This document shows, in pieces, positions 1 to 41,301 of a DNA stretch of 41,301 bases; within the stretch, counting starts at the first letter, position 1; the number at the start of each line of letters is the position of its first letter. Position numbers and translations under genes: made by a program. Origin of the DNA: Rhodospirillaceae bacterium (GTDB lineage: Bacteria; Pseudomonadota; Alphaproteobacteria; Bin65); NCBI GenBank assembly GCA_026709535.1, contig JAPOST010000159.1:1-41301 (forward strand). The letters are read 5' to 3'. Under the pieces are notes generated by a model. That model was given only the letters and a program-made list of their open reading frames with translations. It did not search any database and was not told the DNA's origin.

Positions 1-37
1 CGGCGCGGGCGACACCGTTACGAGGAAGAAGGCCTGT

Positions 38-823
38 TTACATCGCGCTGACGCCACCGTCGAGAACAAGCGCTGCGCCAGTCATGAACCGGGATTCGTC
101 GGATGCCAGATACAGCACGGCGTAACCCACGTCGGTCGGATCGCCTATATGACCTAGCGGGAGTTGGCGCGCCATCTTTGCCTTGATCTCCTCAATCGTC
201 AAAGCACCGCTTATCTGATCCAAAATCGGCGTGTCGACAAAAGCCGGATGCACCGAATTGCAACGGATGTTGTAGCCCTCACGCGCGCAGTGAAGCGCTA
301 CAGACTTGCTCAAGTGACCAACAGCAGCCTTTGCAGAATTGTAGGCAGCCAAGTTGGACGCGGCAATAATGCCAGCGACTGAAGAGATGTTGACGATCGA
401 GCCGGTCATACCGGACCCGTGCACGCTTTTCGCGATCGGCCTGCAAGCATGTTTGCAGCCCAGGAAGACCGAATCAAGGTCAACGGCGTGAATCTGACGC
501 CAAGTCTCCAAAGTGGTTTCTTCTACCGTACCCGGTATGCCGATCCCGGCATTGTTGACCAGAACGTGCAGGCCGCCAAAGGTCCTGATCGTTTCCTTGA
601 TCACGGCTTGCCAGTCGGCCTCTGACGTCACGTCATGGCCAAGAGCGATCGCCTGATCGCCGATATCTGCAGCAACCTTCTGGACTCCCTGCAGATTGAT
701 GTCGGTCGCCACCACCTTGGCGCCTTCGATCGCCAGCATCTCAGCCGTCCGTTTGCCCAGACCCGATGCCGCGCCAGTAACGATGGCGATCCTGCCGGCG
801 ACCCGGCCACTGGATGAGAACAT
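38..823 (-). CDS. Short-chain dehydrogenase/reductase (SDR)
   Basis: Classical SDR of 261 residues, the usual length for the family, which performs NAD(P)-dependent oxidation or reduction of an alcohol/ketone pair in the cytoplasm. The N-terminal cofactor motif TGAASGLG (about residues 17-24) and the NNAG motif (about 90-93) are present. The catalytic Ser (in NISSVAG), Tyr and Lys (YNSAK) are all there. An Asp after the second strand (ATDIN) suggests preference for NAD over NADP; this is inference. The ATG at 821-823 follows an AAGGAA-type ribosome site at good spacing. The protein ends in GAALVLDGG, typical of the 3-oxoacyl-ACP reductase-like group. The substrate cannot be read from sequence. 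It lies 68 bases downstream of the decarboxylase gene on the same strand and could be co-transcribed with it. Confidence 0.93.
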   Translation of the reverse strand: MFSSSGRVAGRIAIVTGAASGLGKRTAEMLAIEGAKVVATDINLQGVQKVAADIGDQAIALGHDVTSEADWQAVIKETIRTFGGLHVLVNNAGIGIPGTVEETTLETWRQIHAVDLDSVFLGCKHACRPIAKSVHGSGMTGSIVNISSVAGIIAASNLAAYNSAKAAVGHLSKSVALHCAREGYNIRCNSVHPAFVDTPILDQISGALTIEEIKAKMARQLPLGHIGDPTDVGYAVLYLASDESRFMTGAALVLDGGVSAM

Positions 824-891
824 GAAGTTTTCCTTCTTTTCTTATCTGGGAAGGAGATGGAACTCCGCTCCTAAAAAGATCGTTGCCGTCG

Positions 892-2022
892 CTAAATGCA
901 ATATTCTTTCATCGGAGGAAAGCCGTTGAACCCGACCGAGGCACAGGTCGAGGTATAGGCACCAGCAGACAGAAACTCGATCTTGTCGCCGACCTTCAGA
1001 CTCAGCGGCAGGTAGTACTTGTAGTTCTCGTACAGGACATCAACTTCGTCGCAAGTCGGACCGGCCAGGATAACAGGGCCTGTCGGATCACCATCGCGGC
1101 AGGAGGTGATGCGATACTTGATTGCTTCGTCAGCGGTTTCCGGCAAGCCGCCGAATTTCCCGACATCAAGAAAGACCCAACGTACCGGATCGTTATGGGA
1201 CTTGCAGGAAATGAGCACTATCTCGGCCTGGATCACGCCGGCGTCGCCGGCAATGCCACGACCCGGTTCAACGATCAGTTGGGGCAGCGCGTTGCCGAAG
1301 TGGCGCGTGAGCGTCGACATGATCGCATCGGCATAGGTTCGATCGTCAGGCACCTCCATGCTGTACCGGGCGGGGAACCCCCCGCCCAGGTTGATCATTT
1401 TCAAGTCGATCCCCACTTCCCGCAATGCCGTGAACAAGGTGAGCGTCTTGCTGACAGCGGTCTCCCACTGGCCGGGATCGGTCTGCTGCGAGCCAACGTG
1501 AAACGAGACGCCCCAAGGCTGCAATCCGATGGACGGGCAGCGCAGCATCATGTCCCGGGCCATGTCCACATCGCAGCCGAATTTACGCGACAGCGGCCAG
1601 TCGGCGCCGACGCCATCCATGAGGAGGCGACAGAAGACCCTGGCGCCTGGCGCCGCCCGAGATATCTTTTCCAGTTCAGCCGACGAATCGAAGGCGTAGA
1701 GATCGATTCCAGCAGCATATGCCCGCGCGATATCGGGCTCCTTCTTGATGGTACTGCCGAACGACATTCGCGAGGCCGGAATGTCTAGGTCAAGGCACCG
1801 CTCGATTTCATAGATACTCGCGGTATCGAAACAGGAGCCCAAGCGCCTCAAACGCTCCAGTACTGGCCGGGCTGGGTTTGCCTTCACCGCATAATAGATG
1901 TCGGCTAGAGGCAGCGCCTGGCGCAGACTCTCGAAATTTTCGGTGATCACGTCCAGGTCGACGACAAGGCAAGGCGTTTCGGGCTTTCGTTCGGCCAGGA
2001 AGCAAGCAATCTTCGGCGTCAT
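892..2022 (-). CDS. Group III PLP-dependent decarboxylase, ornithine/lysine type
   Basis: 376-residue alanine-racemase-fold decarboxylase, probably making putrescine or cadaverine from ornithine or lysine. The PLP lysine is K47 in YYAVKANP. Other landmarks are HVGSQ, the glycine-rich GGGFP phosphate loop, EPGR, and the active-site Cys-Asp in GPTCDEVD near the C terminus, where the Cys is typical of ornithine decarboxylases. Diaminopimelate decarboxylase is less likely because the length and the TCDEVD motif fit eukaryote-like ornithine decarboxylases better. The reading frame is open upstream to 2106, but ATG 2020-2022 is preferred because an AGGA ribosome site lies just before it and homology starts there. 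It is followed by the SDR gene on the same strand. Substrate choice (ornithine, lysine or both) is not resolved. Confidence 0.9.
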   Translation of the reverse strand: MTPKIACFLAERKPETPCLVVDLDVITENFESLRQALPLADIYYAVKANPARPVLERLRRLGSCFDTASIYEIERCLDLDIPASRMSFGSTIKKEPDIARAYAAGIDLYAFDSSAELEKISRAAPGARVFCRLLMDGVGADWPLSRKFGCDVDMARDMMLRCPSIGLQPWGVSFHVGSQQTDPGQWETAVSKTLTLFTALREVGIDLKMINLGGGFPARYSMEVPDDRTYADAIMSTLTRHFGNALPQLIVEPGRGIAGDAGVIQAEIVLISCKSHNDPVRWVFLDVGKFGGLPETADEAIKYRITSCRDGDPTGPVILAGPTCDEVDVLYENYKYYLPLSLKVGDKIEFLSAGAYTSTCASVGFNGFPPMKEYCI

Positions 2023-2477
2023 GATTATCCTGGCAACGTGGCTGAAAGGGCCGGATACAGGCGATTGCCATTGGGTTGCAAGGAAATTTCCAGTCCTGAT
2101 TGTCACCCTGCTTCACAAGGAGAACTGGCCGAGATGAGAGGAGTGAAAGTCGTCTTCAATGGCCTGTAATTTGCTTTCTCTCTGCCTGTTACAGCAGTAC
2201 GGACAGATATTGGATGCGGCGGGGCATTCCGCGTCGCGGCGGCGACGCCCGCTCCATGATTGCCGCCGGATCAGGGAAATCGCGCTACACCGGGATCCGG
2301 CCCAAATTCGCGCATCAATCAGCGGCCGTCAGGCGCGCCGCGGTTTGATGCCGCCAGGCAAGTCATGGGGGCAATCCGGGGCGGGTACCGGTATCGTCAC
2401 TGGCCTGTTCGTTACGGCGATCGTTTGAGGGTGACGTTGCGGCAAACAAGACAGAGCGCCATGCCATTCTGCCCCGG
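2023..2477. other. Intergenic region, no gene recognised
   Basis: About 455 bases between the isocitrate dehydrogenase and decarboxylase genes, both read on the minus strand. Several short open frames exist on both strands, but none has a recognisable domain or convincing codon use. It should hold the decarboxylase promoter. I could not pick a clear -35/-10 pair or a strong hairpin with a T-run. Confidence 0.5.
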
Positions 2478-3689
2478 TCACGCCATCCTGGCCTGCAGGC
2501 TTTCGTCCAGTTTCTCCAGGAATTGGTTTGTAGTAAGCCACTTCTGATCCGGACCGATCAACAGCGCAAGGTCCTTGGTCATGAAGCCGCTTTCCACAGT
2601 CTCGACGCAGACCTTTTCCAGCGTCTCGCCAAACTCGGTCACCTTCCTTGTATCGTCCAGTTGGCCGCGGAACTTCAGGCCGCGGGTCCACGCGAAGATC
2701 GAGGCGATCGGGTTGGTCGACGTTTCCTTGCCTTGCTGGTGCAGGCGATAATGCCGGGTGACCGTCCCGTGGGCGGCTTCGGCTTCCACCGTCTTCCCGT
2801 CCGCAGTCATCAGCACCGACGTCATCAGGCCCAGTGAACCGAAGCCTTGGGCCACGGTGTCGGACTGCACATCGCCGTCATAGTTCTTGCACGCCCAGAC
2901 GAAGCCGCCGGACCATTTGAGCACCGCCGCGACCATATCGTCGATGAGGCGGTGTTCGTAGACCAGACCGGCTGCCTTGAATTTGTCGGCATATTCGGCG
3001 TCGAAGACATTCTGGAACAAATCTTTGAAACGACCGTCATAAGCCTTCATGATCGTGTTCTTGGTCGACAGATAGACGTCGTAATTGCGGTCAAGGCCGT
3101 AACTGAACGAGGCATGGGCGAAGTCGATAATGGACTTGTCCAGATTGTACATGGCCATGGCGATTCCGCCGCCGGGGAAATCGAAGATCTCTTTTTCGAT
3201 TGTCTCGCCGTTCTTGCCTTCGAATCTGATCGTCAGCTTGCCTTGGCTTGGCACAACAAAGTCGGTCGCGCGATATTGATCACCGAAGGCATGGCGGCCG
3301 ATAATGATCGGCTTGGTCCATCCCGGTACCAGACGTGGCACATTCTGGCAAATGATAGGCTCGCGAAAAACCGTACCGCCCAAGATATTCCGGATCGTCC
3401 CGTTGGGCGATTTCCACATCTGCTTCAGACCGAATTCCTCGACCCGCGCCTCATCAGGGGTAATGGTAGCGCACTTCACGCCAACGCCGTAATCCTTGAT
3501 CGCGTTGGCCGCATCGATGGTGATTTGGTCCTCGGTCGCATCACGTTTCTGGATTCCGAGATCGTAGTAGCGCAGATCGATATCGAGGTACGGAAGGATC
3601 AGTTTATCCTTGATAAACTGCCAGATGACGCGCGTCATCTCATCTCCATCCATCTCGACAATGGGTTTGGCAACCGTGATCTTGTGCAT
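2478..3689 (-). CDS. icd: NADP-dependent isocitrate dehydrogenase
   Basis: 403 residues, the length of the homodimeric NADP-isocitrate dehydrogenases found in alphaproteobacteria and eukaryotes rather than the E. coli type. It oxidatively decarboxylates isocitrate to 2-oxoglutarate in the TCA cycle and makes NADPH. Visible family motifs include the start [13 protein letters not shown], the substrate-loop region [19 protein letters not shown], and [14 protein letters not shown]. The metal-binding region contains YDGDVQSD, and the cofactor region contains [12 protein letters not shown]. The ATG at 3687-3689 is the family start. It appears to be a single-gene unit, with gaps of more than 300 bases on both sides. 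Confidence 0.98.
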
Positions 3690-4011
3690 GGTGGTGTGTC
3701 CGAAGCTATCGGAAAGGAGAATGATCGGAGGAATTCGCGGCTCAGGAAGGCGCGATCAACATCAATGACAGGCTGACCATATCAGTGCTTGTTCTCGCTG
3801 CAAGGTTCTGCGGCGCCGCACGTGACGAGATTCGCCCTTACTGACGTCGGGACCCGATGTGATCTATCGGATAGGCTTCTTCGCAAGATCGCCTTGTTGG
3901 TTTTTCTCGCGCCTTGCCGTTCGCATTGGTAAATCTCGCTGGCTGGCGCCGCTCGAGTTGACGGCCAGCAAGATTACCAACGAGTAGAAACGGCTTAATC
4001 GATAGCGCTGT
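3690..4011. other. Intergenic region upstream of icd with a long stem-loop
   Basis: 322 bases separating the nitroreductase and isocitrate dehydrogenase genes. No protein is recognised. It should carry the icd promoter and contains the large imperfect inverted repeat listed separately at 3926-3980. Confidence 0.5.
3926..3980. repeat. Imperfect inverted repeat (stem-loop)
   Basis: The arm TTGGTAAATCTCGCTGGC (3926-3943) pairs with GCCAGCAAGATTACCAA (3964-3980), giving about 16 base pairs with one bulged A and one C-A mismatch around a loop of about 20 bases. It lies just past the end of the nitroreductase gene and upstream of icd. There is no T-run on either side, so a simple rho-independent terminator is not well supported. 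It could be a terminator variant, a structured icd leader or a dispersed palindromic repeat. Confidence 0.55.
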
Positions 4012-4656
4012 TCAGGCCCGAGGTGTTACCCAGCGGGACCATTTAGGCGCGTCGCTGCGCTTGTCGCGCAGGCTTCCCGGAATGCGCTGTCCGCCTTCGT
4101 CCGGAAAGACGAAGATGGCTCCCAGCAGGACTTCTGTCGTCGGGATACCAAGATACTCGAAGGTCGGCTTCTGGCGGATGAACCCTCCGCTGGACCAATA
4201 AGTCGTCAGGTTGCGTTCCGTCGCCGCCAACAGAAAGGACTGCACCGCGGCGCCGGCGGCTGCAATATGCTCCATGTTACCGATCGTCGGCTGGAAAAGA
4301 CCGTCAAACGGTTCCTCGCCGTCTGGCGGATCAGGCAGCCAGGTAGCCAGAACCAGTGCTTCGGCAGCCGCCAGCATCTGCGGCAGACGTCCCGCTTTTT
4401 CTGCATTGGCCTCGATAAATCCGATCAGCGAGCGACAGGTCTTCGTGTTGGCCATATAGAAGCGCCACGGTTCGATAGTCCGGGCGCCGTGCCAGTGCGA
4501 TCTGTGGGCTGGTTTGTGGAACGGCGCCCAGCCGGCAAGCGCGACGAGGTCTTCCAAGGTCTTGTTGTCTGTCGCCCCCCTTGACGGAGCATTCGGGTCA
4601 AACATCACCTTGGTCGTCGAGCGGGTCGAAATCGCGGTTGCAACGGGAGAAGACAT
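4012..4656 (-). CDS. Nitroreductase family protein
   Basis: 214 residues from ATG 4654-4656, a normal length for FMN-dependent nitroreductases, which use NAD(P)H to reduce nitro groups, quinones or flavins in the cytoplasm. The RSHWHGARTIEPWRFYMA segment matches the N-terminal FMN-binding region (usually R-x-x-x with EPWxF). The GAAVQSFLLAATERNLTTYWSSGG segment matches the middle helix and substrate loop, and the C-terminal LGAIFVFPDE segment is also typical. The frame is open much further upstream, to 4908, but that extension runs into the neighbouring LOG gene and has no family similarity, so I reject it. The physiological substrate is unknown. It lies 89 bases downstream of the LOG gene and may share its transcript. 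Confidence 0.88.
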   Translation of the reverse strand: MSSPVATAISTRSTTKVMFDPNAPSRGATDNKTLEDLVALAGWAPFHKPAHRSHWHGARTIEPWRFYMANTKTCRSLIGFIEANAEKAGRLPQMLAAAEALVLATWLPDPPDGEEPFDGLFQPTIGNMEHIAAAGAAVQSFLLAATERNLTTYWSSGGFIRQKPTFEYLGIPTTEVLLGAIFVFPDEGGQRIPGSLRDKRSDAPKWSRWVTPRA

Positions 4657-4745
4657 GACGGAGAGCAATCCGAAAGTGGTAAAAAGTGGTAAGTTGTGAG
4701 TATCTGGCGCGCGCGGGCAGACAAAAAAGTGGGGGAATTGCCGCC

Positions 4746-5339
4746 TCACACCTTCGCGGTTTCGAACGCTGTGTCGTGCTTGCCCGTTGACGCGAGCGCT
4801 TCGAATATGTCGTCGACGGACGGTACGATCGTCAGGAGTGAGAGATGCTCCGTGTCGGCAAAGCCTTTGTCTACGATCAACTGGAGAAGATCCAGCAAAG
4901 GCTGCCAATATCCTTCTATATCGGCCAGGATGATCGGCTTGTTGTGAAACCGCAATTGCCGCCAGGTGAGACTCTCGAACATCTCGTCCAGCGTTCCCAG
5001 ACCACCGGGCAGCACGATGAAAGCGTCGGAGCGCTGAGCCATCATCAACTTGCGTTCGTGCATCGATTCTACAACATGCAGTTCGGTGAGGTCGCGTTTA
5101 CCCTTCTCCCGGTTTTCCAAATCCCGCGGAATGATTCCGACCACCTTGCCGCCATGTGCCATGGCCGCGGCGGCGGACGCGCCCATCAAGCCAACAGACC
5201 CCCCGCCATAGACCAGATCAATTCCGCGTTCCGCCAGGCCTTGCCCCAAGGCGCTGGCCGCGGCCAGCCACGTACTGCTCACGCCTGGTCGAGAGCCACA
5301 GAATACACAGACGGTGCGGGGAAACAGGCTCAAGGGCAC
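4746..5339 (-). CDS. LOG family protein (TIGR00730 type)
   Basis: 197 residues. Members of this family hydrolyse nucleoside 5'-monophosphates at the N-glycosidic bond; plant LOG enzymes activate cytokinins this way, and bacterial members are often annotated as AMP or pyrimidine/purine nucleotide monophosphate nucleosidases. The defining PGGxGTxxE motif is seen as PGGLGTLDE at residues 111-119, with the conserved Arg-Lys pair (HERKLMM) just before it and a Rossmann GGGSVGLMG loop near 45-53. The GTG start at 5337-5339 overlaps a strong AGGGAGG ribosome site. The TTG two codons downstream (5331-5333) has better spacing and may be the real start. Substrate preference is not determinable. Confidence 0.92.
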   Translation of the reverse strand: MPLSLFPRTVCVFCGSRPGVSSTWLAAASALGQGLAERGIDLVYGGGSVGLMGASAAAAMAHGGKVVGIIPRDLENREKGKRDLTELHVVESMHERKLMMAQRSDAFIVLPGGLGTLDEMFESLTWRQLRFHNKPIILADIEGYWQPLLDLLQLIVDKGFADTEHLSLLTIVPSVDDIFEALASTGKHDTAFETAKV

Positions 5340-5568
5340 CTCCCTAATCCCTGATTACGTCTTGCCAAGAAACAGCTTGTCGTAAGGTATCATGCTTCCG
5401 ACAACCAGCTTTCTTGTCAACTGTTTGCGTTCCAATTCCGTGGCGGCGATTGTCAGGAAGCCGGCGACAGACCAGCCTGACATCGGATGACGCGTCAGCG
5501 TGGACTTTGTCGTTCGATCCTGTAGGATGCATGTTTCTGTGCAATGAATCGTTTTCGGGAGATTGTCG

Positions 5569-6030
5569 ATGGCCAGACTGCTCGTCTTGATGTCCGCCCT
5601 TGCCGGCATGATGCTGGCGGGTGTTGCATGGCTTGTTCCTGCCCAAGCCAGTGATCCGGGGAAAACGATCTTTGCCCGCAAGGCTATCATGTGGTCGATG
5701 GGCGCTCATATGAGCGGCATCAAGGCCGGTATGGCTGCGAAGAACGGGAAGTTGATCTCGGCGCACGCCCGGGCCATCGCCGCGTTGTCTCCGGCGTTCG
5801 CCTCCTTGTTCCCGAAGGGGACAGAAACCGGCAAGACCCGAGCCAAGCCCGAAATATGGCAGCAGATGGACAAGTTCAGGGCGGCGGCCGATGTGCTGCA
5901 GACCGAAGCCGGCGCACTTGCGAAAGTTGCCGAATCCGGCGACATGGCCAGGACCGGCGTACAGTTCGGCAAGACAGCCAAGCTTGGTTGTGGCGGGTGC
6001 CATTCGGTGTTCCGCGCGCCCAAGAAATGA
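5569..6030 (+). CDS. Cytochrome c556-like (cytochrome c' family), secreted
   Basis: 153 residues. The N terminus is a signal peptide (positive start, hydrophobic core, cleavage probably after AQAS near residue 27), so the protein is periplasmic. The C-terminal CGGCH near the end is the single covalent haem site. The small four-helix layout with haem at the C terminus is the cytochrome c' / c556 family (often PF01322), whose members bind gases such as NO or carry electrons. ATG 5569 follows GGGAG with seven bases between. A TTG two codons upstream is also possible but is worse placed. It is divergent from the LOG gene. The start of the mature protein contains the FARKAIMWSMGAHM segment, consistent with the axial Met region of c556 proteins. 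Confidence 0.9.
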   Translation: MARLLVLMSALAGMMLAGVAWLVPAQASDPGKTIFARKAIMWSMGAHMSGIKAGMAAKNGKLISAHARAIAALSPAFASLFPKGTETGKTRAKPEIWQQMDKFRAAADVLQTEAGALAKVAESGDMARTGVQFGKTAKLGCGGCHSVFRAPKK

Positions 6031-6222
6031 CCTTCATTAGTTGGGTTGTTGTCTGGAAAAGAGTAGCCGACCCGGTCGATCTGTTTCCGGCGCGTGCAGC
6101 ATCCAGGGGCAGCAATCGCCTGGCGGGCGCAGGTTGAATGTTGCACCGTTCACGCATTCATGCCAGCGGAGGGATTGAGCCAACGTCCTCTGCCGCGCAG
6201 CCGATTCGATACCGCCTGATCG

Positions 6223-6600
6223 TGGGTGCCGTGACCATTCCGGGCATCCTGATGCGCCTCGACTGATCACCCCGGAGAACCGGCGCGTTCTTGCAGAGCC
6301 AGATGATTGGCTGACATACTCCAAATGCGCCGCCGGGTCGGAAACCGAGGCTCATCTTCGGGATGGCGCACATACTTCATTGTCGGCAACAACGAAGCGG
6401 CGCTGCGTCCCTGCCGATTTTGACCTGGCACGGCTTCTGGAAGCGATCAACCTGCACTGGGACGAGGCAGGGTTGTGCTCAGCCTGCGCATCCACGACGC
6501 CCGCACACCGACCGAACGAGCTTCGTTGCGCCGGACATCAAGACAATCAGCCGCTGCAGATGATGGGCCCACTTTTGATGGCGTGGCGTGACTTGCGAAG
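6223..6600 (+). pseudogene. Possible eroded coding remnant, family not recognised
   Basis: The 616-base gap between cytochrome c556 and bolA has no intact gene. Protein-like stretches appear on the plus strand in different frames: one with LITPENRRVLAEPDDW (about 6257-6304), one with RTYFIVGNNEAAL (about 6366-6404), one with ADFDLARLLEAINLHWDEAG (6416-6475), and one with VVLSLRIHDARTPTERASL (6474-6530). Joined through frame changes they read like one former protein, which suggests a frameshifted pseudogene. I cannot name the family. Chance open frames in G+C-rich DNA are the alternative. Confidence 0.3.
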
Positions 6601-6646
6601 CGCGGTTTCAGGCTGGCCCTTTTACGTTACTTGACCAGAAGTCGCG

Positions 6647-6907
6647 TCAGGCCGAATCAATTTTCAACGCCAAAGCGTGGATAGGCCCAGCCAGTTCGTC
6701 CGCCAACACCTTATGAACCTGTCGCTGCCGCTCAATGCGGCTAACGCCATCAAACGCCGCAGACGTCATATGTACCCGGAAATGGCTCTCGCCCTCCGTT
6801 CGGGCGCCAACATGGCCGGCGTGCAAATGCGACTCATCAATGATTTCCAAAACCGCCGGGGAAAAGGCTCTGGTCAGTTTTTCTCGGATCGTATCAGCGA
6901 CTGTCAT
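6647..6907 (-). CDS. bolA: BolA family protein
   Basis: 86 residues, the usual BolA length. BolA proteins form [2Fe-2S]-bridged complexes with monothiol glutaredoxins and take part in iron-sulfur trafficking and stress response. The core ALEIIDESHLHAGH-like segment is present (VLEIIDESHLHAGHVG, about residues 19-34). The conserved C-terminal histidine motif normally found in RHR.VY-type segments appears here as IERQRQVHKVLADEL. The FRVHMTSAAFDGVSRI strand-turn region is typical. ATG 6905-6907 follows a strong AAGGAGG site. The gene stands alone on its strand in front of the oxygenase gene. Confidence 0.95.
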   Translation of the reverse strand: MTVADTIREKLTRAFSPAVLEIIDESHLHAGHVGARTEGESHFRVHMTSAAFDGVSRIERQRQVHKVLADELAGPIHALALKIDSA

Positions 6908-7101
6908 GAACCTTATCCTCCTTGAAAACAGGGTGGTCCATACCCTGTCCTGCTACAGACACAATTGAGAAGCGTTGATGTATTGCGTCAAGTTCAGGCG
7001 CACAGGAAAATTTCAAGTGCTGGCGTGGCGATCCCTCCCGACGGCATCGCAATTCGCGGAAATCAGTCACAAGACGAGGCAAGCGTTATGCAGAGGATGT
7101 T

Positions 7102-7935
7102 TCAGGAAGCCTCGTCCAGGAACGAACCAGAGTCCTGTAGCTGGCGGAACAGGCTGACCGAACGGGCATGAGCAGCCTTGGCTTCTTTGCTCATTTCGTG
7201 AACCAGACGCTTTTCCTCGCCGAAGACGCCAGTACGCGCCTGACCGCGCACTGTCAGGGCGGTGCGCTTCGGCGCGCCGATCTGATTGACCGACGCAGGA
7301 ATGTAACTCGTTCCTACACCAATCCGCCGGTCACCGCCGCCATTGCCGCGGGAACAGTGGATCAGGTCCGTATGGTGTAAAGACATCTCGCCGGGCTGCA
7401 ATTCCATTGGGACGCCAGTCTGGTCGTCGAACAACTTCGGTATGCCCTGACCGCGTTTGATCATATTGGAGTCGCCGGTATCGTCCTCATGCTCGAAGTC
7501 GCCCCATTTGTGGCTGCCGGGCAGTACATGGATACATCCACTCTCTGCGCTGGCGTCAGACAGCGCGACCCAGGCCGTGATGTGCAGATGCGGTTCCAAG
7601 AAGAAATACTTTCCGTCTTGGTGCCAAAGCACGTAGCTCGGTGTCCCTGGTTCCTTGATCCAGATGGTCTGATGATAGACCAGGATATCCGGCCCTATGA
7701 TATCTTCGACGGTGTCCAGAACAGCTGGATGATGCACGATTTCGTCAGCCCAGCGATACAGCAGGTAGGACTTTGATTTTTCCGGAAAGTCCATCGGTTT
7801 GCCGGCTTCTGCCTCGTGTCGCTCCAGTTCCGCGCGCAACCGCGTTACTTCCTCCGAACTCAGGACTTTAAGGGGCGCAACAAAACCATTCTCGTGATAG
7901 TGATCGACCTGTTCCTGGGATAAGCGTTTCGGCAT
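7102..7935 (-). CDS. Phytanoyl-CoA dioxygenase (PhyH) family oxygenase
   Basis: 277 residues from ATG 7933-7935. PhyH-family enzymes are Fe(II)- and 2-oxoglutarate-dependent hydroxylases of the double-stranded beta-helix fold. The iron triad is visible as H105-Q-D107 (in WHQDGKYFF) and the distal H193 (in DLIHCSRGN). An arginine after it (in DRRIGVG) can bind the 2-oxoglutarate carboxylate. So all catalytic residues are kept. The frame stays open across the neighbouring tRNA gene to 8082, but that extension is only a read through tRNA-Ala and its flank, so I reject it. Many bacterial PhyH proteins act on small molecules or lipids rather than phytanoyl-CoA. The substrate here is unknown. Confidence 0.92.
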   Translation of the reverse strand: MPKRLSQEQVDHYHENGFVAPLKVLSSEEVTRLRAELERHEAEAGKPMDFPEKSKSYLLYRWADEIVHHPAVLDTVEDIIGPDILVYHQTIWIKEPGTPSYVLWHQDGKYFFLEPHLHITAWVALSDASAESGCIHVLPGSHKWGDFEHEDDTGDSNMIKRGQGIPKLFDDQTGVPMELQPGEMSLHHTDLIHCSRGNGGGDRRIGVGTSYIPASVNQIGAPKRTALTVRGQARTGVFGEEKRLVHEMSKEAKAAHARSVSLFRQLQDSGSFLDEAS

Positions 7936-8043
7936 GGGGGATATCTTCGATCCGTATCGGCGACCTCGCGACTGTACCCTTTCGATGCTCCCGAGGAAAC
8001 GGTTCCAGGCGAAATTGGTTGACGGAGGAGTGACACGAATATC

Positions 8044-8119
8044 TGGTGGAGCCGAGGGGAATCGAACCCCTGACCTTCGCATTGCGAACGCGACGCTCTG
8101 CCGGCTGAGCTACGGCCCC
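8044..8119 (-). tRNA. tRNA-Ala (anticodon CGC)
   Basis: A complete 76-base cloverleaf read on the minus strand. The acceptor stem GGGGCCG pairs with CGGCTCC and includes the G3:U70 pair that marks alanine tRNAs. The D stem is GCTC/GAGC. The anticodon stem is TCGCG/TGCGA around loop TTCGCAA, giving anticodon CGC, which reads GCG. The T arm has GGTTCGATTCC. The discriminator base is A, and the 3' CCA is encoded in the DNA (8044-8046). It lies about 100 bases upstream of the PhyH-family gene on the same strand. Confidence 0.97.
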
Positions 8120-8360
8120 GCACCAAAGGATCGTTGCGCAGACATTTTTCGATCCTGCATTGGGGTATGCCTGCGAGTGCGCGGATATGAGATATTGGTT
8201 GCTGCCGAGTCAAGCTGATGCCCTGTTGAGGCCAACGCCGAATCGTCGCGTAGGCGACGGCTGGCGCCTGCCGGTTCGAGAGTCCATAATTCCAACATGA
8301 GCGCTGCGTTCGACAGTTTGGAATGCGGTCGCCATGACATGACGGAGCTTTCACCCCCTG

Positions 8361-8669
8361 ATGTGTACGCTGGTTCGCCTGATCGATCTGATCCTGAATC
8401 TCTATTCCTGGGTCCTGGTCATCTACATCATTCTCGGTCTGTTGATGTCGTTCGGCGTGATCAACGCCTATAACCGCTTCGTCAATATCGTTTACGAAGC
8501 CCTTCAAAGAGTGACTGAGCCGCTACTGCAGCCAGTGCGTCGAATGTTGCCGCACACCGGCGCGCTTGATTTCTCTCCCATCATCATTTTCATCGGTATC
8601 TGGGTCGTCCGCAGCCTGCTGCTGGAATATGCCTATGTCCCGGCCTGTGGCGGGGTTCTCGCAAACTGA
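8361..8669 (+). CDS. yggT: YggT family membrane protein
   Basis: 102 residues with two hydrophobic membrane segments (about 7-30 and 72-92), a central amphipathic stretch, and the family signature TEPLLQPVRRMLP followed by LDFSPIIIFIGIW. YggT/Ycf19 proteins are integral inner-membrane proteins linked by genetics to cell-division, SecYEG or osmotic functions in various bacteria; a precise role is not settled. It lies upstream of folD on the same strand with a decayed DUF167-like stretch between them. The yggT-DUF167-folD order is common in alphaproteobacteria. The ATG at 8361 gives the family start. Confidence 0.93.
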   Translation: MCTLVRLIDLILNLYSWVLVIYIILGLLMSFGVINAYNRFVNIVYEALQRVTEPLLQPVRRMLPHTGALDFSPIIIFIGIWVVRSLLLEYAYVPACGGVLAN

Positions 8670-8959
8670 CGCCTCCGGCGTGCCATGGGGAACTGTCTTG
8701 GGAATCGAGCCGCAACCAGCCCCGCTGCAGCGTTATCAGGTCTGACGGAACGAATGCGGCCGACGTCAGTGCTCTGAAGGCTTTCGCCAAGGCCGCGGCG
8801 AAAAGCAGCAATGTCGATCACACTGTATTCGAAAGCCCGGCATTCGCCGGAAAGGGGATCGCCTTGGCGTCTGGCCGGAAGGAAGCGCGCAAGGCCTTGA
8901 CCATTAAAGAGCCGGTTGTTCCAATCGGACGGAAGTTCGGGCTCGGCCCGGATCGCTAG
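8640..8959 (+). pseudogene. Eroded DUF167 (YggU-like) remnant
   Basis: Between yggT and folD no intact gene is present, yet this is where a DUF167 gene usually sits. An open frame ending at TAG 8957-8959 lacks any ATG, GTG or TTG start but reads RSDGTNAADVSALKAFAKA (about 8738-8794). This resembles the DUF167 core PPVDGxANAALxxxLAKAL. Further on it reads [16 protein letters not shown], resembling the IVSGxxSRxKxLRI end of the family. The N-terminal third is not in this frame. I read this as a decayed gene rather than a functional one. The similarity is from memory of the family and is moderate. Confidence 0.38.
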
Positions 8960-8972
8960 AGAGGCTCCGGAC

Positions 8973-9875
8973 ATGGCTGAAGCCAGCATTATCGACGGCA
9001 AGGCCTTTGCCGCCAGCCTGCGCAAGAGTGTCAGCCGCCAAGTGGCGACCTTGCAGGAGTTGCACGGCATCACGCCTGGCTTGGCAGTCATTCTGGTGGG
9101 CGAGGATCCGGCCAGCCAAGTGTACGTCCGCAACAAGGGAAGATCGACGGTAGAAGTGGGGATGAACTCGTTCGAACATAATCTGCCGAACGATATTGAT
9201 CAGGAGACGCTTCTTGCATTGATCAGGCAACTTAACAATGATCCCCTCGTCCACGGCATCCTCGTACAGCTGCCCTTGCCGAACCAGATTTGCGAAGATG
9301 TGGTTCTGGACGCCATCAATCCGGAAAAGGATGTCGATGGCTTCCATGTAATCAACGCCGGACGGCTGGCGACCGGTGGCAAGGGGCTGACGCCTTGTAC
9401 GCCGCGCGGCTGCCTGATGATGCTGAAGAAGTGGCTGGGCGATCTTTCCGGCAAGCGTGCCCTGGTACTGGGTCGTTCCAACATCGTTGGCAAGCCGATG
9501 GCGCAGCTTCTTCTGAGAGAGAGTTGCACGGTAACCATTGCCCATTCCCGCACCCGCAATCTGGCAGACGAGTGCCGCCGCGCCGACATTCTCGTCGCTG
9601 CGGTCGGCCGGCCGCGCATGGTGTCGGGCGACTGGGTGAAGCCGGGCGCAACCATCATCGATGTCGGCATCAACCGCGTTCCGGACACCCGGCCCGGTGC
9701 CGCAGAGGGAAAGATGCGCTTGGTAGGCGACGTGGACTTCGGAAGCGCTCTATATGTCGCTGGGGCCATCACGCCAGTGCCAGGCGGCGTCGGCCCCATG
9801 ACAATCGCCTGCCTGCTGGCCAATACGATTACTGCCGTCTGCAACACGGCTGGCGTTGACGAGCCCGAGGTTTAG
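8973..9875 (+). CDS. folD: Bifunctional methylenetetrahydrofolate dehydrogenase/cyclohydrolase
   Basis: 301 residues, normal for FolD, which interconverts 5,10-methylene-THF, methenyl-THF and 10-formyl-THF in one-carbon metabolism. The catalytic Tyr and Lys are Y51 and K55 in [10 protein letters not shown]. The dinucleotide-binding region includes [17 protein letters not shown], and the C-terminal PGGVGPMT motif is intact. The frame is open from 8916, but ATG 8973 starts the conserved protein. It is the last gene of the yggT-(DUF167)-folD group. Confidence 0.97.
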
Positions 9876-10314
9876 TCTGTCGGACCACACCGGCGATCCA
9901 CAAACCATATCGCCGATCTGGCGGTTGCAACGCATTGGCCAGTAAGCGACTCCGCTCTGCTTGCTCGGACATGCCCGACACAAAAACGGAAACAGCGTCT
10001 GGATAGCCCGATTTCACGGTGGTGTTGCGCCAACACCAGAGCTGTCTGCAGCGCATGAGAACTTCGCAAAAATTCCGTCTGCACACCGCGCTGAGAACAA
10101 CCGGATCGCAAGGCATAGCTTGATTAACCGCCAGACTCGTGATTGGGGGCACGCGCGCAACGTGCTGTCTTGGAATGACCTCGATCCTTTGGACATTGAC
10201 TTGACCCGCACCACATCCTGGAACTGAACGCCGATGCATCGTTGCCGATAGCTGAAGAGCGGCTAATGCTGTCTAATGTGTGCTTGATGCCGACATTTTG
10301 GAGAATGGCTTGTC
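9876..10314. other. Intergenic region, no gene recognised
   Basis: 439 bases between folD and nnrU. Open frames of 60-140 codons exist on both strands (for example a minus frame with MSEQAERSRLLANALQ), but none shows a known domain or a good ribosome site. I saw no tRNA or clear terminator. A promoter for nnrU should lie near its right end. Confidence 0.45.
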
Positions 10315-11007
10315 ATGACTGGTTCCGTCGATCATGTGTCCTATGCCGTCATTGTCTTTGTCTGTATCCATATCCTCTCCAGTACGACATTGCGCGCTTT
10401 TGTGGTTGGACGCGTTGGCGAAAGGGTTATTACAACAGGCTTCTCACTGTTGTCCGGGGCGGCTTTCCTATGGTTGCTGTTGGCATACGCTGCAGCACCA
10501 TTTGAGGCAGGGTGGACTCCGCCCCCGGCATTGAAATGGGCGCCCCTGATCATCATGCCTCTTGCCTTTATCCTGCTTGTGACGTCACTCACGACCCCGA
10601 ATCCGGCAATGGCTGGCGGCGACCGCGCGCTTGAGTCTGGGACGACAGCGATCGGGATTATGACCATCACCCGACACCCGCTGTTCTGGAGCATCGCCCT
10701 ATGGGGCATCAGCCACTTGCTGGCACGCGGCGATCTTGCGACCATTTGGATGGCTGGCGGCATGACCGTACTCGCCTTGGCGGGCATGCCGTTACAGGAT
10801 CGAAAGAAAATGCAGATCAAGGGCGCGTTGTAGGGGCCCTACGCCATGCGAACATCCGCCATGCCGTTTGTCGCTGCCATCCAGGGGCGCACGGCCATCG
10901 ACTGGAAAGACATCGGTCTGTGGCGGCCCGCGCTCGGAATTGCCCTCTATGTCATTTTCCTCGGCGGCCACCGGCACATCATTGGGGTTGGTCCGTTTCG
11001 CTGGTAG
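10315..11007 (+). pseudogene. NnrU family membrane protein interrupted by an in-frame TAG
   Basis: The first part (10315-10833, 172 codons) matches NnrU (PF07298), a multi-pass inner-membrane protein named from nitrite/NO-related gene clusters. The family segment TRHPLFWSIALWGISHLLA is present. Translation stops at TAG 10831-10833, but the same frame stays open for another 57 codons and encodes the expected NnrU C terminus: TSAMPFVAAIQGRT, then DIGLWRPALGIALYVIF. It ends at TAG 11005-11007, six bases from the end of argG. In NnrU proteins the stop position usually holds Trp (pattern xxW..yaaxTS), so a single TGG to TAG change explains it. Alternatives are a sequencing error or amber readthrough. 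The 172-residue product alone would lack the last membrane segment. Confidence 0.8.
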
Positions 11008-11013
11008 AAGCAA

Positions 11014-12234
11014 TTATCCTGCCTGCCGACCCAACAATCTCAGCCGCAACGCATTCAGACGGATAAACCCTTCGGCATCCCGCTGGTCATAGGCGCCAGC
11101 ATCTTCTTCGAACGTGACAATGTCCTGATCATAGAGACTGTTCGGTGATTTGCGACCGGTGACGATGACATTTCCCTTGTAGAGCTTCAGACGCACCGTG
11201 CCATTGACCCGCTTGCTGGCGCAATCGATTGCCGCCTGCAGCATCTCTCTCTCCGGCGCGAACCAGAAGCCGTTGTAGACCAGTTCGGCGTATTTGGGCA
11301 TCATCTCGTCTTTCATGTGTGACGCGCCTCGTTCCAGCGTGATGGATTCCATGGCGCGGCGGGCATGCAACAGGATAGTGCCGCCCGGCGTTTCGTAGAC
11401 TCCCCGAGATTTCATGCCGATGAACCGGTTCTCGACAATATCGATGGCGCCGATGCCGTTCTTGCCGCCCAGTTCGTTGAGCTTGGTCAGCAGCGTTGCG
11501 GGGGTCATCTTCTCGCCATTGATGGCCGTCGGATCGCCCTTTTCGAAGTCGATGGTAATCTCGGTCGGCGCGTCTGGAGCATCCATCGGTGAGACCATGC
11601 GGGTCAGGATCAGATCGTAATCTGCCCCCTCCCACGGTTCCTCCAGGACTTTTCCTTCCGAAGAAATATGCAGCAGATTGGCATCCTGACTGAACGGCGG
11701 TTCCCCTTGCTTGTCCCTGGGCACCGGGATCTGATGCCTTTCGGCAAAATCGATCAGCTTGGTCCGGCTGGTCAGGTCCCATTCGCGCCAAGGTGCAATG
11801 ATCTTGATATCCGGCTTCAGCGCGTAATAGCTCAGTTCAAACCGGACTTGGTCGTTCCCCTTGCCGGTGGCGCCATGGGAGACGGCATCTGCGCCGGTTT
11901 CAACAGCAATCTCGATCTGACGCTTGGCGATCAGTGGCCGGGCAATGGAGGTCCCGAGAAGATAGGTTCCTTCGTAAAGCGCGTTGGAGCGGAACATCGG
12001 AAAGACATAGTCCCGGGTGAATTCCTCGCGCAGGTCCTCAATGTATATCTCCTTGATCCCCAGCATTTCCGCTTTCTTTCTGGCTGGCTCCAACTCCTCG
12101 TCCTGCCCCAAGTTAGCAGTGAAGGTCACCACTTCGCAGTTGTAGGTGTCTTTCAGCCAGCGCAGGATTACGGAAGTATCCAAGCCACCGGAATAAGCCA
12201 GTACCACTTTCTTAACGTTGCCCTTCTGGGTCAT
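11014..12234 (-). CDS. argG: Argininosuccinate synthase
   Basis: 406 residues. It joins citrulline and aspartate with ATP to make argininosuccinate in arginine biosynthesis. The N-terminal PP-loop [10 protein letters not shown] (residues 13-22) binds ATP. Other family motifs are TANLGQDEE, the substrate-binding [15 protein letters not shown] segment, and [13 protein letters not shown] 12232-12234 is the standard start. The gene is convergent with nnrU, with six bases between their ends. No arginine-pathway neighbours are in the window. Confidence 0.98.
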
Positions 12235-12342
12235 CTCAACAGTCTCGGCATGTCATGGGGGGCGTATTGGGAGGCGGTTATACGGGCCAGCACGAAACCG
12301 TCCATGCGGCGGGTGCGCCGGGACAAACAAGGAGGGCCCAGT

Positions 12343-13080
12343 TTGCAGGACCGGCTGCACGAAATTCCCCGAATGATTCTTTGGCCTGACCCGACTCCTC
12401 TGGAGTCGCAGCCAAACCTGGCGGCCGCCGCGGGCGCAGCATCAATCCTCGTCAAGCGGAACGATGCCAACGATCTCGCCGTCGGCGGTAACTAAAGGTG
12501 CGACAGCTTGAATTCTACATTGGCGACGTCCGAACTCAAGGGGGCAGATACCGTGCTTGTTACAGGCGCCGGCCAATCCAATTTTGGGGCAACCGCTGCC
12601 GCGTCCCGGAAAGTCGGGATAGGTGTTCATATCCAGCTTGAAAGCCGATTGGCAAGGCGGGATCAAGACTGTCTTCGATCAGGAAACGTTCTGCTTGATA
12701 CGCTTCTGGGCACCACTCTACACCAGCATGCGGGAGGCGATGACGAGGTTGGCGCCAACCACCAACTTGAAGAAATCGCCGATAGCCTGAAACAGAACGG
12801 CCAAGTCCCGTATGTAATCTGCCTGCGCCCTGATCATCCGCCCCTTGGTGCGCTGGGCTATGTCGTGGCAGCAGAAGAACTCGTCAAACAACCGGGCGGC
12901 GCTGGAGACACAGCCAGATGAAATCTTCGTCGCTTCGGGCTCCGGCAACACCCATGCCGGCTTGTTGTACGGCTTGCGCCGGGTGGGTTGCGATATTCCG
13001 GTACAGGCATTTGCGTCCGACGGGACGCCGTTCGCGACGGTCAGCGGCGGTCCCACCATCGTCTGGCGTTTCCAGAATCC
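12343..13080 (+). pseudogene. D-cysteine desulfhydrase / ACC deaminase family, frameshifted and truncated
   Basis: A PLP-dependent gene of the DcyD/ACC-deaminase family is clear but broken. A strong AAGGAGG (12329-12335) precedes a TTG at 12343. Frame 1 reads DPTPLESQPNL and ILVKRNDANDLAVGGN, then meets TAA 12493. Single-base insertions near 12493, 12497 and 12540-12543 restore KVRQLEFYIGDVRTQG and then GADTVLVTGAGQSNF. Frame 1 then carries SGNVLLDTLLG and PLGALGYVVAAEEL. Another shift near 12880-12900 gives DEIFVASGSGNTHAGLLYGL, and one near 13003 gives GICVRRDA. The last third of the usual 330 or so residues is missing. At least five frame changes make a functional protein very unlikely. 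It lies directly upstream of the glutamine-synthetase-like gene. Confidence 0.88.
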
Positions 13081-13246
13081 GATCCAGAGTCGGGCGACCA
13101 TGATGCCGCAAGCCGGACACCTGAATTCGCCGATCAGACATGTTCATCCCGAAAATTGACAACACCGCTTCCGGAATTGGGGTTGCCTTGCAGAAACCGT
13201 TAGCCGATTTATGGTCATCGAATACCAATGAGCGGATCGGCAGCGT

Positions 13247-14731
13247 GTGAAGGGATTTATCCAGAGGCATGGCTTGGCAGCGCCAGACGACGCGATCCGG
13301 GTGTCGGACATCGCGCATCGTCTGGATGCCGAAGGGATCCGTCTCGTGCGCATGGCCTGGTCGGACAGCCACGGTCATGCCCGTGCCAAGATGGTGACCG
13401 CGGCCGCCTTCCGCAGTGCGTTGGAAGACGGATACGGATCCAACGTAGCCACGTTCACGCTCGATGCCTCGGGCGGCAGGTTGTTCAAATCCTTCACGCC
13501 GGGTGGTGGCATGGGCCTGACGGAAATGACTGGCTCGCCCAGTCTGATCCTGGTGCCCGACTTGTCGACGTTCTGCGCCCTGCCCTGGGCTGAGGGAGTC
13601 GGATGGGTTCTGTGCGACGAGTATTTTACCGACGGCCAGCCTTTCTTCTTCTCCAGCCGCCAAATCCTGCGAAAACAGGCCCGCCGACTGGCAGAGCGCG
13701 GCCAGATCCTGAACGTCGGCCTTGAGATCGAATGGCACCTCAGCCGCTTGCCGGAAAATCGACTGGACGTTCTTGAAGAGAGCGAAATCGGCGAACCAGG
13801 TAACCGTGGCCGCGCCGTTGCCGTCCGTCCGTTCGAGCCGGGGTTTTCGTATCATGCAGAAGGGGTAATCGATCGCGTGCAACCCCTATTGAGCCGGATT
13901 GAGGCGACCTGCCGGGCCTTGGGCCTGCCGCTTCGATCCATCGAAAACGAATGGGGCAGCGGTCAGTTTGAATGTACGTTTGCACCACAGGAGGCGCTCA
14001 AGGCAGCCGACGCCTGTTTCCTCTTCCGTTCTGCCGTCCGTCAGGTGTGCTGCCGCGAAGGCTTTCATGCCTCCTTCATGTGCTGGCCAAAGCTGCCCGG
14101 TGCCTATCCGAACGGCTGGCACCTGCACCAGTCGGTGGTCGATGCGGATGATGGCCGGAACCTGTGGACACCGCAGGACAGCACCGCGGCGCTGTCGCCC
14201 TTCGGGATGGCCTTTCTGGCGGGACTGATGCACCATGCTGCCGCGGCGACGGCTTTTTCCACGCCAACAATCAATGGTTATCGCCGCTTTCGCCCGGACT
14301 CGCTTGCCCCGGACCGTCCAACCTGGTGCCATGACCACAAGGGCGTGATGCTGCGGGTTCTGGGCGGGAAGGACGATCCGCCGGCAACCCGCATCGAGAA
14401 CCGCGCAGGGGAAGCCGCCGCCAATCCCTACCTCTTTGTGGCATCACAAATCGCGGCCGGGTTGGACGGCATCGACCGCAGACTCACGCCGCCACCGCCG
14501 GAAGAGGACCCTTATAATGCCGACGTTCCAAAATTGCCGAACACGCTGCCCAATGCGTTGGAGACCCTGGAAGCAAGCGAGTTGTTTGCAGACCAGTTCG
14601 GTCAGCGCTACCTGGACTACTATCTCATCCTGAAACGCGCCGAAATCGCCCGCTTCGAAGGGAGCGGCGGCAGGCACGAGGGTGAGGCGGTATCACAATG
14701 GGAGCAGGACGAATATTTTGATGCCTTCTGA
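13247..14731 (+). CDS. Glutamine synthetase family protein (gamma-glutamyl-amine ligase-like)
   Basis: 494 residues of the glutamine synthetase fold. The N-terminal beta-grasp part contains VRMAWSDSHGHARAKMV. The catalytic part has metal-binding Glu residues in GLEIEWHL, the NEWGSGQFECTFAP strand, the ATP/metal segment GWHLHQS, and the glutamate-binding arginine region RIENRAGEAAANPYLF. It is not a typical housekeeping GlnA: the adenylylation-loop pattern is not seen, and it sits with dioxygenase genes. Relatives such as PuuA, IpuC and the aniline proteins AtdA1/TdnQ ligate glutamate to an amine using ATP. I infer a gamma-glutamylation role on an amine substrate. The start is GTG 13247; the ribosome site is weak. 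The next gene begins 29 bases after its stop. Confidence 0.9.
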   Translation: MKGFIQRHGLAAPDDAIRVSDIAHRLDAEGIRLVRMAWSDSHGHARAKMVTAAAFRSALEDGYGSNVATFTLDASGGRLFKSFTPGGGMGLTEMTGSPSLILVPDLSTFCALPWAEGVGWVLCDEYFTDGQPFFFSSRQILRKQARRLAERGQILNVGLEIEWHLSRLPENRLDVLEESEIGEPGNRGRAVAVRPFEPGFSYHAEGVIDRVQPLLSRIEATCRALGLPLRSIENEWGSGQFECTFAPQEALKAADACFLFRSAVRQVCCREGFHASFMCWPKLPGAYPNGWHLHQSVVDADDGRNLWTPQDSTAALSPFGMAFLAGLMHHAAAATAFSTPTINGYRRFRPDSLAPDRPTWCHDHKGVMLRVLGGKDDPPATRIENRAGEAAANPYLFVASQIAAGLDGIDRRLTPPPPEEDPYNADVPKLPNTLPNALETLEASELFADQFGQRYLDYYLILKRAEIARFEGSGGRHEGEAVSQWEQDEYFDAF

Positions 14732-14760
14732 TCACATCTTCTGGCAGGCTTGAGAAACCC

Positions 14761-16143
14761 GTGAGCCGGATCGACTACCATCTCCGTTCTCGGCCAAGGA
14801 TGGCCGATGAAACAGACTACAGCGCCCTGATCCACGAAGATCGTGTTCACCGCTTGATTTACACCGACCCCGCCATCTTCGAAGCGGAGATGGAGAAGAT
14901 ATTCGGAGGTGTCTGGGTCTATCTGGCGCACGAAAGCCAGGTCCCGAACAACGACGACTTTGTTCTGGGCCGCCTCGGCCGGCGGCCCATCATCGTCGTA
15001 CGGGATTCGCAGGGCGAACTCAGAGCCTTGTTCAACCGTTGCCCCCACCGCGGCGCGACGGTGTGCCGACAACCTGTCGGATCAGCCCGAACCTTTCAAT
15101 GCCCCTACCATGGGTGGAGCTTTCGTAACTCCGGCACCCTGAACGGCGTACCGTGGCCAGACGGCTATGCCACGGATTTCAAGGACACCCGCTTCAATCT
15201 GGCCCAGATGCCGCGAGTCGAAAGTTATCGCGGGTTCATCTTTGGCACGCTCAATCTCGCGGCGCCGCTTCTGACTGACTATCTGGGTCCTGCTCGCCAG
15301 CCGCTGGACGAATGGCTGGATCGTCATCCTGGCGGTGTAATCCGCTTGTGCGAAGCAAACCGACTGAAGTTCAAGGGCAATTGGAAATTGGCCTACGACA
15401 ATGCTGCTGACGGCTATCACGTCGTCTTCTCGCATCGATCGCTTCTGCAGATGGAAAACCGGCTGATGTCGGAAGAGGCCAAGGGCATGGCATTCTACAA
15501 GGACAAGCCCGACGACGCGCCCATGTACGTTCACTATCTGGGCAACGGTCATCACTACAAGAACAAGCGGCCGAACATCTGCAACGAAGATCAGGAAGTT
15601 CTGCCCGGCGCACTCTGGGAGATCGAAGGACACTTTCCCGGCATGGAGGCCTACGAGGCGCGCATCCGGGACCACTTGGGCGACCGGGCGGATGCTGCGC
15701 TAGATCTTGCCTGTTCGGAGCCAGTGAACATCAATATTTTCCCCAATCTGTCAATCCTTGGCAACCACATCCAGGTTTTCCAGCCGCTCGCTGTCGACGA
15801 AACGGACACGACGTGGTTCGGTACGGCGATCGTCGACGATGACGGCTTTCTGGAAGGCCTGGCGGACGACATCAACGCGATGCGCATGCGCACCCAGGAA
15901 AGCTTTCCGAATTTCGGCGAAGTCGACGACCTCACGAATTTCGAGGAAATACAGGCTGGCCTTCATGTCATCGAGGACGAATGGGTCTACATGCACCGGG
16001 GGCTGAACCTGCCTGACCGCTTCAAGCATCTGGACGATGGCACTGTCATCGGTCCGGCAACCGATGAAGTCTTCATGAGGGAGACCTACAAGGTCTGGGC
16101 GGACCTGATGACAGCGCAACCGACCCTGGCGCTGCAGCGATGA
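14761..16143 (+). CDS. Rieske aromatic-ring-hydroxylating dioxygenase, alpha subunit
   Basis: 460 residues. The N-terminal Rieske [2Fe-2S] site is C94-P-H96 and C114-P-Y-H117. The mononuclear iron site is in NAADGYHVVFSH, with D217 bridging and H220/H225 as ligands. Such enzymes take electrons from a reductase and add O2 across an aromatic ring, or act as monooxygenases or demethylases. The frame opens at GTG 14761; ATG 14800 (MADETDYSAL) is an alternative start. The stop overlaps the start of the beta-subunit gene (ATGA), so the two are translationally coupled. The upstream glutamine-synthetase-like gene suggests an amine or glutamylated-amine substrate, by analogy with aniline dioxygenase. 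No reductase or ferredoxin gene is in the window. Confidence 0.95.
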   Translation: MSRIDYHLRSRPRMADETDYSALIHEDRVHRLIYTDPAIFEAEMEKIFGGVWVYLAHESQVPNNDDFVLGRLGRRPIIVVRDSQGELRALFNRCPHRGATVCRQPVGSARTFQCPYHGWSFRNSGTLNGVPWPDGYATDFKDTRFNLAQMPRVESYRGFIFGTLNLAAPLLTDYLGPARQPLDEWLDRHPGGVIRLCEANRLKFKGNWKLAYDNAADGYHVVFSHRSLLQMENRLMSEEAKGMAFYKDKPDDAPMYVHYLGNGHHYKNKRPNICNEDQEVLPGALWEIEGHFPGMEAYEARIRDHLGDRADAALDLACSEPVNINIFPNLSILGNHIQVFQPLAVDETDTTWFGTAIVDDDGFLEGLADDINAMRMRTQESFPNFGEVDDLTNFEEIQAGLHVIEDEWVYMHRGLNLPDRFKHLDDGTVIGPATDEVFMRETYKVWADLMTAQPTLALQR

Positions 16144-16718
16144 TCGACGTGCCTGAGACATCCTTGTATCTCACGGACCAGTACTACGCAGACACGATTG
16201 CCGCGTTTGAGGATTGTTGGGAGGATTCTCGGGAAATACTGGACGTCGGAATCCGCAATTCATGCCGGGCGTTCTTGGAACATGAGGCCCGAATTCTGGA
16301 CGAGCAACGCCTGGATGATTGGCTTGCCCTGTTTGTTGCCGAATGCGCCTACTGGATTCCCTCGACGCCGGAGGCCGGCGATCCACGCAAGGAAATCACC
16401 ATTACCTTCGATGATCGCCGCCGCCTGGAAGACCGTGTATTTCGGCTTCAGACAGATGCCGCCTGGTCCCAACAGCCAGCCTCGCGGACAAGTCGAATGA
16501 TCTCCAACGTCGCCACCTTCCATGGACCGAACGGTTCGGACATCATGGTCCGATCGGTCTTCCAGACGACGGAGTTCCGTCGGGGTGATACCCGCCGGTT
16601 CGCAGGATGCAACCGTCATCACCTGCGGACGGAAGACAATGGCTGGCGGATTGTTGCTAAGCAGGTCAATCTGATCGATTGCGATCAGAATCTGCGCAAC
16701 CCCAGCATCATTCTTTAG
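16140..16718 (+). CDS. Ring-hydroxylating dioxygenase beta (small) subunit
   Basis: 192 residues of the SnoaL/NTF2-like fold used by small subunits of Rieske dioxygenases (PF00866). Typical segments are FLEHEARILDEQRLDDWLALF, the AYWIPSTPEAGDP segment, and the C-terminal WRIVAKQVNLIDCDQ. The subunit is structural in alpha3beta3 oxygenases. Its ATG overlaps the alpha-subunit stop by four bases, so the stoichiometric partners are co-translated. It is the last gene of the three-gene set. A terminator-like hairpin follows within about 60 bases. Confidence 0.95.
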   Translation: MIDVPETSLYLTDQYYADTIAAFEDCWEDSREILDVGIRNSCRAFLEHEARILDEQRLDDWLALFVAECAYWIPSTPEAGDPRKEITITFDDRRRLEDRVFRLQTDAAWSQQPASRTSRMISNVATFHGPNGSDIMVRSVFQTTEFRRGDTRRFAGCNRHHLRTEDNGWRIVAKQVNLIDCDQNLRNPSIIL

Positions 16719-16773
16719 TGAAAAAGGCTACAACTGAATTCCCATATTCCGAAAGCCGCTTGATTCCATAAAG

Positions 16774-16832
16774 AAAAAGGCAATCAGTAGTTTGCGGTAT
16801 CCGGAAAGACGTTATGCTGATTGCGCCTTTTT
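16774..16832. terminator. Long-loop hairpin with flanking A- and T-runs
   Basis: AAAAAGGCAATCAG (16774-16787) pairs with CTGATTGCGCCTTTTT (16817-16832): 14 base pairs with a two-base bulge, ending in a T-run. The loop is about 29 bases, longer than usual. The A-run and T-run at the two ends could allow termination from either direction. It lies after the dioxygenase genes and before the PD-(D/E)XK gene, so it probably ends the dioxygenase transcript. Confidence 0.6.
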
Positions 16833-16922
16833 ATTGAAAAAATTACCAGTTGATTTCGTGAAACCATAGGGTTCGGTTATTCCAAAGACTTTCTGGTCAG
16901 TGTGCGACAGTAGGAGGGTGAA

Positions 16923-17837
16923 ATGGCAGAAGCGCCCTACAAACTAACAGAACGTGACTTGGACCTGATCCTCTTGGAGGAGTTGTCCAGCGATACAGGA
17001 TTTCTTGCCTGGTTTGTCAAACATCTTGGCTTGGCGAATTGCACGCTCCTTGATGCAAGGCACTCCGAATGGGAAAGAACTGGCAAGAAATGGGGTGAGA
17101 CGGATGTTCTAGCATTCGTGGAATCGGACGGAAGCAAAATTGCCATTCTGATCGAAGACAAGGTTGCGGCGCAATTCACTGACCGTCAGGCAGAACGGTA
17201 TAGGGAAAGAGCAGAGAAGCTTGTCAAAAAGAAGTGTGCAGACAAGAGCTTCATCGTTCTGTGCGCGCCGGAGAGCTATCTGGCTAAAGTTCCGGAGGAT
17301 GATCCATGGGATCTGAGGATTTCACTGGAGACTGTTTTGGAATGGTTTGAGTCCGTCTCGGGCTTCCGCGCAAGTTGGAGGGCCAGGGCGCTGAGGTCCT
17401 GTCTGGAGTGTCTTTCCGCTTCGCAATCGGCAGGCTGCGAGGAAATCAGCAGGTTTTCATCCGAGTTGCGGGCATACCTTTGCTCCTTGAATGAGGGGTT
17501 CAATCATAAAATTACGGATGAAAAATGGGGCTTCATCATAAAACCTCATCGGACGCCTACCAACGTCCAGATTGCCTGGAAGTACAATCAGGCTTGTATC
17601 GATCTTACGTTTTATCGCGACCATGTCGGCAAGGCATCAGCGGATGATGCTCCGTCCGGTGTCACATTCATGCCGTCTGGCGAGAAAGATCGGAAATCGG
17701 ACATCTTCAGAGTGGAAGTCCCCGCCGTGGACGTGACAAGTCCCTTGGAGGAACAGATGGATATTGTCAGCGAAGTCATGGACGCAATTCGCAAGCTGCT
17801 GCCATTGGTTGATTTGACAATCGGTTCAAGTGACTGA
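16923..17837 (+). CDS. PD-(D/E)XK nuclease-like protein
   Basis: 304 residues. The N-terminal half fits the PD-(D/E)XK nuclease core: D61 in GETDVLAF, then E78-D79-K80 in ILIEDKVAAQF after about 16 residues, followed by a helix with Q and RYRER. An earlier Glu around residue 20 or 49 could complete the site. The C-terminal half (about 190-304) is unrecognised. ATG 16923 follows AGGAGG. The gene is isolated, by eye less G+C-rich than its neighbours, and follows a terminator. Similar stand-alone proteins are annotated only as PD-(D/E)XK family and often occur in accessory regions. A role in DNA cleavage, restriction or repair is possible but not shown. Confidence 0.72.
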   Translation: MAEAPYKLTERDLDLILLEELSSDTGFLAWFVKHLGLANCTLLDARHSEWERTGKKWGETDVLAFVESDGSKIAILIEDKVAAQFTDRQAERYRERAEKLVKKKCADKSFIVLCAPESYLAKVPEDDPWDLRISLETVLEWFESVSGFRASWRARALRSCLECLSASQSAGCEEISRFSSELRAYLCSLNEGFNHKITDEKWGFIIKPHRTPTNVQIAWKYNQACIDLTFYRDHVGKASADDAPSGVTFMPSGEKDRKSDIFRVEVPAVDVTSPLEEQMDIVSEVMDAIRKLLPLVDLTIGSSD

Positions 17838-18184
17838 GAGTTTCTTCCTGTAGTCGGCGGAGGGTCTCATTCTAGGCTATGGGTCTCTCTATGTTCGGTG
17901 TCAAATTCCCGATGGAGGACCATAACTTGATGCCCCCGCCACTGCAGGAAAAACTCAGAGGTAGTATGATTGAGGAAGCCTGTGACTCCGTCTTCCATCT
18001 CACCAACAATTCGCCGACTGACCAGTCGAACGAGCAGCCAAACGTGCGACGTAACTGCACGAACTCTGGACGCAGCCCTGCTGATCGAAATCACCAGGGG
18101 CCGCCGAGTCTTCCGTCGTGCGAGCCGTGATGCCATCACCCCGTTGAGCAACCCGATATCCTACTCCAAGGACCAGCAGAACTA
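17838..18184. other. Intergenic region, no gene recognised
   Basis: 347 bases between the nuclease-like gene and the thiolase gene. Short open frames on both strands overlap each other and none is convincing. It should contain the promoter of the beta-oxidation operon. I could not identify a regulator-binding palindrome. Confidence 0.45.
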
Positions 18185-19330
18185 ATGGAAAAAAGCATCG
18201 TCATTGCGGGCTACAAGCGCTCGCCTTTCCACCTAGCCAACAAGGGCGCGCTCACCAAGGTTCGGCCGGACGAACTCGTGGCCGCGGTCATCAGGGGGTT
18301 GATCGAAGAGACTGGCGTCAACGGTGAAGACATCGAGGAGATTATTGTCGGCAACGCCATGCCGGAGGGCGAACAGGGGATGAATATTGGCCGCTACGCC
18401 GTATTCCTGGCTAACCTGCCGGTAAAAACTGCAGGCACCACCGTCAACAAGTGGTGCGGCTCTTCCATGCAGGCGATCCACAATGCCGCCGGCATGCTGA
18501 CAATGGGCGCCGGCGATGCCTACATCGCCGCCGGTGTCGAAAGCATGACCCGTGTGCCGATGGGTGGATTTAATCCGGCGCCGAACCCGAGCCTGATGGC
18601 CAAATGGCCCGAGACCTATCACTCCATGGGTCGGACGGCGGAAACAATCGCCGAGAAATATCAGGTGACCCGCGACGCGCAACAGGAATTTGCTGTCGCT
18701 TCCCATCACCATGCTGCGGCCGCCCGCGATGCCGGCATGTTCAAGGACGAGATCGTGCCGATCGAAACCCCGGACAACGGCATCGTGTCCGAGGATGGCA
18801 TCATTCGTCCAGATTCGACGGTGGAAGCTCTTTCCGACCTGAAGCCTGCTTTCCTGCAAGACGGCACGGTGACCGCTGGCACCTCTTCACCGCTGACAGA
18901 CGGCGCCGCGGCCACGCTGATCTGCACCGAAGATTATGCGGCCAGACACGACCTGGTCAAGCTGGCCCGGATCAAGGCCATTGCCACGACCGGGCTGGAG
19001 CCGGAAATCATGGGCATGGGCCCGGTGGAAGCCACCCGCAAGGCGTTGGCCCGCGCTGGCATCGCCATGGACAACATTGATCTCATGGAACTGAACGAGG
19101 CCTTCGCGTCACAGTCTCTGGCGTCCATCCACGAGTTGGGTATCGATCCGGTCAAGGTGAACCTTGACGGCGGCGCCCTGGCGATTGGTCATCCGCTCGG
19201 TGCTTCGGGTGCCAGGATCACCGGCAAAGCTGCTGCCACGCTCCAGCGCGAAGGTGGGAAATATGCTGTCGCCGCCATGTGCATTGGTGGTGGGCAGGGG
19301 ATAGCAACCGTGCTTGAGGCAACGGCTTAG
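18185..19330 (+). CDS. fadA: Acetyl-CoA C-acyltransferase (thiolase)
   Basis: 381 residues. It cleaves 3-ketoacyl-CoA with CoA to acetyl-CoA and a shortened acyl-CoA, the last step of beta-oxidation. The nucleophile is C91 in NKWCGSS. The active-site histidine is H336 in GHPLGASGAR, and the second cysteine is C366 in MCIGGGQG. NEAFASQ is also present. ATG 18185 is the start. It is the first gene of a plus-strand group with the dehydrogenase/hydratase and acyl-CoA dehydrogenase genes, so a degradative rather than a biosynthetic thiolase role is favoured. Confidence 0.95.
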   Translation: MEKSIVIAGYKRSPFHLANKGALTKVRPDELVAAVIRGLIEETGVNGEDIEEIIVGNAMPEGEQGMNIGRYAVFLANLPVKTAGTTVNKWCGSSMQAIHNAAGMLTMGAGDAYIAAGVESMTRVPMGGFNPAPNPSLMAKWPETYHSMGRTAETIAEKYQVTRDAQQEFAVASHHHAAAARDAGMFKDEIVPIETPDNGIVSEDGIIRPDSTVEALSDLKPAFLQDGTVTAGTSSPLTDGAAATLICTEDYAARHDLVKLARIKAIATTGLEPEIMGMGPVEATRKALARAGIAMDNIDLMELNEAFASQSLASIHELGIDPVKVNLDGGALAIGHPLGASGARITGKAAATLQREGGKYAVAAMCIGGGQGIATVLEATA

Positions 19331-19434
19331 ACCCTTCCGGTCGTGGCGCGACGGCCACACTGTCGCCAGATTGACGAAGAAAATTGATCAGGTGGCTGAT
19401 AGAGGGCACATTGCCTGCAAAAAGGCTGGGGGAC

Positions 19435-21756
19435 ATGGAGATCAGGAAACTCGCCGTTATCGGTGCCGGCGTAATGGGCAGCGGAATTGCCGCTCAGGTT
19501 GCGAATGCCGGTGTGCCGGTATTGCTTATGGATATCGTGCCGGAGGGCACCACCAACAGAAATACGCTGGCATCCAGCGCGATTGCCAAAATGCTTGGGC
19601 AGGATCCAGCGCCTTTCATGCACAAGCAGAATGCCAAACTGGTTGAGCCGGCCAACTTGGAAGATGACCTGGAGAAACTCGGTGACTGCGACTGGATCGT
19701 CGAGGCCGTCACCGAGCGGCTTGATATCAAGCGCGACGTCTACAGGAAGATTGAAGCGCACCGGAAGACCGGCGCCGCAGTGACTTCCAACACCTCGACC
19801 ATTCCTTTGGCGCGGCTCCTGGAAGGGGTTGAAGACGGCTTCGCGCAGAACTTCTTCATCACGCATTTCTTCAATCCGCCCCGTTACATGCGCTTGCTGG
19901 AAATCGTCTCCAGTGCGCGGACCGATCCTGAGACGGTGAAAGCCGTGCGTGACTTCAGTGACGTCATGCTTGGCAAGACCGTTATCGCCTGCAACGACAC
20001 GCCTGGCTTCATTGCCAATCGAATTGGCGGCTACTGGATCCAGACGGCCATTAAACAGACGATCGAGACGGGCCTGTCCGTCGAAGAGGCTGACGCTGTT
20101 GGCGGCAAGCCGATGGGTGTGCCGAAGACGGGCATATTCGGCCTGATGGATCTGGTCGGTATCGACCTGATGCGCCATGTGGCCGTCAGCATGGTCACTA
20201 ACTTGCCGGATGACGATCCGTACGTTCTCGACTATCAGGAATTGCCATTGGTCCTGAAGATGGTCGAAGAAGGGTATACGGGCCGCAAGGGCAAAGGCGG
20301 CTTTTACCGGATCAACGGCGTCGGCAAGATCAGGGAGTCGATCGACCTTGAAACCGGCGAGTACAGCAGATCCGAGCCATCAGAGCTTGAGAGTGCGCAG
20401 GTCGGTGCGAAGAACATGCGCGCCTTGGTCGAACATGAAGATCGCGGTGGGCGGTGGGCCTGGCAGGTGTTGTCCAAAGTCATCGCACATAGCGCCTCCC
20501 TGGTTCCGGAGATTGCGGATACCCTCGCAGATATCGATGCAGGCATGCGTCTGGGTTACGCCTGGAAGTGGGGACCCTTTGAATTGGCGGACCGTCTTGG
20601 CCCGAGATACGTTGCCGACCGTCTGCGCGAAGAAGGAAGGGACGTGCCACCGCTGCTTGATGAAGTGGGCGACGGCAGCTTCTACAAGGTCCAAGACGGC
20701 CATCTGTGTTTCTTCGGTGTCGACGGCAGCTATCATCGGGTAGAGAGACCGAACGGTGTACTGCTCCTGGAGGACATCAAGCGCACGTCAGCACCGATCG
20801 AGAAGAACGGCTCCGCGAGCCTCTGGAATATTGGCGACGGCGTCATCTGTTTCGAAATCCACACCAAGATGAACGCCATTGATCCCGATGTCACGGCGAT
20901 GCTCGAAAAGGGTCTGAAGTTGGTCGCCAAGGATGACGCATACAAGGCGCTGGTCGTTTATAACGAAGGTAGCAACTTTTCCGTTGGCGCCAATGTTGGC
21001 ATGGCCTTGTTTGCCGCAAATGTCGGTGTCTGGCCGATGATCGAAACCATGATCGAGAACGGCCAGCAGGTCATGAAGTCGATGAAATACGCCGACTTCC
21101 CGGTTGTTGCTGCGCCGTCCGGCATGGCGCTGGGCGGCGGATGCGAACTGCTGCTCCACTCGGCGGCGGTTCAGGCGCACGCCGAAACCTATACCGGTCT
21201 GGTCGAGACCGGAATCGGCGTCGTGCCTGGATGGGGCGGCTGCAAGGAAATGGTCACCCGCCACATGCTCAACACGAAGCGACCGGCCGGGCCACTGCCG
21301 CCGATCGCCAAGGCCTTCGAGTATATCTCGACCGCAACCGTGGCGAAATCGGCCCAGGAAGCCCGAGACATGCTGATCCTGCGCAAGAGTGACGGCGTTA
21401 CCTTCAACCGCGATCGCCTGCTTCACGATGCCAAACAGAAGGCGCTGTCGATGGTCGACGGCTATGTCAGGCCCGCAGGAATGGAGCTCAATCTGCCGGG
21501 CCCCAGCGGCAAGGCTGCACTGGATCTGGCCATTGAGGATTTTCGCCTGCGGGGAGTGGCGTTGCCGCATGATACTGTGGTGTCCGGCGAGGTCGGCAAC
21601 ATTCTGACTGGTGGCAAAACTGACATCACGGAAACGGTCTCCGAAGACAAGCTCTACGAACTGGAGCGAGAGAGCTTCATCAAACTATTGAAGACCAATG
21701 CGACGCTTGCCCGTATTGAACATATGCTCGATACGGGCGAGCCGCTTCGCAATTGA
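19435..21756 (+). CDS. 3-hydroxyacyl-CoA dehydrogenase / enoyl-CoA hydratase fusion (FadN-type)
   Basis: 773 residues from ATG 19435. The order is NAD-binding 3-hydroxyacyl-CoA dehydrogenase first (GAGVMGSGIA near residue 10; catalytic His in THFFNPPRYM), then its C-terminal domains, then an enoyl-CoA hydratase/crotonase domain. Oxyanion-hole and glutamate regions are visible as GMALGGGCELLL and GLVETGIGVVPGWGG. This order is that of Bacillus FadN and the opposite of E. coli FadB, where the hydratase is N-terminal. The enzyme would hydrate enoyl-CoA and oxidise the 3-hydroxyacyl-CoA. The frame is open from 19384 but the conserved start is at 19435. It lies between the thiolase and acyl-CoA dehydrogenase genes; together they cover all four steps of the cycle. 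Confidence 0.93.
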   Translation: MEIRKLAVIGAGVMGSGIAAQVANAGVPVLLMDIVPEGTTNRNTLASSAIAKMLGQDPAPFMHKQNAKLVEPANLEDDLEKLGDCDWIVEAVTERLDIKRDVYRKIEAHRKTGAAVTSNTSTIPLARLLEGVEDGFAQNFFITHFFNPPRYMRLLEIVSSARTDPETVKAVRDFSDVMLGKTVIACNDTPGFIANRIGGYWIQTAIKQTIETGLSVEEADAVGGKPMGVPKTGIFGLMDLVGIDLMRHVAVSMVTNLPDDDPYVLDYQELPLVLKMVEEGYTGRKGKGGFYRINGVGKIRESIDLETGEYSRSEPSELESAQVGAKNMRALVEHEDRGGRWAWQVLSKVIAHSASLVPEIADTLADIDAGMRLGYAWKWGPFELADRLGPRYVADRLREEGRDVPPLLDEVGDGSFYKVQDGHLCFFGVDGSYHRVERPNGVLLLEDIKRTSAPIEKNGSASLWNIGDGVICFEIHTKMNAIDPDVTAMLEKGLKLVAKDDAYKALVVYNEGSNFSVGANVGMALFAANVGVWPMIETMIENGQQVMKSMKYADFPVVAAPSGMALGGGCELLLHSAAVQAHAETYTGLVETGIGVVPGWGGCKEMVTRHMLNTKRPAGPLPPIAKAFEYISTATVAKSAQEARDMLILRKSDGVTFNRDRLLHDAKQKALSMVDGYVRPAGMELNLPGPSGKAALDLAIEDFRLRGVALPHDTVVSGEVGNILTGGKTDITETVSEDKLYELERESFIKLLKTNATLARIEHMLDTGEPLRN

Positions 21757-21783
21757 TCTCGCGCCCAAGGCGAGAGGAAACCC

Positions 21784-23580
21784 ATGACCGTTTACAAGGC
21801 GCCCGTCGACGAAATGCGTTTCGTGCTGAACGAAGTCCTCGGTTACGAGGAAAACGTCACCAGCCTGAAAGGTTATGAAGACGCTACGACCGATCTGGTA
21901 CACGCCATCCTTCAGGAAGCCGCCAGGTTATGTGAAAACGAACTTCAGCCGCTGAACCTGACTGGCGACGAAGAGGGTTGCCACTATGAAAATGGTGTCG
22001 TGCGGACTCCTGGGGGTTTCAAGGAGGCCTACGACATGTTTGTCGAAGGCGGCTGGACGGGTCTTGCAAATGATCCGCGGTATGGCGGACAAGGCATGCC
22101 CAAGGTCGTTGGCTTCGCAGTGGAGGAGATGATCTGCTCCGCCAATATGGCCTTCGGCATGTACCCCGGATTGAGCCACGGCGCCTACAACGCCATCGAA
22201 AAGTGGGCTGACGACGATCTCAAAGACCTTTACCTGCCCAAGATCACGGCAGGCGAGTGGTCTGGCACCATGTGTCTTACGGAGCCGCATTGCGGCACCG
22301 ACCTCGGCCTCATTCGAACCAAGGCGCATCCGCATGAAGACGGCAGCTATACCATTACCGGCACGAAGATCTTCATTTCCGCCGGCGAGCACGACCTGAC
22401 GGACAACATTATCCATCTGGTCCTGGCGAAACTCCCCGATGCGCCTCCGGGCGTCAAGGGTATCAGCCTGTTCCTCGTGCCGAAGTTCCTGCCCAAGTCG
22501 GCCGGGGACGACTGGGCGCCGGGTCCGCGCAACGGCGTCCGTTGTGGCTCTATCGAGAAGAAGATGGGGATCAAGGCGTCGTCTACCTGTGTCATCAATC
22601 TGGACAATGCCAAGGGTTGGCTTGTCGGCGAGAAACACAAGGGCATGCGAGCCATGTTCTCCATGATGAACGCTGCTCGCCTTGGCGTCGGCATACAAGG
22701 TCTGGGCCTTGCCGAGGTCGCCTATCAGAATGCCGTCGACTATGCGAAGGAGCGGGTGCAGGGGAGGTCGCTGATCGGGGTCAAGTACCCGGCTCAGGCT
22801 GCTGATCCGATCATCGTCCATCCAGATGTTCGGCGCATGCTGTTGAGGCAGCGAGCCATCACGGAAGGAGCGCGCGTCCTCGCCTACTGGACCGGCATGC
22901 ATCTCGACATTTCCGACAGGCATGGAGACGAGACGGCGCGCGCCGAGGCCGACGACTTTGTGGCGTTGATCACGCCAGTCGTGAAGGCAATGTTCACAGA
23001 CCATGGGTTTGACGCGGCAAACCTTGCAGTCCAGGTCTATGGCGGTCATGGCTTCATTCACGAACACGGCGTTGAGCAATTCGTACGCGATGCCCGGATT
23101 ACGCAGATTTACGAAGGTACAAATGGCGTCCAGGCGCTGGATCTGGTCGGACGAAAAATGCCAAAAGCCGGCGGGCGTCTGCTGCGCCGTTTCTTCCATC
23201 CCATGCAGGAATTCCTGTTTGCCAACGTGACTGAAAAGAACATGCAGGAATACTGCAAGCCACTGATGGCTGCCTTCGGCCAGCTGCAGCAGATCACCCT
23301 TCTCCTGGCCCAGAAAGGAACGAATGATCCGGAAGAAGCTGGCGCTGCGGCGACCGAGTATCTGCGCTTTTTCGGTCTGGTTTCAGTTGGATGGATGTGG
23401 GCGCGCATGGCCAAGGTTGCACTGGAAAAGCAGCCTGACGATCCGACCGGCTTCTATGCTGACAAGCTGAGTGTCGCACGTTTTTACATGAAGAAGGTGC
23501 TTCCGGAGACGGCCTCCCTTGGCATCTCCATCAAGGCCGGCAAGAAGCCGATCACGACGATGGCCGATGCCGCATTCTGA
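21784..23580 (+). CDS. Acyl-CoA dehydrogenase with C-terminal extension
   Basis: 598 residues, the longer acyl-CoA dehydrogenase type with an extra C-terminal domain. It performs the first, FAD-dependent oxidation of acyl-CoA to enoyl-CoA. Family motifs are MCLTEPHCGTDLG, the GTKIFISAGEHDL strand, and the catalytic glutamate E444 in IYEGTNGVQALDL. The partner electron acceptor would be ETF, which is not in the window. It starts 27 bases after the FadN-type gene, so they form one operon. The chain length of the substrate is not readable, but this subtype usually acts on medium to long chains. Confidence 0.95.
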   Translation: MTVYKAPVDEMRFVLNEVLGYEENVTSLKGYEDATTDLVHAILQEAARLCENELQPLNLTGDEEGCHYENGVVRTPGGFKEAYDMFVEGGWTGLANDPRYGGQGMPKVVGFAVEEMICSANMAFGMYPGLSHGAYNAIEKWADDDLKDLYLPKITAGEWSGTMCLTEPHCGTDLGLIRTKAHPHEDGSYTITGTKIFISAGEHDLTDNIIHLVLAKLPDAPPGVKGISLFLVPKFLPKSAGDDWAPGPRNGVRCGSIEKKMGIKASSTCVINLDNAKGWLVGEKHKGMRAMFSMMNAARLGVGIQGLGLAEVAYQNAVDYAKERVQGRSLIGVKYPAQAADPIIVHPDVRRMLLRQRAITEGARVLAYWTGMHLDISDRHGDETARAEADDFVALITPVVKAMFTDHGFDAANLAVQVYGGHGFIHEHGVEQFVRDARITQIYEGTNGVQALDLVGRKMPKAGGRLLRRFFHPMQEFLFANVTEKNMQEYCKPLMAAFGQLQQITLLLAQKGTNDPEEAGAAATEYLRFFGLVSVGWMWARMAKVALEKQPDDPTGFYADKLSVARFYMKKVLPETASLGISIKAGKKPITTMADAAF

Positions 23581-23842
23581 ACGCGCTTTCCTGAACTGAG
23601 AAGCTGGCCAGTCCTTTGGCTTCGGCGCCTTTCCGGATTCGGAACGCCTGACTCCAGGTCAGGTCGCGGCGAGACATCAGTCAGGCAACCAGAGCGGAAA
23701 ATCCATGTGGCAGAGTTTGCACTGTTTCTGACTTCGTGTCATAATGCGCCAAACGAGATGCGTGCCATCTTGTTCATCCTTGAGCAAGGAAGGCCCTGTC
23801 AGTCTTTGCTCATTGCACCCAAACAGAAAACTCGCTCGCTCC

Positions 23843-24169
23843 ATGATGCCTACTGCCAAATTCTCCATCGGCCAAGTCGTCAAGCACCGAATCTTTCCGT
23901 TCCGCGGTGTGATTTTTGATGTCGATCCGGAGTTTGCAAATTCCGAGGAATGGTGGCTCTCCATTCCGGAGGATGTGCGTCCACGCAAGGATCAGCCATT
24001 TTATCACCTGCTCGCAGAAAACGCGGAAACCAGCTACATGGCCTATGTGTCAGAACAGAACCTGGTCCCCGATGATACCGGCAAGCCGGTGGGGCATCCC
24101 AAGGTCAAATCGATGTTGGGCGAATTCGCCGGCGACCATTATGAAGTGCTGAAAGGCTGCGCCCACTAG
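23843..24169 (+). CDS. hspQ: Heat shock protein HspQ
   Basis: 108 residues, the length of HspQ (YccV-like), a small hemimethylated-DNA-binding-type fold that in E. coli affects DnaA stability and in Yersinia acts as a Lon specificity enhancer. The conserved run KFSIGQVVKHRIFPFRGVIF and the segments DVDPEF, PFYHLLAE and TSYMAYVSEQNL are seen. Two adjacent ATGs (23843 and 23846) are possible starts. The longer open frame from 23744 is rejected because it has no family similarity. A hairpin follows at 24180. Confidence 0.94.
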   Translation: MMPTAKFSIGQVVKHRIFPFRGVIFDVDPEFANSEEWWLSIPEDVRPRKDQPFYHLLAENAETSYMAYVSEQNLVPDDTGKPVGHPKVKSMLGEFAGDHYEVLKGCAH

Positions 24170-24179
24170 TTTCTCTGGG

Positions 24180-24215
24180 GCAACAGGCATTTCATCTTGC
24201 CATACGGCCTGTTGC
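24180..24215 (+). terminator. Hairpin after hspQ
   Basis: GCAACAGGC (24180-24188) and GCCTGTTGC (24207-24215) form a perfect nine-pair stem with an 18-base loop, 10 bases after the hspQ stop. There is no clear T-run, so termination efficiency is uncertain. Confidence 0.45.
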
Positions 24216-24428
24216 TATGGGTATGTTTCCAGAGTGATCGTATCTTGCACTGTGCGTTGTCCTTGGGTCAGTTCGGTTGCCCACCTTCTTGATTGAGTCC
24301 AAAATGACCAAGCTGCACGGCATTGATCTGACCCATGGATGCAGCATCAACCGACTCCGGATACCAGAGAAGCCGACATCCCCTTACAAATGCGAAGATT
24401 TTCTTGACGTGCGCTTCGGGGGGGAGCG

Positions 24429-25169
24429 TCAGTCCCGTCCGGCTTCGACGATCTTTGCGGCGAGGAGTCCGGGACTGGTGAAACAGGCTTCGTGGCCGCC
24501 GGGCATCTGGACCAGCCGACACAGGCCCAGTCGAGCCGGGAAGCGCGGGCACCAGGCGTAGTCGCCCGGCGGCATCGCGATGTCTTCCGTGCAATTCAGA
24601 TAGGACCGAGGAATCTGTTGCAGTTCGTGGAAGGATTTCAACGGCACCGGGTCCGTCAGTGTCCGCATCGGATGCGGCGTTGTCAACTCATAGGTCTTCT
24701 CGGCAAGCGCCAAATCTGCGTCGTTCATGAAGGCCTCGCGCCACACCGGGAATGGTAGCTTGACCGCGCCGGGGCCGTAGGTGCCGGAGCCCGCGATGGC
24801 ATCCATCAACTGCTTGTAGTGGGGCGGGCTTACCGCTTCGATCGATTCGCCGTCTTCAAGCACGAAAGCGTTCCAGTAAATCAGTCGGCGAATGCGGTCG
24901 GGCATTTCTTCGGCCATCCTCGATACGATCGAGCCGCCGTAGGAATGGCCGAGCAGAACAAAGTCGTTCAGGTCACGGCTCGTCACATAGTCGACGGCAG
25001 ACGCCACAGCATCGCTGTGTCCAATGGTCCGGTCGATGTCTTCGCCGGGGCCATTGCCGGCTAGTGTGGGTGTGTGGACGGTATGGCCTGCCTCGCGTAA
25101 CGGCTTTGCAACATCTTCCCAGAGCGCGCCGTGATGCCAAGCGCCATGAATCAGGACGAACGTGGACAT
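24429..25169 (-). CDS. Alpha/beta hydrolase (salicylate-esterase-like)
   Basis: 246 residues from ATG 25167-25169. The N terminus FVLIHGAWHHGALWEDVAKPL carries the HG oxyanion motif. The nucleophile elbow is GHSYGG (Ser in LLGHSYGGSIV), and the C-terminal His is in GGHEACFTSP. The acid residue is likely Asp near TEDIAMPPGD. This subgroup resembles plant salicylate/methyl-ester esterases and is widespread in bacteria with unknown substrates. An open extension to 25226 exists but lacks similarity. The gene is divergent from pgk. Confidence 0.9.
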   Translation of the reverse strand: MSTFVLIHGAWHHGALWEDVAKPLREAGHTVHTPTLAGNGPGEDIDRTIGHSDAVASAVDYVTSRDLNDFVLLGHSYGGSIVSRMAEEMPDRIRRLIYWNAFVLEDGESIEAVSPPHYKQLMDAIAGSGTYGPGAVKLPFPVWREAFMNDADLALAEKTYELTTPHPMRTLTDPVPLKSFHELQQIPRSYLNCTEDIAMPPGDYAWCPRFPARLGLCRLVQMPGGHEACFTSPGLLAAKIVEAGRD

Positions 25170-25431
25170 TTCTGCCTGCTGACATTGTGAGTGGGCCCAG
25201 GCTGACCATGCGGGAGTTTCAAACAACAGCCGAGTTCTTTGCCGCCTATATACGAAAGTGACCGGAGTGACAAGCCATCCGGACGTTGGCAGCGATGATG
25301 TTGCACGACACGACGGCTGGATGCGGCAACCGGCATCGCTGCTGCGGCTTGAGTTCCTGCTTGGGCTTGTGATTGGCTCCTGCAGTGATCAGCCTTCGAT
25401 TCACTGTCGCATGACAAATGCAGGAGAGTTC

Positions 25432-26631
25432 ATGCAGGCGTTTCATTCCCTCGACGATCTGGATGTTACCGGCAAGACCGTGTTGGTTCGCGCCGACCTC
25501 AACGTGCCAATGAACGGGCCGGACGTCACAGACAGTGCGCGGATCGACCGGTTTGCTCCGACGGCTGTGCGGCTGGCAGAAGCCGGAGCCAGGGTTGTCA
25601 TTCTGTCTCATTTCGGACGTCCAAAGGGTACTGTCGTGCCAAGCATGTCCCTTGCGCCACTGCAATATCCTCTGGCGAAGGCGATCGGACGAAATGTTGG
25701 ATTTGCGGCGGGCTGTGTGGGAAATGTGGCCGAAACGGCTGTAGCCGCACTTGCTCCCGGAGAGGTGGTGCTGCTGGAGAACCTTCGCTTTCACAAGGGC
25801 GAGGAGGCGAATGATCCGGTTTTTGCCAGGGATCTGGCTGCGCTGGGCGATCTCTATGTCAATGACGCCTTTTCCTGTGCTCACCGCGCTCATGCCTCAA
25901 CGGAGGGAGTTGCCCGTCTTCTGCCAACGGCAGCCGGGCTGCTGATGGCAGAGGAACTGGAAGCTCTTTCGACAGCCCTGGACCAGCCGGAACGGCCAGT
26001 TGCAGCGCTTGTTGGGGGTGCCAAGGTGTCTACGAAGCTGGACGTCCTGCGGCATCTCCCCGTCAGGATGGACCACCTCATCGTCGGCGGCGGCATGGCC
26101 AATACCTTTCTGTTCGCCATGGGATACGATATGGGCAGGAGTCTGTGCGAGCGTGACATGGCCGGAGCGGCTCAGTTGGTCCTGAGAGCCGCCGAATCAC
26201 AGGACTGCGAGATTATTCTACCGGTTGATCTGGTTGTCGCGGGAAAATTTTCGGCTGGCGCGGCGCATGAGATCGTCGACGTCGATGCGGTGCCGTCCGA
26301 CATGATGGTGTTGGATGTAGGCCCGGAGACGGTGGTCATGCTGGAAGACCGGCTGCGACGATGCCAGACTATGGTGTGGAATGGTCCATTGGGAGTCTTC
26401 GAGTTAACGCCTTTCGATGCGGCCACGACCGCCCTGGCCCGTCGCGCTGCAGCGCTGACGAAGGACGGAAATTTGCGAACAGTCGCCGGTGGAGGCGATA
26501 CGGTTGCTGCGCTAGCCAATGCCGGTGTCCTGGACGAATTCAGCTATGTCTCCACAGCGGGGGGCGCATTCCTGGAGTGGCTCGAAGGCAAGGATCTTCC
26601 GGGTGTGGCGGCGCTGTCGCCCGCACCTTGA
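25432..26631 (+). CDS. pgk: Phosphoglycerate kinase
   Basis: 399 residues from ATG 25432, which follows AGGAG at good spacing. It transfers phosphate between 1,3-bisphosphoglycerate and ADP in glycolysis or gluconeogenesis. Motifs include [21 protein letters not shown], the RAHAS segment, GGAKVSTKL, the NGPLGVFE segment and GGGDTVAAL near the C terminus. An upstream ATG at 25411 and a longer frame from 25258 exist but are less likely. Unusually for an alphaproteobacterium, neither gap nor fba is next to it here. Confidence 0.97.
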
Positions 26632-26952
26632 CTGAAGCCGGTGACGGTTGCAGGATTCGACAGCCATCCAGACAGTGACGCGGCGATGATGGCCGAAACA
26701 TGAACACCGCCTTTACGCAGTGGAAACGGATTGCCTCCAGACCGCAGCGCTGTCGCGGTGCCAAACCCGCCGGTAACGACAAGCCCGATGACTCATACCG
26801 TCAAATTGCCGGCAGTGCGCGGGCGCTGCCATGAGCCCATCTGCGAGCAGGTGGTTGGACGAGATGTCGGTCAGCCGTCGAAAATCGCTTTCAGGCGTCA
26901 CTCAATAGCGCGGCCGACTTGTGCAGTGCATGCTGTGGCCGACAGAACCTGA
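26632..26952. other. Intergenic region, no gene recognised
   Basis: 321 bases between the convergent ends of pgk and a 3-hydroxyacyl-CoA dehydrogenase gene. Short open frames are present but unconvincing, and no strong terminator hairpin with a T-run was found. Confidence 0.45.
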
Positions 26953-27936
26953 CTACACACCGGGTTTCGGAACGCGGCCCAGACCGTTTAGCAAGGTCAC
27001 GAAGCGCTGCATCTTTTCCTGCTGGAACGCTTCGACATCCATATTCCGGAAATCATAGTAACCTTGGCCGTCTCGCATGCCTCGCCGTCCGTCTCGCATC
27101 ATCTTCGCGACCTCCCGTGGAGGGCGGTGGCGTTCGGAGTTCAGTTTCTCCGCCAGGTAATTTCCGGCATGGTAGAATATGTCGACGCCACCCCAATCGA
27201 TGAATTCAATCACCCCCATCGCGGTATAACGCGGGCCGAAACCGGCCATGATGGCCTGATCGATTTCTTTCGGCGTTCCGACGCCTTCAGCTACCATCCG
27301 GCAGCACTCGGCCATGATCAAGGACTGTAGCCGCGGAACAATGTAGCCGGGCGACGCGGCGCACCGGACCGGGCTCTTGCCTGCCCCTTCCAACAAGTCG
27401 ATCAGTCTCTGGGCTGAAGCTTCGTCGGTGGTGGGTCCGGGACTCACTTCTACCAGCGGGATGAGGAACGCAGGATTGAGAAAGTGTGCGTTCAGGAAGC
27501 GCTCCGGGTTGACAACCCATTCCTGCAGTTCAGTAACCAGCATGGTCGATGTGGTACTGGCGATAATCGCGTCTGGTCTCGCGGCCCGGCTCATCCGGCT
27601 CAGCGCATCCTGCTTGGCTTTCCTGGTTTCCGGCACGCCTTCCAGCAGGAAACCTGCCCCGGAAATCACTCCGTCCGCCTCGTCGGCACGAACCACGCTG
27701 ATCAAGTCCAGCGCCTTGCCGACCTGCATTTCCGTCATCAGGCCAAGGCCGGACAGGAATCGCATGTTGTCGGCGATCTCTCCTCGGATCTCGCGCTCCA
27801 TATCGGCGAAATCTGATGATGATCGCGGCTTGTAGTCCACGATGGAAACCGGATAGCCGGCATAGGCAAACACGTGCCCGATTCCACGCCCCATGCGCCC
27901 GGCGCCTATGGCGGCAATCGTCGGTTTATTGGTCAT
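26953..27936 (-). CDS. 3-hydroxyacyl-CoA dehydrogenase family protein
   Basis: 327 residues, stand-alone (no hydratase domain). The N-terminal Rossmann motif is GAGRMGRGIGHVFAYAG (about residues 11-27), with Asp (VDYKP) marking NAD preference. The catalytic His is in NAHFLNPAFLIPLVEV. The C-terminal domain includes SPGYIVPRL and MRDGQGYYDF, the latter resembling the GKGFYDY-type end of the family. Members include 3-hydroxybutyryl-CoA dehydrogenase and related carnitine or lambda-crystallin-like enzymes. With the FadN-type gene nearby, this is a second enzyme of the same kind, possibly for short chains. That is inference. Confidence 0.9.
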   Translation of the reverse strand: MTNKPTIAAIGAGRMGRGIGHVFAYAGYPVSIVDYKPRSSSDFADMEREIRGEIADNMRFLSGLGLMTEMQVGKALDLISVVRADEADGVISGAGFLLEGVPETRKAKQDALSRMSRAARPDAIIASTTSTMLVTELQEWVVNPERFLNAHFLNPAFLIPLVEVSPGPTTDEASAQRLIDLLEGAGKSPVRCAASPGYIVPRLQSLIMAECCRMVAEGVGTPKEIDQAIMAGFGPRYTAMGVIEFIDWGGVDIFYHAGNYLAEKLNSERHRPPREVAKMMRDGRRGMRDGQGYYDFRNMDVEAFQQEKMQRFVTLLNGLGRVPKPGV

Positions 27937-29663
<1,727 letters not shown>

Positions 29664-30150
29664 CCGGGCCACAGTCCCGTTGCAACGGACCTTGCCGCGT
29701 TGGATGTCCAACAACGCCGTACTTTCTCTCAGGAGCGTCATCGCAATGGCGCGCAGGAGTTTTCTGCTGCACACCCTCTTGTCCTTGCAGCAGGAGGTGG
29801 CGATCTCTGGACTTTTCCTTGTCCAGGTCTGTTCGCCATGCGGAGACCGGATGCGGCGGGTCCGCGCCGTGCAATCAAGACAATGAGTGAACTGGTTCGG
29901 GTCCCTGTCTTCAAGGTTGCCTTCTTTGGCGGCTTGGCGAACGGTCACCTGATAATGGCCATCAATTTGCCCATGAATGATACGTTGGCGAAGGTCGATC
30001 TAGCCGCCGGGTGGGCGGCGGCGCAGACGATCTGGTCGGCGTATTCGCCGGGTGGGCCGTTCCGAGGCTTCGACCAGACGGCGGTCTGCACTGTCATGCT
30101 GACTCTGGTCTCCTGCCCGTTCCTCGACTTGCGGAGCGAACGGCGAATAC
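29664..30150. other. Intergenic region, no gene recognised
   Basis: 487 bases between the aminotransferase and FkbM-type genes, both plus strand. A plus-strand open frame from 29700 runs to 30158 and contains a stretch starting MSELVRVPVFKVAFFGG (ATG 29883), but its composition and lack of any domain make a real gene doubtful. Confidence 0.4.
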
Positions 30151-31083
30151 ATGCCTGACCGACTACACCGGCAATCGGAAAACACCACCGTACTGTCCGC
30201 CGGCGAAGCCGTGCGGGCGTTGCCAGTCAGGGCCCGGACCCGTCTTTTGTTCGACCTGCTGGCGGAAGCCGGGGTTACCGGAATCGTCATTCCAGGCGAA
30301 AACGGCGAGATCGAGGGATATCTGGCCGATCGCACCATTGCGCTCAAGTACCTGAAGAACAAATCCTGGGCGATTGAAACGGTGTGGATGATGCAGGCGG
30401 TTTTTGCAAAACGCGGTGCGGGAAGCTGGATCGACCTCGGGGCCAATATCGGAACCACCGTGATCCCGGCGGCCCTGGTCGGCGCATCTTGCCATGCCGT
30501 TGAGGCAGACCCCGGAAATCTCGTCCTGCTTCGCCGCAATATTGCGCGTAATGGCGTTACCGGACGGGTGATGGTCCATGACGCCGCGGTCTGGGATGAA
30601 AACACGACGCTGATATTCGAGCAGGCGCCTTCGAACCTCGGTGATCATCGCGTCCGAGCGACGGAACCCGATAAGGAAAACGCCTATGGAGAATCGTCGC
30701 GATCGACGATCGAAGTTTCGGCTTTCAGGCTGGATACCCTGATCGACCCGTTCAGTCTGCAGGGGCCGGTAATCGTCAAGCTTGATATCCAGGGTGCGGA
30801 AGCGCATGCCCTCGCCGGCGGTGATGCCTTGTTCAAGCGGGCTGATCTGGCGTTCCTGGAATATTGGCCGTACGGGTTTCGGCGTCTGGGGACCACGCCG
30901 GAAGCGCTGTTCCGGCACATCGGGAATTATTTCAGTCATGCAGCCTTGATGTCCGATGATCAGAGGCCTGATGCAATTGATCTGGTGCCCTTTGCCGAGA
31001 TCACCCATCGACTGCTGACGGCAGAAGCTGCGAACGCTGTCGTGGCCCTCGACCTCGTTCTGTCCAAATCTGCAACGTTGTGA
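30151..31083 (+). CDS. FkbM family methyltransferase
   Basis: 310 residues. The SAM-binding motif WIDLGANIGTTVIPAALVG (about 91-109) is followed by HAVEADPGNLVLLRRNIARN (the acidic residue after the second strand), then VHDAAVW, and IVKLDIQGAEAHALAGG, the FkbM hallmark (KxDxEGxE-like, here with Q). FkbM proteins O-methylate diverse targets, often polysaccharides or small molecules. The N-terminal 90 residues are less conserved and may position the substrate. No glycan or secondary-metabolite cluster is next to it, so the substrate is unknown. Confidence 0.9.
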   Translation: MPDRLHRQSENTTVLSAGEAVRALPVRARTRLLFDLLAEAGVTGIVIPGENGEIEGYLADRTIALKYLKNKSWAIETVWMMQAVFAKRGAGSWIDLGANIGTTVIPAALVGASCHAVEADPGNLVLLRRNIARNGVTGRVMVHDAAVWDENTTLIFEQAPSNLGDHRVRATEPDKENAYGESSRSTIEVSAFRLDTLIDPFSLQGPVIVKLDIQGAEAHALAGGDALFKRADLAFLEYWPYGFRRLGTTPEALFRHIGNYFSHAALMSDDQRPDAIDLVPFAEITHRLLTAEAANAVVALDLVLSKSATL

Positions 31084-31421
31084 TTCTGTTGCTTGAAGTT
31101 CGCCCAAACGCGCATGGCATTCGGAAGGCTTCCGCTCTTTGGTGCGTCAGTGACAAGGGAAAGATGCGTGAGTACGTAACGAAGTGGATGCGGTGGGCCA
31201 AACCGGCGCGCACTCCGGAATGACGGCGGGCGGGCGATCTCCTCGCCACTGCTTTCAGCGCCTCGACAAGATCCTCCTGATCGTCAGTCAGTACAATTGC
31301 GCGATCGCGCGCCCGGCTGACCCGGTATGGAATGTCCTTTGGTCCAATGGCCCCCTTGTCCGTTTTCCTCACCGTGCCGTTCATGGTCGGCCCCCTTTTG
31401 CAGAGGCGCGCTTGGCGGTGC
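31084..31421. other. Intergenic region, no gene recognised
   Basis: 338 bases downstream of the FkbM-type gene. A minus-strand frame starting near 31384 (MNGTVRKTDKGAIGPKDIPY) runs on antisense into the FkbM gene. Only its first 50 or so codons look plausible, so no gene is called. Confidence 0.4.
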
Positions 31422-31628
31422 TCAGCCCCCCTTCAAGTAATACCCGTCCTGCCTGAATAATGGATCGTTGCGCTCGTCGAGCCAATATCCGTCGTTCTTG
31501 CAGCCGTGAGCGCCTCTTGTCCGCGCGCCATTACTGATATCGACAGGCTTCTCGCCGCCCGTTCTGCGCCACTTGTCGACCAGCGCCTTGGCCGGGCAGC
31601 ATTGCAAACACCTTGCGTTTCCGACAAA
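31422..31628 (-). CDS. Small hypothetical protein, uncertain
   Basis: A minus-strand frame with TTG starts (31626-31628 or 31605-31607) encodes about 60-68 residues with a Cys group (CLQCCPAKALVDKW) and an ending rich in charged and aromatic residues (GYWLDERNDPLFRQDGYYL). It looks more protein-like than most chance frames, but there is no good ribosome site and no recognised family. It is divergent from the MarR gene and could share its promoter region. It may also be a fragment of an older gene. Confidence 0.28.
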   Translation of the reverse strand, partial: FVGNARCLQCCPAKALVDKWRRTGGEKPVDISNGARTRGAHGCKNDGYWLDERNDPLFRQDGYYLKGG

Positions 31629-31663
31629 GGCAGGCGCTTGATTCCGTTTGGAAATTGATTAAG

Positions 31664-31681
31664 TTACCTACTTATGTAACA
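31664..31681. promoter_or_regulatory. Palindromic operator-like site upstream of the MarR gene
   Basis: GTTAC (31664-31668) and GTAAC (31677-31681) are separated by eight bases, and inner bases also match, so 14 of 18 positions are symmetric. The site ends 10 bases before the MarR ATG and overlaps the space after a TTGATT (31656-31661) that could be a -35 box. MarR proteins commonly bind such 16-20-base palindromes at their own promoter. Autoregulation is inferred. Confidence 0.6.
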
Positions 31682-31691
31682 TAAACAGACA

Positions 31692-32267
31692 ATGACGACC
31701 TTTAAATCATCACTCTCGGTCACATTACCTGACGTGCTGGAAAACGGCTCGGACGAGCGGTTTCGCGCGCTGATTTACGACTTTTTCGTCACCGGCGCCC
31801 GGTTTGAGGAGGTTCGGGAGGGATTTGGTCGGGCGGTTGGCGTCTCCGGCCCGCAATATTTTATTCTCGTCGCGATAGCCCGAAGCCACGCTGACGGCGG
31901 GGTAGGAGTCCGGGCATTGGGCAATTATCTGGGTGTTGCGGCCTCGCACGTGACCGTGGAAGTGAACAAGATGGTGAAACTTGGACTGGTACGGAAGCAG
32001 GCGCACCCTGAAGATGGCCGACGCGTGCTGATCACCTTGACCACGGAGGGGATCTCGGCACTTGAAGACGTGGCGCCGCTTCGGCAAGACATCAACAACA
32101 TCCTTTTCGATGGTGTGACTGCCGAAGAATTCCAGATTCTGGCCAGGCTTATGGCCCGGTTTGTCCGGACAACGGCCCAAGCGCAGATGGAACTCGCCCG
32201 ACGCGAACACGAACGGCAGTTGCGAGCAGCGGCCGAATACACTCTGGCAGGAGACCCTTCATGCTGA
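31692..32267 (+). CDS. MarR family transcriptional regulator
   Basis: 191 residues with a central winged helix. The helix-turn-helix is in VRALGNYLGVAASHVTVEVNK, followed by the wing (RKQAHPEDGRRVLITLT). Flanking helices form the dimer interface. MarR regulators usually repress and are released by a phenolic or similar ligand. The gene overlaps the monooxygenase gene by seven bases, so it is the likely local regulator of that enzyme, as with HpaR/HpcR and hydroxyphenylacetate genes. A palindrome lies just upstream. ATG 31692 has no obvious ribosome site and may be read from a short leader. Confidence 0.92.
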   Translation: MTTFKSSLSVTLPDVLENGSDERFRALIYDFFVTGARFEEVREGFGRAVGVSGPQYFILVAIARSHADGGVGVRALGNYLGVAASHVTVEVNKMVKLGLVRKQAHPEDGRRVLITLTTEGISALEDVAPLRQDINNILFDGVTAEEFQILARLMARFVRTTAQAQMELARREHERQLRAAAEYTLAGDPSC

Positions 32268-33742
32268 AGACTGGCAAGGAACATCTCGAAGGACTGCGCG
32301 ACGGCCGAACCGTGTATATCGGCGGCGAGAAGGTAGATGATGTCACCACGCATCCTGCGTTTGCCGCGGCGGCGCAAACCGTTGCCGCGATGTATGACGC
32401 CAAGCGCGCGCCGGAGAATCTGGACACCTTCTCCTATGAAGAAGGCGGCACCCGGTATTCGACCTGGTATCTGCAGGCCCGTTCCAAGAAGGATCTGCGT
32501 AGTCGGATGCGCTGCCACAAGGCGATTGCCGACATGACCTATGGCATGATCGGTCGGTCTCCGGATCACGTTTCAGGGTTCGTCGCAGGCATGGCGACCA
32601 AGCCAGAAGTGTGTGACAACGATGATTATCAGTTCAGTGGAAACTTGTTGAACTACTACGGCTTCTGCAAAGAGAACGACATCTATGCGACCTATGCGGT
32701 ACTGCCGCCCCAGGCAGCGCGCAATCCGGAATTCTACGTCAAGAAAAACCTGCCCGTGCCTACGCTTCAGGTGACGGAAGAGCGCGACGATGGCGTGATC
32801 TTGAACGGCATGAAGATGCTGGCGACGTCCGCGGTCTTCTGTGACGAAATCTGGATCGGCAACCTGCTGCCCCTGGCGCCGGACCAGGTGAAGCAGGCCG
32901 TGACCTGCGCGATTCCGGTCGGGACCGAGGGCTTGACGCTCTGGTCCCGTCAGCCGCTCAGCATGAACACATCGAACGAATTCGACGGGCCCTTGGCCTG
33001 GCGGTACGACGAAACCGATTCCATGGTCATGTGCAAGGATGTCTTCGTCCCGTGGGAGCGTCTGTTCATCATGGACGACGCCATCAAGGCGCGAAACATC
33101 TATATCGAGTCGCCGTCCCACTGTTACGGCAACCACCAGTCCAACGTTCGTTACTGGTCCAAGCTCCAATTGATCGTGGGATTGTGCTCCAGGGTGGCGC
33201 ATGCGACGGGCGCAATTGAAGTGCCGGCAGTCAAGGAAGTGCTTGGCCGCATGTCAGCGCTGGAAGCCACCTTGTCTGGCATGATCCACGGTCAGATCGA
33301 GGCTGCCGAGAGTTGGCCAGGCGGTTTTGTCACCTTCAACCGTCGCATCATGTATGCCGCGCTGAACTGGTGTACCGAGAGCTACTCCGGGATCATAGAC
33401 CAGTTGCGTGAGTTGTCTGGCGGAGGCGTGTTTCAGATGCCAGCCAGTGCGACGGTGATGCACAATTCCGATATCCGCGCCCAGTTCGAAGAATATTGGC
33501 AGACACCGCAGACATCGGCTCTAGACCGCATGAAGTTGTTCAAGGTGGTGTGGGACATGGTCGGCAGCGAGTTTGCCGGCCGTCAGCAGCAGTATGAGAA
33601 GTTCTATGCCGGTGCTTCGTTCATCATCCGCAACCACAATTATCGCGAGGCGGATTGGGGAATGTTCCACGGTATCGTCGACCAGTTGATGGATAGCTAT
33701 GACATCCCGGAATCGCCGGTTCTGGCGACCGCGGCGGAGTAG
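32261..33742 (+). CDS. 4-hydroxyphenylacetate 3-monooxygenase family (HpaB-like) flavin-dependent oxygenase
   Basis: 493 residues of the HpaB / 4-hydroxybutyryl-CoA dehydratase superfamily. HpaB oxygenases use reduced FAD supplied by a separate reductase to ortho-hydroxylate phenols. The N-terminal domain begins LKTGKEHLEGLRDGRTVYIGGEKVDDVTTHPAF, the typical start of the oxygenase group. Later segments include QARSKKDLRSRMRCHKAIAD, FVPWERLFI and the C-terminal GRQQQYEKFYAGASF. No iron-sulfur cysteine pattern of the dehydratase subgroup is evident, so a monooxygenase is favoured. The gene is translationally coupled to the MarR gene. No flavin reductase (HpaC-type) gene is in the window. The phenolic substrate is unknown. 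Confidence 0.9.
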   Translation: MLKTGKEHLEGLRDGRTVYIGGEKVDDVTTHPAFAAAAQTVAAMYDAKRAPENLDTFSYEEGGTRYSTWYLQARSKKDLRSRMRCHKAIADMTYGMIGRSPDHVSGFVAGMATKPEVCDNDDYQFSGNLLNYYGFCKENDIYATYAVLPPQAARNPEFYVKKNLPVPTLQVTEERDDGVILNGMKMLATSAVFCDEIWIGNLLPLAPDQVKQAVTCAIPVGTEGLTLWSRQPLSMNTSNEFDGPLAWRYDETDSMVMCKDVFVPWERLFIMDDAIKARNIYIESPSHCYGNHQSNVRYWSKLQLIVGLCSRVAHATGAIEVPAVKEVLGRMSALEATLSGMIHGQIEAAESWPGGFVTFNRRIMYAALNWCTESYSGIIDQLRELSGGGVFQMPASATVMHNSDIRAQFEEYWQTPQTSALDRMKLFKVVWDMVGSEFAGRQQQYEKFYAGASFIIRNHNYREADWGMFHGIVDQLMDSYDIPESPVLATAAE

Positions 33743-33754
33743 GGCAGAACGGGG

Positions 33755-34222
33755 ATGTCGAGCGGCTGGTGCAAGGCTCTGACGGCTGCGCCGGGCGCCT
33801 ATATTCTTTGGCTTGATCTCGACGCGGCCACCGACGTTCCGGTCCAACGGCTTGGGAATCCGGTTTTGCCGGCTGGCCGTTACGCGTATTGCGGCAGCGC
33901 CCGCGGAACCGGTGGCCTGCGCGCACGCCTTGATCGTCATGGGCGACCCGGGCGTCGGCCGCATTGGCATATCGACCATTTGCTGGACCGAAGCCGGCTG
34001 CTGGCAGCGTTGGCTGTGCCAGATGGTGATGAATGCGCCTTGAAGGCGTTCCTGGAGACTGACCGTCGTGCATTCGTACCGGCGCCGGGCTTCGGCAGCA
34101 GCGATTGCCGGACCTGCGATTCGCACCTGATCGGATTTCGGCAAGATACAGACCCGTCTGAGATTGTTCCGCGCTGGCAGGGCGCCAGGTTGCTTCCGAT
34201 CAACGAGGCCTCCGTCGCTTGA
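33755..34222 (+). CDS. DUF123 / GIY-YIG-like nuclease domain protein
   Basis: 155 residues. The pattern GAYILWLDL followed by AGRYAYCGSARGTGGLRARLDRH and HWHIDHLL is the DUF123 (PF01986) signature, a GIY-YIG-related domain with a Y...YCGSA core, described from archaeal Uri-type endonucleases. The ending has two Cys (DCRTCDSH). It starts 12 bases after the monooxygenase stop on the same strand and is probably co-transcribed. DUF123 proteins are poorly studied, and the link with a phenol-type monooxygenase may be accidental. Confidence 0.88.
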   Translation: MSSGWCKALTAAPGAYILWLDLDAATDVPVQRLGNPVLPAGRYAYCGSARGTGGLRARLDRHGRPGRRPHWHIDHLLDRSRLLAALAVPDGDECALKAFLETDRRAFVPAPGFGSSDCRTCDSHLIGFRQDTDPSEIVPRWQGARLLPINEASVA

Positions 34223-34457
34223 GCGATCTTGCCACCTGATCTCATGATCTGACCATCGCCAACCGTGTCCTGGCACGCTGAAGGTATCGTCGATTCCACA
34301 TGACAGCGTCGATGGTCGACGTTCCTGCCATCTTGATCTTCACGTCAATTCCCGGTCGGAGCCGACCGATATTTGATAGGGCGCCGACGCCGGATGACTG
34401 ATACTCTGGCCGCAGACTGCGTATTTGCCATGGCCGCAGGATTCGGAGGACACCGCC

Positions 34458-34889
34458 ATGTCAAGAAGCGTGCCCCTGGTCGGTATCGTCATGGTCGTCT
34501 ACGTCGGATTCGCGCTTCTTGGCCCGACGTTCGGCGCGGCCGATTTCGACATGGTGGCTTTCTTGACCAGAGAAATCTGGAAGACCGTTCTGCCGTCAGG
34601 CGAGGCATGGCTGCTGGATGTCGGAGAGACATTTGTTCTCGCCGGCCTCGTTGCCCTGATCTTCGCAGGCATCAAAGCGGCGGGCAAGAGCCGGATATCG
34701 ATGGGAAACCACATCCTGTCGATACTATCATTCATTGGCGGGTTGCTGACCTTCATGATGGTCAAGGGGTTCGAGACGTCGCCCTTCTTCCTGCTGGTCG
34801 TCATGGTCGGGGTCGAGGCGATGGCCGGCATGTTGGTGCCCATCCTTACCGCCCGTCAGGGTCATGGCTCGGAAAACAGTGACGAATAG
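34458..34889 (+). CDS. Small four-helix membrane protein, unknown function
   Basis: 143 residues from ATG 34458, preceded by a good GGAGGA. About four hydrophobic segments are visible: residues 5-23, about 53-74, about 82-103 and about 111-133. The protein is therefore probably an inner-membrane protein with both ends on the same side. No signal peptide cleavage site, metal motif or known domain was recognised. It precedes the copper ATPase gene by 144-168 bases, and the CueR-type operator lies between, so it is probably not in the copper operon. Confidence 0.75.
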   Translation: MSRSVPLVGIVMVVYVGFALLGPTFGAADFDMVAFLTREIWKTVLPSGEAWLLDVGETFVLAGLVALIFAGIKAAGKSRISMGNHILSILSFIGGLLTFMMVKGFETSPFFLLVVMVGVEAMAGMLVPILTARQGHGSENSDE

Positions 34890-34963
34890 AGACAATCACA
34901 TCCAGCCGCTCTGACATGCTGAAGGCAGGGGCCCGATCGAGAGCGCGTACTGCGGCGTCTCGA

Positions 34964-34999
34964 CTTCCCCCAAGGGGTTGAGCTTCCCCTTGGGGGAAG
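34964..34999. repeat. Perfect 14-base inverted repeat upstream of copA
   Basis: CTTCCCCCAAGGGG (34964-34977) and CCCCTTGGGGGAAG (34986-34999) are exact inverted copies with an eight-base spacer. The right arm contains most of the CueR-type operator. The left arm is a near-copy of the same operator in reverse (14 of 17 bases). It could be a second, weaker binding site or a hairpin in any transcript that crosses it. Confidence 0.85.
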
Positions 35000-35008
35000 G
35001 GCCACACT
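34978..35008 (+). promoter_or_regulatory. CueR-type (MerR-family) promoter and operator for copA
   Basis: The dyad CTTCCCC-TTG-GGGGAAG (34983-34999) overlaps TTGAGC (34978-34983) as the -35 box. CACACT (35003-35008) at a 19-base spacing serves as a poor -10 box. This long spacing with a dyad inside it is the hallmark of MerR-family activated promoters. The core TTGAGCTTCCCCTT is nearly that of the E. coli copA promoter. The cueR gene lies at the other end of copA, so regulation by copper is inferred with good confidence. Confidence 0.85.
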
Positions 35009-35033
35009 GCAGTCTACGACGGAGATTGATCCG

Positions 35034-37361
35034 TTGCGGTTTGTGTGCTGGCCATTCATGACTTTGGGACATTCCGAAAAGGACTGCAATCACTGTTCGG
35101 CCGTGGACAGCCCGGATTCCGCGACCAGACCGGCGGCGTCGAACGCCTCCTACGTTTGTCCAATGTGCCCGAGTGTCTCCGCCAATGGCCCTGGGGCGTG
35201 TCCGAAATGCGGCATGGCGTTGGAGCCGTCGCTGCCGCTAGCGGCAAGTCAGGCCGGGTTCGCCTGTCCGATGCATCCGAAAGTCATCCATGACCAACCG
35301 GGCACCTGCCCGACATGCGGAATGCTCCTGGAGATGGCGACCGTTCGGGAAGGCAAGGGCCGCAACCCTGAACTGGTGGATATGAAGCGACGCTTCTGTT
35401 TCGGTACTGCCCTGACCGTGCCGTTACTGGTGATTGCCATGGGCGATATGATTCCCGGGCTGGGGGGGCTTTTCTCCAGCACCTGGAATCCCTGGATCCA
35501 GCTTGCCCTCGCTGCGCCAGTGGTTCTGTGGTGCGGCAAGCCATTCCTTGTCCGGGGCTGGCAGTCAATCTGGAGCCTCAACCTGAACATGTTCACGCTG
35601 ATTGCCTTGGGTGTCGGGGCGGCATTCCTCTTCAGCCTGGTGGCAGTCATCGCGCCTGGTGCGTTTCCAGACGAGTTCAAGAGCGAAGCGGGACTCGTCC
35701 TCCTCTACTTCGAGTCGGCGGCAGTGATCGTTGTTCTCGTCCTGCTGGGCCAGATACTCGAACTGACGGCGCGTGAGCGGACCGGTGATTCGCTGCGGGC
35801 CCTGATGGATCTGTCGCCAAAGACTGCCCGCCGGCTGACCGGCAAGGGCCTGGATGACGAAATCCCGCTTGACCGGGTGGCCGTTGGCGACCGACTTCGC
35901 GTGCGCCCCGGGGAGAGCGTTCCTGTGGACGGGCTGATTGTCGAGGGTGCCAGCGCCGTTGACGAATCGATGCTGACCGGTGAATCCATCCCGACAGAAA
36001 AGAGGGTGGGCGACACTGTTATCGGCGGGACGCTGAACCAGGCCGGCAGCTTCGTCATGACCGCGGAGAAAGTAGGCGAAAAAGCGGTACTCGCCGGAAT
36101 CATAGCAATGGTTGCGCAGGCCCAGCGCAGCCGCGCGCCAATCCAGGGATTGGCCGACAAGGTGGCTGGCCGCTTCGTGCCCGCTGTCGCAACCATTGCG
36201 ATCGGGACGTTTGTCGCGTGGTCGGCTGTGGGACCGGCGCCAGCCATGCTGTTCGGTCTGATTGCCGCCATCTCTGTATTGATCATTGCTTGTCCTTGTG
36301 CACTGGGCCTTGCGACTCCCATGGCCATCATGGTTGGCACGGGGCGCGGCGCTGGGGCTGGCGTTCTGATGCGTGATGCCGAAGCACTGGAGCGGATGGC
36401 GCAGGTCGATACCCTCGTTATCGACAAGACAGGTACTCTCACCCTGGGCCGGCCATCCGTCGCTGCTGTCCAGGCAGCGCCCGGCGTTGCCACTCGAGAC
36501 CTGGTATCCTTGGCGGCGGGCGCTGAGCAGGGCAGCGAGCATCCGCTTGCTCACGCCATCCTGACCTACGCGGCAGCCGAAGGGATCAACCCGGCGTCCG
36601 TCACCAGACTGGAAGTGGTGGACGGGCAAGGCTTGAAGGCGATATCAGACGGCCGGACATTGTTGCTCGGCAATGAACGCATGATGGCTGCGGCAGCCGT
36701 GGAAACGGGTGATCTGAAAGGCGATGCGGATCGGCTGCGCGATGCTGGTGCCACGGTCGTGTATCTGGCCATGGGCGGCATGCTGCAAGGCCTTGTCGCC
36801 GTGGCCGACCCGGTACGCGATACGGCATACGAGGCATTGCGGGCCCTCCGGAACCTGGGGCTGCGCATCATCATGCTGACCGGTGATGGTGCTCGGACCG
36901 CAGACGCCATCGGCCGACAACTGGATCTGGACGAGGTCGATGCCGACCTGCTGCCTTCTGACAAGCGTGACAGGGTACTGGCGCTGCAGGAAGCCGGCGC
37001 CATCGTGGCCATGGCCGGCGACGGCATCAACGACGCCCCGGCGCTGGCCTCGGCCGATGTCGGGATCGCCATGGGGACCGGCGCCGACGTGGCGCTGGAA
37101 AGCGCCGGCATTACCCTGGTACGTGGCGACCTTCATGGCATCATGCGCGCGCGGAAGCTCAGCCGTCAGACGATGCGCAACATTCGACAAAACCTTTTTT
37201 TCGCCTTCGCTTACAATACTCTCTGCGTACCGATTGCAGCAGGCGTTCTGTTCCCGATACTCGGTATACTGGTGAACCCCATGCTTGCGGCTGCTGCGAT
37301 GAGCTTGAGTTCAGTTTCAGTCATCGGGAACGCGCTTCGGCTGCGCAGGGCGGCGTTGTAG
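35034..37361 (+). CDS. copA: Copper-translocating P1B-type ATPase
   Basis: 775 residues from TTG 35034 (GGAG nine bases upstream); ATG 35058 is the alternative start. It pumps copper ions out of the cytoplasm. Two tandem Cys-rich heavy-metal-binding domains stand at the N terminus (about residues 40-64 and 76-100, each with a CPM...CPxCGM pattern), rather than the usual HMA domains. The transport site C420-P-C422 is in the membrane part ([13 protein letters not shown]). The actuator has LTGES. The phosphorylated Asp is D464 in DKTGT, and the ATP/Mg hinge [10 protein letters not shown] is near residue 662. The C-terminal membrane region includes [23 protein letters not shown], typical of copper-type P1B-1 enzymes. 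It lies downstream of a CueR-type promoter and upstream of cueR. Confidence 0.95.
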
Positions 37362-37492
37362 AACCCGCTGCGTGGAGGCGCAACGATCGTGCGGTCCGGT
37401 TTTCCCCAGGCCCGGTCCGTTGACAGCGCCCGTCAAGAACCTGGGCTTGCGCTTGCAGGATGCTCTGTTTCTGGGGCTTGGGAGAGTGCGGC

Positions 37493-37894
37493 ATGGTCAT
37501 GAAAATCAGCGATGTTGCCCGACAAACCGGCCTGACGGTCAAATCGATTCGGTACTATGAGAATATCGGGTTGATCCCGCCACCGAGCCGTACCCAGGCT
37601 GGCTATCGGGTCTTTTCCCCGAAGGACCTGCATCGCCTGCATTTTATTCGGCGCGCCCGGAGCCTTGGCTTCGGCGTCGAAGAGTGCCGTCAGTTACTGT
37701 CGCTTTACGATGACCGGTCGCGGGCCAGCGCGGATGTCAAATCAGTTGCACTGAACCGGATATCGGATATTGACCACAAAATTGCCGCACTTGAAGACAT
37801 GCGTCGAATTCTCACCGACCTGGCCGATCAGTGTCAGGGCGACGACCGGCCGGACTGTCCCATTCTGGCTGATATTGCGAGGGTCAGCACATGA
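37493..37894 (+). CDS. cueR: Copper-responsive MerR-family regulator CueR
   Basis: 133 residues from ATG 37493, or 131 from ATG 37499; the first has better spacing to GGGAG, the second matches the family start MKISDVA. The N-terminal winged helix (DVARQTGLTVKSIRYYENIGLIPPPSR) is typical of MerR. The metal loop has two cysteines eight residues apart, CQGDDRPDC; counting from 37499 they are C112 and C120, the same numbers as in E. coli CueR, which binds Cu(I)/Ag(I)/Au(I). SADV near residue 77 also fits CueR rather than zinc or mercury regulators. The expected target is the operator upstream of copA. Confidence 0.93.
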   Translation: MVMKISDVARQTGLTVKSIRYYENIGLIPPPSRTQAGYRVFSPKDLHRLHFIRRARSLGFGVEECRQLLSLYDDRSRASADVKSVALNRISDIDHKIAALEDMRRILTDLADQCQGDDRPDCPILADIARVST

Positions 37895-38429
37895 TCTGGC
37901 ACGTGGCGACCATGCTGGCTGAGCCGGCGCTCCTTTCGGGAATCGTGGCCATGCCCAGGACTGCTCGGGATCCAGTACCGGTACCAAACTGTATCGTCCA
38001 GGAACGGATGGACGCGATGAAATTTCCAGCCACAGCGTTTGTGCGCATCACGGAAATTCTGTGAACCTGAAACCCGCCGCCCCCTGAGCATCTCACAACC
38101 TTTGTGAGCAGTGCGGCACCCGAATGGCGGCACGCGGACGCCGTGCTCGAGCGATTGCCAGAAGGGTTCAGGTTCGGGACGCGTCCCGAGGGGGCTTGCC
38201 CAAAGTCTGACAGGACAGCAGGTCTTTGAAGCGGCGGCGCAGAGGATCGAGACTCCTACCGGTCGAATTTGTTGGCATGGCGCATGTCAGGCGCAATATG
38301 GCTGGAAGAAATGGCAGGACACAATTACTGTCAGGTCATGAGAAGGCTGCTGCGTCACGAAGTTTCCTCCTCTGCCAACACTTGGTGCAGCTATACCTGC
38401 CAACGCCCGACCAAGAGTTGCTTGCCGCG
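37895..38429. other. Intergenic region with a 17-base palindrome
   Basis: 535 bases between cueR and the diheme cytochrome gene. No intact gene is recognised. The only notable structure is the palindrome at 38092-38108. The promoter of the cytochrome gene should lie to its right. Confidence 0.45.
38092..38108. repeat. Short palindrome, possible operator
   Basis: CTCACAA (38092-38098) and TTGTGAG (38102-38108) form a perfect seven-base inverted repeat with a three-base spacer. It lies about 320 bases upstream of the cytochrome gene. It could be a regulator site or chance; no T-run makes it a terminator. Confidence 0.35.
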
Positions 38430-39350
38430 ATGCGTCTGATCAATATTCTGCTGTTATTCGGCTCGCTTGCCGCCATTGCAGCCTGCATACCGGCCTATTT
38501 TTCCATTCTGGTCTGGAAAGCTCCCGAGGTTTTGCAGGACGCAGCCGCGCCTGATCCCACAAAAGGAGCCTATATTTTCGCCATGGCCGGCTGCGCTGGC
38601 TGTCATACCGGGAAGGGTGGCAAGCCGCTGGCGGGCGGGCGCGAGATCAAGTCGCCCTTCGGCGTTTTCGTGTCGCCCAACATCACGCCGGACACCAAGA
38701 CCGGAATCGGCGGCTGGTCCGAAACTGACTTCATTCGGGCGATGACCATCGGCTTGTCGCCGGAAGGTCGCCACTATTACCCAGCATTTCCTTATACGTC
38801 GTACACACAGATGACGTTGGCAGACATTCGCGACCTGTGGGCACACCTGAAAACGTTTCCGCCGGTCGCCAGCGTCAACAGGCAGCACAAACTGAACTTT
38901 CCCTTTTCGATACGACCCGGTGTGGGTCTGTGGAAACTGTTATTCCTGGATGAGGGCCGATACCGCCCGAATCCTGCCAAATCCAAGGCATGGAACCGCG
39001 GTGCGTATATCGTCTCTGGTCCGGCTCACTGTGGCGAATGCCATACCCGCCGCAACATTCTGGGCGGGCTGCGCAATAGCGTGCAACTCGCTGGTTCTCC
39101 CGGCTGGGGCGACGGCGAGAGGAAGGACGGCGCTGCGCCCAACATCACGCCGCATCAGGAAGGAGGTATAGGAAAATGGAGCGCCGACGAGGTCGTTTTC
39201 GCCTTGCAGACAGGGGTCACGCCTACGGGCGACGTTATCGGTGGAGAGATGGGCGAAGTGATTTCCAACAGCACCGCCAAGCTGACAGATGAAGATCGAC
39301 GGGCCATCGTGGGTTTCTTGCGCAGCCTGCCACCGAAAGCACTGGAGTGA
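38430..39350 (+). CDS. Membrane-anchored diheme cytochrome c
   Basis: 307 residues from ATG 38430. The N terminus has a hydrophobic segment (residues 3-28) without a clear cleavage site, so it probably anchors the protein in the inner membrane facing the periplasm. Two haem sites are visible: C55-A-G-C58-H59 and C201-G-E-C204-H205. Met ligands could be in PAFPYTSYTQMT and in the second domain. Diheme cytochromes of this kind are electron-transfer subunits of membrane alcohol, aldehyde or gluconate dehydrogenases, or free-standing electron carriers. No dehydrogenase partner is adjacent. The longer open frame from 38226 lacks similarity and is rejected. Confidence 0.9.
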   Translation: MRLINILLLFGSLAAIAACIPAYFSILVWKAPEVLQDAAAPDPTKGAYIFAMAGCAGCHTGKGGKPLAGGREIKSPFGVFVSPNITPDTKTGIGGWSETDFIRAMTIGLSPEGRHYYPAFPYTSYTQMTLADIRDLWAHLKTFPPVASVNRQHKLNFPFSIRPGVGLWKLLFLDEGRYRPNPAKSKAWNRGAYIVSGPAHCGECHTRRNILGGLRNSVQLAGSPGWGDGERKDGAAPNITPHQEGGIGKWSADEVVFALQTGVTPTGDVIGGEMGEVISNSTAKLTDEDRRAIVGFLRSLPPKALE

Positions 39351-40265
39351 AGCTTGGAAAAGCCGTCCGGCACTATCTTGATGCCGCCCGCGAATGCGAA
39401 GGCATGGCCAAGCAAGGTGCGTCGGGTGTGTGAACCACGCGCCGAAGGGCGTCCCGATTGCGCTTCCTGGCCGCATAAGCTGTCGGGCGATGAAAGCCGT
39501 TGTGCAATCGGCATTTAGCCCGAGCGGCGCTTGAGCGGCAGCGCCCGCCGCGCACTTGCGGAGACAGTTCCCGAACCGCCGCGCGGCTTCCAAGCGGCAC
39601 TATAGGAAGCACGAGGTAACAGATCAATGCGTGGAGTCGTGCGCGCCGGCAGCGTCGTTCACTTGGCCTGCCATGTCGGCGGCGGTGCGGACTCGCGCGT
39701 TACCGCCACGCCGCAGCGGTCACCGCAGATGTTCCCGGAGCGCAGGATCGGGCCGTGCACACGTTACCGCTCCGCAGAGTCGTCGCCAGTCGCGACGGCC
39801 TGAGGCGTTTGCGCTGTTGTGGCTGGGTTGATTTACAAGGCCCTCAGCGCGGCCCGAGATTTTTGATACCCCGTTGGGGTGGTTGATATAGGCGGATTGA
39901 GGTTTGACGCGGGGTGTGTTTCGGCGATTTTCACCCCATGCCCGCGGTTGCGGCTTTGCGTTTCGCCTTCGCCGTTGTTGCGCCCGGTCATTGTGCGTAT
40001 CCTTGGTCGGGTGAAGGGGACGGCGGCAGCGCCTCTCTCGCAGGCGCCAGCCGCCGCCCTGCTTCCGGCCAGACATCTCCTCTCTCTGGAGCAGGGTGAA
40101 GCGGCGGCGCGAATCAACGGCGGTCTTCTCGACGGCTATACGGATATCGGCGGGCGCGGTGCCCGCGCTAGCCGGCCTCATCGGCCGGGGCGTGTTGCGG
40201 CGGCATCTTGATTGCACCGCAATCGCATATGGAATACGACTGACCTGCAAACAGGAAACACGGCC
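39351..40265. other. 915-base region without a recognised gene, very G+C-rich
   Basis: The stretch between the cytochrome gene and the FitA-type antitoxin holds many overlapping open frames on both strands, as expected from its high G+C content, and none is recognised. A small hairpin CCCC-GTT-GGGG lies near 39874-39884. From about 39840 onwards the sequence looks different from the core genes and may be repeated or imported DNA. I cannot confirm this without a genome comparison. Confidence 0.4.
40210..40224. promoter_or_regulatory. Palindrome upstream of the FitA-type gene
   Basis: GATTGC (40210-40215) and GCAATC (40219-40224) form a perfect six-base inverted repeat with a three-base spacer, 41 bases before the antitoxin ATG. 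FitA-type antitoxins bind palindromes in their own promoter, so this is a candidate operator. Confidence 0.45.
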
Positions 40266-40511
40266 ATGGCGAGCATCACGATCCGCAATCTCGACGACGA
40301 TGTGAAGACACGTCTGCGCGTGCGGGCCGCGGAACATCATCGCTCGATGGAGGAAGAAGCGCGCATCATCCTGGGCGACGCGGTGAACGACCGGCGGGCC
40401 GCGCCCCGCGACCTCGCGAAGTTCACCCGCGAGTGCTTCGCGCCGTTGGGCGGCGTCGAGCTGGAGCTTCCTGCACGGGTCGCGATGCGCGAGCCGCCGG
40501 ACTTCTCCTGA
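40266..40511 (+). CDS. FitA-like ribbon-helix-helix antitoxin
   Basis: 81 residues. The N terminus ASITIRNLDDDVKTRLRVRAAEHHRSMEEEARIIL is the ribbon-helix-helix DNA-binding domain of FitA/VapB-type antitoxins. The C-terminal part (about 50-81) would wrap the toxin. ATG 40266 has AGGAAA upstream. In complete modules a PIN-domain toxin (FitB/VapC) follows immediately; here only a broken one does. An orphan antitoxin may still repress its promoter or neutralise other toxins; this is inference. Confidence 0.9.
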   Translation: MASITIRNLDDDVKTRLRVRAAEHHRSMEEEARIILGDAVNDRRAAPRDLAKFTRECFAPLGGVELELPARVAMREPPDFS

Positions 40512-40520
40512 GCCGACCGG

Positions 40521-40660
40521 ATGTATGTCATAGACACACACGTTGTAGAAAATGCTCCGTAAATCCATAACCGACTAATATAAAACACGTTTTTTAAGTT
40601 TCCCGTTGGACCGGCTCGAGCTCCGCAAGCATCCAGAGAGCGATCGGGATCCGAAACCGC
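40521..40660 (+). pseudogene. Disrupted FitB/VapC PIN-domain toxin remnant
   Basis: Nine bases after the antitoxin stop, ATG 40521 begins MYVIDTHVVENAP and stops at TAA 40560. MYVIDTxVV is the PIN-domain start of VapC/FitB toxins, where the Asp is a metal ligand. About 60 bases later, past an A+T-rich insert-like stretch (about 40548-40610), the reading ELRKHPESDRDPK (from about 40618) resembles the usual continuation xSELRKxPxxDP. No further toxin sequence is recognised. I infer that a small insertion and later loss destroyed the toxin. Confidence 0.6.
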
Positions 40661-40879
40661 CCGTGGCAATGCCCTCCGGTTGCAGGACGTCCCAAAGTTT
40701 GGCGCCGCCCTGACCTCGGCGGGGGCCTTCCCGGACGCGGCTGGAGAACGCCGGGCGCGTTGACGGCTGCGCCTAGCGGCCGGTGTCGGCGCCGCCGCAC
40801 GACAGCGCGCGCCCGGGCCGGAACGGCGGGACGTTGCCGGATTTCCCCGAACCGTCCGCTTTGAATACTCCGCCGGCCC

Positions 40880-41301
40880 CGCCTTCCACCGTGGGACCCT
40901 CGACGGGTGTTCGACGGGATCCGGTCCCTGCTGTCGTCGGGGTGCCGGTGGCGGCGCAGGCCGCCCTGTCGTCCGCCGTTCATTTCTGCGCCTGGCGCAA
41001 TGACGGGACCCTGGCACGGGCGCAGGAGCGATCATCGACAGTCCATCGGTGAAGACGACGGAAAGCGGCGGGCCTTCGGGGTCCGATGCGGGCAAGAAGA
41101 TCAGGGGACGGAAGCGGCACATCGCGGTGGACGTGGAAGGGAGCCCGATCGTCCCCCGCCGACGTGCAGGCTCGGGAGGTCTCGAAGGTGTTTGCCGATG
41201 GCGGGACCAGGGGCAGCACGCTGCGTGACCGGCTGAAGGAACTCACGCTTCCGGACATTCCGGAGATCGCGGGAAAGTCCGAGGGTCGTGGCGCGGACCT
41301 T
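40880..41301 (+). pseudogene. IS5-family transposase remnant, runs off the right edge
   Basis: Pieces of an IS5-family (IS427-like) DDE transposase appear in several plus-strand frames: RRVFDGIRSLLSSGCRWR (about 40900-40953), then [10 protein letters not shown], then [14 protein letters not shown] (about 41028-41069) with [19 protein letters not shown], then [19 protein letters not shown] (about 41190-41246). The first catalytic Asp region is IIDS, and the second is FADGG. The frames are not continuous and one part between them is missing, so the gene is decayed. No terminal inverted repeat or target duplication could be identified because the right end is outside the window. Confidence 0.75.

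What the first reader, a model, noticed from the sequence alone, without database searches (positions are those of the whole stretch)
13247..16718. Glutamine-synthetase-like ligase linked to a Rieske dioxygenase: an aniline-type 'glutamylate, then oxygenate' module with missing parts
Three tight plus-strand genes encode a GS-family ligase and both subunits of a Rieske dioxygenase; the two subunit genes overlap by four bases. The known precedent is aniline degradation (AtdA1/TdnQ ligase, AtdA2/TdnT amidotransferase-like protein, AtdA3-A4/TdnA1A2 dioxygenase, AtdA5/TdnB reductase), where gamma-glutamylation precedes dioxygenation. Here the amidotransferase-like and reductase genes are absent from the window. 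Either they are elsewhere, or the module works on another amine with shared electron carriers. It could be a variant pathway for an aromatic or heterocyclic amine that has not been described.
Basis: partly seen in the sequence, partly recalled or inferred. Interest (0 to 1): 0.62.

Follow-up and report, generated by a model that had tools for sequence, protein, structure and literature searches.

The report
Glutamate-tagging ligase paired with ring dioxygenase
Three neighbouring genes in an uncultured alphaproteobacterium most likely tag an aromatic amine with glutamate and then oxidise its ring, in a conserved but unstudied relative of the known aniline pathway that looks adapted to acid-bearing (carboxylated) amines.

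Summary
A ligase of the glutamyl-organic-amine synthetase family (13247-14731), a Rieske dioxygenase alpha subunit (14761-16143) and its beta subunit (16140-16718, four-base overlap) form a tight unit that ends at a terminator-like hairpin. The ligase groups with DcaQ/TdnQ-type and NpaA1 enzymes (42-44% identity), not with GlnA or PuuA (24-27%). The alpha subunit belongs to the oxygenases that sit beside such ligases (41-52%); unlinked dioxygenases reach at most 36%. 'Missing parts' is the rule: the same ligase-alpha-beta triad occurs in more than 20 genomes without an adjacent amidotransferase or reductase, and ligase and oxygenase diverge together (r = 0.88). The triad is a distinct subfamily. 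At the tunnel position that sets aniline versus naphthylamine preference in NpaA1/AtdA1, every triad ligase has arginine; triad alpha subunits carry invariant H265, K267 and K269 where the aniline type is neutral. In three lineages the neighbours handle carboxylated aromatics (LigB-type dioxygenase, PcaB, UbiD decarboxylase). I infer a carboxylated aromatic amine as substrate (aminobenzoate to protocatechuate); the window's genome holds pcaDHGB. Substrate and reductase are untested. The same genome carries a second ligase + Rieske pair of another oxygenase class.

The parts
13247..14731 (+). Glutamyl-organic-amine synthetase (GoaS / gamma-glutamylanilide-synthase type ligase), 494 aa, triad subfamily; GTG start, 5 further in-frame codons upstream are open
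   Evidence: (best solved relative 8wwu = NpaA1, E 4e-131)
13436..13492 (+). N-terminal loop aligned with NpaA1 residues 66-84 (the '15th motif' amine-tunnel loop), window sequence YGSNVATFTLDASGGRLFK; the Arg aligns with NpaA1 M81 / AtdA1 W81 (ends approximate to a few bases)
   Evidence: against PMC11335346
14761..16143 (+). Rieske ring-hydroxylating dioxygenase alpha subunit, 460 aa; Rieske ligands C94 H96 C114 H117, iron site D217 H220 H225 D390; triad-specific H265 K267 K269 H336
16140..16718 (+). Ring-hydroxylating dioxygenase beta subunit, 192 aa; start overlaps the alpha stop by 4 bases (ATGA)
16774..16832 (+). Hairpin followed by a U-rich tract, 55 bases after the beta stop: probable terminator closing the three-gene unit
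   Evidence: MFE -19.4 kcal/mol, z -2.45; not found by the strict pattern scan because its loop is long
12508..13159 (+). Frame-shifted, truncated remnant of a PLP-dependent (PALP, D-cysteine desulfhydrase-like) enzyme upstream; context, not part of the module

Best explanation
The three genes encode a two-step 'glutamylate, then oxygenate' module. Step 1 (inferred from family and residues): the ligase uses ATP to join the gamma-carboxyl of L-glutamate to the amino group of an aromatic amine. Step 2 (inferred): the alpha-beta Rieske dioxygenase recognises the gamma-glutamyl amide and dihydroxylates the ring carbon bearing nitrogen and its neighbour, giving a catechol and releasing the nitrogen, presumably as glutamine. 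Electrons come from a ferredoxin/reductase encoded elsewhere (the C91 ferredoxin reductase is the best candidate found). No dedicated amidotransferase is needed; a C26-type hydrolase is encoded elsewhere in the genome. The triad is a conserved subfamily distinct from the aniline/chloroaniline/naphthylamine enzymes. An invariant Arg in the ligase's amine tunnel, invariant His/Lys residues in the oxygenase and neighbours acting on carboxylated aromatics suggest an aromatic amine that carries an anionic group, most simply an aminobenzoate giving protocatechuate, which the host's own pca genes could consume. Estimated probability: glutamylate-then-oxygenate mechanism about 0.8; aromatic rather than other amine about 0.7; anionic/carboxylated substrate about 0.4. 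The stated confidence is for the mechanism and subfamily claim.
For: Ligase: best solved match is NpaA1; 42-44% to NpaA1/DcaQ against 27% PuuA and 24% own GlnA. It lacks the GlnA ammonium-site loop (MFDGSS) and the flap Glu (FEAP becomes SLAP), has the extra N-terminal tunnel loop, and keeps E232, E234, F86, W235 and has Tyr at 201 as AtdA1 does (NpaA1 numbering). Alpha: all listed plasmid alphas at 41% identity or more lie beside a ligase, and the unlinked ones sampled reach at most 36%; triad alphas form a 100/100 clade inside the ligase-linked clade (99/98). Co-divergence of ligase and alpha: r = 0.884 over 26 systems, 0 of 5000 permutations as high; 0.808 within 17 triads. The triad is conserved without adjacent GAT or reductase. 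NpaA2 (GAT) was not needed and the glutamylated amine is the direct dioxygenase substrate in the naphthylamine system (PMC11335346). Anionic substrate: Arg at position 81 in 26 of 26 triad ligase rows (24 distinct genomes), hydrophobic in aniline types, Thr in the LigXa type; H265, K267, K269 in 23 of 23 triad alphas, neutral in aniline types; LigB-type dioxygenase gene ending 57 bp upstream of the ligase in L024, PcaB above the TIGR02426 cut-off downstream in L028 with the same Pfam families at the same place in L047, UbiD decarboxylase directly upstream in three genomes of genus g184. The host has pcaD-pcaH-pcaG-pcaB, a ferredoxin reductase at C91 and a C26 hydrolase at C112.
Against: No enzyme of the subfamily has been assayed. 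The window itself has no aromatic-acid gene beside the triad; the neighbour argument rests on three other lineages, each with a different neighbour. Position 81 is placed in the tunnel only by alignment to NpaA1, and the Arg could salt-bridge to protein rather than to substrate. H265/K267/K269 have no modelled position (the structure prediction failed) and could instead face a different ferredoxin. F75, a tunnel aromatic in NpaA1, is Leu here. A dedicated reductase is absent, although NpaA5 was essential in the naphthylamine system. Monophyly of the triad ligases is only moderately supported (81/67; 86).
Confidence: 0.72

Rival explanations
1. A plain aniline-type system for uncharged arylamines whose reductase and amidotransferase are encoded elsewhere in the genome; the charged residues are structural or drift.
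For: Same enzyme families, same gene linkage and conserved E232/E234/F86/W235. Candidate ferredoxin reductase and C26 hydrolase exist in trans. NpaA1 itself has a broad substrate range.
Against: The two diagnostic changes (R at 81; H/K/K in alpha) are invariant across all triads sampled, which drift does not explain. Triad and aniline types do not intermix in either tree. Neighbours point to carboxylated rings.
Confidence: 0.22
2. A non-catabolic or non-aromatic role: the ligase glutamylates an aliphatic or natural-product amine and the Rieske enzyme performs a hydroxylation or N-dealkylation, the gamma-glutamyl group acting as a carrier as in the isopropylamine or ethanolamine routes.
For: Related ligases act on aliphatic amines (isopropylamine and ethanolamine enzymes; PMC11335346, PMC6529630). 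Most triad hosts are uncultured MAGs with no known degradation phenotype. The window has no catabolic neighbour.
Against: The alpha subunit is inside a clade whose characterised members dihydroxylate aromatic rings; ring-cleavage and UbiD genes adjoin the triad in relatives; aromatic tunnel residues F86 and W/Y/F at 235 are kept in nearly all.
Confidence: 0.12
3. A decaying cluster in this organism (the upstream PLP gene is already a pseudogene), with no present function.
For: Frame-shifted PLP remnant directly upstream; the window ligase has a longer terminal branch than its relatives (0.74); a sibling copy (G003) shows one in-frame TAG.
Against: All three window genes are open and carry every catalytic and subfamily-diagnostic residue checked, and at least ligase and alpha are kept in all six sibling species examined.
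Confidence: 0.04

Closest known systems
1-naphthylamine system NpaA1-A5 of Pseudomonas sp. JS3066 (PDB 8WWU, 8WWV, 8X6Z; PMC11335346; locus L054)
   Same: GoaS ligase in one cluster with an alpha-beta Rieske dioxygenase; ligase 42% and alpha 44% identical; E232/E234 and tunnel F86/W235 kept; amidotransferase dispensable there too.
   Different: No adjacent amidotransferase (A2) or reductase (A5); tunnel F75 is Leu, M81 is Arg, V201 is Tyr; alpha has H265/K267/K269 instead of neutral residues.
Aniline/chloroaniline dioxygenase systems AtdA / TdnQTA1A2B / DcaQTA1A2B (Delftia plasmid pC1-1, locus L048)
   Same: Same two enzyme families, ligase 44% and alpha 46% identical, ligase followed by alpha-beta on one strand.
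   Different: Cluster with GAT, ferredoxin-NADP reductase and LysR regulator against a three-gene unit; hydrophobic against Arg tunnel residue; separate clades.
Actinobacterial aniline-type clusters (Dietzia L051, Rhodococcus gordoniae L052, Corynebacterium L070)
   Same: With the Nostoc protein, their alpha subunits are the closest outside the triad (about 50-52%); ligase present.
   Different: alpha-beta come first, then GAT, ligase, 2Fe-2S protein and FAD reductase; a catA gene nearby in all three implies an unsubstituted catechol product.
Second ligase-Rieske type: M. nodulans pMNOD01, Polaromonas JS666, Cupriavidus and the window genome's own contig C200 (L055, L068, L056, L082)
   Same: GoaS ligase (43-45% to the window's) overlapping or adjoining a Rieske oxygenase gene.
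   Different: Oxygenase is a beta-less LigXa/phthalate 4,5-dioxygenase-like protein, unrelated beyond the Rieske-domain region; tunnel signature K75/T81 instead of L75/R81; often with 2Fe-2S and FAD reductase genes.

Membership tests
Glutamyl-organic-amine synthetase (GoaS; includes gamma-glutamylanilide synthase, EC 6.3.1.18) | GS catalytic domain, closer to NpaA1/AtdA1-type than to GlnA | tested here: met
Glutamyl-organic-amine synthetase (GoaS; includes gamma-glutamylanilide synthase, EC 6.3.1.18) | Loss of the GlnA ammonium-site Asp50' and flap Glu; extra N-terminal amine-tunnel loop (15th motif) | tested here: met
   alignment against own GlnA and NpaA1; criteria from PMC11335346
Glutamyl-organic-amine synthetase (GoaS; includes gamma-glutamylanilide synthase, EC 6.3.1.18) | Glutamylates an organic amine and not ammonia | not testable with these tools
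   Needs an enzyme assay
Aniline/arylamine dioxygenase system (AtdA, Tdn, Dca, Npa) | Alpha subunit inside the ligase-linked Rieske clade with intact Rieske and iron ligands | tested here: met
Aniline/arylamine dioxygenase system (AtdA, Tdn, Dca, Npa) | Adjacent amidotransferase-like gene (A2/T) | tested here: not met
   No homologue of the reference GATs beside any triad at E 1e-8 or 1e-6; distant C26-family matches elsewhere in the genome
Aniline/arylamine dioxygenase system (AtdA, Tdn, Dca, Npa) | Dedicated reductase gene (A5/B) in the cluster | tested here: not met
   None adjacent. Candidates in trans: C91 ferredoxin reductase; C139 PDR-type reductase, which sits beside another Rieske gene
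Aniline/arylamine dioxygenase system (AtdA, Tdn, Dca, Npa) | Uncharged tunnel residue at NpaA1 position 81 and (mostly) Phe at 75 | tested here: not met
   Arg at 81 and Leu at 75 here; R81 in every triad ligase
Aniline/arylamine dioxygenase system (AtdA, Tdn, Dca, Npa) | Converts aniline or naphthylamine to a catechol through the gamma-glutamyl amide | not testable with these tools
   Needs an assay
Housekeeping glutamine synthetase (GlnA) or gamma-glutamylputrescine synthetase (PuuA) | Clusters with GlnA or PuuA and passes their family cut-offs | tested here: not met
   188 of 429 bits for TIGR00653, 223 of 650 for NF045547; 24-27% identity
Benzoate or anthranilate 1,2-dioxygenase | Passes equivalog cut-offs TIGR03229 or TIGR03228 | tested here: not met
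   231 of 781 bits and 187 of 672 bits

The most novel reading that the evidence does not exclude
Gamma-glutamylation followed by ring oxygenation is a general bacterial strategy that arose with at least two unrelated Rieske partners, and the triad is a dedicated route for carboxylated (anionic) aromatic amines such as aminobenzoates, turning them into protocatechuate-type catechols in uncultured alpha- and betaproteobacteria, with electron-transfer proteins encoded elsewhere. I found no description of such a route in the literature searched.
Probability: 0.35. Interest if true: 0.66.

Novelty: new variant of a known kind. Interest (0 to 1): 0.5.

Why it matters
Characterised glutamylation-dependent dioxygenations come from pollutant degraders, often on plasmids. 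A triad conserved in uncultured soil and other MAGs, plus a second widespread ligase-Rieske class, suggests that tagging amines with glutamate before ring oxidation is a natural catabolic strategy older than the pollutants. Two ligase positions (R81 here, K75 in the second class) offer a direct, testable code for substrate charge and a simple way to tell these ligases from glutamine synthetases in annotation.

Tried and rejected
1) Cyt c'-LOG-nitroreductase-IDH block (window 2478-6030) as part of the module: in siblings it follows the triad, but the cytochrome gene runs convergently and the block is not beside the triad outside the genus; rejected as local synteny, rearranged in the window. 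The 219-aa minus-strand ORF 5344-6003 lies antisense to the cytochrome c' gene (5563-6030, +) and is not a gene. 2) Nitroreductase as a nitroarene-to-arylamine feeder: same block, no support. 3) AlphaFold model of alpha: mean pLDDT 37 with 13 sequences, unusable, so no fold search was made. 4) Horizontal transfer of the window triad: identities to siblings (ligase 57%, alpha 66%, beta 54%) resemble those of other neighbours (cyt c' 57%, nitroreductase 68%) though lower than IDH (85%); placement apart from siblings is weakly supported; left open. 5) FAD_binding_6 reductase family in the own genome: no match at E 1e-3. 6) Literature searches for glutamylated aminobenzoate routes or the triad: nothing relevant found. 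8) Strict promoter/terminator scan: counts no higher than in shuffles.
Full report
OBSERVATION. The window is one 41.3-kb contig (C68) of a 3.67-Mb, 203-contig genome. A hairpin with a U-rich tail follows the beta gene (16774-16832, z -2.45). Upstream lies a frame-shifted remnant of a PLP-dependent enzyme (12508-13159). The unit therefore looks like a closed three-gene operon. The promoter was not identified.

THE LIGASE. It is not GlnA: 188 bits against a cut-off of 429, 24% identical to the genome's own GlnA and 27% to PuuA, but 42-44% to NpaA1 and DcaQ. Its best match among solved structures by far is 8wwu (E 4e-131, the next 2e-43), which is NpaA1, the 1-naphthylamine glutamylating enzyme of Pseudomonas JS3066 (PMC11335346). 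The residues named in that paper agree with the JS3066 protein in locus L054, so they could be mapped. The window enzyme lacks the GlnA ammonium-site loop and flap Glu, has the extra N-terminal tunnel loop, and keeps E232 and E234 (the negatively charged amine pocket), F86 and W235; it has Tyr at 201, as AtdA1 does. Two tunnel positions differ: F75 is Leu and M81 (Trp in AtdA1) is Arg. In NpaA1 mutants, position 81 governs the aniline/naphthylamine preference.

THE OXYGENASE. All Rieske and iron ligands are present. Among plasmid records, every listed alpha subunit at 41% identity or more lies next to a ligase, while the unlinked ones sampled stop at 36%. In a maximum-likelihood tree the ligase-linked alphas separate from other dioxygenases (99/98) and the triad alphas form a 100/100 clade. 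NCBIfam benzoate and anthranilate models score far below their cut-offs.

A CONSERVED TRIAD. Searching one genome per species with the ligase alone gave 24 loci. Sixteen hold ligase-alpha-beta in that order on one strand, two more run out of contig within or just after alpha, four end inside or just after the ligase, and two belong to another type. The hosts include Rhodospirillales, Xanthobacteraceae, Hyphomicrobiales, Devosia and Betaproteobacteria MAGs. All six sibling species examined carry at least ligase and alpha, and so do genomes of two other families, one of them a single-contig assembly (G307). No amidotransferase or reductase homologue adjoins any of them. Ligase and alpha distances correlate at r = 0.884 over 26 systems (0 of 5000 permutations as high) and 0.808 within 17 triads. 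In the phylum-wide sample of 398 genomes only the window's own genome held a ligase scoring in the triad range, so the triad is uncommon.

WHAT THE 'MISSING PARTS' MEAN. In the naphthylamine system the amidotransferase NpaA2 was unnecessary, the glutamylated amine was the direct dioxygenase substrate, and the reductase NpaA5 was required. The triad therefore lacks one dispensable part and one necessary part. In the window's genome the best reductase candidate is a PF07992/PF14759 ferredoxin reductase on C91 (37% to the Dietzia reductase, E 2e-76), and a C26 gamma-glutamyl hydrolase family match lies on C112. A TdnB-like reductase on C139 sits beside a different Rieske gene and is less likely the partner. 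These assignments are inference.

SUBSTRATE. Three lines converge. (i) Arg occupies ligase position 81 in 26 of 26 triad rows (24 distinct genomes); aniline-type enzymes have I, M, V or F. (ii) Triad alphas have invariant H265, K267 and K269 where aniline-type alphas have T/S/M, hydrophobic residues and Gln (23 of 23). (iii) In relatives the neighbours act on carboxylated aromatics: a class III extradiol LigB-type dioxygenase gene ends 57 bp before the ligase with an HpcH-type aldolase next to it (L024); an isochorismatase-family gene and a 3-carboxymuconate cycloisomerase (PcaB, 359 bits over a cut-off of 356) follow the triad in L028, with the same Pfam families in L047; a UbiD-family decarboxylase directly precedes the ligase in three genomes of genus g184. 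The window's genome itself encodes pcaD-pcaH-pcaG-pcaB. The simplest reading is an aminobenzoate-like substrate and a protocatechuate-like product. Caveats: position 81 is placed by alignment only; the alpha residues could serve a different ferredoxin; each lineage has a different neighbour and the window has none.

A SECOND LIGASE-RIESKE CLASS IN THE SAME GENOME. Contig C200 carries another ligase (44% to the window's) whose gene overlaps that of a LigXa/phthalate-4,5-dioxygenase-like Rieske oxygenase without beta subunit. Its oxygenase is 54-56% identical to those on M. nodulans, Cupriavidus and Polaromonas JS666 plasmids. Four sibling species carry a second ligase of matching similarity, and in G003 it was confirmed beside the LigXa-type gene. 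Among alphaproteobacterial ligase loci fetched from a sample of 385 genomes, 18 of the 20 that are neither triad nor aniline type had a LigXa-type oxygenase gene adjacent. These ligases have a third signature, K at 75 and T at 81. So the GoaS clade has paired with two unrelated oxygenase classes, each with its own tunnel signature.

VERDICT. The finding is real and the aniline precedent is right in mechanism. It is a new, conserved variant, not an incomplete aniline operon. Shown: families, residues, linkage, conservation, co-divergence. Inferred: both reactions, the electron donor and the substrate.

Noticed in passing
L082 (own genome C200:9000-18000) 4175-6966, - strand: Second ligase overlapping a LigXa/phthalate-4,5-dioxygenase-like Rieske gene, with a GST gene just downstream; a widespread second class of ligase-Rieske pairs with K75/T81 tunnel signature.
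   Followed up: partly
window 2478-6030: IDH, nitroreductase-like (4012-4656), LOG/lysine-decarboxylase-like (4746-5339) and cytochrome c'-like (5563-6030, +) genes form a block that adjoins the triad in sibling genomes but lies about 7 kb away here: a local rearrangement.
   Followed up: partly
window 12508-13159: Frame-shifted remnant of a PLP-dependent D-cysteine desulfhydrase-like gene directly upstream of the ligase.
   Followed up: partly
L117, L118, L119 (genus g184): Conserved MFS transporter - UbiD - ligase - alpha - beta neighbourhood, with a TauD-family gene downstream in L118, plus a second alpha-beta dioxygenase nearby and a 334-aa gene without Pfam match.
   Followed up: partly
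L080 (own genome C139:4000-14000) 2527-6951: Separate cluster: LigXa-type Rieske oxygenase (strong PF19301 match), PDR-type reductase, GFO/IDH/MocA oxidoreductase and NMT1-like protein; a further oxygenase system.
   Followed up: no
L092 (G003:C50:391527-392999): The sibling ligase copy is reported with one in-frame TAG: a broken gene or a sequence error.
   Followed up: no
window 7102-8119 (-): PhyH-family oxygenase ORF whose listed start (8082) lies inside a tRNA-Ala(CGC) gene (8044-8119) on the same strand; the true start is probably further downstream.
   Followed up: no
L067 (Prescottella equi plasmid) 3017-7485: Ligase of the same family beside an amidase, an AmiS/UreI-type transporter and a GAT but with no Rieske gene listed nearby: a possible amine route without ring oxygenation.
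   Followed up: no
L120 (G114:C2) 3735-4550: HalD/WelO5-like halogenase-family gene about 1.4 kb beyond the beta gene of a triad.
   Followed up: no
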